Of a stretch of 64,000 nt of DNA, positions 1 through 64,000 are shown piece after piece. The position numbers and the translations under genes are program-made. Below the pieces are notes generated by a model. The model was not told the origin of the DNA, ran no database searches, and worked only from the letters and a program-made list of their open reading frames with translations. Position 1 is the stretch's first letter. The number at the start of each line of letters is the position of its first letter. Source of the stretch: Parapristionchus giblindavisi (lineage: Eukaryota; Nematoda; Chromadorea; Rhabditida; Diplogasteridae); the NCBI GenBank assembly GCA_943737045.1, contig CALSFV010000017.1, positions 248,001 through 312,000 of the forward strand, read 5' to 3'.

Positions 1-136
1 GACGATCACACCTTCAATCGTCGTTGTCCTTCTCGCAGAATTCTGCCCTCCATCGTTGGATCCTTCTGACGCCACTCGAAAAGATAGGAAGCTCGCTCAA
101 GCCATCATCTCCAAGCTTCGAGCTAAAGATTCATAG
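1..136 (+). CDS. 3'-terminal exon of an unidentified gene (partial)
   Basis: The left edge opens inside a reading frame that runs without a stop to a TAG at 134-136. It begins with base 2 as the first codon position and reads through PSIVVVLLAEFCPPSLDP, ending in a Lys/Arg-rich helix-like tail (KLAQAIISKLRAKDS). Codons look coding-like (GTC GTT GTC CTT CTC, GCC ATC ATC TCC AAG CTT). A second frame is also open here, so frame choice is an inference. The rest of the gene lies left of the window and I do not recognise the protein. Confidence 0.5.
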   Translation, partial: TITPSIVVVLLAEFCPPSLDPSDATRKDRKLAQAIISKLRAKDS

Positions 137-252
137 AGATAGATAATAGATAAGATATAGAGTAACCGATAAAGTGTGTTCTATTTAATGATTTCTTTTA
201 AGAACAAAAAATCACAGTAAAACATTATAATCTTTCGGCAAGAACAAAATCA

Positions 253-328
253 GCAAAAGAAAACTGCTGCAAGGGGGATCGAACCCCTGACAGCCAAAAG
301 TGAATGCAGACACCTTATCCACTACACT
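253..328 (-). tRNA. tRNA-like sequence, probably pseudogene or tRNA-derived repeat
   Basis: On the minus strand there is a good D-arm/A-box (TAGTGTAGTGGATAAGG) and a good T-arm/B-box (AGGGGTTCGATCCCCCT) at about the right distance. The anticodon stem does not pair as a 5-bp stem and the acceptor ends pair only partly. This fits a tRNA pseudogene or tRNA-derived repeat better than a functional tRNA; no anticodon is assigned. Confidence 0.4.
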
Positions 329-399
329 ACACGGCTAGTTGATATCGTGTTTGATAGATGAGTTAGCGAACCCATCGGGATTTGTTGTGTAGGAGACCT

Positions 400-570
400 C
401 GCGAATTTTCAAATCGACCCCCCAAATTTCAACATCGATTTTCTCGAAGCTCAGCCCGATTGGGCGACGTTTTAAAACGGAATCCTAATCAGCATCGAAC
501 ACTTCTTTCAGTCATGTTATTGCCATTTCATGTGATGAAAACGAGACCGAAAGGTTCCCCTGTCAGGTGA
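400..570. repeat. Solo copy of the 40.7-41.1 kb palindrome arm
   Basis: This stretch (around ATCGATTTTCTCGAAGCTCA, the GATTGGGC.ACGTTT block and AATCAGCATCGAA) matches both arms of the small palindrome at 40663-41081. It shows that this palindrome is a dispersed family and not a local duplication. No coding signal seen. Confidence 0.6.
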
Positions 571-649
571 TGTACAAACTGTCCGACCCGATCACATTGT
601 ATAAATGGTCTATGCCGCATTTTATTAATTTATTTATTTATCTCGTTTT

Positions 650-847
650 ATGAACTGAATAAGCAAATAAAAATTATGTTAATATGGAAGAGACTGTTGG
701 ATGCAACATTCTAAGCGAAGCTAAGCGCAAGAATTGGAATTCCATGCACACCAGAGCCCTCGTCTTTGCGAACTCTTGATAAATGTGATATAAATGAAAA
801 TGAAAAATGAACTGAATAAGCAAATAAAAATTATGTTAATATGGAAC
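650..847. repeat. 40-bp direct repeats flanking about 120 bp
   Basis: The block beginning TGAACTGAATAAGCAAATAA occurs at about 650-688 and again at about 808-846. The intervening sequence has no recognisable gene. It could be a local slippage duplication or a very long target duplication. Confidence 0.55.
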
Positions 848-959
848 ATCATCTTTGTTATGATAATTATTATCTTTAGGAACATATATTTTTACTTTTT
901 CATACGAAATCTTTACCAGGAGAACTAATAGAGTCAATTAGTGTTTTTATTTTATCGAA

Positions 960-1205
960 ATTATAAGTTTTTAAAATTTTGAATTTTTTTTCAGTGAAGT
1001 TATCCCCGCCCGACACCCGTCTCAACAGTGGTGGTAATTCGTGTTCAGTGCGCGCGCGATGACTCTCTGCGTCTCTGCCCATCGATCTGCGCTCATCATC
1101 TGGCCACTCTATCTTTGATCTTACCCTGATTATGAGACAGAGCCACTTCCTATCTTGTAATCAATACCATAGCCATTTCTATCTTGTAATCAATACCATA
1201 GCCAA
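960..1205. repeat. Partial extra copy of the inner arm of the 1.2-3.9 kb foldback
   Basis: Direct-orientation similarity to about 2990-3240: both have GTGAAGTTATCCCCGCCCG, the GCGCGCGCGATGACTCTCTG block and the CTTGTAATCAATAC.ATAG motif, which occurs twice in this copy. It abuts the left arm of the foldback, so the element looks nested or partially re-duplicated. Confidence 0.55.
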
Positions 1206-1209
1206 TACC

Positions 1210-3866
1210 AGCCACTATATGTAGTTCTTTTCATATGTCTTCTAATAGGGACCCATGGTCTAGTGGATAGTAGATCGAACTGTCAATCTGATCGGTTGGT
1301 CGGCAGGGAAGTTCGTTCCCCGAGGAGGATTAGCAAAAGAAGACGTCGCCCAACAGAACCCATCTCATTTTGCCATTTTTTCTTGATGCATCTACTCTCT
1401 CCCTATGCTAACGTGGAATTTATGTCAGAGGTCCCACAGAATTATCATGAATCGCACTAACGTTTCCCTCAAATTGTAAAAATATTCAAAATGCTATTTA
1501 TGTATTTGTATTGAATGTACTATCAATGATTTTCAATGTTTGTTGATGCAGAAACAGAAAGAGTGCATACAAAATCAATGCCGGAAGATTAAGGTAATAT
1601 GTCAAAGCTGAAAAAATTAAGCGTATAGCTCTTAAAATGTGACTATTGTATATTAGAGATGTTCACAAAGTTGTTACTCTATTGCTGCAATTTGATCTTT
1701 GATCTTTGTCCACAATTTTTCGATCAATGGGCGAAGATAATGGTTTTCGACAGTTTTCTTAGTTGTTGAATTTCGATTGTTATTTTCTGTTAAAAGAATA
1801 TAGAATAAAAAACTGGAAATTTGACGATAGTATTGATTACAACATGACTATAGTATTGATTACAAGATAGGAAGTCGTTTCGTTTCAGTGCTAGATCAGT
1901 GATAGAGTGGCCAGATGAACAGACGAGATCGATGGGCAGAGACGCAGAGAGTCATCGCGCGCGCACTGAACTTGATTTACCAAAACTGTTGAGACGGGTG
2001 GCTGGCGGGGATAACTTCACTACAAAAAAACATTAAAATTTAAAAATATTTATTTTGATAAAATAAAGACTTTAAATTACTCTAATAATTTTATTGGCTC
2101 AGATTTCGTATAGAAAAGTCAAAATATCTTCGAATAAAAAAAATCATAATTATAATATCCTGCTAAATGACTTCAATAAATCACTTAACGAGGGCAACGC
2201 CAGCAACAGTAAAAAAATCAGGATAATAATATTAAATAATAATAGATTTATGCGTTAGAAGGAGGATTAGATATAGTGAACAATTGATGTAGTGATCAAT
2301 AACATAAAATACGATGTCACAACTTAGGTAGCAAAAAAATAACAATTAATTATTATTCATCGAATACGGAAAAATTATTACGTTTTCGGAAAGATTTAAC
2401 TGTAGGGCAAATAATAGAGCTATTAAAATCTAACTTTATTCCAAATGACAACAACACGATTTGAATGGCTAATTAAGCTAGGGTAATTTACAGAGAAGTG
2501 CATAGAAGATCGCTCTTTATGTAACATTTTTTTGCGATTTTGTAATGTTTTAATTTGACGCTTAGTAAGAGTATGATTGTGGATTCTATAACTACAATAA
2601 TCTCAATCAAATTTCTGCGACCGTATACTTAATAATGTTAATATTAGGCTTAATTTTTCAATGTGTATTATTTTCAGACTATTAACTTTATTCCATTTTG
2701 ACTGCAAATACTAACTTGTAAGATTTATAATTGTTATTTTTTGCTACCTAAGTTGTGGCATCGTATTTTATGTTATTGATCACTACATCAATTGTTCACT
2801 ATATCTAATCCTCCTTCTAACGCATAAATCTATTATTATTTAATATTTATATCCTGATTTTTCTACTGTTGATGGCGTTGCCCTCGTTAAGCGATTTATT
2901 GAAGTCATTTAGCAGGATATTATAATTATCATTATTTTTTATTCGAAGATATTTTGAGTTTTCTATACGAAATCTGAGCCAATAAAATTATTAGAGTAAT
3001 TTAAAGTCTTTATTTAATCAAAATAAATAATTTTTAATTTTAATGTTTTTTGTAGTGAAGTTATCCCCGCCCGCCACCCGTCTCAACAGTGGTGGTAAAT
3101 CAAGTTCAGTGCGCGCGCGATGACTCTCTGCGTCTCTGCCCATCGATCTCGTCTGTTCTTCTGGCCACTGATCTAGCACTGAAACGAAACGACTTCCTAT
3201 CTTGTAATCAATACTATAGTCATGTTGTAATCAATACTATCGTCAAATTTCCAGTTTTTTATTCTATATTCTTTTAACAGAAAATAACAATCCAAATTCA
3301 ACAACTAAGAAAACTGTCGAAAACCATTATCTTATACCCATTGATCGAAAAATTGTGGACAAAGATCAAAGATCAAACTTCAGCAATAGAGTAACAACTT
3401 TGTGAACATCACTAACATACTATAGTCACATTTTAAGAGCTATACGCTTAATTTTTTCAGCTTTGACTTGTTACCGTAATCGTCCGTTATTGATTTTGCA
3501 TACACTCTTTCTGTTTCTGCATCAATAAACATTGAAAGTCATTGATAGTTCAGTCAATACAAATACACAAATAGCATTTTAGAATATTTTTACAATTTTA
3601 GGGAAAAGTTAGTGCGATTCATGATAATTCTGTGGGACCTCTGACATACATTCCACGTTAGCATAGGGAGAGCTTAAATGCATCAAGAAAAAGTGGCATA
3701 AAGAGATGGGTTCAGTTGGGCGATGTCTTCTTTTGCTAATCCTCCTCGGGGGAACGAACTTCCCTGTCGACCAACCGATCGGATTGACAGTTCGATCTAC
3801 TATCCACTAGACCATGGGTTCCCATTAGAAGGCATATCAAACGAAATACATATACTCATCCTCCCC
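1210..3866. mobile_element. 2.6 kb foldback (palindromic) element with tRNA-like outer ends
   Basis: The left arm (about 1210-2350) is the near-perfect inverted copy of the right arm (about 2735-3866) around a loop of about 385 bp. The outer part of each arm carries the same tRNA-like block (GGTCTAGTGGATAGTAGATC ... GTTCGTTCCCC). No transposase frame is seen. The short reading frames inside are arm mirror images and not genes. A foldback or non-autonomous DNA transposon is the likely class; its target-site duplication is not clear to me. Confidence 0.7.
1256..1330 (+). tRNA. tRNA-like segment at left end of foldback (pseudo)
   Basis: It has an A-box-like GGTCTAGTGGATAG and a T-arm-like GGGAAGTTCGTTCCCC, but the middle is too long and there is no pairing acceptor stem. 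An inverted copy lies at about 3737-3815 in the other arm. It is best read as a tRNA-derived part of the repeat. Confidence 0.35.
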
Positions 3867-3913
3867 GTACTTATATAGCGATGCTGACCCCGCCCATTTA
3901 ACTTCGCGGGCTT

Positions 3914-5244
3914 AGACACTGATTTCAAACATTAACAACCCCAAATTCTTTATTTTTTTCAGAAGACGAGTCCCAGCCAGTACTGGAAAACGCCGGCAGA
4001 ACGCGAACGTCGGAGCTTGGCGGCGTCCCACTTCTGAAGAGCACATCGAGCAGATCATCATCGACGAAGACGACGAGATTGCGAAGATGTTTGTCGACAG
4101 TGACGATTTGCCCTGCAAAACAGCAAATTACGAGATTAAACGAGTAAACCTTTCTGAAGGATCACTTTGTATAAAACTTTGGTTTCTGTCAACGAGACAG
4201 ATCAGTGAGCAGTGAAGGGGACGTTAGCAAAGGCAAAGACAATGAAGTAACGAAGGTGAAGTATATTCTAACAGAAGTTCTGTTCAAAAGCCATGAAAAA
4301 AGATAGGCAAAATCTCCACAAACTTTTCGTCTTTTCGCGACTTGAAAATAACATAACAGGAAAGAGAATCCAAGGAAAGGTCGTACCTTCACAGAAGCTT
4401 CAGGACCCTCAGTCCAGCATCTGATGTCATCTACGCAGTGACGATGGGCTTCTAGACGACCTTGCACGATAAGGAACGATGATTCGGCCTGTAAAATGAG
4501 AAATTGAAAGGTTTGATCTGCCCGTCAAAGGTCATGTTTCAGAAAAGAGAACCAAGTCAAGCGACACACCTTGTACGGATCAGAACAAGATTGACGTCAT
4601 CTTAGTCGATTACGCAGCGGTGGCGATAGGTGTCGTGTCGACCTCTGAAATGGATTTGACATGATTTATATGATTATGCAAACAAATTGAGACCACTCTC
4701 CACACTTATTATTGAATAAGGAGCAGAAGAATATGAATAAAGTTGAGCGGTGGTTAGAAGAGAGAGAAATGCAACATAAACAGAAAGGTACGATATATCA
4801 AGATATAGACGCACAAAAGGATGGTATGCATCGACAGGTCTTCCCTTCCTTCCATCTCTCTCATAAACATTATCGATTGATGGTCTACTCTCATCCTTAG
4901 TGATCGATTGGTATGATCATGGATGTAAGAGAGATAGAGAGGAAGAGATGGAAAGGAAGAATGACTGATGATAAACGAAATACAGAAGATTCATACATAG
5001 ATTTGCTTTGAACGATGAAAAGGAGAGATTGAAAGAATAAAGAAAAGAGAGGAACACAACGAAAAGAAAAGAAAATAGATCACGAAAATGACAATAGCAT
5101 TCGCTTCTTTTCCTTTCTTTTCGTAGCTTTTCAACCATTAGTGCTACATACCTTAAAATGCCATCGCAGATTGATCGCCGTCGACAACGAAGATAGGCAG
5201 AAGAGGGTGTAGTAGAGCGCTGAGATACGTTGACGGAATCTGAA
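3914..5244 (-). pseudogene. Possible minus-strand gene remnants (exon-like islands)
   Basis: Several minus-strand islands look like exons. Positions 5155-5244 have a TTTTCAG acceptor, a GTATGT donor and a hydrophobic frame with C-ending codons (ALYYTLFCLSSLS). Positions about 4393-4488 have a TTTTACAG acceptor, a GTACGA donor and VQGRLEAHRHCVDDIRCW. A diverged second copy of that block at about 4568-4641 has stops in every frame. Positions about 3920-4114 are GC-rich with good codon pattern on both strands. The phases do not join into one frame, so I call this a decayed or unresolved gene. Product unknown. Confidence 0.25.
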
Positions 5245-5429
5245 AATGAAAAGAATAAGAATAAGACCACGTAGAACGTGAGTAATGAGTAACATAAGCA
5301 AATTAGAGTATAATAGACTAAAGATTAAAGCGATCACATAAACAAATGAACAAAGATTTGAAGAAATAACGATTAAAAACGGTGTAATTAGTTGCAAATC
5401 AAGTGTTCTATTAGTCCTATATCACAACA

Positions 5430-5525
5430 AAGGAGAGGTAGAGAGAGGTAGAGGTAAGGGAGAGGAAGAGAGATTGTGAGGACAGGGAGAGGTAGAGAGA
5501 AAGGTGGAGAAAGGGAAAAACATCT
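5430..5525. repeat. Polypurine tract (GAGAGGTA-rich)
   Basis: About 95 bases on the plus strand are almost pure A/G with imperfect GAGAGGTAGAGAGA units. This is a simple-sequence homopurine tract able in principle to form triplex DNA. The pyrimidine-strand reading frames across it are compositional and not genes. Confidence 0.6.
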
Positions 5526-6469
5526 AGACGGAGAGAGTCTACATTGAAAGAAGTTATACGAAGAAAGGCAAAGCGGCAGGTTGTTCCTATGAAATTGGCG
5601 GGAATAGAAGGAACCAATGAATGACAAATAATATCGATCATCTCCTTTTCTTCTCTCTACTCTCTCACTAACCCATACTATCTCGCGTTCTATCTAGACA
5701 TCGTCTTCCCTCTCTTACATTTGTACACTTTCTCACTCTGCTATGATCAAAGAACGATCACATTATTGCGTGTGATCATTACAGGACTGTTACAGTCAAA
5801 GTACAGTTCGATAGTTATGAAGTGAAATAATGCATTTATCATATTATGAATGAATTCACCAGTTTACATGACAGTAATTTACTTTTGTAAGTGAACAAGG
5901 TACATTAAGATGGAACTGAAACAGGTGAGAAATAGACAACTATTCTTTTCTCTTGGCAACGTGTCAAAATTAAGCTTTACGGTCACATTCGAAACAATTC
6001 TCTGCAAACAGAAAAAAGTGTACTCCACAGTACACAAGACCTGTTAATTGTTACGTTTAACATTTTTTGCGAATAGAGTGGAGATGGGTACCAACAATCT
6101 TCCAATTTGTCATCAGATTCGTTATCAAAACCTTAAAATTTAAAATTTCCATGAGGATTATATATCATTTTAAAGATCTCGTTATGTTGATTTCAATGAT
6201 ACATCATTACTCCACAATACACAAGACGAAAAAATTTACAATACCCATCGTTTTCGGAGGAGTGTGATTTGAATTTTAATTGTTTTTTCTCATCAATAAA
6301 AATTTTGTTTCAGTTTCTTTAGTCATTAAAACGACTTGTCATAAAGGAAACTCATGATTAAGACTTCGAGAATCGAAAAATATTCAGTACCCACAGAATT
6401 AAATGATGAGCGCAAATGAGCGTCGCAGCGCGCCGCAGTGACATTCGTGTACAGGAGATCGGGATGTAC
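5526..6469. other. Intergenic, no gene recognised
   Basis: AT-rich sequence with short CT-rich runs and scattered short frames. I see no splice-bounded coding frame and no repeat with a second copy in this window. Confidence 0.5.
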
Positions 6470-6773
6470 TGTAGTACTGTATTTTGGGGTGGTTAATAAA
6501 TTAGCAGATTTCCTGGTCCGAAAACGACCCTTTTCCTAATCATTTTGATTAATAAATTATCCACTCTTTTACGATATGGACTCTCTTGAGGCTAAGAAAT
6601 TGAGATTCTTTGTTTTTTTTAATAAGTTTCAGATTGTCTTTGGACATAGCTTTAAAGAAGGGATTTTTTTAAAGAAAGGACCCACGAGATTTTTTTATTG
6701 ACATGAAGAACGTGCGACATGGGAAGTGGCATTCTGTTCTCAGTTAGATTTGCCATATTGAGCGAGTAAAGCG

Positions 6774-6838
6774 TGTGGCTCAGTTCTTATTAGTTAGCGC
6801 TTGCATCCGCGCCACACGGGTTCGATTCCCTATTGCAA
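6774..6838 (+). tRNA. tRNA-like sequence (truncated)
   Basis: It contains an A-box-like GTGTGGCTCAGT ... GTTAGCGC and a B-box-like CGGGTTCGATTCCC. It is too short between the arms and has no matching acceptor stem. Most likely a tRNA pseudogene or tRNA-derived repeat. Confidence 0.35.
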
Positions 6839-7541
6839 TTTTCTACATATAATTATTAGTCAAATTCAAAAACTCACGCCTTTCCCTGGCCTACACTTCG
6901 CAGTGATTTTACAATCATTATAGATAAATTGTTCTATTTTACTCGTTCCATAACAGTTGTAAGTGTGCAAATTGTGATCAGCGGTCTACCGACTTCAGAT
7001 TACCTGTCGATTTCGGACGTTTTAAACAAACAAAAAATCTTGCTCCACAAACAAATATGCATCTAGAGTCATTTTCGTTCTACACTAAATCGTCCATAAG
7101 AAGTGGGAGTAGACGCAATAATAAGAAATTCATATCCAAAGAACCAGCATGGATGTGGAAAAATATGACAAAGCAAAAGACGATAATGGTGTATCTTAAA
7201 GGTATATAAAATAAATAAAAATCGTTAGCGTTTTGATATATTATTATGAAAGTATGAGTTCAATACCACCCTGGCTTTATTTTGTAAAGATATTCAAATT
7301 TTTTATCTATCACTTTTGCACTTCATATGTTTTCAATAAAGGTGCTGCAATGAGTTCATATTTTTATACGATTGTCGTTGCTCTCATATCATCGAGTAAG
7401 ACACTTCATATAACATTTCACACCCTATTTGTATTATTTCACCCTATTTGTATTTGTTTTCCGCCACTGTCACCACATAAAGAATTATTATTATTATTAT
7501 TTAAAAAAAACGTTAGTATCAGTGAATGGATGATTTCTTTA

Positions 7542-8469
7542 CAGGGTGGGGATTAATTATTGACACACCGTAAATACGGAATATCTTGTTTCAAAAAAAT
7601 CGAGTCCCGTTCAAATATTTACCAGATAATCTTCAATCATCTAGGAATACAGTAAAACAGTCATTGTCCGATTCTGCCTCAATTGGGCATGATGACGTCC
7701 TTGAGAGGGGAGGGGTTCGCCTCTCTCACTGTACGCAGGTAGGTGAGGCTCATTTTCGACCACTACTTCTCCAAGAATTTCTTCAGGAACTCCATCTTTG
7801 TGTGGGGAGTAGTGCAGGACCTACCCTCCAAGATGCCACAGGCTGAGTTGACCAGGGGTTGAGATCGGGCTTCGAGGAAGCCAATAATCTCCTCGGATGA
7901 ATTGGGGAAAACAGCTCCTTTTACCACGCCTTATCTATTTTTGCCTTATAAAATGGCGTTCCATCCTCCTCGGAGGTCCACGAGCAGTTTCCGAAGTGGG
8001 AGCGGCTACAGGGGAGCTATGAGTCCTTGACTATCTTCCCTAGGCACTCCTTGTTGATCTTGGCGCCCGGATTAACAAAAATATCTACGGGGGCGAGAAT
8101 CCCTGCCTAAACAATTAGTTTTTAGGGATTTGGAAGTGGTATAGACAATCCGACCATTGAAGTTGGCAACCTGGGAGTCCGTAGTAATCGCTTGGTGACT
8201 CTGGGGGTTATAGGCGGCTTGCACGATGAATTGCTTCTCATCGAAGAACACGATTATGAGGGTCTGCCCTACTCGCGTACAGTGAGAGAGGCGAACCCCT
8301 CACGTCTCAAGGACGTCATCAAGCCCAATTGAGGCAGAATCGGACAATGACTGTTTTACTTTATTCCTAGATGATTGAAGATTATCTGGTAAATATTTGA
8401 ACGGGACTCGATTTTTTTGAAACAAGATATTCCGTTTTTACGGTGTGTCAATAATTAATCCCCACCCTG
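7542..8469. mobile_element. Tc1/mariner-like element, decayed, with ~200-bp inverted ends
   Basis: The element starts CAGGGTGGGGATTAATTATT next to TA and ends with the exact complement followed by TA, as expected for Tc1/mariner insertion. The terminal inverted repeats extend about 200 bp (7542-7745 and 8268-8469). The interior holds a broken transposase on the minus strand. At 928 bp it is shorter than an intact Tc1/mariner element, so it is an internally deleted, non-autonomous copy. Confidence 0.85.
7745..8280 (-). pseudogene. Tc1/mariner-type transposase fragment
   Basis: The minus-strand translation reads IVFFDEKQFIVQAAYNPQSH, the second catalytic Asp region of Tc1/mariner DDE/D transposases (family pattern: S/F-DEK-F). 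Further on it reads DPGAKINKE-like and then SKPDLNPW, corresponding to the conserved SPDLNP block. The reading frame breaks several times and the N-terminal DNA-binding half is absent. It cannot encode an active enzyme. Confidence 0.75.
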
Positions 8470-8819
8470 TATTGGAAGAAAACTTATACTGTAGGGTATG
8501 ATAGTGAGAATAACCGAGAGAACATGTCACAACGGACACACAATTGTGTGATGATACGTATGATGTAAGGGGGTACTGTGATGGATCAATGTTCAAGCCG
8601 CGAAAATGGAGGGGTATGTACTTGTTTTGTTGAAATCAGCAAAATATGGTGGGTTCAAGTGCTGTAAAAGGAAGTTGATTTAGCCAACGGCTGACTCTCA
8701 ACGAGAATGAATTATAACGAATATTATTTTTTTGTTAGTTCGAAATTTATGTTCAAAGAATATGAACGAGACAACTTTGAATGAAAAAAAATATTCTTCA
8801 CGAATAGTGATCATCACAA

Positions 8820-9250
8820 TCATGGTCGTCTCTTATAGATTCTGGCTAATACAACTTCTTGAGGTTTGAGAATCAACTGAAACGCAAACATATTGATTTA
8901 ACGAGATGTACTATTATCGATCGTTCAATTGATTGATGGATACCTCAGGAACACATCTATTTTCAGGTAACGGCACAACTATTTCTACTCGATATTTTCT
9001 GAAAAAGTATGAAAGAACTGTCCTCTGCAAGAGCGAACTTCTGACCTGAAACAATGAGATTATCATGTTCTATGTAATTGATCGATTATAATTATCATGT
9101 GGTAATCAATACGATTTCTGGGTCGTGCAGAAAATGGAAAATAAGCGAATGGATGTCTCTTGTTAACAGCTTCAGTATCAAAATGTTCAGGATAGAATTG
9201 GTTTCTTCCATTGTTATTAAAGATCAAAGACCAAGAAACAGGTAATCTGA
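8820..9250 (-). pseudogene. Cytochrome P450 (CYP4-like) C-terminal pseudogene
   Basis: Three minus-strand exon remnants give the end of a P450. About 9107-9250 carries the PERF-like FYPEHFD and the heme-loop FAYFPFSARPRNRI. Positions 8944-9045 carry GQKFAL followed, after a frameshift, by VLSYFFRKYRVE. Positions 8820-8876 carry LILKPQEVVLARIYKRRP and a stop. In functional P450s the heme loop reads FSAGPRNCIG; here the axial Cys codon is Arg (CGT), the Gly is Arg, and the donor after the loop is lost. No upstream P450 exons were found. Family assignment rests on the motif series; CYP4 is my best guess. Confidence 0.75.
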
Positions 9251-9508
9251 AGTCGGTAGACCGCTGATCATAATTTGAACACTTACAACTTTAGTGGAAC
9301 GAGTAAAATTGAAAATATTTATCAAGGACGAATTTGAAATCGCTGCAAATTCTAGCGATGCGAATAACAAACGGAGAGAAAGGGTGAAGACTATGGCATA
9401 CTGTAAATTTAGTGTAGAAAGAAGAGATAAATAATAATAATAATAATAATAATTTATTTATCTTTAACGATAAACAGAGAGGTGAAAAAGAAAGTAAATG
9501 TATTATCA

Positions 9509-10438
9509 ATGATTGTTATGATCAGTTTGTGTGTTATTCTCCTTGTTATTCAAGCGTTTATCGCTATTCAGTCTCATTCCTTCTCCGTATATATAAGAAG
9601 CGGTAGCAGTATTCTTCTCTTCATATTCTTGTTACCACGTATGTCATCCTTTTATTTTGATAACTCACAAATGATATGTATATTGTTCCGATCATTCGAG
9701 CCAATTAGAATTTGACTAATTAAAGATGTCAGCGCGGTTCTGGAGGAAGTCAACGCGGTAAGGGAGGACAATCTACTCAATCCAAGGGTGGTAAAGGAGG
9801 ACAAGGCAAAGGGTGTAAAGATGGTAAAACCACTCAGAGCCACTTTGCATTAGGTCAGTTATTTCCTATTTTTTTAAAATTTTTCTCTTCGAATTTTATG
9901 ACGATGTCAGCGTTAAACGAACCGAAACCTTTGTCAACGGCCTCTTCAACGGCCTACGCTCTTTCGTTGTTAGAGAACAGAGAAATAGTGTGCGCAATGA
10001 AGAGGCCAGTGAGAGAGGTCACTCCCCCTTTAAAGCGAAAGAAAATATGAAACTTAAGTTTATCAAAAGAGTCTTAATTTCTTAGCCACATAAGGGGCCA
10101 TTTCGTATATTCACGCAGGAAAACTCGGCGAAATGATGTGCCAGAGCGGTTAAACGATTAATCTATTTTTCCAAAAAGAGTGGTTAATTTATTAATCAAA
10201 ATGAGGAGGAAGATAATTTATTAAGCGCACCAAAATATTGTACTATAATATAATGAGGGTATCAATCTGTAGCAGTTTATATGTATCTGCGAGATGATTG
10301 TTATTTCATTATTCCAGACATCGTCGATGAGAAGCCAATCTACGGTAATGGCTAGTTTATATGCATTTGATTAACGATTAGTATTTCATATTTTCAGATA
10401 TCGATGATAATGGCTACGATGGCTACGGTAATGGCTAA
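9509..10438 (+). CDS. Small secreted Gly-rich peptide precursor
   Basis: Four exons (9509-9555, 9726-9853, 10318-10344, 10398-10438) join in frame to 80 residues. Residues 1-16 form a signal peptide (MIVMISLCVILLVIQA) whose likely cleavage lies at QA/C. The mature part is basic and Gly/Gln/Ser-rich (CQRGSGGSQRGKGGQ..., two Cys) and ends in an acidic Tyr/Gly tail, DIDDNGYDGYGNG. The layout resembles nematode secreted Gly-rich or YGG-type peptides, some of which are antimicrobial; the function here is inference. Exon 2 uses an AAG acceptor. Skipping the third donor would end the protein in YGNG as well, so two similar ends are possible. Exon model made by hand. Confidence 0.6.
9918..10036. mobile_element. 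MITE family alpha, copy 1
   Basis: About 115 bp with imperfect inverted ends, sharing the core TTGTTAGAGAACAGAGAAAT and GCGCAATGAAGAG with copies at 49645-49753 and 58596-58712. It lies in the second intron of the Gly-rich peptide gene. Confidence 0.7.
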
Positions 10439-10799
10439 TGTACGATTTGCATTGTTCTATCGGGTTTATTTTATGATATTCTCGTATTTAGAATCCTCAT
10501 TTACCGAGAAACTCTTAGGCATCGTTATATACATGTCTTACGCGCCTACGCCTTAACCCCTTCTGCCGCTTCTCCGTCGTTACGGCGGAGGTTACGGCGT
10601 AGGCACGTAAGTCAAATGTTACTATGCATATATGGAAGGTATGGAAGGCTAACGTTATTTCATCCACTATTATGGCTCCTTATTCCGATTCCCTCTTATT
10701 CTTCACTGTATTCAACCGTTAATAAAGATCTTCCAGATGTTACAATAATGGAAATAATAATGCAATTCTACCCTTTCTATTTTGAATTTTGTATATTAA

Positions 10800-13014
10800 G
10801 AGACCGGCTCGGTAAGACTCGAGCATTATGACCCCCTGCCGGACATTCGCCAAGACTTTCGATCTGGGCCTCAATACTTTCATCATTGACACATACCGGG
10901 GGGAGACCGATGAAAGTTATAGTGAAAATGCCCTTGGGCTCAAACCCGGCTCACATATGTTTCATAAAATAAAAAATTGAAAAATTCATAACTTTTCAAT
11001 CGTGGTAGCTAGGACTTTTATTTATTTTTATTGGTGAATAACATGTCACGCACTCTTATAAACACTCCTGAACAATAATATCATATCGTTCTGAATCTGT
11101 TTTTCGTGTTTGATTTTCGGATTTTTCCTCTTCTATCCTAGTTGAACAGATAGCGCAAGAAATTTCATAATGCATATTGTAGCCCTGACGATTATGTACA
11201 TGGTGGCCATATTCCCTTGGCCAGCCAGCTTGTCTTAAGCCTCGAGATTTGCAACTGTATGTGAGATATGTGTAAATTGCAAAAATCGAAAATTAAATTT
11301 CTTGAAATTCGCAAGAGTAAGAGTTAGCTTTATTATGTCATTTTACTCGTAGCTATGTGAGCATATAGGAAAAATATACAAATAGACTCAGACTACATTT
11401 TAAAAAAAATTTAGAAAATAATTATTTTATTTTTATTTTTTCAACTCCCACATTCAGTCGACCGTCAAGTCAAATTGATTCATAGGGCGGATGGTGGCTG
11501 ATGCATGTGCGTTTGCAGAAACGACTGCAACATGAAGAATCGTCGTTTCGCAGATCTCGAATTTATTTTTTTAATTATCAAACTTGAATATTTATATGTT
11601 TCTTTCATATAAATCGGTTAGAAGGTAGCGTACTGCATCCAAAGCTGTACCATTTTTATCAGTAGGAGTATACGGTATTGAACTACCGTAATCGTCAGGA
11701 ATCGCGAACTAACTTTTTTTCAGTCGACCCTTAATTTTCAACCATGACCCGGGGTTCATGGTTGAGAATGGCTGAGGTCGAAAAATTCATGATGATCCCA
11801 GACCAAATACTATTTGGCATTATATCAACAGTGGACCAACTTTTATATTTATGGATATCAGAGCTCGAATTACCGTACTAGTAATGCACGCACCTGAATT
11901 TTCCGAGAATTTCACCACATTATTACAGGATACGGTAGCTAGATTACGGTAATTCGAGTTATGGTATCCATAAAAATAAAAGTTGGCCCATTGTTGATAT
12001 AATGCCAAATAGTATTTGGTCTGGGATCATCATGAATTTTTCGACCTCAGCCATTCTCAACCATGAACCCCGGGTCATGGTTGAGAATCATGGGTCGACT
12101 GAAAAAAAATTTGTTCGCGATTCCCGACGGTTACGGTAGTGAAGTACAGTACACTCCTACTGATAAAAATGGTACAGCTTTGGTTGCCGTACGCCACCTT
12201 CCAACCGATTTATATGAAAGAAACATATAAATATTCAAGTTTGATAATTTAAAAAATTAATTCGAGATCTGCGAAACGACGATTCTTCACATGGTAGTCG
12301 TTAACGCAAACGCACATGCATCAGCCACCATCCGCCCTATGAATCAACTTGACTTGACGGTCGACTGAATGTGGGAGTTGAAAAAATAAAAATAAAATAA
12401 TTATTTTTCTAAATTTTTTAAAAATGCAGTCTGAGTCTATTTGTATATTTTTCCTATATGCGCACATAGCTACGAGTAAAATGACATAATAAAGCTAACT
12501 CTTACTCTTGCGAATTTCAAGAAATTTAATTTTCGATTTTTGCAATTTGCACATATCTCACATTCAGTTGCAATTCTCGAGGCTTAAGACAAGCTGGCTG
12601 GCCAAGGGAATATGACCACCATGTACATAATCGTCAGGGCTACAATATGCACTATGAAATTTCTTGCGCTATCTGTTCAACGAAGATAGAAGAGGAAAAA
12701 TCCGAAAATCAAACCCGAAAAAACAGATTCAGAACGATATGATATTATTGTTCAGCTGTGTTTATAAGAGCTCATGGCATGTTATTTACCACAAAAAAGA
12801 AATATAAGTCCTAGATATCACGATTGAAAAGATATGAATTTTTCAATTTTTTATTTTATGAAACATATTTGAGCCGGGTTTGAGCCTAAGGGCATTTTCA
12901 CTATAACTTTCATCGGTCTCCCCCCGGCATATGTCTATGATGAAACTATTGAGGCCCAGATCGAAAGTCTTGGCGAATGTCCGGACCATGCTCGAGTCTT
13001 ACCGAGCCGGTCTC
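10800..13014. mobile_element. 2.2 kb near-perfect palindrome flanked by TTAA
   Basis: The arms (10800 to about 11900, and about 11910 to 13014) are inverted copies almost to the centre, with no real loop. The ends read GAGACCGGCTCGGTAAGACT and are flanked on both sides by TTAA (10796-10799, 13015-13018), the target site typical of piggyBac-type and related MITEs. No transposase is visible. The same terminal motif, GTAAGACTCGA followed by GACC.CC, bounds the palindrome at 18232-20206, so they form one family. Confidence 0.75.
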
Positions 13015-13018
13015 TTAA

Positions 13019-14679
13019 AAGCATATTTCAATCTATCTATTCTTCATTCTACAGTGTTTCATTATATATCCACTGAATAAAGTGTGAACAAGCTGAATGA
13101 CAATAAGCGTAATCAGAGGCACAGTTAGAAATTCAAACACTTCTATAGGTGAAGCCCATGACTACAGTCACGATAACAACTCAGCGATGTTAATTCAAAT
13201 ATTGATTATCATCATAGATATATTGCATACAGTAATTATGAAAAAATTCTGTCATTTTGCTCTGGAAGTCATTTTCTTCATTTATCAACTTGGTGATCAG
13301 ATCCTGATGCACAGCGATGATTCTCCTTTCATTACTCTTCCTACTATTTTTGCTGTAGGAAATATTGGATGGCAGATATTAGGCACACCATACATAAATT
13401 ATTTAAGCTAATTCAGATATCATTAGAATCATGGATGTAAAATGCTTGATAGTACAGGCAAAGGTGTGAAATTTTGTTTTGAACAAGCAACATTGCGCCG
13501 TACTTTTATCATGACGAATGAATGGAGTAGACTTGCAAGTATAATTCTAGTTAGACGTAAGTTTACTGCAAGTGGTGTATAATACTGTAATGGATTTCGT
13601 TAAATGTTCTTTCACTTGTACTTAACTTGCAGTAAACTTCTAGTCAATGAGGTCATTTAAGTAAACTGCTTGTTTGGAAATACCAGAGTAACAGATATGC
13701 TATGCATTTGCATAGACATTCGAGTTCCTTCATTTTTAATCACTGCGTTATCATCAAATTCAGAGATTTATCGAAATTTACACGTTGAAATCGTAGTCTT
13801 TCACTCAATTCTTGTCAGCTTATCACTCGTTTTATCAGTTATCACTGAAAGTTGAGATACCAACTAAGCAAATGAGCAATTTGACTCGATATTTGATGAA
13901 ATCACGTTCGAAGGTGAACATAACAAGATTAAACTCCTTTATGAATATATTAACCGTCAGTGATAATTACGTGATCTACAAAAATCGATATTGTTTTGAT
14001 TAGTATTATCGTATTCAGTTAAGACAATTCTTTGAGAGCTAGTAAAACATCAAACATAGACAGCGCATCAACTAATAACCATCAACACGGATATTCTTCT
14101 CATTTTGTTTATTAGATATCTACTCTGTCAGTGAGGCTGTGGAAAATATGGGAAAAATGATCATCGAAAACAGAAAGGAAAAAAATCTAAATAATTATAA
14201 TAATATTATAATAAATAATATTGCTATAAATTTATACATATAAAAATTTTATTAATTAGTGCAGAACTTACCATAGGATTGCAACAAATTATATGCAACA
14301 TTCATCGATGGGCCCTTTCATCACTCACTATGACGGCCTACACTACCCCCTTCGTCTTATCAGCAAATCGTACGATGGAAGTTGAAAGTTCAAGATCAAT
14401 ACAATCTATTGGAATTCTCCTTATTGACTTTCCTACTGGTTTCTGAATATTGTTCAACAGTCCGCTGAATCTAGAACGAAGAATTGTCGTTGACAAAGCG
14501 AAGAAACCGATCAGAAAAGCATTGAAATACTGATTTTCGCAGAATTGCAAATGCCCGAAACGGTAGTCTACGTGCGATCTTTCAAAGTTGAATCGTTATC
14601 AGCGGATTAATTGTCATCTCTGTGTTAGTTTATAAGTGAGCGTAACCTCTCCCGAATCCAATCATTGCTGTATTCAACG
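13019..14679. other. Intergenic region with a diverged MITE (family gamma)
   Basis: No convincing gene. About 13545-13690 carries the core GTGGTGTATAATACTGTAAT and TTTCGTTAAATGTTCTTTCA and ends TACCAGAGTA, matching the MITE at 33217-33424. A minus-strand 70-codon frame at 14338-14550 with a hydrophobic start was considered, but it has no supporting homology or exon partner. Confidence 0.45.
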
Positions 14680-16564
14680 ATGTTTGCTCTCATTCTATCA
14701 GCCCTACTGATTACTGTAAGTCTACTTTTTAAGTAAAGTTTAATTACCTAAATTTGGGACTATTTTTCAGTCCTCAAGCGCTCTCTCATTGAGAGGATTC
14801 GTTGAGAATCTCAATATGGCCGCTGATGACTCGGCGCCATCTCCATTTGATGTTTCCGCCTGCGGCAAGACCAAGGTTTGTTAGTTTGAAGGAAAGATGA
14901 GAAAGTTCAATGATTATTATATAATATTTATACGTTTTCACTCAAAATATTTCACGATAAACTAGCTAGTAGTAGCAAAAATTGATATTTAATAATCCAT
15001 TTTGTTGCAGGGATGCCTCTTCGGTCCTGACAATTTCGATCCTCCATGTGTTCCTGGTGGTTCAGGAGATGTAAGTAATTTATCGGGTTCAAAGATTCAA
15101 AATCTTTAGAAAAATCTTCCATATTTTGACATCTTGCGTTGCTAAAATTGATGAAATTATGAAGATAAATAATGTACGGTATTTCAGGGAGCATGCACCA
15201 TGGCATTCTCGTTCAAACCAGTAGATGATCAACATGTAGAGATGGAATTATGGGGAACGATCGAGACTGAGGACATGTCCGCCAATAACTTCTATGTGGC
15301 CATATCATTTTCCACCGACGATCGTATGGTAAGGTTTTTGGCACGATAAATTTTTATTACATTTCAGCGATAGAAAGGGTTCCGCGAATATTTTCGTGAA
15401 CAAACTGTGAAGACAGATAGCACAAAAGTTGCTACATACGATATATCTCTTTGCTAATTTAGCTTATTGATCGCAAGAATCATGAATGAATTATGCTTTA
15501 TAGTGCTGACAATTGTGCGAATATTCCAAAACTGTAATAAACATACATATACATACATATAAACATGTGACATGTTTTAATCAGTGTAAATATTTAGTCG
15601 ATTAATCTCATTGCAGGGTGATGATGCAGTAACTGAGTGTTCTCAACTACTAAATGGACAAGCCAGTGTCAAGGCCAGCTACAACTATTACCACGATGAA
15701 AACGCTAAGTCTGGACCCGATAATAGGAGAATCGAAGGAGAAGAGGTAGTTTATACTTACCACATATTCTTTAGATGTTTAAAGCGTGTCTGTTAGTGAT
15801 GGCTTACAATTAGTACTTACTGTATGTAATACTTTCTTTGAGTAAGTTAGTTAGTACGTAAGTAAGTAATTTAGTTAGTGAGTTAGTATGTTTGTTAGTA
15901 CTTTTTCTTAACTTACCCAATTGCAGTCCGTCCGTCCTTCCATCTACTCGCAGTCTACATTGTCTACCGCTGATGGGTACATCTACTGCAAGTTCACTCA
16001 GAGAATTGCTGATATCCCGAATAACAACAAGGTACAAATACAATAAGAATCTGTCAATAGTATTCACACTTTATATTTCTTGGTTCTCCGCATTTGAGAG
16101 CGTTACAATTGACAATGGCTACTGTAACTTTGGAAACTATGTTGTTCAGTTCGTGCATTATATCATTTCACATCATTCTAGGTCCAAAATCTTCTCCAGA
16201 CCACCCTCGACACGCCCTACTGGCATATGCTGGCCAAGGGAACCACAAATACAACCGGTAAGTTATTATTTAAGGTACTGAATCCTCATTCAAAATCAGG
16301 GCTACTTTCGCCGTAAATGCTCAAAACAGAAAAGGTATCAAAAAGTAATGAAAATGACATCGTGTACCTTGAATAACGGAATTTTATTTTAATTGCTTTT
16401 TTTCAAAATATAATTACTGTGCTTCAGATATTCTCAAGCACGTTCATCATCGTAGAGCCAAATCCACAAGGGCGTTCACCTTCAGAGAGGGAGGATCGTC
16501 TACTTCTACAATGTCGATGTTCCTCGCTGTTGCGGTCACTCTTATTGTTAGACAGTGGCAGTGA
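14680..16564 (+). CDS. DOMON-domain secreted/membrane-anchored protein
   Basis: Eight exons (14680-14715, 14771-14875, 15011-15070, 15188-15328, 15617-15745, 15927-16031, 16182-16257, 16428-16564) give 262 residues. Exon 1 is a signal peptide (MFALILSALLIT). About residues 68-225 form a DOMON domain: VAISFSTDDRMGDDAVTEC, then a GYIYCKFTQRI strand and LKHVHHRRAKS, the order seen in ferric-chelate-reductase-like and SDR2-type DOMON proteins, which bind heme or sugar. The C-terminus is hydrophobic (MSMFLAVAVTLIV), suggesting GPI anchoring or one membrane span. No cytochrome b561 membrane domain follows, so it is not a full reductase. The ligand is not predictable. Confidence 0.85.
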
Positions 16565-17072
16565 TCGATTATCGATTTGCTTTATTGATCTCAAAGTTGT
16601 TACGGGATATGATTGTACGTATAAATTATTCATTTCTATACAAAAAAGATGTTAATGGCAAAAATGAATTAGTTTAATGGGAGTACCCAGAAAGTTCAAC
16701 AGAACCAGCCAGTCTATTTAAAAATACAGTAAAACTTCACTTTTCGATCTACTGAAAATGACTTACAATTAATGATTGCTCGTTGCTCAGTACAATAAAG
16801 AAATCATTAAAAATTTTCGCTCTATTGAAGATCGTGTTACGGATGTGACATTGGATTATATTAAAAATTAAAGTTTCTTGTGATATCATGGTAAAATAGG
16901 GCAAATTCAGATAAATTTAAATAAAAAAACAGACCTGAGAATGCTTATATTTATATATTTAATATTTTTACTTATTTATTTAATATTACAAACTTCTAAG
17001 AACTCGTTTATGCATATGATAAATGATATTTACGATTACGATTTACGATTAAAACACATTTATCAAGAGTAG

Positions 17073-17219
17073 GACTCTGATGTGCATGGGGAAATCTCTT
17101 CTTACTTCCGACAGTCCCAGAACACCGACGTTGATCTTCATATGCGCGTCTTCGATTTCACAAATCCGAGAAGATCAGCAGGCAGTTTGGAGATGACCGA
17201 AGAAGTTGGCTTCCCATGA
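17073..17219 (+). CDS. Orphan terminal-exon-like frame
   Basis: A 49-codon frame follows a TAG acceptor-like site and ends in TGA; it reads HGEISSYFRQSQNTDVDLHM and then RVFDFTNPRRSAG. Codons look coding-like, but no upstream exon joins it and the preceding DOMON gene ends about 0.5 kb earlier. It may be a leftover exon of a lost gene. Product unknown. Confidence 0.25.
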   Translation, partial: DSDVHGEISSYFRQSQNTDVDLHMRVFDFTNPRRSAGSLEMTEEVGFP

Positions 17220-18227
17220 TTGGGTCTCACTGCCACGGTGACCCAATCCGGCTTGGCAGGGATTCTTGATGCTCAGAGCAAAATGAACGGGCGACCGCTA
17301 AAGATGACTGACGCAAACGAGAATGAGATATATGATATGCAATGATTAAAATTCCCTTTCTTCTTTCAATTAAATTAAATTTCCAAAAATTTTCAAAATT
17401 CGCGCCTTTGCATGCACTATGAAGCAAATAATAATAAATTTAAGAGTTGCAATAATAACAAAGAAATATAAAACATTCATAATTCTAGCGATCAAGCATA
17501 AAATCTTTTACGTTATGTATAATTACTTCTGATATCTTACCGTCTTCACAATTTGGTCACGAAAATATCCAAATTTAATCTATAATATTTCGATCTATTA
17601 TAGCGAGACTATTCTTGGAGAGCGAGCTAAGATGTCATAGTACGTTTTTTCGTCATTCTGTTACGAAAAAATCATCAAAGAGACACGTTATTCAATGTCA
17701 ACAGCACATTATTGCTTGATTTTCTAACTTAAATAGCGATACAATTTTAAATTCTTATAATTAGTGCATATGAACCCAATGAAACAAATTAAGGTACGAT
17801 TAACGAACTTGAAATGGTCTTAACGACGTTTGACAAAAGCTACTTTCGCCTTGTGACGCTTTTATTTCTATGTTTCTTCTAATACTAACCTCACTCTTGG
17901 ACGCTGGAGAAAGATCACTCGCCCATTAGTTGACACTAATTGCAAGTATTCTGGATGATTGGATGGCTAAAAGGTGTTTGTTCCCATCAATCTAGATTCA
18001 TAAGAGCAAAATCAAGAGAAAAGTCCACCAAAAGTAAATAATGAAAACACGAACTCTCAAGGCATAAATCAGAGAGAGCAGTAGTACACAACCTAGGGCC
18101 TCATCCGGTCCTCTACCCTCTATGGCCTCATCCACCCTACATCATTGATCCCACTCTGATGGTGCAATGTTGAGTTGGAACATTTTTCCTGGAACATTGT
18201 ATTTCGAAACTTCTAGTTGGGTACTTT
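17220..18227. other. Intergenic, no gene recognised
   Basis: Low-complexity AT-rich sequence. A short hairpin at about 17223-17248 (TTGGGTC ... GACCCAA) is present. I see no exon series. Confidence 0.45.
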
Positions 18228-18231
18228 TTAA

Positions 18232-20206
18232 GAGGCATGCTCCGTAAGACTCGATCATACTGACCACCCCCCGGACGCGAGCGCTAGCAATGAGAACTGG
18301 GGGTCGATACTAGGATGTTAGGAGTGTCACCGGCCCTTATTGCACAAAACAGTAGAAATTTCCTGTTTGTGCCCTCAGGCTATAAGAAAAATGAATTTCA
18401 GTGTAAAAACGTTTAAAAATCATAATTTCTCAAATTGTTGAGATAAATTCCAAATATCATTTGCGATGAGTCTAGGGTGCACAGACCTTGCTAATTCACT
18501 ATTAGCATCGTATGTGCGTTGATTCCTAAACCTCTTTTTTGACTCAAAATTTTGGTTTTTTCGGACAAATCATCCCTTGTTGTAGTTTGCTCCAGAGTTT
18601 TTCGACCAGGTATTGTAGCCTAAGCAATTCTGCATCGATTTCACTTAAAACTGGGTTCTTCACGATAGACCCAGTTCTCGAATTTTTCGATCGAAGTGCC
18701 GTCATCGATGGTTTTCCCGAACAAATGCTGTATTTTCCAAACGATTTATTGCGGAATTGTGGTCTGCTCAAAGTTTCGAGGTGAGACGAGTAAAATGACA
18801 CAAGAAGCCCATCACTTGGATCAATTTGAAAATTTCGATTTTCACGACCCATGGTCTGAAAATATCAAAATTTCTCAACTTTGAAATGTTTTCATTTTTG
18901 TGGCTTGTTGTGAAGTACTAATGATGTGAATAATATTCAGCCAATGCTCAATGGCTGATCTCTCCTTTCAACCATTTTTTCGAAAATTTTCATTCTGATT
19001 GCGTACGAAAAATCAGAATTGCGTTTGAATCGGTTTCCAACTTCCTTTCTGTACCATTCTGTCATAGTACTTTGCAATGTACATAATCAGTATGAAAATC
19101 GTTTATTTTCAAAAATTCAAAAAATAAAATTTGAGTGCCTACTCTCACGGCAAATATCTGAAATATTGCATTTTTTCGACTCGAATGCTGCGACAATGAG
19201 CAAATGACAATGACAATGTGAAGTTTCATGATGAGTAAACATAGTAAAACTGAAATCCCGGCATTCGGCTCACTTTTGAAAAATGGATTTCCATGACCCC
19301 GGGGTAATGGCGAAAAAAAATGAATTTTCGAAAATGAACGATTTTCATTTTGATTATGTACATTGCAAAGTACTATGACAGAATGTTACAGAAAGCAAGT
19401 TGGAAACCGATTCAAACACAATTCTGATTTTTCGCACGCAATCAGAATGAAAATTTTCGAAAAAAATGGTTGAAAGGAAAGATCGACCATTGAGCATTGG
19501 CTGAATATTATTCACATCATTAGTACTTCACAACAAGCCACATAAATGAAAACATTTCAAAGTTGAGAAATTTTGAAATTTTCGGACCATGACCCCCGGG
19601 TCGTGAAAATCGAAAATTTCAAATTGATCCAAGTGATTTGCTTCTTGTGTCATATTACTCGTCTCACCTCGACACTTTGAGTAGGCCACAATTCCGCACC
19701 AATCGTTGGGAAAATACAGCATTTGTTTGGGAAAACCATCGATTACGTAACTTCGATCGAAAAATTCAAGAACTGGGTCTATCGTGAAGAACCCAATTTT
19801 AAGTGAAATCGATGCAGAATTGCTTAGGCTACAATACCTGGTCGAAAAACTCTGGAGCAAACTACAACAAGGGATGATTTGTCCGAAAAAACCAAAATTT
19901 TGAGTCAAAAAAGAGGTTTAGGAATCAACGCACATACGATGCTAATAGTGAATTAGCAAGGTCTGTGCACCCTAGACTCATCGCAAATGATATTTGGAAT
20001 TTATCTCAACAACTTGAGAAATTATGATTTTTAAACGTTTTTGCACTTAAATTTATTTTTCTTATAGCCTGAAGGCACGAACAGGAAATTTCTACTGTTT
20101 TGTGCAATAAGGGCCGGTGACACTCCTAACACCCTAGTATCGACCCCCAGTTCTCATTGCTAGCGCTCGCGTCCGGGGGGTGGTCGAGTCTTAACGGCCA
20201 TCTCTC
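18232..20206. mobile_element. 2.0 kb near-perfect palindrome, TTAA-flanked, same family as 10.8-13.0 kb
   Basis: Inverted arms meet near 19220. TTAA flanks both ends (18228-18231, 20207-20210). The ends share GTAAGACTCGA, GACCACCCC and CCGGAC blocks with the 10800-13014 element, but the interiors differ. The mirrored reading frames (for example 18539-18784 and 19528-19908) arise from the palindrome. No transposase seen. Confidence 0.75.
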
Positions 20207-20280
20207 TTAAAAAGAACTCTCACTTCAAAACTATTCATTCGGACACCGCTATTTGGGGAAAGTTGTTATTGAAATGAAAG

Positions 20281-20838
20281 GGCTGGAATTCTCATTTCGT
20301 AATTATAATATTGGAAACCACATTTCGCAACTTTTTTTCTAACAACTTTTTTCGAACTATGTTTTGGGAACTATGTTTTGTTAACTTTCGTGTTGGAAAG
20401 TGATCTCCGAAAACTGATGTTTGTTGAATTTTTGATCTTATTGGTCATGGTAATTTCTCATTTGCAACTCATTTGCATACCCATTTTCATTCTCATTTGT
20501 TTGTTTGGTGCTTATCTCCTCATAAATCTCATGTCTCTCGCTGTAGGAATCGGTGGTCCGCCTGTGAAGTGAGATAAAATGAGTGAATGAGATAAAAGGT
20601 TCCAGAACCATAGTTCCATTGAAATAGTTCCAGAAAAAAAGTTCCGAGATGAGGTTTTTGAAAGAATAATTTCTGAAATGCATAATTCCGAGCTGGTCAT
20701 TCCGAAAGAAATGATCCGAGATGACCGGTCTAAAATGAAGGATTCCCAGAACATAATTCTGAAACAAATTGTTCCCTCAACGGTGATCTAATAAAAATGG
20801 TCCGATAAATGAAGTTACAGGAAAAATGTTCCAAATCA
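20281..20838. repeat. Two inverted arrays of a degenerate ~14-bp repeat
   Basis: Right array (about 20597-20838): some 17 units of 14-16 bp with consensus near GTTCCGAAATAATA; the first four units are exactly 14 bp. Left array (about 20281-20410): about 10 units of GAACTATGTTTTGG type, the reverse complement of the right units. A spacer of about 185 bp separates them. The whole forms a diverged inverted structure and not a gene. Confidence 0.7.
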
Positions 20839-21129
20839 ACATTGCACCCACTCTGATATTTGATCTTGGATATACTAGTGTATACGTTATTGAGAACCAT
20901 CTTCACCTTCCCTATTTTCCCATTGTCTATTCTCCCCTATTTATTTCCTTGTGCAAATCTTCTTCATTTATATCATTTATTCATTCATTCATTTTTTGTT
21001 GTACTTGCTGAAACATCTTCGCGATGTATGATAGATAAATAAATAAACAACCGAACAAAATATGATAGGATATTTGCTATCCTTCTTCCGCCGCGAAATG
21101 AGTCCTCTGTTTCGTATGTAGGGCATTCG

Positions 21130-21585
21130 CGATCGCTACAGCTACGAGAACATATTGGAGAAGACTATACTGCCCTGGGTCCGCGCCACGCACAGCCGCA
21201 TATTCGTTATTGTGCTGGATCACTATCGATCGGTTGCGTGTTTTGAATTTGCGGCCTCTCTCTGAGCGTAGAACACTAAACGATCTTGTCCTGGCGAGAC
21301 AGATCATGACGCCAGACAGGGGATACTTGCAATCACAGGGGAAGTTAATATAGCCATGTCCTCTATGTATTCATTTAGACCGGTTAGATCTCGAGTCAAT
21401 ACTTTTGCCATTCACATAGAATTTACTCGTGTCACTTGTCGTTATCACTCTTTCGCTTTAAGAACCAGTAGACTTTTCAAGAAGTTACCCCCTCACATTA
21501 TTTCTAGTACTTCCCATAGACAATTCAGATCTCTGTTGTTACAATCGAATGTATTAACAATAAGTGATCTCATTAGTGTGTAAAG
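21130..21585 (+). pseudogene. Non-LTR retrotransposon (LINE) ORF2 C-terminal remnant
   Basis: One frame reads DRLRVLNLRPLSERRTLNDL, the typical region downstream of the reverse transcriptase domain in LINE ORF2 proteins. After a frameshift the sequence continues FRPVRSRVNTF ... RTSRLFKKLPPHII and ends at a stop near 21583, matching the usual C-terminal SF..R...L.N.LP pattern. Reverse transcriptase and endonuclease parts are absent (5' truncation). The clade cannot be fixed from this piece. Confidence 0.65.
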
Positions 21586-21828
21586 TAGTTGTTTATTTAC
21601 TCTTCCTTTAGCACCTATCCATTCCACCTTGTTGCTTATCTCCATTCTGATCTTTGGTCTTGGTCATCTCAACTATCTACATACAATTACCGAATCCTCA
21701 CGGTGTCATGCAGCCTCATCCACTGCTCATTCCATGCAGCCTCATCCACTGCTCATTGCTCACGCTCCATGTGCAATCAAGATAATCTACGAGTGGGACC
21801 ACTGATCACGTATGGAGATCCTTTTTCA

Positions 21829-21842
21829 CCCCCCCCCCCCCC
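21829..21842. repeat. C14 homopolymer tract
   Basis: Fourteen consecutive C. One of six mononucleotide G/C runs of 11-14 bp in this window (others at 23350, 26206, 26385, 42605 and 47025). Confidence 0.95.
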
Positions 21843-22904
21843 GCCCGAGTCACCTTTCACTTATTTCCTTCTTTTAGACAGTGAAGTCATTATCATCACC
21901 TATTTATTTTTGATCATACTTATTTTCATGTGTCGTTGCATGCGTGTGCATGTAGATAAAATATATGAGAGGAATCGCCAGAGGTTCGACCACCCCCGGA
22001 CATAGAAATTTCGACCCCCTGAAAAATTCAGATTAAGTACTTTGAACGATGCTCTATCGAACTGCGTTGGCCGAATTTGCATATCTGCTCTTATTTTCGA
22101 GTTACGGTAGGTCAGAGATGGCAGGTACGGTATTTTTGGCTCGAGCGTGCGTCAGAAAAAATATCATAACTCCGTTCAAAATAATGATAGACAATTTTCC
22201 AAAAAAAGCATCGAAAGAGGAGATCTTGGGCAACATTTCCCAGTTGATGACGTCATTTGTCGACCATGCGCCGGTGCGGGGCGGTCGGTTTTATGAAAAA
22301 GTGACGTAACTTTCCTAATCGGAAAAAGTGAACTTTTCTTCTATGCGCGTTTTGTTGCATCCATATGTGTCTAAAAATGACCCAAGTTTCAGAGGATTTG
22401 AGAAATGCAAAAAAAGCGTTGATTTTAGTGACGCGATCTCGGACCTGTCAAAGGAAATAACGGCTTATTCCTTTACCAAGAAACAGCAAAAGAGCTTAAA
22501 TGACTCAAAAACATCCGAAAAAACATTACGAGCTCAAAATACCCATATATGACAGTTATTTGAAACACAAAATCACCGATTTTCGAAAAATTTGAAAAAA
22601 AAAACCATATTTTGCTTTTCCACGTGGAAAAAACGTTTCAGCAATGTTAATTAATCTTTATAATATTTCTTATAATGTTTTTGAACATTTATGTTTTTGG
22701 AAGTGAAGGCCTACCTGCTCTTAGAGCCGAGATATCCGCCATCGAGATTACACGCGCGCGCCCCAACTCACCCTTTGAGAAGAGATGTGTTGCCATAAAA
22801 TGAACGTTTTCCAGCTCAGAATGACTCAAAACAGTTTGTTTCATCATTCTTATCACGAAAAAATACCTTGGAACACGTTTTCTGTGTCTGTAAAAATCAG
22901 CAAA

Positions 22905-22978
22905 AGATTTGGATCGAACCGGGGTTCGAACCCGCTCGGTGTTTTTAGAGCGGTACCTCATTACCTCGACGCCTCGAA
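22905..22978 (-). tRNA. tRNA-like block in the foldback loop (pseudo)
   Basis: On the minus strand a B-box-like GCGGGTTCGAACCCC follows a strong CCGCTC ... GAGCGG stem with a 10-base loop and an A-box-like GTCGAGGTAATGAGG. The loop is too long for a normal anticodon arm and the acceptor is missing. It is a tRNA-derived or pseudo sequence. Confidence 0.35.
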
Positions 22979-23293
22979 TGATTTTGCTTATTTTTTATTT
23001 ATTTATTTATCGTACATCGCAAGAGTGTTTCAACAAGTACAAAGTGTTCGAGTGCAAAAAAAATATGTGAAAGAATAAAATTATTAAAAGAGGATGGGGA
23101 TGGGGGGAATGTGAGAGATCAATTGATTTACTAAACATAGTAATAGTAATAGTAATAGTAACATAGTAACATGATACAACGGATGTCTTTGTAATATGTT
23201 ATTTCAATGCTAATTGTCTTCAATTTTGACTGATTTCTCTAATAAATGTATCTTATCTAACATTAGTTTTGACATTGTACTTCATCATTCCTT

Positions 23294-23295
<2 letters not shown>

Positions 23296-23338
<43 letters not shown>
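23296..23338. repeat. (GA)n microsatellite followed by a G11 run
   Basis: About 20 perfect GA repeats, then GGAAGG and a G11 tract at 23350-23360. Located in the loop of the foldback element. Confidence 0.95.
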
Positions 23339-23341
<3 letters not shown>

Positions 23342-24213
23342 GAAGGTTTGGGGGGGGGGGCTCACACTCGTTCTTTCGCTCAGAGTTTTCAGACATCTCC
23401 ATTTCGTGTAGTTGCCAGATGTTAGTCTCCCTTCTCCTTTTTTCTCTCCCTGTATGTTGACGAAAGAGCGTGTGGGAGTGAGAGAGCGGATGATGAGAAG
23501 TCGCGCGGAGTTGGGGCGCGCGCGTGTAATCTCGATGGCGGATATCTCGGCTCTAAGAGCAGGTAGGCCTTCACTTCCAAAAACATTATAAGAAATATTA
23601 TAAAGATTAATTAACATTGCTGAAACGTTTTTTCCACGTGGAAAAGCAAAATATGGTTTTTTTTTTCAAATTTTTCGAAAATCGGTGATTTTGTGTTTCA
23701 AATAACTGTCATATATGGGTATTTTGAGCTCGTAATGTTTTTTCGGATGTTTTTGAGTCATTTAAGCTCTTTTGCTGTTTCTTGGTAAAGGAATAAGCCG
23801 TTATTTCCTTTGACAGGTCCGAGGTCGCGTCACTAAAATCAACGCTTTTTTTTGCATTTCTCAAATCCTCTGAAACTTGGGTCATTTTTAGACACATATG
23901 GATGCAACAAAACGCGCATAGAAGAAAAGTTCACTTTTTCCGATTAGGAAAGTTACGTCACTTTTTCATAAAACCGACCGCCCCGCACCGGCGCATGGTC
24001 GACAAATGACGTCATCAACTTGGAAATGTTGCCCAAGATCTCTTCTTTCGATGCTTTTTTTGGAAAATTGTCTATCATTATTTTGAACGGAGTTATGATA
24101 ATTTTTCTGACGCACACTCGAGCCAAAAATACCGTACCTGCCATCTTTGACCTACCGTAACTCGAAAATGAGAGCAGATATGCAAATTCGGCCAAACGGT
24201 TTTCGATAGTCCT

Positions 24214-26190
24214 TGGGTAGGACATCCCTGAACCAGAGTAGCAAGGTTGGTAGATCAAGCATCTCTCCAGGAGCTCACGTCAAATTTCGTCCTTGAGGCA
24301 CCTTCCGATGCGATTTTCACGGCTCACAGGAGAGCTAGGAAAAAGTGATCAACAGATGAAATGTGTAATTTCTCGAGTACTTTCAGATAAAAATGCGAAA
24401 ATCCAACTTTTGGATTTTGTGTTCCATAAGGAATTGATTTTGTTCCACAGTTCCGGGACCTTTTTTGTTTTGGGCTCAATCGATAGAGCTCTTCAATAGC
24501 TTTCATTTAAGCCCTTGGGAGCCGATTTAAGTTGGCATTTGGCTGAATGACGGCCAAAAAACTTCATTTGAATGCTTCTAGATCACTAATAAAAGCCGCG
24601 CGTTGCTTTGATCTACTCGCCATTGTCGGCTAATTGACAGGATTGTTCTGTAATATACTGGAAAACCGTGGAGAAAAGAGGAGGTCAACTCAAAAGGGTG
24701 TAGTTAGTGGAATCAGTCAATCCTTAGCTGACATGCGTGATATACTCTCACTCGACGAGATCGTTGAAAGAATGCACTTCCGTTCGACTGAATACGATTA
24801 ATAGCCGAACTATGGTCTTTGTCCCTAACAGATCAAGCCTAATTCGTAGATCAGTTGACTTTCATTGAATCGTGATCAACTACGTCATAGCATCAGCCAC
24901 AGTTCACTTTGAGTACAATACCTCCCACCAAACTCGTTTTTCGATGATACCCTTATTTTTTACTATAAAAGCAAACGACATTCTGATCCCGATCAAATCC
25001 CTGTGCTCAAATATGTTTAACGTTTGCTGGATTATAGTATACCGGTGTTCTAATATAAATCCATTGCAGTCTGTGGTCAGGGTCAGTCGTAATGATAAAT
25101 GCTAATTTTATATAGTGAAAGTGTCGATTCTGTGTGCATGTTTTCGAAATATAAGTAAAAACTAAAGAACGCTCCAAATACGCATGAATTATAGTGAAAG
25201 TGAGTTCAACATGTACCCCTGGAAATCTTCATATAGCACATTTTGCCAGCGAATGAAAATGTGGCGGTGGTTGAACCAGTGGTGATTGTGTTGTGGTCAA
25301 TTTGACTCTCTGCTCTGGCAATACTATCGCATGGACAAAGAAAACGAGAGAGTCTGGCCAGAGCGGAGCGTTTCAAATTACCTCGGGTGTGCCGTTAAAG
25401 ACATTTCAGATATTTTTGGGACTTATGATCATGTCTATAACTCGTATCAATTGAATTGATGATCGCATGGTTTAAAAAAATGAATAAAACGTTTCCTACC
25501 CTGAGGGAGTCTATCATCGTTATCTCTAAACGTTTTATCGTTTTGATAGTCTCGTATAGTTTCTTTTGTCGTCTGTCTTTTAATTTTCTTTTTTCGCCTT
25601 ATAAACACATCTGTTTTTCGGCTTTTCGCGACCATCGATTTAAAATCATTTCACTGCTTTCTTTAGCGTTCATGATGTTTATTTTGACATTTTATCATAT
25701 TTTCCAGATCCTATATCCTCTAGACTTATGCTGTTTAAAAATGAAAAAATTTTTTTTGTTGCATTTGACTTTTGAACTGAAAAATTGTTAGACGTGAGAG
25801 CTAGATAAAGGACACGTGCGCATAACTTTTCTGCTATTACCAAGTCAATCTGATAAGCGAATCTCATATTAAAGGGTTCTCAGTGCTGATCAGGGTACTA
25901 ATCTTAACATACTGATCTCTGTACTCGGTCCGAAAACGATCGCGAAAAAACCGCCATCATGATCACTTCTTCCCCATTACAAACTTTGTCCAATTTCTGA
26001 TAAAGACCCCTATAATTTAATTTTGCTCTGATAGATTGATGTTTATATAAACATAGCATAGTGAAGCGATTTCAAGCTTGATCTCTGTCGTTTATAGTCT
26101 ATCTCTCTCTTTCACTCTCTTTCTGTGCCTCTCTCTAGTCTTCTTTTGCTATTTCACTCTCCACCTGTAGAATATATTCCATTGTAATTC
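24214..26190. other. Intergenic region upstream of the first SLC17 gene
   Basis: No exon series found. A MITE of family beta lies at about 25262-25405 (GGCCAGAGCGGAG, TTTCAAATTA, GGGTGTGCC). CT-rich sequence at 26100-26160 precedes the trans-splice-like site of the transporter and may be promoter or outron; that is inference. Confidence 0.45.
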
Positions 26191-26196
26191 CAACAC

Positions 26197-26218
26197 TTGC
26201 AGGAACCCCCCCCCCCCC
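26197..26218 (+). promoter_or_regulatory. Candidate trans-splice acceptor followed by a C13 run in the leader
   Basis: TTGCAG at 26197-26202 is a strong nematode 3' splice site with no donor needed by the coding model. It is followed by GAA and 13 C at 26206-26218, with the ATG at 26232. The short interval suggests spliced-leader addition at 26202/26203, leaving a leader with a C13 run. Confidence 0.45.
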
Positions 26219-26231
26219 TATTCCAAAAACA

Positions 26232-29200
26232 ATGAGGATAATCCGATTCATTGTAAGTTTTTTTTGCTTGGTTCAGGAATGAGGATTAAGAATTTAAACA
26301 CAAAATTCAATCTCTGCAACCAAATATTACTCGATGGTCTCATTCCCAGTTAAAACTTGGGGAATTTTTAAAAATGACTCTCGAGGGGGGGGGGGGAGTA
26401 ATTTCCTCTGATAAAAAAGTTCATTCAGAGTAAGTTAAGAATTAGTTCTTCAGGTCCTCGCGATAAGCACTCTTTGTCTCACGCAAATCCTTGCAAATCA
26501 GAACACATACAATTTCACGAAGATCTGCGTTGATAATGCTACCGATGGTAAGGACTGAGTCAATTTCCTTTAATTTTGAAAATTCTTTTGGTAAAATAAC
26601 AGGATTTTGAACATCAAATGCAATCTTTAAAATCTTAAAAATAGATAAAAGTGTATCTTCAGCTTCCGCCAACTACACAACGACTGAAAAATCGCTGATT
26701 CAGTCATCAACTGCTTTCGGTTTGTGACACTTTCTCATCTACACTAACAATAAGGAATAACTATGCTTTAATATAAATGTTTTTGTTCCATTTTCACTCG
26801 CTTATCGTATGTACTAATTTAAGAGTTTTCTTTCTTCTAATGAAGATGACCAATTGCACTAGAATGCTCCGATGGCTAGAGTAGCCGCGTGCTGCAGATC
26901 CTTAACTTTTTAGTCTTACATATATATAAGATTAGTGTGCGTCAAGTTAATTTTCATGCATAACCTTTAACATGAACATGTTGCAGGTTCTCTCGGAGCC
27001 TCGATTCCTTTTACACTGGCTATGGAAAGGTTCCCGAAGAAATATGTCTTCCTCATGGCTGGACTCATATCGACGAGTAAGCATACAATGTTGTTTGTTT
27101 CAAAATGAGAATTTCGGCAATGGTACGCTATGTAATCCACACCTATCATTATAATGAGATGCTTGATGAACGGCCATGTTTGGGCAGAATGCGAGCGTTA
27201 GGCTTTTGTGTTATACTTCGTAATCGCAAGACAAGACTGCAAGAAAGATGCGCACTAACGCTAACACAAAATGATCAGAACTAAAAAGTTTTCTAATCCT
27301 GGCAGATTTAACTGCTAATCGACTGTCGCAAACATCGAGTTCGATCTATTCTTGGGTTGGGGGTCTTTGACCCAATGTTATCAGCCCTGTTATCAGACAC
27401 TAATACCATGTGAGCATATTCGCGACAAATTAGAAGGAATGCGACGTAAGATTGATAAGAATGCAAAATAATGCCAATCATGAAAATAGCGTAAAGATCG
27501 AAATTGGACAGTAACAAGTTTATGATCACACTTGATACACAACTGAACCTACAGTTCACCGCTAATAATGCTTTTTTATTATTTAGTAGATTACAGTTTA
27601 AAATAAATGAAAATAACAGATAGATGTTAACTACAATGGCGTGAAATCATATTACAGTTGCAGTTTTTTAACAGTTTAATGACCTTTATCTATTACAGTT
27701 ACAATTAAAATTATTACAATTACAGTTGCAACTGCGCTCATACCGCTACTTGAGACTCTCGGTTTCGGATATTTTCTCACTGCGAGAATCTTCCAGGTTC
27801 GATCACTTCTATTACAGGAATGACCAAAGTTAATCTGGAACTCATAGTCAGCGCAGAACATCTCACCTTCTCTATCACCGAGATCATGTCTAGAGTACCG
27901 CAAAGTTTCACATTCCAGGGAATCGCATTTTGTGTGACCTTTCCGATGGCGGGAGCCGTAACCGCTGAATGGGCAGCGCTCTCTGAACATGGCATCTTCT
28001 TGGCGTTCCTAACTGGATTCTCACAATTGGCGAACATCTATTTGATGCCGGTGGCTGGTGAGAAACGATAATTCATAGAACAGCCCTTTTGAGTATGGAG
28101 TCCCGTGAATAAAAATACATAACTTATTGCTGATGCACAGCTTGTTCAAAACATTTGCGAGACTCCATCTTTTACGGATTCATCAATTATGCAATTAAGG
28201 AAAGTAGAATAAGTCATATTATAGGAGCACTATGTGAATCGTCATTGGGATGGCGTTCAGTATATTATGTCATGGCTGGATCTGGTTAGTATTTTGATTT
28301 TCCCAGACTAATTGACACACTGAGAACGGATTTCGTGAAATCCCAAATTTACATTTTCATTATTTAAGGAATAATATTTTTCGTTCTCTTCGCGTTATTC
28401 TTCGAAGATCGTCCTTCACAACATCGAATGATCTCCAAAGCTGAGAAAGAGTTGATCTTACACGGGCGTGTAGAGGTCAGAGTTCAAAGATCAAAGATCA
28501 ATCAACCAAATCATGTTACAGAAAACTAGCAACAAGCGCGAATCGGTGCCATACCGAGCCATTTTCACATCTCTCACAATCTGGGGTGTGTGGGCGTCCG
28601 GATTCGCTGATATATTGGCTATCCAAGTAAGATACTAATACTTTATTCAAACTACTACTCTACTCTAAACTAATACTTTCCTGTGTGGGCTCGTCTACTG
28701 ATGAGGCCCAACCCACACGGGGCGGTTCCGGTGTCTAGAACCGAGGGCCGAAACATTGGACCGCAGTTTTTGATTTTGTCTCTATCTTTCCTTTTGCTCT
28801 GTCTCTCTGGCACAGTCATTCTATTCCCTTTTCTCTCTCCTCATAATTTATTCTTTATTCATCCAAGTAAGATATTTATAAATATTATTATATCATTCAC
28901 ACATTATTACTGTGTTTATGCGATTATTTAGTTTTATTTGATTTATGCCCATTTGTGCAAACATTTTTGTTAATTCAGTTCATCAACATGTTCAATCCAC
29001 AATACCTCAACGACTACCTACACTACGACGTCTTGAGTACAGGTAAAATCGATAATTTTAATGACAAAAGTAACAATTGGCAAATAATGAAAAAAACTAT
29101 ATTTCAACTCTGGTTTGTTCAGGCTTCCTTGGAGCAGTTCCAGTTCTAGTTCAATGGGGTTTCAAGATCTTAGCTGGCGTATCGAGTGACCTCTTGACGT

Positions 29201-30538
29201 TGGTTTTCGTATTATAAGAGCAGAATATATTGTTGTGACAAAATTCATGTTAAGGAGTTTAAACGAGACACTCAAATTGCGTATCTACAACTCGATCGCT
29301 CTCGGTCTCTCAGCCATATTCTTCATTGTTCTTTCCTTCATTCCCAATACTGTACCTGCTCTTTGTATGGTAATTCTGGTGAGTCATATTTCTTTAACCT
29401 TGATTTTTTTTGAAAGATCATTTCTTAAAGGCACACCCCGCTATCTAGTAAGCAATCAAAGCGAGAGAGCATTGCGAGAGCGGAGAATTTCAAATTAGCT
29501 CGATTTGTGCCTTTAAAATGTTTACGTCTCCGTTATCAATAAATCGCATACGCGTTTTCCGCTAGGACAAAGTTCAAAGTAAAAAAAAACAATAAGATCG
29601 CTCAGATCCTGACGGAAGGTTTCATCGGATTCAATACAGCTGGATTTAATAAGTGTGGTACTCTACACGCAAGACAGCATGCTCATTTCATTATGGTCAT
29701 GGTAAGCATCTCGCACTTAAAAATTAGTACTTTGCGTAAATGTCTTAACTGGTACTTAGCAATCTGCAGATTACTTAGCATGTTAATTCATTTAAGATTG
29801 TGAACATCCAATCGATCTGCATTTTGGTCGAGCCGTTCCTCGTCAATGCTATTCTCACAGATAATACGTAAGAAATTATTCAATTTTAATTTTACAATAT
29901 CGTTTTCGGGCTAATTTTAAAGAGAGTGGGATAGAGCTTCGAAGTTAGTTTGTTGCATTCAATTCCTGAATAGTAATATTATAGAGCCAAGCAGTGGGCG
30001 ATGGTTTTCTGGATACACGCAGCCCTTTTGGTCGTCTGTTGTGGTATCTTCTTAATATGGGCAGATTCACGACCAGCCAAGTGGACGAATACATCGGATT
30101 CTGAAAAGGTAACTAGTTCACATGCCAATATTTGATTAAATTTAGAAGTCAAAAAAAAGTTAATACATATTTGTCTACGTTGCGCAATGCTTACTAGATG
30201 TTAGAGAAATGTGTGTGAAATATAAAATGTGTTCTATAAATAGGCTATGTACTTTTGAATGATTTCTCATTGCTCAACCATCTCTGTTAGCATGCATCGA
30301 AGAATGTATTATGATATGTGCCCCCATAAAAGTGACATCCGAAGCTAATTTGAAACTCCCCGCTCTAACTACACTCTTTCAACTTCTTTGTCTGTATGAT
30401 AATGTTGTCAGAAAGCTCTTGAAAATATATATACATACACGTATTTCCTAACTAATTTACTCGATTCAGATTTCTGGAGATGCCGATTCAGAAGTTATCG
30501 TCTCCAATTGGAACGATCCAATCACAGAAAAGCTATGA
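26232..30538 (+). CDS. SLC17-family MFS anion transporter, copy A
   Basis: Sixteen exons (26232-26252, 26454-26547, 26663-26719, 26987-27076, 27726-27796, 27919-28057, 28225-28284, 28369-28475, 28522-28626, 28979-29042, 29123-29198, 29255-29378, 29606-29701, 29797-29867, 29985-30108, 30470-30538) join in frame to 455 residues. The hydrophobic segments and motifs fit SLC17 (sialin/vesicular glutamate/Na-phosphate type): NTYNFTKICVDN near the N-terminus, FPMAGAVTAEWAALSEHG, FLTGFSQLANIYLMPVAG, the FFEDRPSQHRM loop, FNTAGFNKCGTLHARQHAHF and a final WADSRPAKWT. It is a plasma- or organelle-membrane carrier of organic or phosphate anions by family; the substrate is not predictable. Copy B lies directly downstream on the same strand with equivalent exon boundaries. 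Exons 8, 12 and 14 use AAG acceptors. Confidence 0.88.
26385..26396. repeat. G12 run in intron 1 of SLC17 copy A
   Basis: Twelve consecutive G on the sense strand of intron 1, about 170 bp after the C13 run in the leader. Such runs are rare and polymorphism-prone. Confidence 0.95.
29428..29517. mobile_element. MITE family beta, copy in intron 12 of SLC17 A
   Basis: It has TTAAAGGCACACCCCG at one end and AGCGGAGAATTTCAAATTAG ... GTGCCTTTAA at the other, an imperfect inverted repeat. Further copies are at about 25262-25405, 30318-30420 and 52586-52712. Confidence 0.65.
30318..30420. mobile_element. MITE family beta, diverged copy in intron 15 of SLC17 A
   Basis: CCGAAGCTAATTTGAAACTC and CCCCGCTCT correspond to the ends of the other family members, with CTTCTTTGTCTGTATGATAA in the middle. 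Divergence is high, so the boundary is approximate. Confidence 0.5.
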
Positions 30539-30637
30539 CTGACATCAAATACTTACGGGTCGATGAACACTTGACTTGACAAAATGTCGTTGTCACTATG
30601 TTGTACATATTGCGTGTAATTTTACTTGATTCGTTCG

Positions 30638-30643
30638 AATAAA
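30638..30643 (+). terminator. Polyadenylation signal AATAAA of SLC17 A
   Basis: AATAAA lies 100 bp after the stop codon of copy A, at the normal distance for a nematode 3' UTR. Confidence 0.6.
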
Positions 30644-30865
30644 ACGATTTTTTCATAACAAGCAATTTTGGAGAATTCTTGTTAGAAATGGATTTCTACC
30701 TAGGATTTCATATCTGAGAACAATATCTGTTCCTCCACTACCTCAGTGATCTCTCGGCTAATATGAAACGAAGAGACATTTTTATTGCAATTCATTTTTC
30801 TCGTATCCATGGAATGCTACACAGGTTCTTTCATGATTTTAGTGGTTTTTTCAAAGGAGTTTAAC

Positions 30866-33221
30866 GAATTTTCTCCTATTTAATTTTTTTAAAAATATTG
30901 TATATGTACGGAAAATGCTTTAAAAAAATAAAATGAATACCCAAAGGACATCAGAGTGGCGTGACGATAAAATTGAGAGTGTGACAAAGTGTCATTCTAA
31001 ATAAGCTACTCTAAATTTCGTTTAAATAATAATTGCCAATGTGATTGATAGGTCAAACCAACGTCAAGTGCAGGTTCAGCAGGAACTGGGCGAACGTAAT
31101 AGTTGTTCTTCAAGCAAACTTTCCCATTCATTTTCTCTTTCATTCACACTGCGTCATTTTTTCCAATTCTCTACCACTTGTTTTCAGTCCAAGAAAAGTG
31201 AAATGCCGTTCTTGTTGACATTGATCATGGCCTGAGCAAATAGATTATGTAAGCTTTCCAAGGAAAAGTTGCGAATTTTCCCATTTCCACATTGTTTATT
31301 ATTTTTTAACTGATATTTGTTCATGCAAATAAGCATAAGTTTTTTTCAGACATCATACGAAAAGCAATCGTTTTCCCTGTCATCCTTCAAATCAAAATTT
31401 TATTTTATTTTTTCTCGTGCATTCCACTGTACAGAGTAGAGAAAAATTGTAAAATTAAAGTGTCCTTTTATGGTTATTGAAAGTTTTTTGATTGCATAGC
31501 AGAACCGCTACTTACCCAATCTATCATATACATTGGTTCTCTAAAAAAACACATGCTATATCGTGGTGTGACCTTTGGACAAAGTGAGAAAGAGTTCCAC
31601 TGATAGAGCGATTGAAAAAAGGTCTGACGAACTGTTGAAATGGGGGCGAATTGATGTATCTAACGTATACTTTCGTTCTCTGCTATGATTGTTCCCTTAT
31701 CTTTATTGCTATCCGTCTAGATCGATGATCTTATCATATACTCTTGATCTTTATATCCATTTCTAGGGTAGACGAACCAAAACAACTAAAGATGCGGTGG
31801 GTACGATTTGTGGTCAGTTTTTTTTATAGATTTCCCCCCAGTTCTTGCCAGGAATAAATTACTCGAATATTTAAAAAAAATCGATGAATGATTATTTAAG
31901 GTCCTTGGAATAGTCACTGTATGTCTAACGCAGATTCTCGCTAATCAAAACACGTACAACTTCACTAAGATCTGTGTAGATAACGTTACTGATGGTGAGA
32001 AGTATTACATGATGACGTCATTATTATTCTTTTTTATACTCTGGAATTTTCTCCTATTTAATTTTTTTAAAAATATTGTATATGTACGGAAAATGCTTTA
32101 AAAAAATAAAATGAATACCCAAAGGACATCAGAGTGGCGTGACGATAAAATTGAGAGTGTGACAAAGTGTCATTCTAAATAAGCTACTCTAAATTTCGTT
32201 TAAATAATAATTGCCAATGTGATTGATAGGTCAAACCAACGTCAAGTGCAGGTTCAGCAGGAACTGGGCGAACGTAATAGTTGTTCTTCAAGCAAACTTT
32301 CCCATTCATTTTCTCTTTCATTCACACTGCGTCATTTTTTCCAATTCTCTACCACTTGTTTTCAGTCCAAGAAAAGTGAAATGCCGTTCTTGTTGACATT
32401 GATCATGGCCTGAGCAAATAGATTATGTAAGCTTTCCAAGGAAAAGTTGCGAATTTTCCCATTTCCACATTGTTTATTATTTTTTAACTGATATTTGTTC
32501 ATGCAAATAAGCATAAGTTTTTTTCAGACATCATACGAAAAGCAATCGTTTTCCCTGTCATCCTTCAAATCAAAATTTTATTTTATTTTTTCTCGTGCAT
32601 TCCACTGTACAGAGTAGAGAAAAATTGTAAAATTAAAGTGTCCTTTTATGGTTATTGAAAGTTTTTTGATTGCATAGCAGAACCGCTACTTACCCAATCT
32701 ATCATATACATTGGTTCTCTAAAAAAACACATGCTATATCGTGGTGTGACCTTTGGACAAAGTGAGAAAGAGTTCCACTGATAGAGCGATTGAAAAAAGG
32801 TCTGACGAACTGTTGAAATGGGGGCGAATTGATGTATCTAACGTATACTTTCGTTCTCTGCTATGATTGTTCCCTTATCTTTATTGCTATCCGTCTAGAT
32901 CGATGATCTTATCATATACTCTTGATCTTTATATCCATTTCTAGGGTAGACGAACCAAAACAACTAAAGATGCGGTGGGTACGATTTGTGGTCAGTTTTT
33001 TTTATAGATTTCCCCCCAGTTCTTGCCAGGAATAAATTACTCGAATATTTAAAAAAAATCGATGAATGATTATTTAAGGTCCTTGGAATAGTCACTGTAT
33101 GTCTAACGCAGATTCTCGCTAATCAAAACACGTACAACTTCACTAAGATCTGTGTAGATAACGTTACTGATGGTGAGAAGTATTACATGATGACGTCATT
33201 ATTATTCTTTTTTATACTCTG
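30866..33221. repeat. Tandem duplication, 1,178-bp unit, two copies
   Basis: Unit 1 is 30866-32043 and unit 2 is 32044-33221; I saw no base difference between them. The unit contains the putative promoter, a TTTCTAG trans-splice-like acceptor, exon 1 and exon 2 of SLC17 B, plus an identical non-coding 64-codon frame. The right breakpoint lies about 5 bp inside the MITE that begins at 33217. It is either very recent or an assembly duplication. Confidence 0.9.
31792..31994 (+). CDS. Upstream duplicate of SLC17 B exons 1-2
   Basis: Exon 1 (31792-31812, MRWVRFV) and exon 2 (31901-31994) are identical to 32970-32990 and 33079-33172. They keep their start codon, donors and the TTCTAG acceptor at 31761-31766. 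Transcripts starting here could splice exon 2 directly to exon 3 at 33546 and give the same protein, so this is an alternative promoter and first-exon pair and not a separate gene. Splicing exon 2 copy 1 to exon 2 copy 2 would break the frame, since each is 94 nt. Confidence 0.7.
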
Positions 33222-36200
33222 GTATTTTGCCACTTAAAGTCTACTTAAACTACGTCACAGACTTTAAGTAGACTTTAAGTAAACTTTAAGTGAAAGAACA
33301 TTTAACGAAATGCATTACAGTATACCACACCACTTTAAGTAGACTTACGTTTCACTTTAAGTTTACTTAAAGTCTACTTAAAGTGGGAAAGTTTAAGTAG
33401 ACTTTAAGTGGCAAAATACCAGAGTAGATTATATATTATATTATGTATACTATGCTTGCGAATACTTTTAAGCTAAAACTAAGTTCGTAATATGCGCGGT
33501 TTTTAGTATAATAATTGATGAATTCATTTAATATTTTTCCTTCAGCATCTGCTCATTACAACAGCATGGAACAATCGATTATTCAAGCTTCTCCAGCTAT
33601 TGGTAAGCCTTAACGAATATTTTAAGAATGAGTGAATATTTTTCCAATAGATTGTTAACCAAAATAACATAAATACTAATTTTTATCATTAACAGAAGTT
33701 ATTTTAAAAATTTATATTTATCAGTGATTCACATGAAATCATCTCATTGAAAACACCCTCAATGATAGAGAAAGTGCAAGGTGTCATCCAAAAAAGAGTA
33801 TAACCGTGACCGATGTGATAAGGGAAAGATCAAGAGCAAATGGTTGAGATTGTGCAAATGTGTATCATTTAACGGTCAAGTAATATTATGAGAGTAAACG
33901 CATCATGTTCCCTATACATATGTGAGCAAGTATCTTTCGTACATTTGAGAAATGTTCGCTACATTTTTCAAAATACAGTAAATTAATAACTCTGAAATAT
34001 TGCTCTGCGTCGTTTCTTACAATTAGCAAATTTACTATCAATGTAGTAACAAAGTTGCACAGCTTAACTTTTGAGATGTACTGTGGAACATTTGATAATG
34101 AAAAAAAATAGTCTTTATGAATATTCAAGTAGTGATAATACCACTAAGAAGAACCGCTATCATTTATATAGAGAACATTATCAGGAGCGTTAGCTGCTTC
34201 GGTTCCTCTTACAATCGCTATGGAACATCTGCCAAAGAAATACGTCTTTCTAGTCGCTGGAGTCATATCAACAAGTCAGTTTTTTTTATCGGAATTTGAA
34301 TATTTTAATATCATTTTTACTAAACAATGAACAGAAAGAAACGCAAAACCGCTTTCCGGGGGAAATGTGACGTCATCAATGTAGGATTTCTTGAAAAAAA
34401 ACTCCGCCTACACTAATGACGTCACATTTTCTCGGATAATGGTTTTCCTTTATTCATGCATACGGCCACTGGGATCTATGAAATTTTTAAAATAATTCAT
34501 GTCTCATGGAGAAAAATGCTAACGTTATGCCAGATTAAGCCTGACTAAGCTACACTATTTTCAGTTGCAACTGCTGTCATTCCGTATTTCGAGACCCTGG
34601 GCTCGGGCTCGGCATATTTTCTCGCCGCTCGAGTTTTTCAGGTACCACTCTCATTGTTACTGTTTTGTTCACCGAGGATTTATTATAATTGAAAATTTTG
34701 CACCTTAAATTGTTCAGCAATATTTGTGTTGATACTTTATTTGCACTATGCATATTATAGGGTATCGCTTGCTGTATCACTTTCCCCATGGCCGGAACCG
34801 TAACCGCCGAATGGGCTTCACTCACCGAACATGGAATCTTCCTGGCATTCTTGACAGGATTCACTCAATTAGCGAATATTTACCTGATGCCTGTGGCAGG
34901 TTTGCAAGCTTGACAAAGGGAAGACGATCGTTGAACAGTATCCCTTTCATTAATAAAAAAAATCAATGTACCAATTCGAGGTTTACTGTGTTCGTCATCA
35001 CACGGATGGAGATCGGTTTATTACTTCATGGCGGCATCAGGTGAGATTTAAAGATTAGCTTTGCCCCTCCTCCTCAAGTTACATGTCATTTACGCAGCGA
35101 AAAATCGGATACCATAGAAGCAGAAAATTTCGTTTACTCTGACTGTTAGTTAAAAGTTCTGAGTATCACTGATAAGCGGCCGATTACTGAAGTTTTAGAA
35201 TATTGTGCTTTCAGGCCTGATCGCATTCGGTCTATTCGCATTCTTCTTCGAAGATCGTCCAACACAGCACCGAATGATAACAGATGAAGAGAAGAAGTGG
35301 ATTATGAAGGGAAGACACGAGGTTGGTAGATCATACACTATATATAAAACAGAATAGTCATCCGTTTGTTCAAACCACGCCCATTTTTGTCTCTCTCTTT
35401 CTCTTCCACTCTCTCCGTTCCCCCTCTCTCTCTCACCAATCAAATTTCGTGTTAAAACAAGTCGCGCTCCATCTTACTCTCTTCTCTCTCTCCTATCCTC
35501 AATATGTCTCAGCTCCGATTTGGCGGAGCCCACGGCTGGTCAGAAATAATCAATAAGTGTTCTTATTATTAAGTTGACAATATTAATAGATAATCGATGT
35601 ACAAGTATACATAGGTTTGCATGCACATTAAATGTAATAATATAATAATAATAGCATAATAATAGCTAGGAAATATTAATGTACCGTATGGCGTTTCGTG
35701 TTCTAATTCGCAAGAGCACCCAAAGTTAATACTGCTTCGATTAATTGAACCAGAAATGTTCTTATTTTCAATAATCTTAGAGTTGCAGAAGAGTCATAAG
35801 CGTGAACCGGTGCCGTACAGAGCCATATTCTCTTCTCTCACCATCTGGGGAGTATGGATTTCAGGATTCGCTGATATTCTGGCTATCCAGGTATCCAGGC
35901 AACTCATTTTACACAAAACATTGAATAAAACAGTTCATCGTTTTGGCGATATTACATTTTCAGTTCATTAACATGTTCAATCCACAATATCTCAAAGACT
36001 ACCTTAACTTCAATGTGCTCAACACTGGTAAACTAATTTTTCAGACCAGAAATTATCTAAAACTATGTAAAATGTACAGTAGTTTATTCCTTTAAGGATT
36101 CCTTGGAGCCATTCCTGTTCTTGTCATGTGGGGATGCAAGCTATTTGCAGGCGTTTCGAGTGATCTCATGAAGTAAGTTTTTCTAAATTACAAAATGATT

Positions 36201-37400
36201 TTGAACTAATCAATATGTAATTTTTCTATGTCGATTTTCTAGATGTATTCACGAAGATGTCAAATTGAAGATCTACAATTCGATAGCACTGGGTGTTTCC
36301 GGTCTCTTCTTCATCATTCTATCATTCATTCCTAATACGCAGCCTGCACTGTGTTTGGTCATTCTGGTAAGCTTCACTAAATTTTCAACGAAATGGAATA
36401 GTCCGAATTGAAATGTATATGATAAAGAGTGTGATATAAAATTTTAAAAAAAGCTATTGATATTGATTGAATTGATTCTGAATGATAACCAATAGTCTCG
36501 GCTGGGTCAGTTCTTTGATACAAAGTTGATAATCAACTAGAGATATCGATAACACTAAGATGAGAAGTCATAATAGGTTCTTTAATAAATATATATTTGT
36601 TCATATCAGATCCTAACAGAAGGTTTCATTGGATTCAACACAGCTGGATTCAATAAATGTGGTACACTTCACGCCAGACAACATGCTCACTTCATTATGA
36701 TCATGGTACTTAGCGCTTTACTTAATGACTTATGTTAAGTGCGTAAATAGAAAATGATAAATCCATTTAAGATCGTTAATATCAGTTCATTGTGTGTTCT
36801 GGTGGAGCCGTTCATCGTGAACAATATTCTCACGGAGAACACGTGAGCTTTTTGATGAACTAATTTTTACACGTATTTTAGTTCACCTGTTCGCTCAGGA
36901 AATTTGATGCGTTCATACAACTTCAATAATTGACAATTTTTCCACCTCAGTTTTCCGTTTTGGAAATAGGAAGATTTTTCAAAAGTCAGTATTGCAGTCC
37001 TTTCCAATGGGGGATGGTCTTCTGGGTGCATGCTATTCTCTTGATGATCGCTACTATTCTATTCATTTGCTGGGCTGATTCTCGACCCGCTCCATGGACC
37101 AACACTGTTGAGCACAAGGAGCATAAGGTTTTACTTTTTCAAACTTTACTACGTAGTTTTAAAGTAAATAGAACTAATATCTATTTCAACCGAAACATTC
37201 TATATTTCGTGAATTATCACTAGCCTAGTAGTGATATCCCGTAACAATTTCTCTGCCATGAATAATAACTACCGTTCACCCAAAAGAATCCCTCGTTTAT
37301 TCAGGTTCCTTTCGATGATGGCCCCTTCAAAGCTCCAACGATCCCTGAGTTATCAGCTGAGGAAGAAGAAGAAGAGCTTGATGTTATTCCAATCTCATGA
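32970..37400 (+). CDS. SLC17-family MFS anion transporter, copy B
   Basis: Sixteen exons (32970-32990, 33079-33172, 33546-33602, 34185-34274, 34565-34641, 34761-34899, 34981-35040, 35215-35321, 35789-35890, 35964-36027, 36097-36172, 36243-36366, 36610-36705, 36772-36842, 36998-37127, 37305-37400) join in frame to 467 residues. Sequence and exon structure parallel copy A (FPMAGTVTAEWASLTEHG, FLTGFTQLANIYLMPVAG, FFEDRPTQHRM, FNTAGFNKCGTLHARQHAHF). Small differences include two extra residues in exon 5 and an acidic tail of six Glu in exon 16, absent in A. Exon 7 is preceded by an unusual GAG acceptor, and exons 2, 11 and 14 by AAG. An identical exon 1-2 pair lies 1,178 bp upstream. Substrate unknown; anion transport by family. 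Confidence 0.88.
33217..33424. mobile_element. MITE family gamma, TA-flanked, in intron 2 of SLC17 B
   Basis: Inverted ends CTCTGGTATTTTGCCACTTA, flanked by TA on both sides, with a core of repeated AAGTAGACTTTAAGT motifs. Diverged relatives lie at about 13545-13690 and 62345-62518. TA target and size point to a Tc1/mariner-type MITE. Confidence 0.75.
34345..34446. mobile_element. 102-bp MITE with TGACGTCA in both ends, intron 4 of SLC17 B
   Basis: Inverted ends AAAACCG..TTCCGGGGGAA / AAAACCATTATCCGAGAAAA, each followed by ATGTGACGTCAT. A CRE/ATF-type palindrome therefore sits in each arm (34368-34375, 34417-34424). Confidence 0.65.
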
Positions 37401-38446
37401 TCTACTCATATTGATCGTTCACTTTCGATTTATATTTAGTTTGCAAAATATTTGGTTGCATATTTTTGCACATTTAGCACACAGTATTCTGTTTCAAGCC
37501 ATTTTGTTTCCATAGCCAGACAAGCGAAAGACGATTGCATCTGAGAGAGTTTCTATGTTGAGCGGTCGTTTTGGCTTTCACAGTCTATAGAACATTGTGA
37601 GCAGAACCATTTAGATTGAGCCTTGATTAATTTGTTGGTGCGTAATTATTTAGTGAAGCAACCTCATTTTCCATGCGTTTTTCACTTTCGCTATTGAAGC
37701 CATTTTCTCCCATTTTTATGATCATTCAATTTCTGTGGTTAAAGATGAGGAACTCGAAAAGAATCATAGATTGCTACCACGATTAGCCTGACTTGATAAT
37801 GCATAAACTGTAAGTAAAACTGAGTTGATGTTCACTTTGCGATCTGCGCTCATCCATCTCACCATTGTCAGCACCCCTTTCAACATTCGTCATTCCCTGA
37901 ACTATTGAACAATTCCACTCATGAATCTAGCGTTCAGTGCGTATTACGTAGACCATATGAATTGATATGTGTTCAAATACTCATAAATCTGATCTAATCA
38001 ACACATCATTGCATTTTTTTAATTTCCGAAATGGCTGATTTAAGGAAAAAATCGGTAAGGTACTCTTATTTTTTTAAAGAAAATTATTAAATAGCAAAAT
38101 AGATTTTCACGCCAGGACGATGTGGAAAAATCTTATTCGTGATCTGCATCGAAAACTCATTATAATGTTCTAATATTGACTGGTTCTAAAAAACTCGGAT
38201 ACACGTGAGATATCGAGTGAAGAAAATAGAAGAGAAGAAATTGGTTTGCATAATATTTCTGGGCTAATGCAATTTCATTCCATTTCACTATTTGCGCGCA
38301 ATTATGTGGTTGTACGAAGAACATTAACATGTGCTTGATATTTGAATATGTCCCTGAATTAAAATAAAACATCATATGCAAGATGCTCATTTCTTCTTTG
38401 TCACTTCATTTCATATTGTCTGTCTGCCTCTTGGAGGTCGCTAGAT
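37401..38446. other. Intergenic between SLC17 B and the Cys-rich gene
   Basis: About 1 kb of AT-rich sequence without a splice-bounded frame. GCTAG at 38440-38444, two bases before the next ATG, could be the trans-splice acceptor of the following gene. Confidence 0.45.
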
Positions 38447-41400
38447 ATGCGTCTTATTCCTCGTATCGTTGTCATAGTCCTTATCCTTTCACTTCATGAA
38501 AGGTATACATTGTTTTACAAAGATTTCATTAACAAGAAAATACGGACTTTCGGATTGACTTTTTGATTTTCAGTCGTGCACTACAATGTGTGAATCAATC
38601 GATTGAGTTCACAGAAGTTGATCGATCGAATAGTCTGAGTTCAATGTATACCTATAGGATCATGATGCAATACGTCAAGAATCTGACAGAAGGTTTGAAG
38701 TTTTAACCCTGAAATGTCAAATTTATTGGTGTGCTTCCCCAACGTGTTATCGCCTCAGCATTTCGCGATCCCGAGCTCGTTGAGTGTGAGACAGCATGTT
38801 ATGTGAACGTCGTCGACACTTTAAAGCGTCTGAACATCGAAACTGGATGTCTCGAAAGAAAGGTAACGATCTGAACATCTATGGGTTCAGTAAAGTGAAC
38901 GAGAAGCTTGATATAATCTGTCTCTAGATTTGGTTCTACAGTGCTCGACATAATGATAGGACACCCCTAAACTTTTGTAATTCCGGCCGAATGGTGAATG
39001 GAAATCAAAAGATGCATATACCATTTGTATCCCCTCCTTGGATAACTTAGGTAGCCCACGTATGAGAATATTCAATTTCCTTGCCAACGAGAAAAAAATA
39101 ATATTTCGAAATTTTACCGTGACATAATGATAGGACACCCTGATTTTTTCAGAAATAACTAATATTTTCAAACTTCTGCATAGCACCAACGGGTCAACAA
39201 CAGGTTAGTAATCAATCTTATGGCCCTTCCTCGAGAATGGACCAAATGTGCGATTGGGCATCCTCCCATAGAGGACAGAAATCACTTGAGGCTCGATGTC
39301 GCCCCACTCCTTTTTTTATGGCAGCCTTCAACTCGGCAACGAATGCATACTGTTTGGTGTTCTTGTGCACACGATTAACCAGGATGCCCCATATGTTCTA
39401 CATGTGGTTCGCATCGGGATTGCATGCACGGCATGGAAGAACTGTGATGTTCTTGACTGCGAACAATGGTTTTGAGGGGTGATGACAAGCATGGAGGAGC
39501 TCTCTTTCTGGGAGATCAGGTTGCGGGTATGGCTCTTCATCATGAACAGAACAAGAGTAGTCTGGTGCATCACCTGATACTCCTCATAGTCCATCCTGTT
39601 GGAGCGGAAGGAGATGGGCGGCTTGTCGAATTTAAAGAACGTGCCACAGTACGGCACATGATATTTGTTTTCAAAAATTAAAAAAATATCGGCTTCTGAT
39701 TGCATTCACCTTTGAGAATAAGTTTAACCCCAATAGTCCGGGCGGCTATAACTGTTTCTGACGTGAGTTCCTCAAGGAACCGCGTAATTTCAGCTGGAGG
39801 AAGTTCAGTCATGTTCAGGGGCGCGTTCTAAAAATTCGACCAGCCGCCCATCTCCTTCCGCTCCAGCAGGATGGACTATGCGGAGTATCAGGTGATGCAC
39901 CAGACTACCATCGTTCCGTTCATGATGAAGAGCCGTGCCCACCACCAGATCTCCCAGAAAGAGAGCTCCTCGATGCTTGCCATAACCCCTCAAAACCATT
40001 GTTTGCAGTCAAGAACATCACAGTTCTTCCATGCCCTACGTGCAATCCCGATGCAAACCGCATGTAGAACATATGGGGCATCCTGGTTAGTCGTGTGCAC
40101 AAGAACACCATACAGCATACATCCATTGCCGAGTTGAAGGCTGCCATCAAAAAGGAGTGGGTGCGACATCGAGCCTCAAGTGATTTCTGTCCTCTATAGG
40201 AGGATGCCAAATCGTGTCTTCGGTCAATTCTCGAGGAAGGACCATAAGATTGATTACTAATCTGTTCTTGACAAGTTGATGTTATGCAGAAATTTGAAAA
40301 AATTAGCAACTTCGGAAAAAAATCAGGGTGTCCTATCATTATGTCACGGTAAAATTTCGAAATATTATTATTTTCTCGTTGGCAAGGAAATTGAATATTC
40401 TCATACGTGGGCTACCTTAGTTATCCAAGGAGGGGATACAAATGGTATATACATCTTTTGATTTCCATTCACCATTTGGCCGGAATCACAAAATTTTAGG
40501 GGTGTCCTATCATTATGTCGCGCACTGTAGTTTCTAGGTTCTAGGTTCTAGAAGTTCTAGATTCTAGAACAGAGATGCTAATTGGCACATTATTTTTGCA
40601 GCCAGCACAGTTCAACATTTCTTTCCGCGTATCACCCTAACGTCACCCCTTATCCCTACTCACAAGGGAACTATCCCAACTTAATGTGGCCATATGACAT
40701 GGGAATAATTTACCTGAATCAGTTTTCGATGCTGATTACGAATCCGTTTTCAAACGTTGCCCAATCGAGCTGAGATTCGAGAAAATCGATATTCAAATTC
40801 GCTAGTTTAGTCGGAAATTCGTGAGACTTCCCATATAAACCATCCCAATGCGTTCATAAACTCATCCATCTATAATCCAAACACCTCCTGCTGTAATTTA
40901 GTGGATATTGTAGGTAAGTTGTGAATTTTCGAATCAAATAGTCGAATTTCAAGATCGATTTTCTCGAATCTCAGCTCGATTGGGCAACGTTTGATAACGG
41001 ATTCGTAATCAGCATCGAAAACTGATTCAGGTAAATTATTCCCATGTCATATGGCCACATTAAGTTGAGAGAGTTCCCTTGTCAGCCCAAATCGGCCGAT
41101 CAAGATTTTTTTCAAATGTAAAAAAGCCTAGTTCCAATGTACGGAGGATGAATATTTGGAAGAGTTCGTAACGCATAAGAGTTCAAACACTCCTTAATCG
41201 GCTAGGGGTCATATCCGATATTACAGCAAACAATGCGTGTCTAAGGTGTTTTATTAATGTGTACTAAATCCTCGGACACCGATAGCAAGATCTCCGTCTT
41301 CTCATTCGAAAGCATTCTTCTTTAATTTATTAAATCTTACAGAGATCTTTGGTATGCCCGACGAGTACAATTAATGGACGTTGTCTCTGCGATACCGAGT

Positions 41401-44400
41401 AAGTTTCATTTGTTGATGTAAAGAACTGATCAAAAATATCGCGAACGATAACACCGCATGTTACTGTTTATCCTATGTTCTCGATATCAACCGAAGATTT
41501 ACGCTAAACATTCAGAAATGGATGTAAAAGAAATATCTTTATTTTGGTAATATAAATTGAATAGATTTTAGTGTCTATTGTGTTCTTTTCGTTTGAGCAT
41601 CTGTTCAATTTGCACATGATCTTGCATGGATTCAAACGTACGAGTATAGATCATAAAATACCACACAGAAATTTGTAAAGGCACATTGGACTATTTCTAT
41701 TGTATATTTGTGGCCATCCGTACGCTCTTGGGTTTTTTCCGCAAGGTCTTAGATGCATGAGTCCATCATTTTACACTAAATCCTAATTCTTCAATAATTA
41801 AGCTACTGCAACGATCCATACAAGCGTATCTGCGAACGAACTCAGATAAAGGTGGAATATCTAGAGCGGAATTTCAAGGCCAAATACCATCTTGGGAAGA
41901 AAGAGCTCTGCGGGAAGTATGAAAGGTGCTCCAGAATCATTTAACTTTGTTTGAAAATTTGTGATTTTTTATGAAATGAACGATATCTTTGTGAATAATC
42001 ACGGACACATAACTGTTTCGTTCGTATTTCAGAATAACCGCTCCTCCTCCAACGACAACTGAAGCAGAAATGTTGGTGATCCATAGTATGATAGTGTTAG
42101 ATAGTTTGATATTTCAGTGATTTTAACACCACGGAAATTGCCACTACCGAGGAATCAGATTCGGAAAATATTGCTGAAGACGAAGAATTAATCGATGAGT
42201 AAGTATGCTTTCGATTCCGATGTGATACATATGTAATATTAGAAGACAAGGGAGCGCGAGAGCACATTCATGGAGTAGATAAAAGTTGTATTCCTTCTCT
42301 TTGCGTTTTAGGGGCTGTCTGATTTCACTCCAAAGAAAGTAGTTAAGTCTGAGCATAAACGAAACAATAGACAGCTCTCTGAACTCTGCCAATACCGATA
42401 TGTCTTTTGCTTTTCTCACCACTTATGACCAAATAATGATGAATCTTACGTTTGATTTCATTATAAGTCGTGAGTTCATTGTTTTAGAAGCATAACTTAT
42501 TACCATATTCCATTCTAACTGGAATAAATCCTGATTTTAAATCTTCTTAGAAAAGTTGTCGATGGAACGTTTACGGACTTCAATTCTAAACGAAATAGAG
42601 AATAGGGGGGGGGGGGTGCTAGATGATTACAGTTGTCGGTTTTCATGTCTACTATGGATGAAGAGTGTAATAAAGTTTCTGTTAAATATCATTTATTTAT
42701 TTATTTATTTATTTATCTTTTCAGAGAGTCCACAAATCTTCCAGTTGCGAGTTCTACAATTGAAGTGTTAGTTATCAGAAGTATGATAGAAATAAGTAGA
42801 ATGCTATTGTAGTGAAAATGAGGAAAGTGAGGAATCAGAAAAGGAAACTGAAGACGACGCTGAAGACGTGGAATCGAGCGATGAGTGAGTTCATTGATAA
42901 TAATAATACTTTATCATACGGGTACATAAATAATTTAATTGGCTTAATTGAATTATTAATGATTTTGGATTAGGACATGCAATCGAGAGAGAGGGGACAC
43001 CTACAGTAGCGCCCAAAAGTCTGAATACACTTTTTATTTCTGTTGTAATTTTTGGGTCAGTTGAGATATCAAGCTGTAATGTGGACATTATGTACCCAAT
43101 GTATGTATGTATTCGATACCCTTATAAGGTCTCACGGGCCTTTCTGGTTATTGCATAGTGATGACGCAACCGAACAACACTTTTTCGAAAATTCATTATT
43201 CTTTCAGGGATTTTTTCGTACTTGTCAAACTTCGTGAGCATTGAGAGAACTACAAGGCTTATCCAGAAAAAAAGTTTCAGGTTGCTGCGAATTCGGGTAT
43301 TGGCTGCAGACTTGCTGCAATATCGCGGTCGCAAAATAATATCTCGGCTTCTAGAAGAGATTTCAAGGAGTTCAAAGCTGCAAACTGATTCTTTTTGTGA
43401 TTCCTGATAATCCTGTAAGTTTAGTAGCGGTAAGTCATCATTCATCGTCAAGGATCGAAAAAGTCACTTTTTTACAAGAACCAACTTTGAAGGTTCACAA
43501 TTCTGAGGGCGGACCTTTTAAAAATCTGGTTTTTGGATAGGAATGTAGAAAATATATTAATTAATCGATTCCCCGCTTTTTGGAGCGATTGCTAATCTTT
43601 CTTGCCGGCGGCAGTCGATTATCTGAATGATAGTCGTTTAGGCCGCGCTCCCTTCTCATCTCGCGACCCGTGCACATCTCTAAGCTTTTGACACTTCTCA
43701 ACGAGCTTTGATAGATGAAATCATTCTAAAACGTATTGTCGCTAATCCTGAACATCATAGTCTATAAAAGAAAGCGTTTTTGATCTTCTTTGCTCGAATG
43801 AAACAACTTTTCATTATGATTTTGAGCAAAATTTGACGAAAAAAGAGCAAAGATGAAAGATCAAATATCGAAAACACAAAGATCACAGACCAAAAACTGG
43901 ATTCATACAGTGTCTCTCTATTCTGACTAATCAAATCACTAAAAGCGGCTAAATCGTCATTGAGCAGTGTGAAAAGCCTAGAGATGTGTACGGGTCGCGA
44001 GATGAGAAGGGAGCGCGGCCTAAACGACTATCCTTCAGATAATCGACTGCCGCACGCAAGAAAGATTAGCAATCGCTCTAAAAAGCGGGGAATCGATTAG
44101 TAAATGTATTTTCTACATTCCTATCCAACAACCAGATTTTTACAAGGTCCGCCCTCAGAATTGTGAACCTTCAAAGTTGGGTCTTGTAAAAAAATGACTT
44201 TTTCGATCCATGAGCATGAATGATGAGCTACCGCTACCAAACTTACAGGATTATTAGGAATGACCAAGAGAATCAGTATGCAGCTTTGAACTCCTTTAAA
44301 TCTCTTCTAGAAGCCGAGATATTATTTTGCGACCGCGATATTGCAGCAAGTCTGCAGCCAATACCCGAATTCGCAGCAACCTGAAACTTTTTTTCTGGAT

Positions 44401-46093
44401 AGGCCTTGTAGTTCTCTCAATGCTCACGAAGTTTGACAAGTGCGAAAAAATCCCTGAAAGAATAATGAATTTTCGAAAAAGTGTTGTTCGGTTGCGTCAT
44501 CACTATGCAATAACCAAAAAGGCCCGTGAGACCTTATAAGGGTATCGAATACATACATACATTGGGTACATAATGTCCACATTACAGCTTGATATCTCAA
44601 CTGGCGCAAAAATTACAACAGAAATAAAAAGTGTATTCAGACTTTTGGGCGCTACTGTATTAAATAGAGACAGAGTTCGAAATATTTTGAATTTTTTTGA
44701 TTTGAAAAAAATGACGGAGAGTTCTTTCGAAGATTGTTATTTTTTTATAAAAATTCACATCTTAACACTTATATTTTATAGTGCATGTCACACATAATTG
44801 TACAACTTCATTTATTTATTTATTTATTTATTGTGTCTTCGTGAATTTCTAGAGAATAATGATAAAGGATAGCTCAGATACGGTTTTCTCAACCCTGTCA
44901 CTCATTTTCCAATCGTCAGCGCTTTTACCACTGCGCTAAGGGATGTCCTTACTTATTGCTTTCATATCGCTTATCCGTTACATAAACGATATGTTATGGA
45001 TTTGCATAGACATTCTAAGGCCTGCATCTTTACTTGTATTAGATTGTGTAACTTATGCATATATCTTATGTATTTCAAAAACAAATTTCAGGTCAGACTC
45101 TAACGAGAACTACAATGATTATGAGGAGGAAACTGAGTGAGTGTTTACTGAAATTATAAATAACTAATTTAAAATAAATAAATAAATAAAATTAGTTTAA
45201 TGAAATCGTTTTGTAGTGCAACTACCGATGAATATGAGGATGAACCACTCGATGCGTGAGATTTAAAAAAAACATATCTTGAGTTTGAATCTCTCGAATA
45301 TTTCCAAGAAATCCTAAATTTAAATCTTTTAGGTCTTCTTCTGACGAGCTTACTGATGTACCCGAAGCTCATAGGTGACTATAATTTGAGTACAATATTT
45401 ATGATCGGTATTTTCAGTACAACTCGCAGCAACATTCAGAGAAGCGCCAAAAACGAAACAGTTAGCACATTACAAAATTTTCCAAAATGTTAACTGAAAA
45501 TGCAGAGATAATCGGATTTTCTTATCAGTTATTACCACTTCTAATGATAGTTCAATTTAATATATGCTGAGTTAAGGGAAAACTTCGAGCTTATCATCAG
45601 ACTGGCTGTGTTTTGAAAAAAACAACTATGATGATATCCAAGTTTTTTCTTCTTATCAAAAAACTGAAATATGTGGAAAAAATTTCCAACACCTGTTTTA
45701 TTATGATGCGGTTTGCCAAGAATAATGCTTGACAAAATGTTGCAAAAGTGAAACTTAGGAAGTACTGTTTATAAATGCACTGAAATTTAAGGAAGAATCA
45801 ATGAACGATGCGAAAAAGCGTGAATCGGGCTCAAAGTATGACTTTACATTGTTTAAAAAAATCCTGTTTTATTTGAATCTTCGTTTTGTGCATAACTAGT
45901 TTTAAGTAATTTGGATGCGGTTTTTGGCAAAAAACGAACGATTTTTTTTCAATAAAATCTTGTTTCGCAAAAAATTTCAAATGAAGAAATGCTCATATAC
46001 CATTTCATATACCATTTTTTTTTAAATTGCAGTTCGATCGTGGGGCTTCAAGGGACCATAGCAGCCATCTTCATCTACTATTTCACCCAATAA
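38447..46093 (+). CDS. Secreted Cys-rich protein with modular acidic region and hydrophobic tail
   Basis: Fourteen exons (38447-38502, 38574-38692, 38759-38862, 41343-41398, 41803-41925, 42033-42071, 42118-42198, 42725-42766, 42813-42884, 45092-45136, 45217-45255, 45333-45374, 45440-45460, 46033-46093) join in frame to 299 residues. Residues 1-20 are a signal peptide (MRLIPRIVVIVLILSL). The next ~140 residues hold ten Cys; CLCDTDYCND resembles the end of Ly6/three-finger or ET-type nematode modules. Then come a Pro/Thr linker and a long Glu/Asp/Ser/Thr region. The C-terminus, GLQGTIAAIFIYYF, is a short hydrophobic tail as in GPI-anchored or single-pass proteins. Exons 5-13 are all multiples of three and all start in phase 2. 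Function unknown; cell-surface location is inferred. Confidence 0.7.
39190..39705 (-). pseudogene. Tc1-like transposase remnant, left half
   Basis: The minus strand gives RMDYEEYQVM, a Tc1-like catalytic-domain segment, and after a frameshift NIWGILVNRVHKNTKQYAF and VAELKAAIKK, matching the ENLWG...V...G..... pattern near the third catalytic residue of Tc1 transposases. The expected Glu before NIWG is replaced by a stop. Inactive. Confidence 0.65.
39850..40250 (+). pseudogene. Tc1-like transposase remnant, right half
   Basis: Mirror copy of the left remnant on the opposite strand: RMDYAEYQVMHQTT ... MMKSRAHHQISQKES, then a frameshift. It lacks the N-terminal DNA-binding region. Inactive. Confidence 0.65.
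40663..41081. repeat. 0.42 kb palindrome in the same intron
   Basis: Arms at about 40663-40800 and 40930-41081 are inverted copies (CAAGGGAACT..., ACTTAATGTGGCCATATGAC, ATTGGGCAACGTTT). A third, solo copy lies at 400-570. No coding content. Confidence 0.65.
42605..42616. repeat. G12 run in intron 7 of the Cys-rich gene
   Basis: Twelve consecutive G on the sense strand, about 110 bp before the exon at 42725 and close to a TTTA microsatellite. Confidence 0.95.
43004..44657. mobile_element. 1.65 kb Tc1/mariner-type palindrome in intron 9 of the Cys-rich gene
   Basis: Ends CAGTAGCGCCCAAAAGTCTG, flanked by TA on both sides; arms are inverted copies up to a centre near 43830. No transposase motif recognised. 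Mirrored frames (43122-43451 against 44327-44539) are arm copies. Confidence 0.8.
44875..44948 (-). tRNA. tRNA-like pseudo sequence
   Basis: The minus strand has a good D-arm (TTAGCGCAGTGGTAAAAGCGC), but the T-loop is broken (GGGTTGAGAAAACC in place of TTCGA) and the anticodon stem does not pair. It lies in intron 9 of the Cys-rich gene. Confidence 0.35.
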
Positions 46094-46186
46094 ATGAATT
46101 GCATAAACTTTATGGATATTCTTACATTGCTGACTCTAACATCGATATCAAGTTCATTGGTAGAGATTTGATGTGGGTATAATTGT

Positions 46187-46562
46187 TTAAAAGTCTATTG
46201 AATATAGACATATACATACAAATATATATAATAAATAATTTATCGGCATTTCTCCGGAAACTCTAAAAGTATTGTAGCCTATCAAATCTCGTGTGATCTG
46301 CGCAATCAATGTTATGTAGCTCTGGTAAGCCAGTCCACGGAAAAAGCGTCCGAACATCGCCTGTCCTTCCTCCAATTCAAAAATAACTTCACCATCTATT
46401 CCTTGTCGTTTCACAACTGTGACCATCTAACCCTCACGGGTTCTATTCTTGCCATCGAACCCAACCAACCCCTTAGACAACTTTCTGAAGCTTTGATACA
46501 TTCGATTCCTTAACGCAAGTTTGAGCAACAGAGGCGAACTATCTTCTTACCCCGGCGGCCAT
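46187..46562 (-). CDS. Possible small minus-strand gene (unresolved)
   Basis: ATG GCC GCC GGG followed by GTAAGA at 46562-46551 looks like a first exon. An ATG frame at 46426-46187 reads VKRQGIDGEVIFELEEGQAM and then FGRFFRGLAYQSYITLIAQI with GGA-type Gly codons. I could not join them without a stop. The opposite strand is also open over the same interval with C-ending codons, so the strand is uncertain. No family recognised. Confidence 0.3.
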
Positions 46563-47539
46563 TATTACATTGAATCTGTAGTTCTCTCTTGCCTTCTGTC
46601 TTCACTATTAGTTGATCTCTCCCCCTCTCCCTCTCACTTTCGAATATATAAACATTGATAAGCGTCCCATTCATTCACTATCCGTTGACTGTCCAATACA
46701 TTGTATCTCATATACCTGATGCCTTTCCAACATCTTATTGATTTCAATAAATTATGTCTCCATCAAATGATGATGATGTTATAATAGCGTCCTAACGTCG
46801 TAAATATATTAATTATTTCTTCTTGTATTCGGAATATATTCGGCTGTACTCAGAATCACACACTAAACCTTACTTTTGTTGGAAAATTGCTTGTTTCCTT
46901 CCATGAACCATTCTCTTCGTTTTAGATTTTTTCTCAATATTGTGCTATACACCTTGAAATTTAATTTAAGTTATTTATTCATAAAAAATATAATCTAAAT
47001 CTTGATAAATTGCTTGAAGGAGTCGGGGGGGGGGGCATTAAATGGGGCTGAAAATATGATTGAAGATTTGGTGAAACTTATTGTTAGATTAAACATAATA
47101 TATGTAACTACATTTCAAGATCAGGAGGTTCTGTTAAAAATCATAAAATAAGGGAAGAAATAACTAGTAAAGATAAGTAAGAATTAGAGATGCCGAACGA
47201 CTCGAATAAGCATCTACAGAAACATTTTTACGACTATGATTGAGTGAACCCTCTTGCAAATGACCCCGGTCATGTACTTCTTTTAGTTTTGAATTATCTC
47301 AGATTTCGTTGACTATTTGTAAAGAGTCCAGAGAGCACACATATGCACATCATCGTTAAACTTCGCACTTGTCCATATATTAAAGCAAACTTCCGCATTT
47401 ACAAAAAGCGCGCCATTCGGGATACGTGAAGGTTCATTTATGACTTTGGTGATCAATACGCAAAAAAGCGAACAAAGAATTAATGTACGGTAAATTATTA
47501 ATTATTCGAGTCTTTCGAGATAAAAAATAAAAATCGTTT
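46563..47539. other. Intergenic region between the Cys-rich and SecA-like genes
   Basis: AT-rich sequence containing a G11 run at 47025-47035. It includes the presumed 3' UTR of the minus-strand SecA-like gene. No other gene seen. Confidence 0.45.
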
Positions 47540-50500
47540 TTAAGACGTTTCTTGGTTAGTCAATTGATTTAATTGTTCATCTAAATTTGGCTTGTCCATT
47601 TCTGTCTCCAGTTCTTCCTGGTCTCCCGCAACTTTCTCCTAAATAGAAAATACTTTTAAGCTCGTATTATAGAAACAAGATCTATAATATTGGCTGTTTT
47701 AGTCACAAAAAAAATCGAGAAAGTTATACCGTTTGAAATAATCAGGATACTTTTGATAGATACTGTATTTATAAAGCGCAAAAAATACAATATTCATGTT
47801 CTGCCAAACAAACAAAATATCAGCTTGATTTAAGATGACATAGTGTTCTTTACCTCTTGTATAGGTACATAACGTTGAGGTCCAAATGGAACACCATAGT
47901 AGCCCAATCCGGTTGCTCTACTCATGAAATCTGATGAAAAGAGAATGTGATATGATAATCATAAAACTTTTTGAATACATCAATAAATTGAGTCAGAACT
48001 AAAGCTTTATGAAAGAAATGTAAACAAATAACATTTTAAGACCTATAATGAAGTTTAAAATAATTTTAAAAAAATAACCTTCATTAATGATATTTGACAT
48101 ATCCGTGTTCTTCTTGATCTGCTTTGCGACCTAAAACGTATTTAATTTCCTGGACATGATTTGAAAATGTGTACATAACATTACTGAAGACAAATGCGTC
48201 CAAATTCTAGCAATCCAATTCTTCTAAATGAGAATACGAGCTTATGAAATGCCTCCATTAGGATCGCATAATTTGGATTTCATTTGACGAAAGTAGGCAG
48301 ATCTCATGTTTGTAAGTTTCGCTTTTTACGAGCGAGAAACGTCGGATAACCAACAGTTCAATAAACACAAAATCAATAGTCAATCAAAGAGGAGAAATAG
48401 CACGTTGATAACAATCAAGAGAAAGGAAACAATATCTTTTCTCTTGAATATTTTTTCTAGCAGCTCACGCATATCTTTTCCTACTGAAATCTTACGAAAC
48501 TGTTCGGATGAGACCATTTCTAGCTCGCAAACAGTTTCTTACTTTCTGTTTTCTCTAAAATACGTTAATATATTTATAATATTTTTATTATATATAGTTT
48601 CGCACTTTTGGATTGCTCAATTTCCTCGGGGCCGGTGGAACGATGTTTTCTCTATCTCTATCTCCAACAAACATTAATTGCTGACAAGCATGATAACTAA
48701 TATATTATTTTCATATACAGTTCTCTCCATCAACAGAATGTCCCCTTCTCATGCAGCAGATAAAAATTCTAAAGCAACGCACCTCAACGTAGTATTCATC
48801 CAAACTTGTTGTTAATGGTGTGGTGAGGTCGAGCTCTTTGCAAGCTCTCAACGCTTCCATTGGAGTTGCGTATTTTGTTTCATTCCCATTTATTGAGAAT
48901 CCTGTAATTGTCTCTTCAAGAAGTATATTCAGAGATGACTCCTGGCCGCCGTACTGAAAAAGGTGCATTCGATTTGTTCGCCGTGATTGATTCAACGAAA
49001 CCAAACTAAGTTGGGCCAATAAAACTAGTTAGAAAAAGTCGATGTAGACAGCGGAGTTGTATAAAACATGTTACGAACGCAAATGAACAATTTTTATTGC
49101 AATTTTTACTATGAGTAACTGCGCTCAATTTCATCATTGCAAATAAAAGTAGAACACCATAAAATGCTTTTCTATTTGTTTTTTTACGAATCATGAAATT
49201 AGACACATTTTCATGAGATCGTGAAAGTGAGACTAACGAAAAAAGTCGTGAAATCATGAATCGCGAAAACATCTCAAGCTGTACCTACCCTGGCAACATA
49301 TTTTCTGTTGTCATGTTGTGTTGTAAGTACAATTGTTACTCCTTTAAAATCTTTGTACTTTATTTTTCCGTTATCACGTTGTTCGTTGAAATAGTCATTA
49401 ATTATTGCAGCAGTGGCTTGGTACGTAATAAAGTTGTTTATTTTTTTATTGGGAATTAATTCTCCAAGTAGATACGGACTTGCAGTTCGCGATACCAATT
49501 TGTCAATTTGACGTTCTCCCACAGATCTTATTACAGCCAGCTTCTCCTCCGATTGTTTGTCAAATCTCTGAAGAGGTATGATCATCAGACATGTTTCGCA
49601 GACAGCAAAAAAACCGATTTTCGATGATTCATTATTTTTTGCTTTAAAGGGAGCGTTACCTCACTCTTCATTGTGCACACTATTTTTCTGTTCTCTAACA
49701 ACGAGAGAGCATTGGGCGTCGAAGAGACCATTGATTGAGGTCACGCCCCTTTGAAGCGCGTTGTAGAAATGCAGCCGCTCATTTTTGTGCAACAACATGA
49801 TAGATCTCACTTATGCAAACACCAAGATTCCCGCCGTGCTCTATAATTACTCCAAAGCTAATTGTAAGCCATCTTGATAATATAGTTATGTTTTAGACAT
49901 TTTTCGTTATATCATGAAAGAGAAATTTCACGAAATACCTCGTTGCGAATCGTTAAAAACATTCTAATGATTGTCATTGATTGATTCGAAAATGTCAAGT
50001 GCAAAACGAGTTTGGAAAGAATATTTGTGGAATTGAATTAATTATTTAAAAAAAATGTATTAGCACACTTACTTTTTGAACCTCATAGTCCTTCTTAATG
50101 TGTTTAAATTTGAATTCTTCTTCTTTGTCCATACTCGTTATGCTTACAGACTTCGTTTTATCGAAGATAAGGCAGATAACTTTACTGCTGATGAATTTCA
50201 TCACAGGATGCACGACTATATTTAAAACTTTGGGCGTTAGATGATTCTTAAGTTTCTTTTTTAGATGCTCCATGACTTCGTTCATGAAGCTTTGAGCTTC
50301 TGTGTCGTCTTTAAATGGATCAATCTCCTCCTCTTTCGTTGTGTCCTTGATTTCATCCGCTGAGGCACTCGCATCTTTGACATATTCTAATGGATCACCC
50401 TCCTTCATTTTCGTCGTCGTTTTGTCTTTAGATTCATCTACGGCGGAAGTCGTCGCTATTTTGCCTTTATTAGATGAATCAATCTCATTGACTTTCGTCG

Positions 50501-53500
50501 TCTTTGTGCCCTTGGATAGATCTGCAGAAGTACTCGCTTCTTTCACTTTTTCTGATGGATCACTCTCCTTCGTTTTCGTCGCCGCTATGTCCTTAGGTTC
50601 ATATAGGGAGGGACTCGTCGCTTCTTTGATGATAAAATAATTATTATAATTTATCGATTCTTGAACAAGATTCTCTTCAGTTTTATTTGGCGTAATTTTG
50701 CTGTCCACCAACATTAGGAACCTTGCACTTATCGTTTCGGAATTGTAAAGTTGCTCAGCATCTTTGGTAAATTCACGAAGTGTTTGGAGGCTACTAAATA
50801 TTTTCAATGCCGTAGTAGCATCTACGGGATCTCGTGAGGTACGAATAGTGTACTCTTTGAGTACATTACCAGCTTGAGTGAGCGCTCTTTTATACATTCG
50901 CCTTACAATTCCCTCAATTTCACCAAGAGCGATATCAGACTCATTCTCGATCTTTTTTCTTGCATCTACATCGTTTCCCAGTTCTTTGTATAATTTCCCT
51001 ATTGATATCCTCGTACTTTCGCCAGCAGCGAAACCTTTAGAAAGGTCTAGTTTCACACCTATTACCGCCGCTTTGCACACCTCATTTACTTTAGTCATCA
51101 GCAGCTGAAAATGTATATCATACCCATATTAAGTTTTAGCTATTATGTTCTAGGAAATTTTATATCTAGTTTCCAATCGTTGAGGTATCCAACAGAGCTA
51201 CCGATGGTTATTAACGTCATGAATCGACTAACAATAAATTCAGTCAAATCTTGCACAGTCAAAAAGTCATATGTATTTTGTAAATTGGAGTTCTCAAGGT
51301 GCTGATGATCGTCTTTCCTCTACAGTGGTGGGTCAACATTCTATGTGCAAAAAGAATATGAACATCGTCATCAGCACCCTTGAGAACCTTGAACCGAACA
51401 TTTGATTTTTGACTGTGCCGGAATTTAGTCGAGTCTTACGCGAACAACCTCATATATTCTTACCATTTTGATCTGCTCCGTGGTTGAACTATTGGTAGCG
51501 GCTGTTATCGTTTGTGCGGATATTGTTTTGAAGATATTGTCTAATTTTGTGCACAACTCAACATGCCTGTTGTTGCCACTAGCCAAACCTTGCTGTAAAA
51601 ACGTTATAGCCAAAGAAATGAAAAAGGTTTTAGGGTTTTTTTCTTCTCGTACAGTTGAAAAAAAAACAAAATGCTGCATTTAGTGGAACTGTAATATAAA
51701 TATTGGCAAATTTTTTCGCCTTGATATCGATCATTTAGTAATTTAGTAAGTAATTAAAAAATCGTACATTAATTCCTCCGGCGGATAATTTTCCAGTCAA
51801 TTTAGATCCGATCGTCGACATTTGCTTCTTTGGAGACGAAATGGACGATAAACCCACTGTAACAAGTGAGGAAACCGTGATAGCGAGCTGAAAAAAGAGC
51901 AAACATAATAAGTAACTGAGTGTAATATTTGCATGGCATCGTCGCAATGTTTAACTAAATCATTTTTGGAATGTACATGGCTTGTTGGTTCTCAAATTGA
52001 AAGAATTGAAAAAACAATACTTCACAAAGTTGCAGAATTCATTGATAAATATTGGATGGTACAATATTGTCTACCCATCCACTGCACGCACACGTCGACA
52101 AATAGAATTGAAAAAAAAGCTTATGAAGAACAAAGAAAATCAAAAATCAAAAACAATCAAATCAAAAGATATTGTTGTTATCTCTCTAGCTCGTCTTCAT
52201 CTAGTTATTCTGTGAAACAGTGAAAGTTTGTGATAATGCGAAAGCGAAAAAAAATTGCAACACTTTAACAAAAACATTTCTACCGAACATCGAGTCCCAC
52301 CTTGTATTTGGAGTATTCCTTCCAGGAGCAATCATAAGTGAACCGACAATTAACCATGGACATCATCTTTGACATACCTAAAAAAACAGAAATAAAAGTT
52401 ACTCCTATTTTTTTGTGTAAAGGACAACCATTTTCATAAACTATTAAATTGCTCTCAAAACTGTTAAATTTATTCTACAAAAAAAGTTTTTCCTAAATTT
52501 TAGATATGGGTCGCTCTGAATTCCATGAAAGTAGGACCGGCGATAAGATCCTTCCCATTGATTTTGATTTTCATATTGATACTCACATTTATAGGCCCAA
52601 GCTAACTTAACTCTCCTCATTGGCAATACTCTCTCGTAGATAAAGAAAGCGAGGGAGTGTGGCCAGAGCGGAGAGTTTTTTTATAGCTTGGGGTGTTGCT
52701 TTAATATTGTTAAAGGCTTAAAACGTAAAGTTTTAAATGGATCATTTACATGTTTACTATAAAATGGCTAATTCTAAAATAATTGAAATATACTATGAGT
52801 AATTTGAAAATTTATAAAATGGTGAAGTTACCAACCTTCCCGAGTCAAAAAGTTGTTTACACCAGCACCAGTTCCAACGAAAAAGAAGTTAACCAGTGCA
52901 CCAGCCACTGCTTGCAAAACATCCATAGATAATACATTTGCCATACGTATCCAATATTTATCGCTCCACTTTTCTTCGCGTGGCACAATTATCCTTGATA
53001 ATCCGTTCATCGCGAAAACGGACTTTTCTACAGAGGAAACTTTGTTTTCCCCTTCAGTTTTGTCGTTGAGTGTCTTAAAGAGTTTTAGGGTTTAATTGTG
53101 TGTAATCAACGAATATCATATGCATTTGTGTAAGGTACAGAATGAGTTGCAAGAGACACCCCTAAACACCCTATCGAGAAAAATGTTCGTGAAGAAAAAA
53201 CAAGAAAAAAAGTTTTCGGATATACTTCTTAAAGAATTAAAGTGGCATACCGCGTATTCGATATTGGGTGAATCTTGAGCGAGATGTCCGCTTGTGATAT
53301 TTTGAATATTATTATTCATCCATCTCAGGTTTTCTGGCGTAAAGATCATGCTAGCATTACGCACTTTCATCGGCATATTTTTGAATGCACCTACTAAATC
53401 GTCAGTGTAATCAATGACAGATTTGACCCTTCTCCCTGGTAGGATATCTTCTGCTACTAGTTCATTCAGTAGCTCTAAATGAGGATTTGCTTTGAGTCGA

Positions 53501-56500
53501 AGGACGTACTTTTCCAGCGCAGTATTGCCAGCAATTTTCTCTTCATCTGTTATTTCATTTTTACGTTTTGTTCTTCTGTCGTAAGTGTTTTTAAGTTCCA
53601 CATATGCTAATTGATTCATAAATTGTACAGTCAAAATGGCCTCAATGATGGGTGCGTAAATAGGCTTAACCATTGTAAGTAGCTCATTAAAATCATATTT
53701 CATTAATTTATATCGATATTCGCCATGTATTTCTATTCGTTTAAAATATTGGCCATCTACCATCGTTTTCAGGAATTGATCGATAAATCTATCGCCTAGT
53801 TTGAAAGCTTTCAAGTTGTTCACAGTAAGCGATTCTTCGCTGACATAACTATCGTTCCCTAAGGTTTTCTCATTGACTCTACTCTTTTCAAAGAGATGGA
53901 TAACCTTGTACTTCTTTAAGAACTCGATCAATTCATTGTCCATTTTGTCAACGAGTAGTTTATCGCACACAATTTTGCTATCGTCGAATAACAGCTCATC
54001 AAAAGATATATAAGGCAAATCAAAGTAAACATCTTGGTCAGTGAAATCCTCGAATGAAATAATTTTACAATCAATAAACATATGCTCATTCAACGTCATG
54101 CCCGGATTTTCGAATTCAAATGATTCGTTCAATTCCTGCAAGTACTTTAGATCAATAGTATAATATTGTGTTGGTTCTCCAATGACATGTTTAAGAACAA
54201 GCTCCTGCCAAAAATCTTTTCCATTTCGAGATACGAAAGTCGAGTTGGTATTTCCAGAATCAATCCAAGTACCATAAGAGAATATATTTTGCAATTTATT
54301 TCGTAAAGAGTAATCTCCGTCTGTAAAGAGTTCTTCGCGCTTAGCTGAGTACTCCTTCAGAAGGTCAAATAGATTTGGAATTCCGTATTTTCGACCAACA
54401 TAATCGCATTCGTTCTTGAGAGACACGAGTCTATTTCGGTCTATTTCAAAATCATCGGAAATTTTCCCCTCTTCCTGAAAATATTCAAGAATAATATGTG
54501 CAACAGGCTCTGTCATGTTTCCGGCCATAATCACGTCTTCCGAAATCCGAGATCCTATCAAAGCGTTGATTGAATTAATAAATACTCCGTACATTGCTAT
54601 ATTAGAGAGCTGCTGATCGTGGAATGCTTCCACATGAAATATTTTTAAATTTGTCCGCTTTATTTCCAATTTATCAATGATTATTTTTGCATATGTATGA
54701 CGGAATATCCGATCATTGAAACCTCGACGCGCTCGAATCAAATATTCTATTAACTTCTTACACTCTGCATTTACTGCACTGTTGAAGCTTTGACCAGAAT
54801 CTCTAATTTGATGGATTAAATACCCGGACATATAGTAATATACTTCAGGAGCTAAATGAGGACAATTTTTGAGAATATTTTCGAGCTGTTCTTTGGCTTT
54901 TTCCCTTTTGCCTGATATTTCAAGATTCGATACGGCCAAAAGAAGCTGTCGCCCGGGATTCGTTACTACGTCGCTCAATTCTTTGTAAATATTTTCAAAT
55001 TCTTTAAATTCAGATTCCAATTTGGCAATTCTATCTCTCTTCTCATATTCCATGTTAACTATGAATTCAGTTCGTTCGTCCAACCAAAGTGCCCAATTGT
55101 CAATCATGGAATTGATATAAATGTCTGCCAAGCTTTCAGCATACACTAGTTTTCCGTCCTTCTTTAGAGTCTTCAATATATTGTGCTTAACTTTGAAAAA
55201 ATCCACGAATTTTTGGTAAATTTTTTCCTCGATGAGTAATTTTTCATTATAATTTTTCACAACTTTTGCAATGCGGTTCTCCTCTCTAAAATCGCGATCG
55301 TTTTTCAATTGTACAATACTGCGTGGTTCTTTTTTGTAAGCAATTATTTGTCCACTTCCAACCTCTCCTTTTCGAGCAGCTCTGCCGTATGCCTGCAGCA
55401 GACGTAATTAATAGGCAATATCATTGACAAAAATGCATCGCGAGGCACAGTCAGTCGAAATGGATCAACAAGCCAAGATGGAAATGGATCAACCCAGTCA
55501 CGAAACATCCACTAAAGCTGATTAAGTAGATTTAATGTCAACGCCAATGACAAGGGCTCCAAAATATTCATTCGAAGCGTTAATGATGTGCGCAAATGTA
55601 TATAGAGGTCAATGGCAGGACCTTTTCCAAATATTAAGCAACAAAGAAAACTAGTTTTTGTCTTATTCTAACAATAAGATTGGCAATTTCGCATATTGAA
55701 ATTCCGCATATGCAATTCTAGTTTTGGAGTTTTGTGGAAACGAGAAAGCGATAAATTCACCTAAAATTGCTACTCACCTGATCTTCAATTCTGCAATTCT
55801 CAGGAATAAATGCGACAATCACATGAAGCCCTCCATTGTCTAATACTTTTCTATCCAGTTTCAAGTCCATTCCACGACCAGCAAGGTTTGTTGCGATGAT
55901 CAACTGTTTCGGGGGCAAAGCGCCCTTTACTGCTATTTTTTCATGCTCACGCATGAAAATATGCAAATGTTCATATTGTTTTTCGATCAAATTTTCCTTA
56001 TCAAATCCCATTTTCAACATTTTTACACTGGCAACACTTTCAGCGACAATTAAAACAGATCTTTCGGCCATGAGCACCTTATTTGCCTCTTCACGAATCG
56101 TTGACATCCATTTGTCTGCGTTATCCAAAATAAACGATTCATACTCTTCAAATTGACTTGGCTTGAAGGGGCAAATTTTAACGACATCACATGCGTACAG
56201 TGTTTTTAGCATATGAGCCTCGGCTTCCCTTCCCAACGTACCGGTGAACCCATACAGTTTTCTATTTTCTTCGCCTATCATATATGTTATGTTGGATATG
56301 TAAACTGCCTTGAGACTCATCATGGTAAATTTGCAACCATGTTTGAGTTGAATAAACTGATGTAATCCCTCATGCCATTGAGCGGTGGGTTGATCCGCCC
56401 CAGTTCCCTTGTCGATTATTACTACTCTATGGTAAAGATCTGTTGAATTATCCGACCTGAACAAATATAGGCGTTATTATATATGCGTTATTATTATATT

Positions 56501-59500
56501 ACTATTAAAGCTGTTGAAACAATGTTTAAATGTCTATTGTAGATGTAAGTCTATGATTTTCAAGATCATCAAATTGTATACTCAAAATTTAATTGTTATT
56601 GCATACCGATCAACATCCAGAATATAATCGTTCCCTTCTTCCATTTCCAGCGCCATCTTTGCGTTATCGATAAGCTTAGTAAGATGAGCATCGATGAATT
56701 TATGTAGAAACTCCGGACAATCAATGCATCGAGTGCGATTGAATTCTGTTTCGAAACCAAATCTAATCAATTCTTTCGTTTCTTCATCAATTTCAGTTTC
56801 ATCCAAGCTGTTGATTATTTCTAAGCCTTTTTCGAAATCCTTCAAAATCCGACAATCTTCTCCAATCAATCCTTTATTAAATAATAATTTATGAACATCT
56901 TCTGTCCAGTTATCTTTTAGAAGCATTCCATGAATATCTCGAATTACCGAATCTCGAATTCGTTTTGTTGAAAAAGTCTGGATAGAAAAGAGAATAAATT
57001 AGTGTTGGAGCAAGTGATAAAATATTTTAAAATAGGGTTGACTATAGCGCACTATTCATTGCAGGCCCGCAAGGCCCGCAATGATTTTACAACGCACTGC
57101 GGGCCCCATCACTAGCAATAGAGAGTCAAGGTCATTGCGGGCCCGCAACCCCGAATAGCCATCTCTATTTTAAAACACATGAACCTCTTTAACGGAGACT
57201 TCATCCACAGGCATATTGACTTCTTTCCAAATGAAAATAAAAAGAGTTAAAAGTCTATCCATTAACGAAATGTTGTGTGACAGATACAACGTGTTATTAC
57301 CATTGTCTAACATCATAGAATCCACCTGAAATACATACAGATTTAGTTGAATTCATTTCGTATTATATAAGAATAAATTATAATAAATATATGTAGGCAG
57401 AAGATATTTTATATAGGCCAGATGAAATAATTTTCAATGATGGTACAATATCACGCCAGTCACGAGAGAATTGAGCTCAGAGTGGGAATGAAGCAAAATC
57501 GTGAAATGAGTTAGGACCATTTTTGGACATCTCTAGGCATGCCCTACCAGCCCCCAAAGTCTCATTGTGCAATTTTCATTTTGGGGCTCAATACACCGGT
57601 TCGGTAAGGTGAAGTCCCAACTTTGAGCACGAATTTCTCGCTTCTGGTGCGTTTAAGCGAAAAAGTGTCACAAGAGTGACCCCCGCTCTTTTTTCGAGCT
57701 CTATCGATCTAAACAAATCAGAGATCATGAAAATGTCTCTGAACAGAGCTACACTTCGAAGCAAATAACTCAAAAATTTAGGAAAAGGAGGTGCCCTTCT
57801 TCCAGTATGTTATTAAGTTTTTTAATGCGCTTTCGAATGAGTGGCTTGCGAAAAAAATACGTTAATGCGTTCGTATGGTTCATCAGCTTGCAAATTTTCT
57901 GATGATTTGAAATCATTTTCGCCACTCCACAATCTCTCGTTTCGCACACTCTCTCGCCGGAGAGTGAAAGAAATGCAGGGAAGAAAAAGGAAGAAAACGA
58001 TATGTTTCATTCCGCATCGTGCGCTCGAGACCGTGCGGTGCAGAATGGAATGGAATGGAATGAAAAGGAAGGGGCGAGAGAGTGTGTGAAATGAGAGATT
58101 GTGGGTGGCGAAAATGACTTCAAATCATCAGAAAATTTCCAAGGGGATGAACCATACGAACGCATTAACGTATTTTTTTCGCAAGCCACTCATTCGAAAG
58201 CGCATGAAAAACTTAATAACATACTGGAAGAAGAGCACCTCCTTTTCCTAAATTTTTGAGTTATTTGCTTCGAAGTATAGCTCTGTTCAAAGACATTTTC
58301 ATGATCTCTGATTTGTTTAGATCGATAGAGCTCGAAAAAAGAGCGGGGGTTACCCTCGCGATAGTTTTTCACAGAAATGCACCTGAACCGAGATATTTGA
58401 GTTCAAAGTTGGGACTTCGCCTTACCGAACCGGTGTATTGAGCCCCAAAATGAAAATGAGACTTTGGGGGCTGGTAGGGCATGCCTAAAGATGTCCAAAA
58501 AGGGTCCTAACTCATTTCACGATTTTCGCTCCATTCCGAAGAATAGCCATTTTGGCTCAATTCTCTCGTGACTGGCGTGATATAACAGTTACGTAAAGGG
58601 AGCGTTACCTTTCTCAATGGTCTCTTCATTGCGCACACTATTTCTCTGTTCTCTAACAACGAGTGAGCGTAGAGCGTTGAAGAGACCATTGAGAGAGGTT
58701 ACGCTCCCTTTAACAAAATATTGTAAAAATTTCGGCAAAATTAGAACAATTGAGAATTTCCGATTGTTTAATATAAATTAAAATTACTGAAACCTCATCT
58801 ATGATAAGATTTTGGACATCTCGTTTAATGAATCCTTCTTCCTCATAAAATTGACCGAGCAGGTAATCACGCTGGAAACTACTTAAGTCTCCGTAAATTA
58901 CTTGATTATTCCGATAAACATCCGCTCTTTTTACTTGATCATGTTCGATAATGTGTGACACCTGAAAGTGAATAGAGGGGTAAAGGGGATAGTCTAAAAC
59001 CAATCAAAAGCATCGTGATGTAAAACAGTTTTAGAGCACTACACCCACCAATTTCCTGGAAATTTTACATGATATTTGATGTACTTCTTATATAATCCTT
59101 AAAAAATAATACCTTGATGTCGAAAAAATTGAAAATAAACACACTGTCCTCGTCGGTTGCATCTCTCTTAGCGAGAACCGAATTGCTTGTTATGATGTCA
59201 ACCTGAAAAAAATGTCAGCATGAGTACAGGAACAAGGTAAAGGAAACGAAGTTACAATAATTTACAAATTCTGAATATATTTTTATATGAGGTCAACTTT
59301 TTTTCGGCTACCTGCAGAAACGAACATATTATAATATATTCGGCTTCGAATCGAAAATTCCACTTTTTTACATTAGGGTGACATGCAGATCAGTATAGGT
59401 TATGGTAGACACTCACATGTTTTATTAAAAGGTCACGGGTTCAAAAGGTAGGCACGGCAAAAATTTTTTGCTGTCTTGTCCCATACGAAAATTTTGTCCA

Positions 59501-62500
59501 TTTGTGGTTTAACGATGTTGAAAGAAAAAAAGAAACAAAAGAAATTGAATCGAGATATTGCAGAATAAACGATTTTCAAAAACATTTTCTGCTCTATCTT
59601 CGATAGGACGAGTTGGAGGCGCTAACTATAAACGGACGGAGAAATTATCCTGGTTTGGTATGAGAGGGTGAGGTTCTTCTTTTCGCCTTGCAGATATTGC
59701 GAAGGAGAGCAACTTTCATGAGACCAGCTTAAAATCGTAGTTCTGGTTAGCAGATAGGATACAACAGTTTTCAAGAACATTATGCATATTATATTTTATA
59801 ATAAGAAGGAAATATAAAAAATGACTACAAAGTTTGAAAGACAATCTAATTTATCACCACATTTTTTAAAATTATTTTAGAGAAATTAGCAGTAAAACGT
59901 TCAAAGGATGATTTTCGTTTCACTTTTTATATAATGGTGATCTTTATACTTTATATATAGTCTCTTATATCGATTCTGTCTCACCTTCTCACCCATGAAG
60001 TGTTTCATGATAGCGATTGCAACTATGATAAATGATTTACCCTCTCCCGTCGCAACCTGAAATTTCAATACGCAATAATACGCAATAATATTCAATATTT
60101 ACATTTAAATGTAAATATTAAACAATGACTCGAATTTAATCATTATTAGCGCATCATGGGTCAGAACTAACAATAAGACCGGTCAGATAAAAATGACCAT
60201 ACAATCTTTTTTATTAGGTTTCCCATAATTTCTTTGGTAAAGGGATCGAAAAAAAACAGAAAAATAATTTCCGGAAAACATTTTTCGCAAAATTTTCCAC
60301 CTTGTTTGGCGCATGAAAATTAGCTTGAACAATAGCATAATTCAATCTGAATCTCTCCTTACGCCCCGAACGTAATCAGGTTATTTACCTGCGAGAGTAA
60401 ATTTTTCTTGTTAAGAACAGTCAGCATTATTGAAATATTCTGCGTTCCTCTCAGATAAAATTTTTTCTTTAAATGAACAACTTCGTTGATTATTTGCAAC
60501 AGTGCTATTTTATATTGTATGTTCTCTGAATTAAAGTTTTGCTTATTGTCTTCTAGTTTCTTGATTATTTTTTCCCGAATTTCCTTAGTGTTTTCTATCT
60601 TTTTAATCTTCAGATCCTTCAGAATAATGTTGTCCTCTAGTTTTGTCATCCACACGTCTATTTCATGAGGAAAACATTTCTCCAACAGTTTCACAGTTTC
60701 TGGGTCAATCGAAGGCAGTTCGCACGTCTCCCCAGCATTATGTTTCTGTGTCTTTATATGTTTAAGGATGAACCGAACTGTTCGTTCGCTCATATCTAAG
60801 TTGAGTATTTCCGCGTTCTTTTGCATTATGCGCACGTCTCCGGCAACGCATGCTTTACCGTACTCCTCGATCATCTTTATTAGCTCTTCATTAGCCTCAA
60901 TTTCTCGTTTAGATATACGATAAAGCAGCGATTGGATAACCTTTGTATCTACAGAACCATTCCACTCATAGAGTGCTAATAACAACCTAGCTACATAGTC
61001 TTCGTTTTTAAAGGCTTCAATTTGTGCCAAATACGACACAGAGTTTTTCGTCATTTTTGATGCATTATCCTCACCATTACAGATCTGCGCTTCAAATTCG
61101 TAATCGCACACTCCTTTTTTCCACTCATTGATTGGGCGATCTTGCACTGCTTTTATAGATTGTGGATATTTTGACAACCTTTTCACAATATCTCCAAAGT
61201 CTTTTTCATTAATAGTCACTGAATCGCTTTCGAGTAATTTTTGCAGAAGAATCAGAGCACTGTTGCATGATACGGGAAGATCCAGTTTAATAGGGGCGAT
61301 AGCTTTACCGATGAAATTTTCACATATTGCAGTAGCTAGAACGATAAATAGTTTGCTCCGATCATGGGCAAATTCGATTATCATATGGGCGAAATATCCA
61401 AGATGCGTACCACCCCGTGCAATACTCGAGGCTATAGCATGGCAAATAACAATGAGCTCGTGATTTGTTATGCTCCATCCATACTTTGTAAGAATTCGAA
61501 TCGCACGTATCGCTTCATTTCCTGTGTAATCGTCGCCGATCAAATGTAACGCATGATTGAGCTCCTTGTTTGTTTCACCCACTTTCTCACAAATTGCTGC
61601 TATCGAATCTTCGACGCACTCATCTCTTACGTCTCGCTCCTCACTGAATGCCTTTCTCAGACTTCCAATATTCGATTCCGATATTTTTCGTCGTGCCTGT
61701 TCCATGTCGAAATAATTTATATTTAGTTCGAGTTCTCCTTTCATTCCTGTTTCATTAATCAAAATTCGTATATCAGAACGTCCGTTTTTATTATGTATCT
61801 GAAAATTGAAGCATGACATGTGAAATACGATTATTGTTTGTGTATATTATGTGATTATTCCGAAAATATGTTTTATATAATCTAGTATACTTTTCATGAA
61901 AAAAATATACCTGAAGAAGTTGATAAGGTTTAGTAAAGCTAACGTATACGTATATTTTCACGTCATGTGCTGCAGCGACCAACTCTCGAATCATTGGAGA
62001 TTTTGAGAAATAGTTCTCTTCTACTTCTACAAAACGTTCAATCCATTTCTCACAAACTTCGTATAACTTCAACCATTCATGTTCAGGTCGCCAGAGGATG
62101 GAGCCTGTAAAAAGATAGAGCCCAATACGAGCGAAATAATGTTCGTAGCAATTCACAGAATATCGGCGAGAAAAAGCGAGCGTGACATGGGAATTGTTTT
62201 CCAGATTTTTCTCTTTTGAATATTCGAGAGATTTAAAATGTTGATCAGCATGGAACACATATCTCAAGAACTCTAGGGATTGGGAGGCAATGAAACCATT
62301 GAAGGCACTAACTCTGGTAATTTCAAACTAGTCGTTCACTTATATTTCCCACTAGCCGTAGACTTGCAAGTCTACGGCTAGTTAAACATAAGTTTACTAA
62401 AAGTGGTGTATAATACGGTAATGCATTTCGTCAAACGTTCTTTCACTTGTAGTGAACTAGCAGTAAACCACTTGTCTGTGACGTAACGTAAGTAAACTAC

Positions 62501-64000
62501 TAGTTTGGAGTACCAGAGAAGGACATCAACTCTTATTTCTCATTCATTACTTTGACGATATTGTAATCAATGATGGGTGGAAACTGGCCATGCACGGCAT
62601 ATATAGCATGAATCAATTCGTATCTGCAGCTATCATGTCAGAGCTGAAAGGTATTAAGGCCTTTTCTCGCGACTCGATTAAGCACGAAACCGACGAAAAC
62701 GATTCTGAAAGGGACCCACATGGGCAGTTAGGGCAGTTGAAGTGAAATACTTGGGATTTGACAATGAAGTGGGGGTGGGGTGTGACTCATAGGGATAACA
62801 GGATAAAGATAGATTCATGAGAAACAGTGTGACTTTCCAATCGTCTTTGAAATGGACATTGTGAAGAGGTAAAGTATAAAAATATTCTTTTTCAAAAAGT
62901 TTCAGAGAGTTGGTATCATTTGGATGGAGGATTGAAAAAGTAGCACGGACAAATAGGTGGAGATACAGCGTTTACTGAATTCCTGTGATAAGAAAATCGA
63001 GGTCACGATATAGTTTTCATTCGCAGCTAGAAGATATTGATAAGTTTCCCATTGGAATATTCGCGCAACACTTCATACGTAAAAGAATTACATCCTAACC
63101 TTGATCGATTTGGCAATCGTCCATAAGACACGCCTGCACCTCGTTAAAAATTTGATTTTCAGTTTTCAATGTTGCACGTGCAAAAGCATTGCACATTGGT
63201 TCACTGATGTGCTTGAGATCTGAGTTTCCGCCATCCTCAGCTAAATTATTTAGAAGCATTTCACGCAAAATGAAGTACCGCAGATGTTTCACTGTCTTCC
63301 TCGCCGTTTCTACAGATAAAATGGCTTGTTGTACTACTTGTCGAAATTCCGACTTATTCGAGTTTGCTTTATAAATTTGCTTCCATTCGAGTTTTTTATA
63401 CCCAGAATAGTATTTTTCGATGAAGTAAAGCTTTTGAAATCGGGTCACAGCTGATTTAGTAAGCTTAACCTTCGCTTTATTACTGTCTTCCAAATTCAAA
63501 CTGTCCAAAAAATCACGCAAGAAGAGCAACTCCTCATCAGTACATAACATCGCTCGTAATCTCCGAAATAGATCTACGAGCCATTTTCTATTCCCAATGT
63601 TGTCAATTATTTCGAAGTAAATTTCTGACTTGCCCTTTCTCAAATATAAAAATATAGTTTCGTCGAATTCGTATTGCTTGTCGTCTTGTAAAATAAATTT
63701 GATCTTTCCACGTAACTTTTCCACTTCCTCAATTTCGTTATTAACTGTTTTCTCATCGATGATACTTTTAGTAATCTCATCCACGATTTTAACGTTGTCG
63801 ATTTCAATTGCAATATCGAGTTGCCTTGATAACGTCTTATTACGTTGAGTTGCAAATTTTGATCTGTCGTTGTCAATATCCTTTAAAAGGTCAACCAAAA
63901 CCTTCAGAGAACTCTGAAAAAATCGTTCAGATATCGTACATGTAAAAATCATTGTATCATGAACGGTGTGAATGGGTCTGAACGGATCAGGCCGATCAAG
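47540..64000 (-). CDS. Giant SecA-type motor ATPase protein, intron-rich (5' end outside window)
   Basis: Twenty exons, 5' to 3': 64000-63100, 62104-61911, 61798-60389, 60056-59985, 59202-59113, 58961-58794, 57325-57185, 56977-56607, 56456-55778, 55392-53251, 53073-52836, 52377-52301, 51887-51768, 51592-51464, 51104-50073, 49567-49289, 48953-48783, 48130-48079, 47930-47854, 47638-47540. All join in frame (2,813 residues, open at the right edge). Helical N-terminus to about 835; then SecA motor: QVATGEGKS (Walker A, ~836-843), SNSVLAKRDA, LIIDEVDSMM (Walker B, ~942-947), WHEGLHQFIQLKHG, GFTGTLGREAE, IIATNLAGRGMDLKLD (~1302-1317) and YGRAARKGE (~1344-1352). Bacterial SecA drives preproteins through SecYEG; no animal partner is known to me. 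The C-terminal ~1,450 residues are unrecognised, with hydrophobic stretches near 2100-2130 and 2162-2180 and a repeated acidic linker near 2400-2530. All motor motifs look intact. Horizontal origin with later intron gain is my inference. Confidence 0.85.
49645..49753. mobile_element. MITE family alpha, copy in an intron of the SecA-like gene
   Basis: AAAGGGAGCGTTACC at one end and GGTCACGCCCCTTT at the other, with core TGTTCTCTAACAACGAGAG. It is the same family as 9918-10036 and 58596-58712. Confidence 0.75.
50300..50590 (-). repeat. Tandem ~27-residue repeats within the SecA-like protein
   Basis: Three to four coding units of about 81-84 bp, each with the pattern TKxxExDPxE.VK.AS.SAD..K, lie within the exon 51104-50073. 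They form a charged, probably disordered linker. The units have diverged, so the expansion is not very recent. Confidence 0.7.
52586..52712. mobile_element. MITE family beta, copy in an intron of the SecA-like gene
   Basis: CCAAGCTAACTTAACTCTCC ... GGCCAGAGCGGAGAGTTT ... AGCTTGGGGTGTTGC: imperfect inverted ends matching the copies at 25.3, 29.4 and 30.3 kb. Confidence 0.65.
57055..57160. mobile_element. GC-rich hairpin (MITE-like) in an intron of the SecA-like gene
   Basis: CATTGCAGGCCCGCAAGGCC near the left end and TCATTGCGGGCCCGCAA near the right end form inverted, GC-rich ends around TGCGGGCCCC. The composition contrasts sharply with the AT-rich intron. Confidence 0.55.
57449..58582. mobile_element. 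1.1 kb palindrome in an intron of the SecA-like gene
   Basis: Ends ATATCACGCCAGTCACGAGA and its complement; arms of about 540 bp are inverted copies up to a short centre near 58017 containing a few GGAAT-like units. It splits the exons ending in the DEVD box (58794) and beginning with VDSMM (57325). Mirrored frames inside are not genes. Confidence 0.8.
58596..58712. mobile_element. MITE family alpha, copy next to the 1.1 kb palindrome
   Basis: AAAGGGAGCGTTACCTTTCT and AGAGAGGTTACGCTCCCTTT are near-perfect inverted ends. It is the best preserved of the three copies. Confidence 0.8.
62345..62518. mobile_element. MITE family gamma, diverged copy in intron 1 of the SecA-like gene model
   Basis: Core GTGGTGTATAATACGGTAAT, CATTTCGTCAAACGTTCTTT and end GAGTACCAGAG match 33217-33424 and 13545-13690. 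An extra local hairpin (CCGTAGACTTGCAAGTCTACGG) sits at the left end. Confidence 0.65.

Follow-up and report, generated by a model that had tools for sequence, protein, structure and literature searches.

Gene structure

Splicing by hand, guided by homology, resolved a SecA-like gene on the minus strand of the window (the whole 64-kb stretch of DNA analysed), at 63913-48783. Its 17 exons with GT-AG borders give, once joined, an open frame of 2,690 codons, GT-AG sites and phase compatibility having been imposed by choice when the borders were set; three of the splice donors are weak GTT sites. The original prediction had described a huge protein, and at least 2,690 codons are indeed visible, the 5' end lying past position 64000 and outside the window. 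It had also described in-frame joins over 20 exons; the frame is kept through the joins, but the number of modelled exons is 17. No strand had been given in that prediction, and the gene was found on the minus one.

The first exon of the visible part (63100..63913) is N-terminal to the motor and is followed upstream by more exons past 64000. Exon 2 (61911..62104) lies under 10 of 288 blastp segments. Homology-guided splicing then placed exon 3 (60389..61798), with the pre-motor region and the Q motif (RGTQ), exon 4 (59985..60056), with Walker A (ATGEGKS), and exon 5 (59113..59202), with motif Ia (TSNSVLAKRD). Exon 6 (58794..58961) carries the start of motif II (DEVD, split by an intron) and matched SecA_DEAD at 3.5e-4 as an unspliced frame, which is under the curated cut-off. 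Exon 7 (57185..57325, VDSMMLDNGNNTLYLSH) was again placed by homology. Exon 8 (56607..56977) covers the region of the preprotein cross-linking domain. The second ATPase domain falls in exon 9 (55778..56426), which holds WHEGLHQ, GFTGTLG and motif V (ATNLAGRGMD) and matched P-loop_SecA at 6.4e-8 and the PDB SecA chain 3jux at 3.4e-16. Exon 10 (53251..55392), placed by homology, opens with motif VI (QAYGRAARKG), after which AlphaFold2 predicts a long helix and then a mainly helical region. Exon 11 (52863..53073) encodes a hydrophobic, membrane-like segment, and exons 12 (52301..52377), 13 (51768..51887) and 14 (51464..51592) were likewise spliced by homology.

Thirteen of the 17 exons (2-14) each lie under at least 10 of the 288 blastp segments, and across them the N- and C-terminal flanks of the motor are homologous to, and collinear with, the family. 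Exon 15 (50073..51104), a C-terminal region with a low-complexity stretch, lies under one segment and has weak domain scores; exons 1, 16 and 17 lie under none of the 288. Weak similarity was seen for exon 16 (49289..49567; tblastn E 0.014 and 0.031), while exon 17 (48783..48953), the last modelled, has hardly any homology beyond the ends of two weak domain matches. A stop-terminated frame at 47638-47541, near the border at 47540 given in the original prediction, showed no homology. A profile built from 134 N-terminal regions of the family matched spliced residues 44-755 (exons 1-3 jointly) at 81 bits. Because the bias of this match is 46, and because phmmer with residues 1-400 alone gave no match at E 10, exon 1 is supported mainly by its 271-codon open frame.

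The intron between exons 6 and 7 holds a foldback inverted-repeat element (57495..58526) and a short palindromic element (58581..58725), neither assigned to a strand; further copies of the latter lie at 49645-49752, also in an intron, and at 9912-10032. All repeats in the window are outside exons. The original prediction had spoken of nematode introns and resident transposons, and an intron-bearing gene with intronic repeats is what we find. No known RNA genes were found within the 64-kb window.

The motor is a SecA-type ATPase

Read in exon order, the eight blocks from RGTQ to QAYGRAARKG follow the order of SecA, as had been predicted for six such blocks. On the spliced motor, two of the Pfam families to which the prediction had pointed matched, SecA_DEAD at 6e-22 and SecA_PP_bind (PF01043) at 8.5e-7, the latter covering positions 57-109 of 110, half of its profile. 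The prediction had staked its reading on no other helicase family scoring better, and DEAD reached 1.8e-6. SecA profiles from NCBIfam matched at 2e-50. With the Acrobeloides protein described below as query, tblastn gave one segment over exons 8-9 at E 3.6e-68, the next, over exons 10-11, being 9e-39. The SecA-type DEAD domain and the second P-loop domain are both present with their motifs, and these comparisons show the spliced motor to be a complete two-domain ATPase of SecA type. PF07516, which we take to be the SecA wing/scaffold domain, was not matched by the spliced motor in Pfam, and the best SecA score of 171.6 bits is far below the NCBI equivalog cut-off of 862 bits. The 2,690 visible residues contain no C-terminal zinc motif CxCxSG, in a gene whose 3' end is not fixed. 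Comparisons with Pfam, NCBIfam and the PDB, and of predicted folds, reject a chance match and likewise a DEAD-box RNA helicase or other helicase, SecA models outscoring DEAD-box models.

The window motor keeps 81 of the 84 residues that are near-invariant across 69 relatives. One change is in motif V, where a T identical in 69 of 69 relatives is M. This corrects the claim that all judgeable ATPase residues are kept; the constraint it implied is supported. That the gene is a decaying pseudogene or an assembly artefact that merely seems intact might be suspected from its weak donors and long branch (see below). We regard this as very improbable given 2,690 open codons, 17 exons in phase, the retention of constrained residues and the confinement of repeats to the space outside exons. 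The gene looks intact, keeps its constrained motor residues and is collinear with nematode and rotifer relatives.

Predicted fold and a downstream hydrophobic segment

Fold prediction used a metagenome relative, P0015 (39% identity over 94% of the query), in place of the window protein. This model has a SecA fold with clamp, aligned over residues 68-817 and into the wing/scaffold region. It aligns over 616 residues with 6itc_A, a substrate-engaged SecA, and over ~350 with DEAD-box chains. An ATPase derived from SecA but now acting on RNA or DNA is an improbable reading for this reason, as regions beyond the core align with SecA too, and SecA profiles outscore helicase profiles. Resemblance of the P0015 model to substrate-engaged SecA in particular is weakly indicated: 6itc_A ties with free SecA structures within 1 Z, Foldseek ranks an open free SecA at the top, and other SecY-bound structures have lower Z (29.2, 27.6 and 24.8) at 602-613 aligned residues. 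The AlphaFold2 model of window exon 10 (mean pLDDT 69) is poorer than that of P0015, and alone it gave no Foldseek match at E 0.001 or better and 317 at E 10 or better. Its predicted long helix is what we take for the SecA helical scaffold.

The hydrophobic segment of exon 11 (residues 2065-2083, mean hydropathy 1.69 over 19 residues) follows a motor that ends at residue 1509. A segment 450-700 residues past the motor occurs in 136 of 156 members, the window included. By group, it is present in 15 of 24 from nematodes, 5 of 7 from rotifers and 115 of 124 from elsewhere; 11 of the 20 members that lack it there are nematode or rotifer. Hydropathy by itself does not establish a membrane segment, and further segments of the window protein, at residues 486, 1874 and 2492, exceed the same cut.

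Relatives and phylogeny

Collinearity links the gene to a protein of 3,639 residues from Acrobeloides nanus, A0A914D... (P0007), which UniRef lists as Chloroplast protein-transporting ATPase. Protein searches also found relatives in other nematodes, hookworms among them, and in rotifers, insects, Daphnia, Wolbachia and Rickettsiales; the closest are ~41-43% identical in the motor (best 120 listed per protein search). With identities no higher than this, we take the source genome to be probably that of a nematode. A eukaryotic giant secA clade, with Culex, Aedes, Harpegnathos and Daphnia together with Wolbachia wBol1_1091/1092, was published in 2013 (PMC3639933). The SecA text of that paper favours transfer from eukaryotes to Wolbachia, names no nematode and calls most annotated introns spurious. 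With this clade on record and many animal-named relatives at hand, SecA in an animal is not the surprise that the original prediction took it for. The window gene is a member of an already published giant animal SecA-like family, on its nematode/rotifer branch. No paper on nematode SecA genes appeared among the matches listed in our literature searches (in one, 12 of 158), and SecA is absent from the main text of a 2026 compendium of horizontal gene transfer.

Of 120 proteins, 4 were left out of a motor set as partial motors. Three quick trees with SH-aLRT support were built. The first contained 69 of the 120 proteins; frames scoring 40 bits or less were dropped (L025 included), and four frames of three loci were skipped by length (L023, L024 twice, L028). 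The second and third used hand-chosen subsets of proteins and loci. In all three the window falls within a nematode-plus-rotifer clade with SH-aLRT 100, on a branch of 1.2-1.4 that is the longest or among the longest of its clade. Outside this clade fall 2 of 24 nematode rows (Plectus) and 2 of 10 rotifer rows in the second tree, and 1 of 14 and 1 of 6, respectively, in the third. Classical SecA forms four rows on one side of a branch with support 100 in the third tree, the window not among them. Most giant SecA-like proteins of endosymbionts are separated from the animal proteins on a branch of their own (support 85-94); L002 and L003 adjoin the animals and, in the first tree, L020 and L022 lie outside both groups.

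The original prediction had proposed capture from an arthropod-endosymbiont source, and the Wolbachia copies among the matches listed do have 3,438-3,952 residues and share 34-35% identity with the window. In the second and third trees, however, the Wolbachia copies fall among arthropod copies, away from the window. Forcing the window together with arthropod/Wolbachia rows cost 42 log units (p-AU 0.025); for endosymbiont rows the cost was 48 (p-AU 0.005). These tests are not clean, as the free tree also divides the constrained groups for other reasons. Since the window sits in the nematode-plus-rotifer clade with SH-aLRT 100, the data do not support direct capture from an arthropod endosymbiont by this lineage; the introns also speak against it, and we consider it highly unlikely. 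The window copy would instead have come down by inheritance within the nematode/rotifer group of animals, or by transfer between its members.

Possible functions

We found no partner or function for the family. The reading to which we give somewhat better than even chances is that this giant SecA-like protein, of nematode/rotifer-group descent, is a membrane-tethered, polypeptide-threading ATPase. As in SecA, an unfolded polypeptide would be gripped between the ATPase domains and the clamp of the cross-linking domain, and ATP hydrolysis would move it. To our knowledge, animals have no SecYEG; rather than serving that bacterial channel, the protein may be anchored to a host membrane through its own hydrophobic segment, C-terminal to the motor, where it would unfold or move client proteins or its own C-terminal part. 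Because intracellular bacteria, Wolbachia and Rickettsiales among them, also carry relatives, our favoured guess for the cellular role is conflict with microbes or symbionts.

A bolder proposal, for which we see an outside chance, is a self-contained animal translocation machine, SecYEG-free, with motor and membrane-inserting segment in one giant polypeptide. The predicted SecA clamp fold of the relative and the positioned hydrophobic segment (present in only 15 of 24 nematode members) would follow from it. That nematode count, and the tie between substrate-engaged and free SecA structures, slightly lowered our estimate both of this proposal and of the preferred reading.

A domesticated symbiont effector is possible, though we consider it doubtful: a host-directed effector of intracellular bacteria would have been captured early by animals and turned against microbes or symbionts, its motor exporting or unfolding its own variable C-terminal domain. 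In its favour, three of the relatives listed (P0012, P0123 and P0056) carry PF14441 or PF13930, which we presume to be deaminase and nuclease families; the added domains vary between members, and this together with the lack of a toxin domain in Acrobeloides P0007 counts against the idea. The same goes for the Pfam results: other than SecA domains, nothing was matched in 10 of the 17 window exons, scanned singly, or in spliced exons 11-17. Relatives do occur in giant open frames of Rickettsia, Orientia, Amoebophilaceae, Legionellales, Megaera and Bandiella. SecA is also reported in the eukaryotic association module of phage WO (PMC5062602), SecA-like domains appear in a listing of Amoebophilus effectors (PMC3482391), and others are described in giant actinobacterial toxins (PMC8195603), in the parts of those papers that concern SecA. 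The SecA text of the 2013 paper argues for the opposite direction, from eukaryotes to bacteria (PMC3639933).

An anti-phage defence system was rejected, PADLOC giving only marginal partial matches (P0015 to PD-T4-6 at 6.7e-4 and to Cas3g at 0.0098; P0007 to BrxD at 0.0096). In PHROGs, one family without an assigned function, phrog_32805, matched P0015 (4.6e-39) and P0128 (5e-40). Searches of phage and plasmid records with P0015 matched 22 and 128, none over 80% of its length.

The family is a neglected puzzle: a bacterial protein-translocating motor with its constrained residues kept, in nematodes including hookworms, in rotifers, insects and crustaceans. Two features lend themselves to testing: the predicted SecA clamp, and the hydrophobic segment, whose distance from the motor is alike in most members.

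Comparison with known systems

Like the eukaryotic giant secA clade, as far as its published SecA text describes it (PMC3639933), the window gene places a SecA motor in a very long animal protein, in a clade separate from bacterial SecA; unlike that clade, it is on the nematode/rotifer branch and is split by introns. Acrobeloides P0007 is collinear with it over most of the visible length and ~41-42% identical in the motor, whereas identity over the whole alignment is 28% and the C-terminal part diverges. With the SecA of E. coli and B. subtilis it has in common the motifs of the ATPase, a portion of the cross-linking domain and, in the prediction for a relative, the fold. Identity to these is ~25%, however, and the 901 residues of the E. 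coli protein compare with at least 2,690 here, with an extra hydrophobic segment and without the zinc motif in the part seen. The giant SecA-like proteins of Rickettsia, Orientia, Amoebophilaceae and Megaera likewise carry the motor in a giant open frame, but their frames are uninterrupted and fall mostly on the other branch (support 85-94).

Structure of the gene

The giant SecA-like gene was modelled on the minus strand by combining an automatic first model with frame-by-frame reading, which yielded 17 exons running from 63913 to 48783; the 5' part of the gene lies beyond the window edge. When spliced, these exons give a stop-free frame of 2,690 codons with compatible phases. Splice sites in the model are GT-AG by choice, three of the donors are weak (GTT), and the acceptor end reads TTTCAG in 9 of 17 as counted on the model, which is compatible with a nematode origin without proving it. 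Exons 2-14 are directly similar to relatives, and homology support for the C-terminal exons 15-17 is weak. Exon 1, the most 5' exon seen, gave no match when searched alone, and its profile match was obtained only jointly with exons 2 and 3 and is bias-laden.

The gene's introns house repeated elements, as the original prediction had held. A 1 kb foldback element with long arms, about 92-97% complementary, occupies 57495-58526 in the intron between exons 6 and 7, and short palindromic MITE-like elements lie in introns at 58594-58712 and 49645-49752. A third copy of the latter is found outside the gene's introns, at 9912-10032. None of the 17 exons overlaps any sequence repeated within the window. 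Elsewhere, only two short segments of positions 1-47000 passed a codon score that had this gene as its training set and may overlook genes of different make-up, and a search of the 64,000-nt window for tRNA genes and Rfam families returned none.

Identity and constraint of the motor

The spliced motor matched SecA_DEAD at 6.3e-22, P-loop_SecA at 1.2e-11 and SecA_PP_bind at 8.5e-7, whereas the generic DEAD model reached 1.8e-6 on the same sequence. When NCBIfam models were ranked, the first eight matches were all SecA or SecA2, with an RNA helicase ninth at 0.03, and at 0.001 the motor matched 24 PDB sequences, likewise all of them SecA or SecA2. The motor is thus of the SecA type, as had been proposed. 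Since its scores fall far below the NCBI SecA cut-offs, we regard it as a distant relative of SecA rather than a classical SecA.

Identity of the motor to its nearest relatives is only about 40%, and yet it keeps 81 of the 84 near-invariant columns defined on 69 relatives, which upholds the expectation that its residues are constrained. One of the three altered columns lies in motif V, encoded in exon 9, where T is replaced by M.

Origin of the motor

It had been thought plausible that the motor was captured from an arthropod endosymbiont. We examined this using motor trees of 94, 67 and 53 rows, with support given as SH-aLRT. All three trees placed the motor within a clade of nematode and rotifer proteins with support of 100, a position that does not bear out such a capture. 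In the 94-row tree this clade also holds metagenome proteins, and a few nematode and rotifer rows, including Plectus and Rotaria, fall outside it. Endosymbiont copies mostly form a separate branch (support 85-94), one Legionellales copy and one other adjoin animal proteins, and Wolbachia copies are nested among arthropod ones in the 67- and 53-row trees. The four classical-type SecA rows of the 53-row tree lie on one side of a branch with support of 100. Forcing the motor together with arthropod and Wolbachia rows worsened the fit (p-AU 0.025), as did forcing it together with endosymbiont rows (p-AU 0.005), though for other reasons as well neither group stays together in the unconstrained tree. 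Because of the motor's long branch, its place inside the nematode and rotifer clade is unsure. Nematode and rotifer rows are intermixed in the trees, so duplication, or transfer between animals in one direction or the other, must have taken place.

Membership and spread of the family

Protein searches across 5.8 billion proteins returned 445, 784 and 384 matches, of which the best 120 were listed each time. Nematode sources among the matches listed included Acrobeloides, Plectus, Halicephalobus, Panagrolaimus, Panagrellus, Diploscapter, Pristionchus, Nippostrongylus, Heligmosomoides, Ancylostoma and Necator; rotifer sources included Rotaria, Adineta and Didymodactylos; and among the others were Daphnia, Artemia, many insects, one spider, Wolbachia and Rickettsiales. 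The 3,639-residue protein of Acrobeloides is collinear with residues 399-2362 of the window protein at 28% identity.

Some giants carry further precomputed domains. PF00635, which we take to be the motile sperm/MSP domain, is present in SecA-like giants of one nematode and one rotifer, Plectus and Adineta (P0167, P0169, P0205), and relatives P0012, P0123 and P0056 carry PF14441 or PF13930, presumably deaminase and nuclease families. A Candidatus Megaera plasmid (locus L029, CP113870.1), whose host is an endosymbiont from a Euplotes culture, bears a pair of neighbouring giant SecA-like genes, one of which measures 15.7 kb.

The gene is real, intact-looking and unusual, but it adds a member to an already published family, whose interest resides in its function. 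No paper on the nematode members stood among the hits listed in our literature searches. SecA in a worm is less surprising than the original prediction supposed, given the many animal relatives and a 2013 paper, which describes eukaryotic secA genes as a clade separate from bacterial secA, with transfer into Wolbachia (PMC3639933). SecA also stands in the list of eukaryotic-like domains of phage WO in a further paper (PMC5062602).
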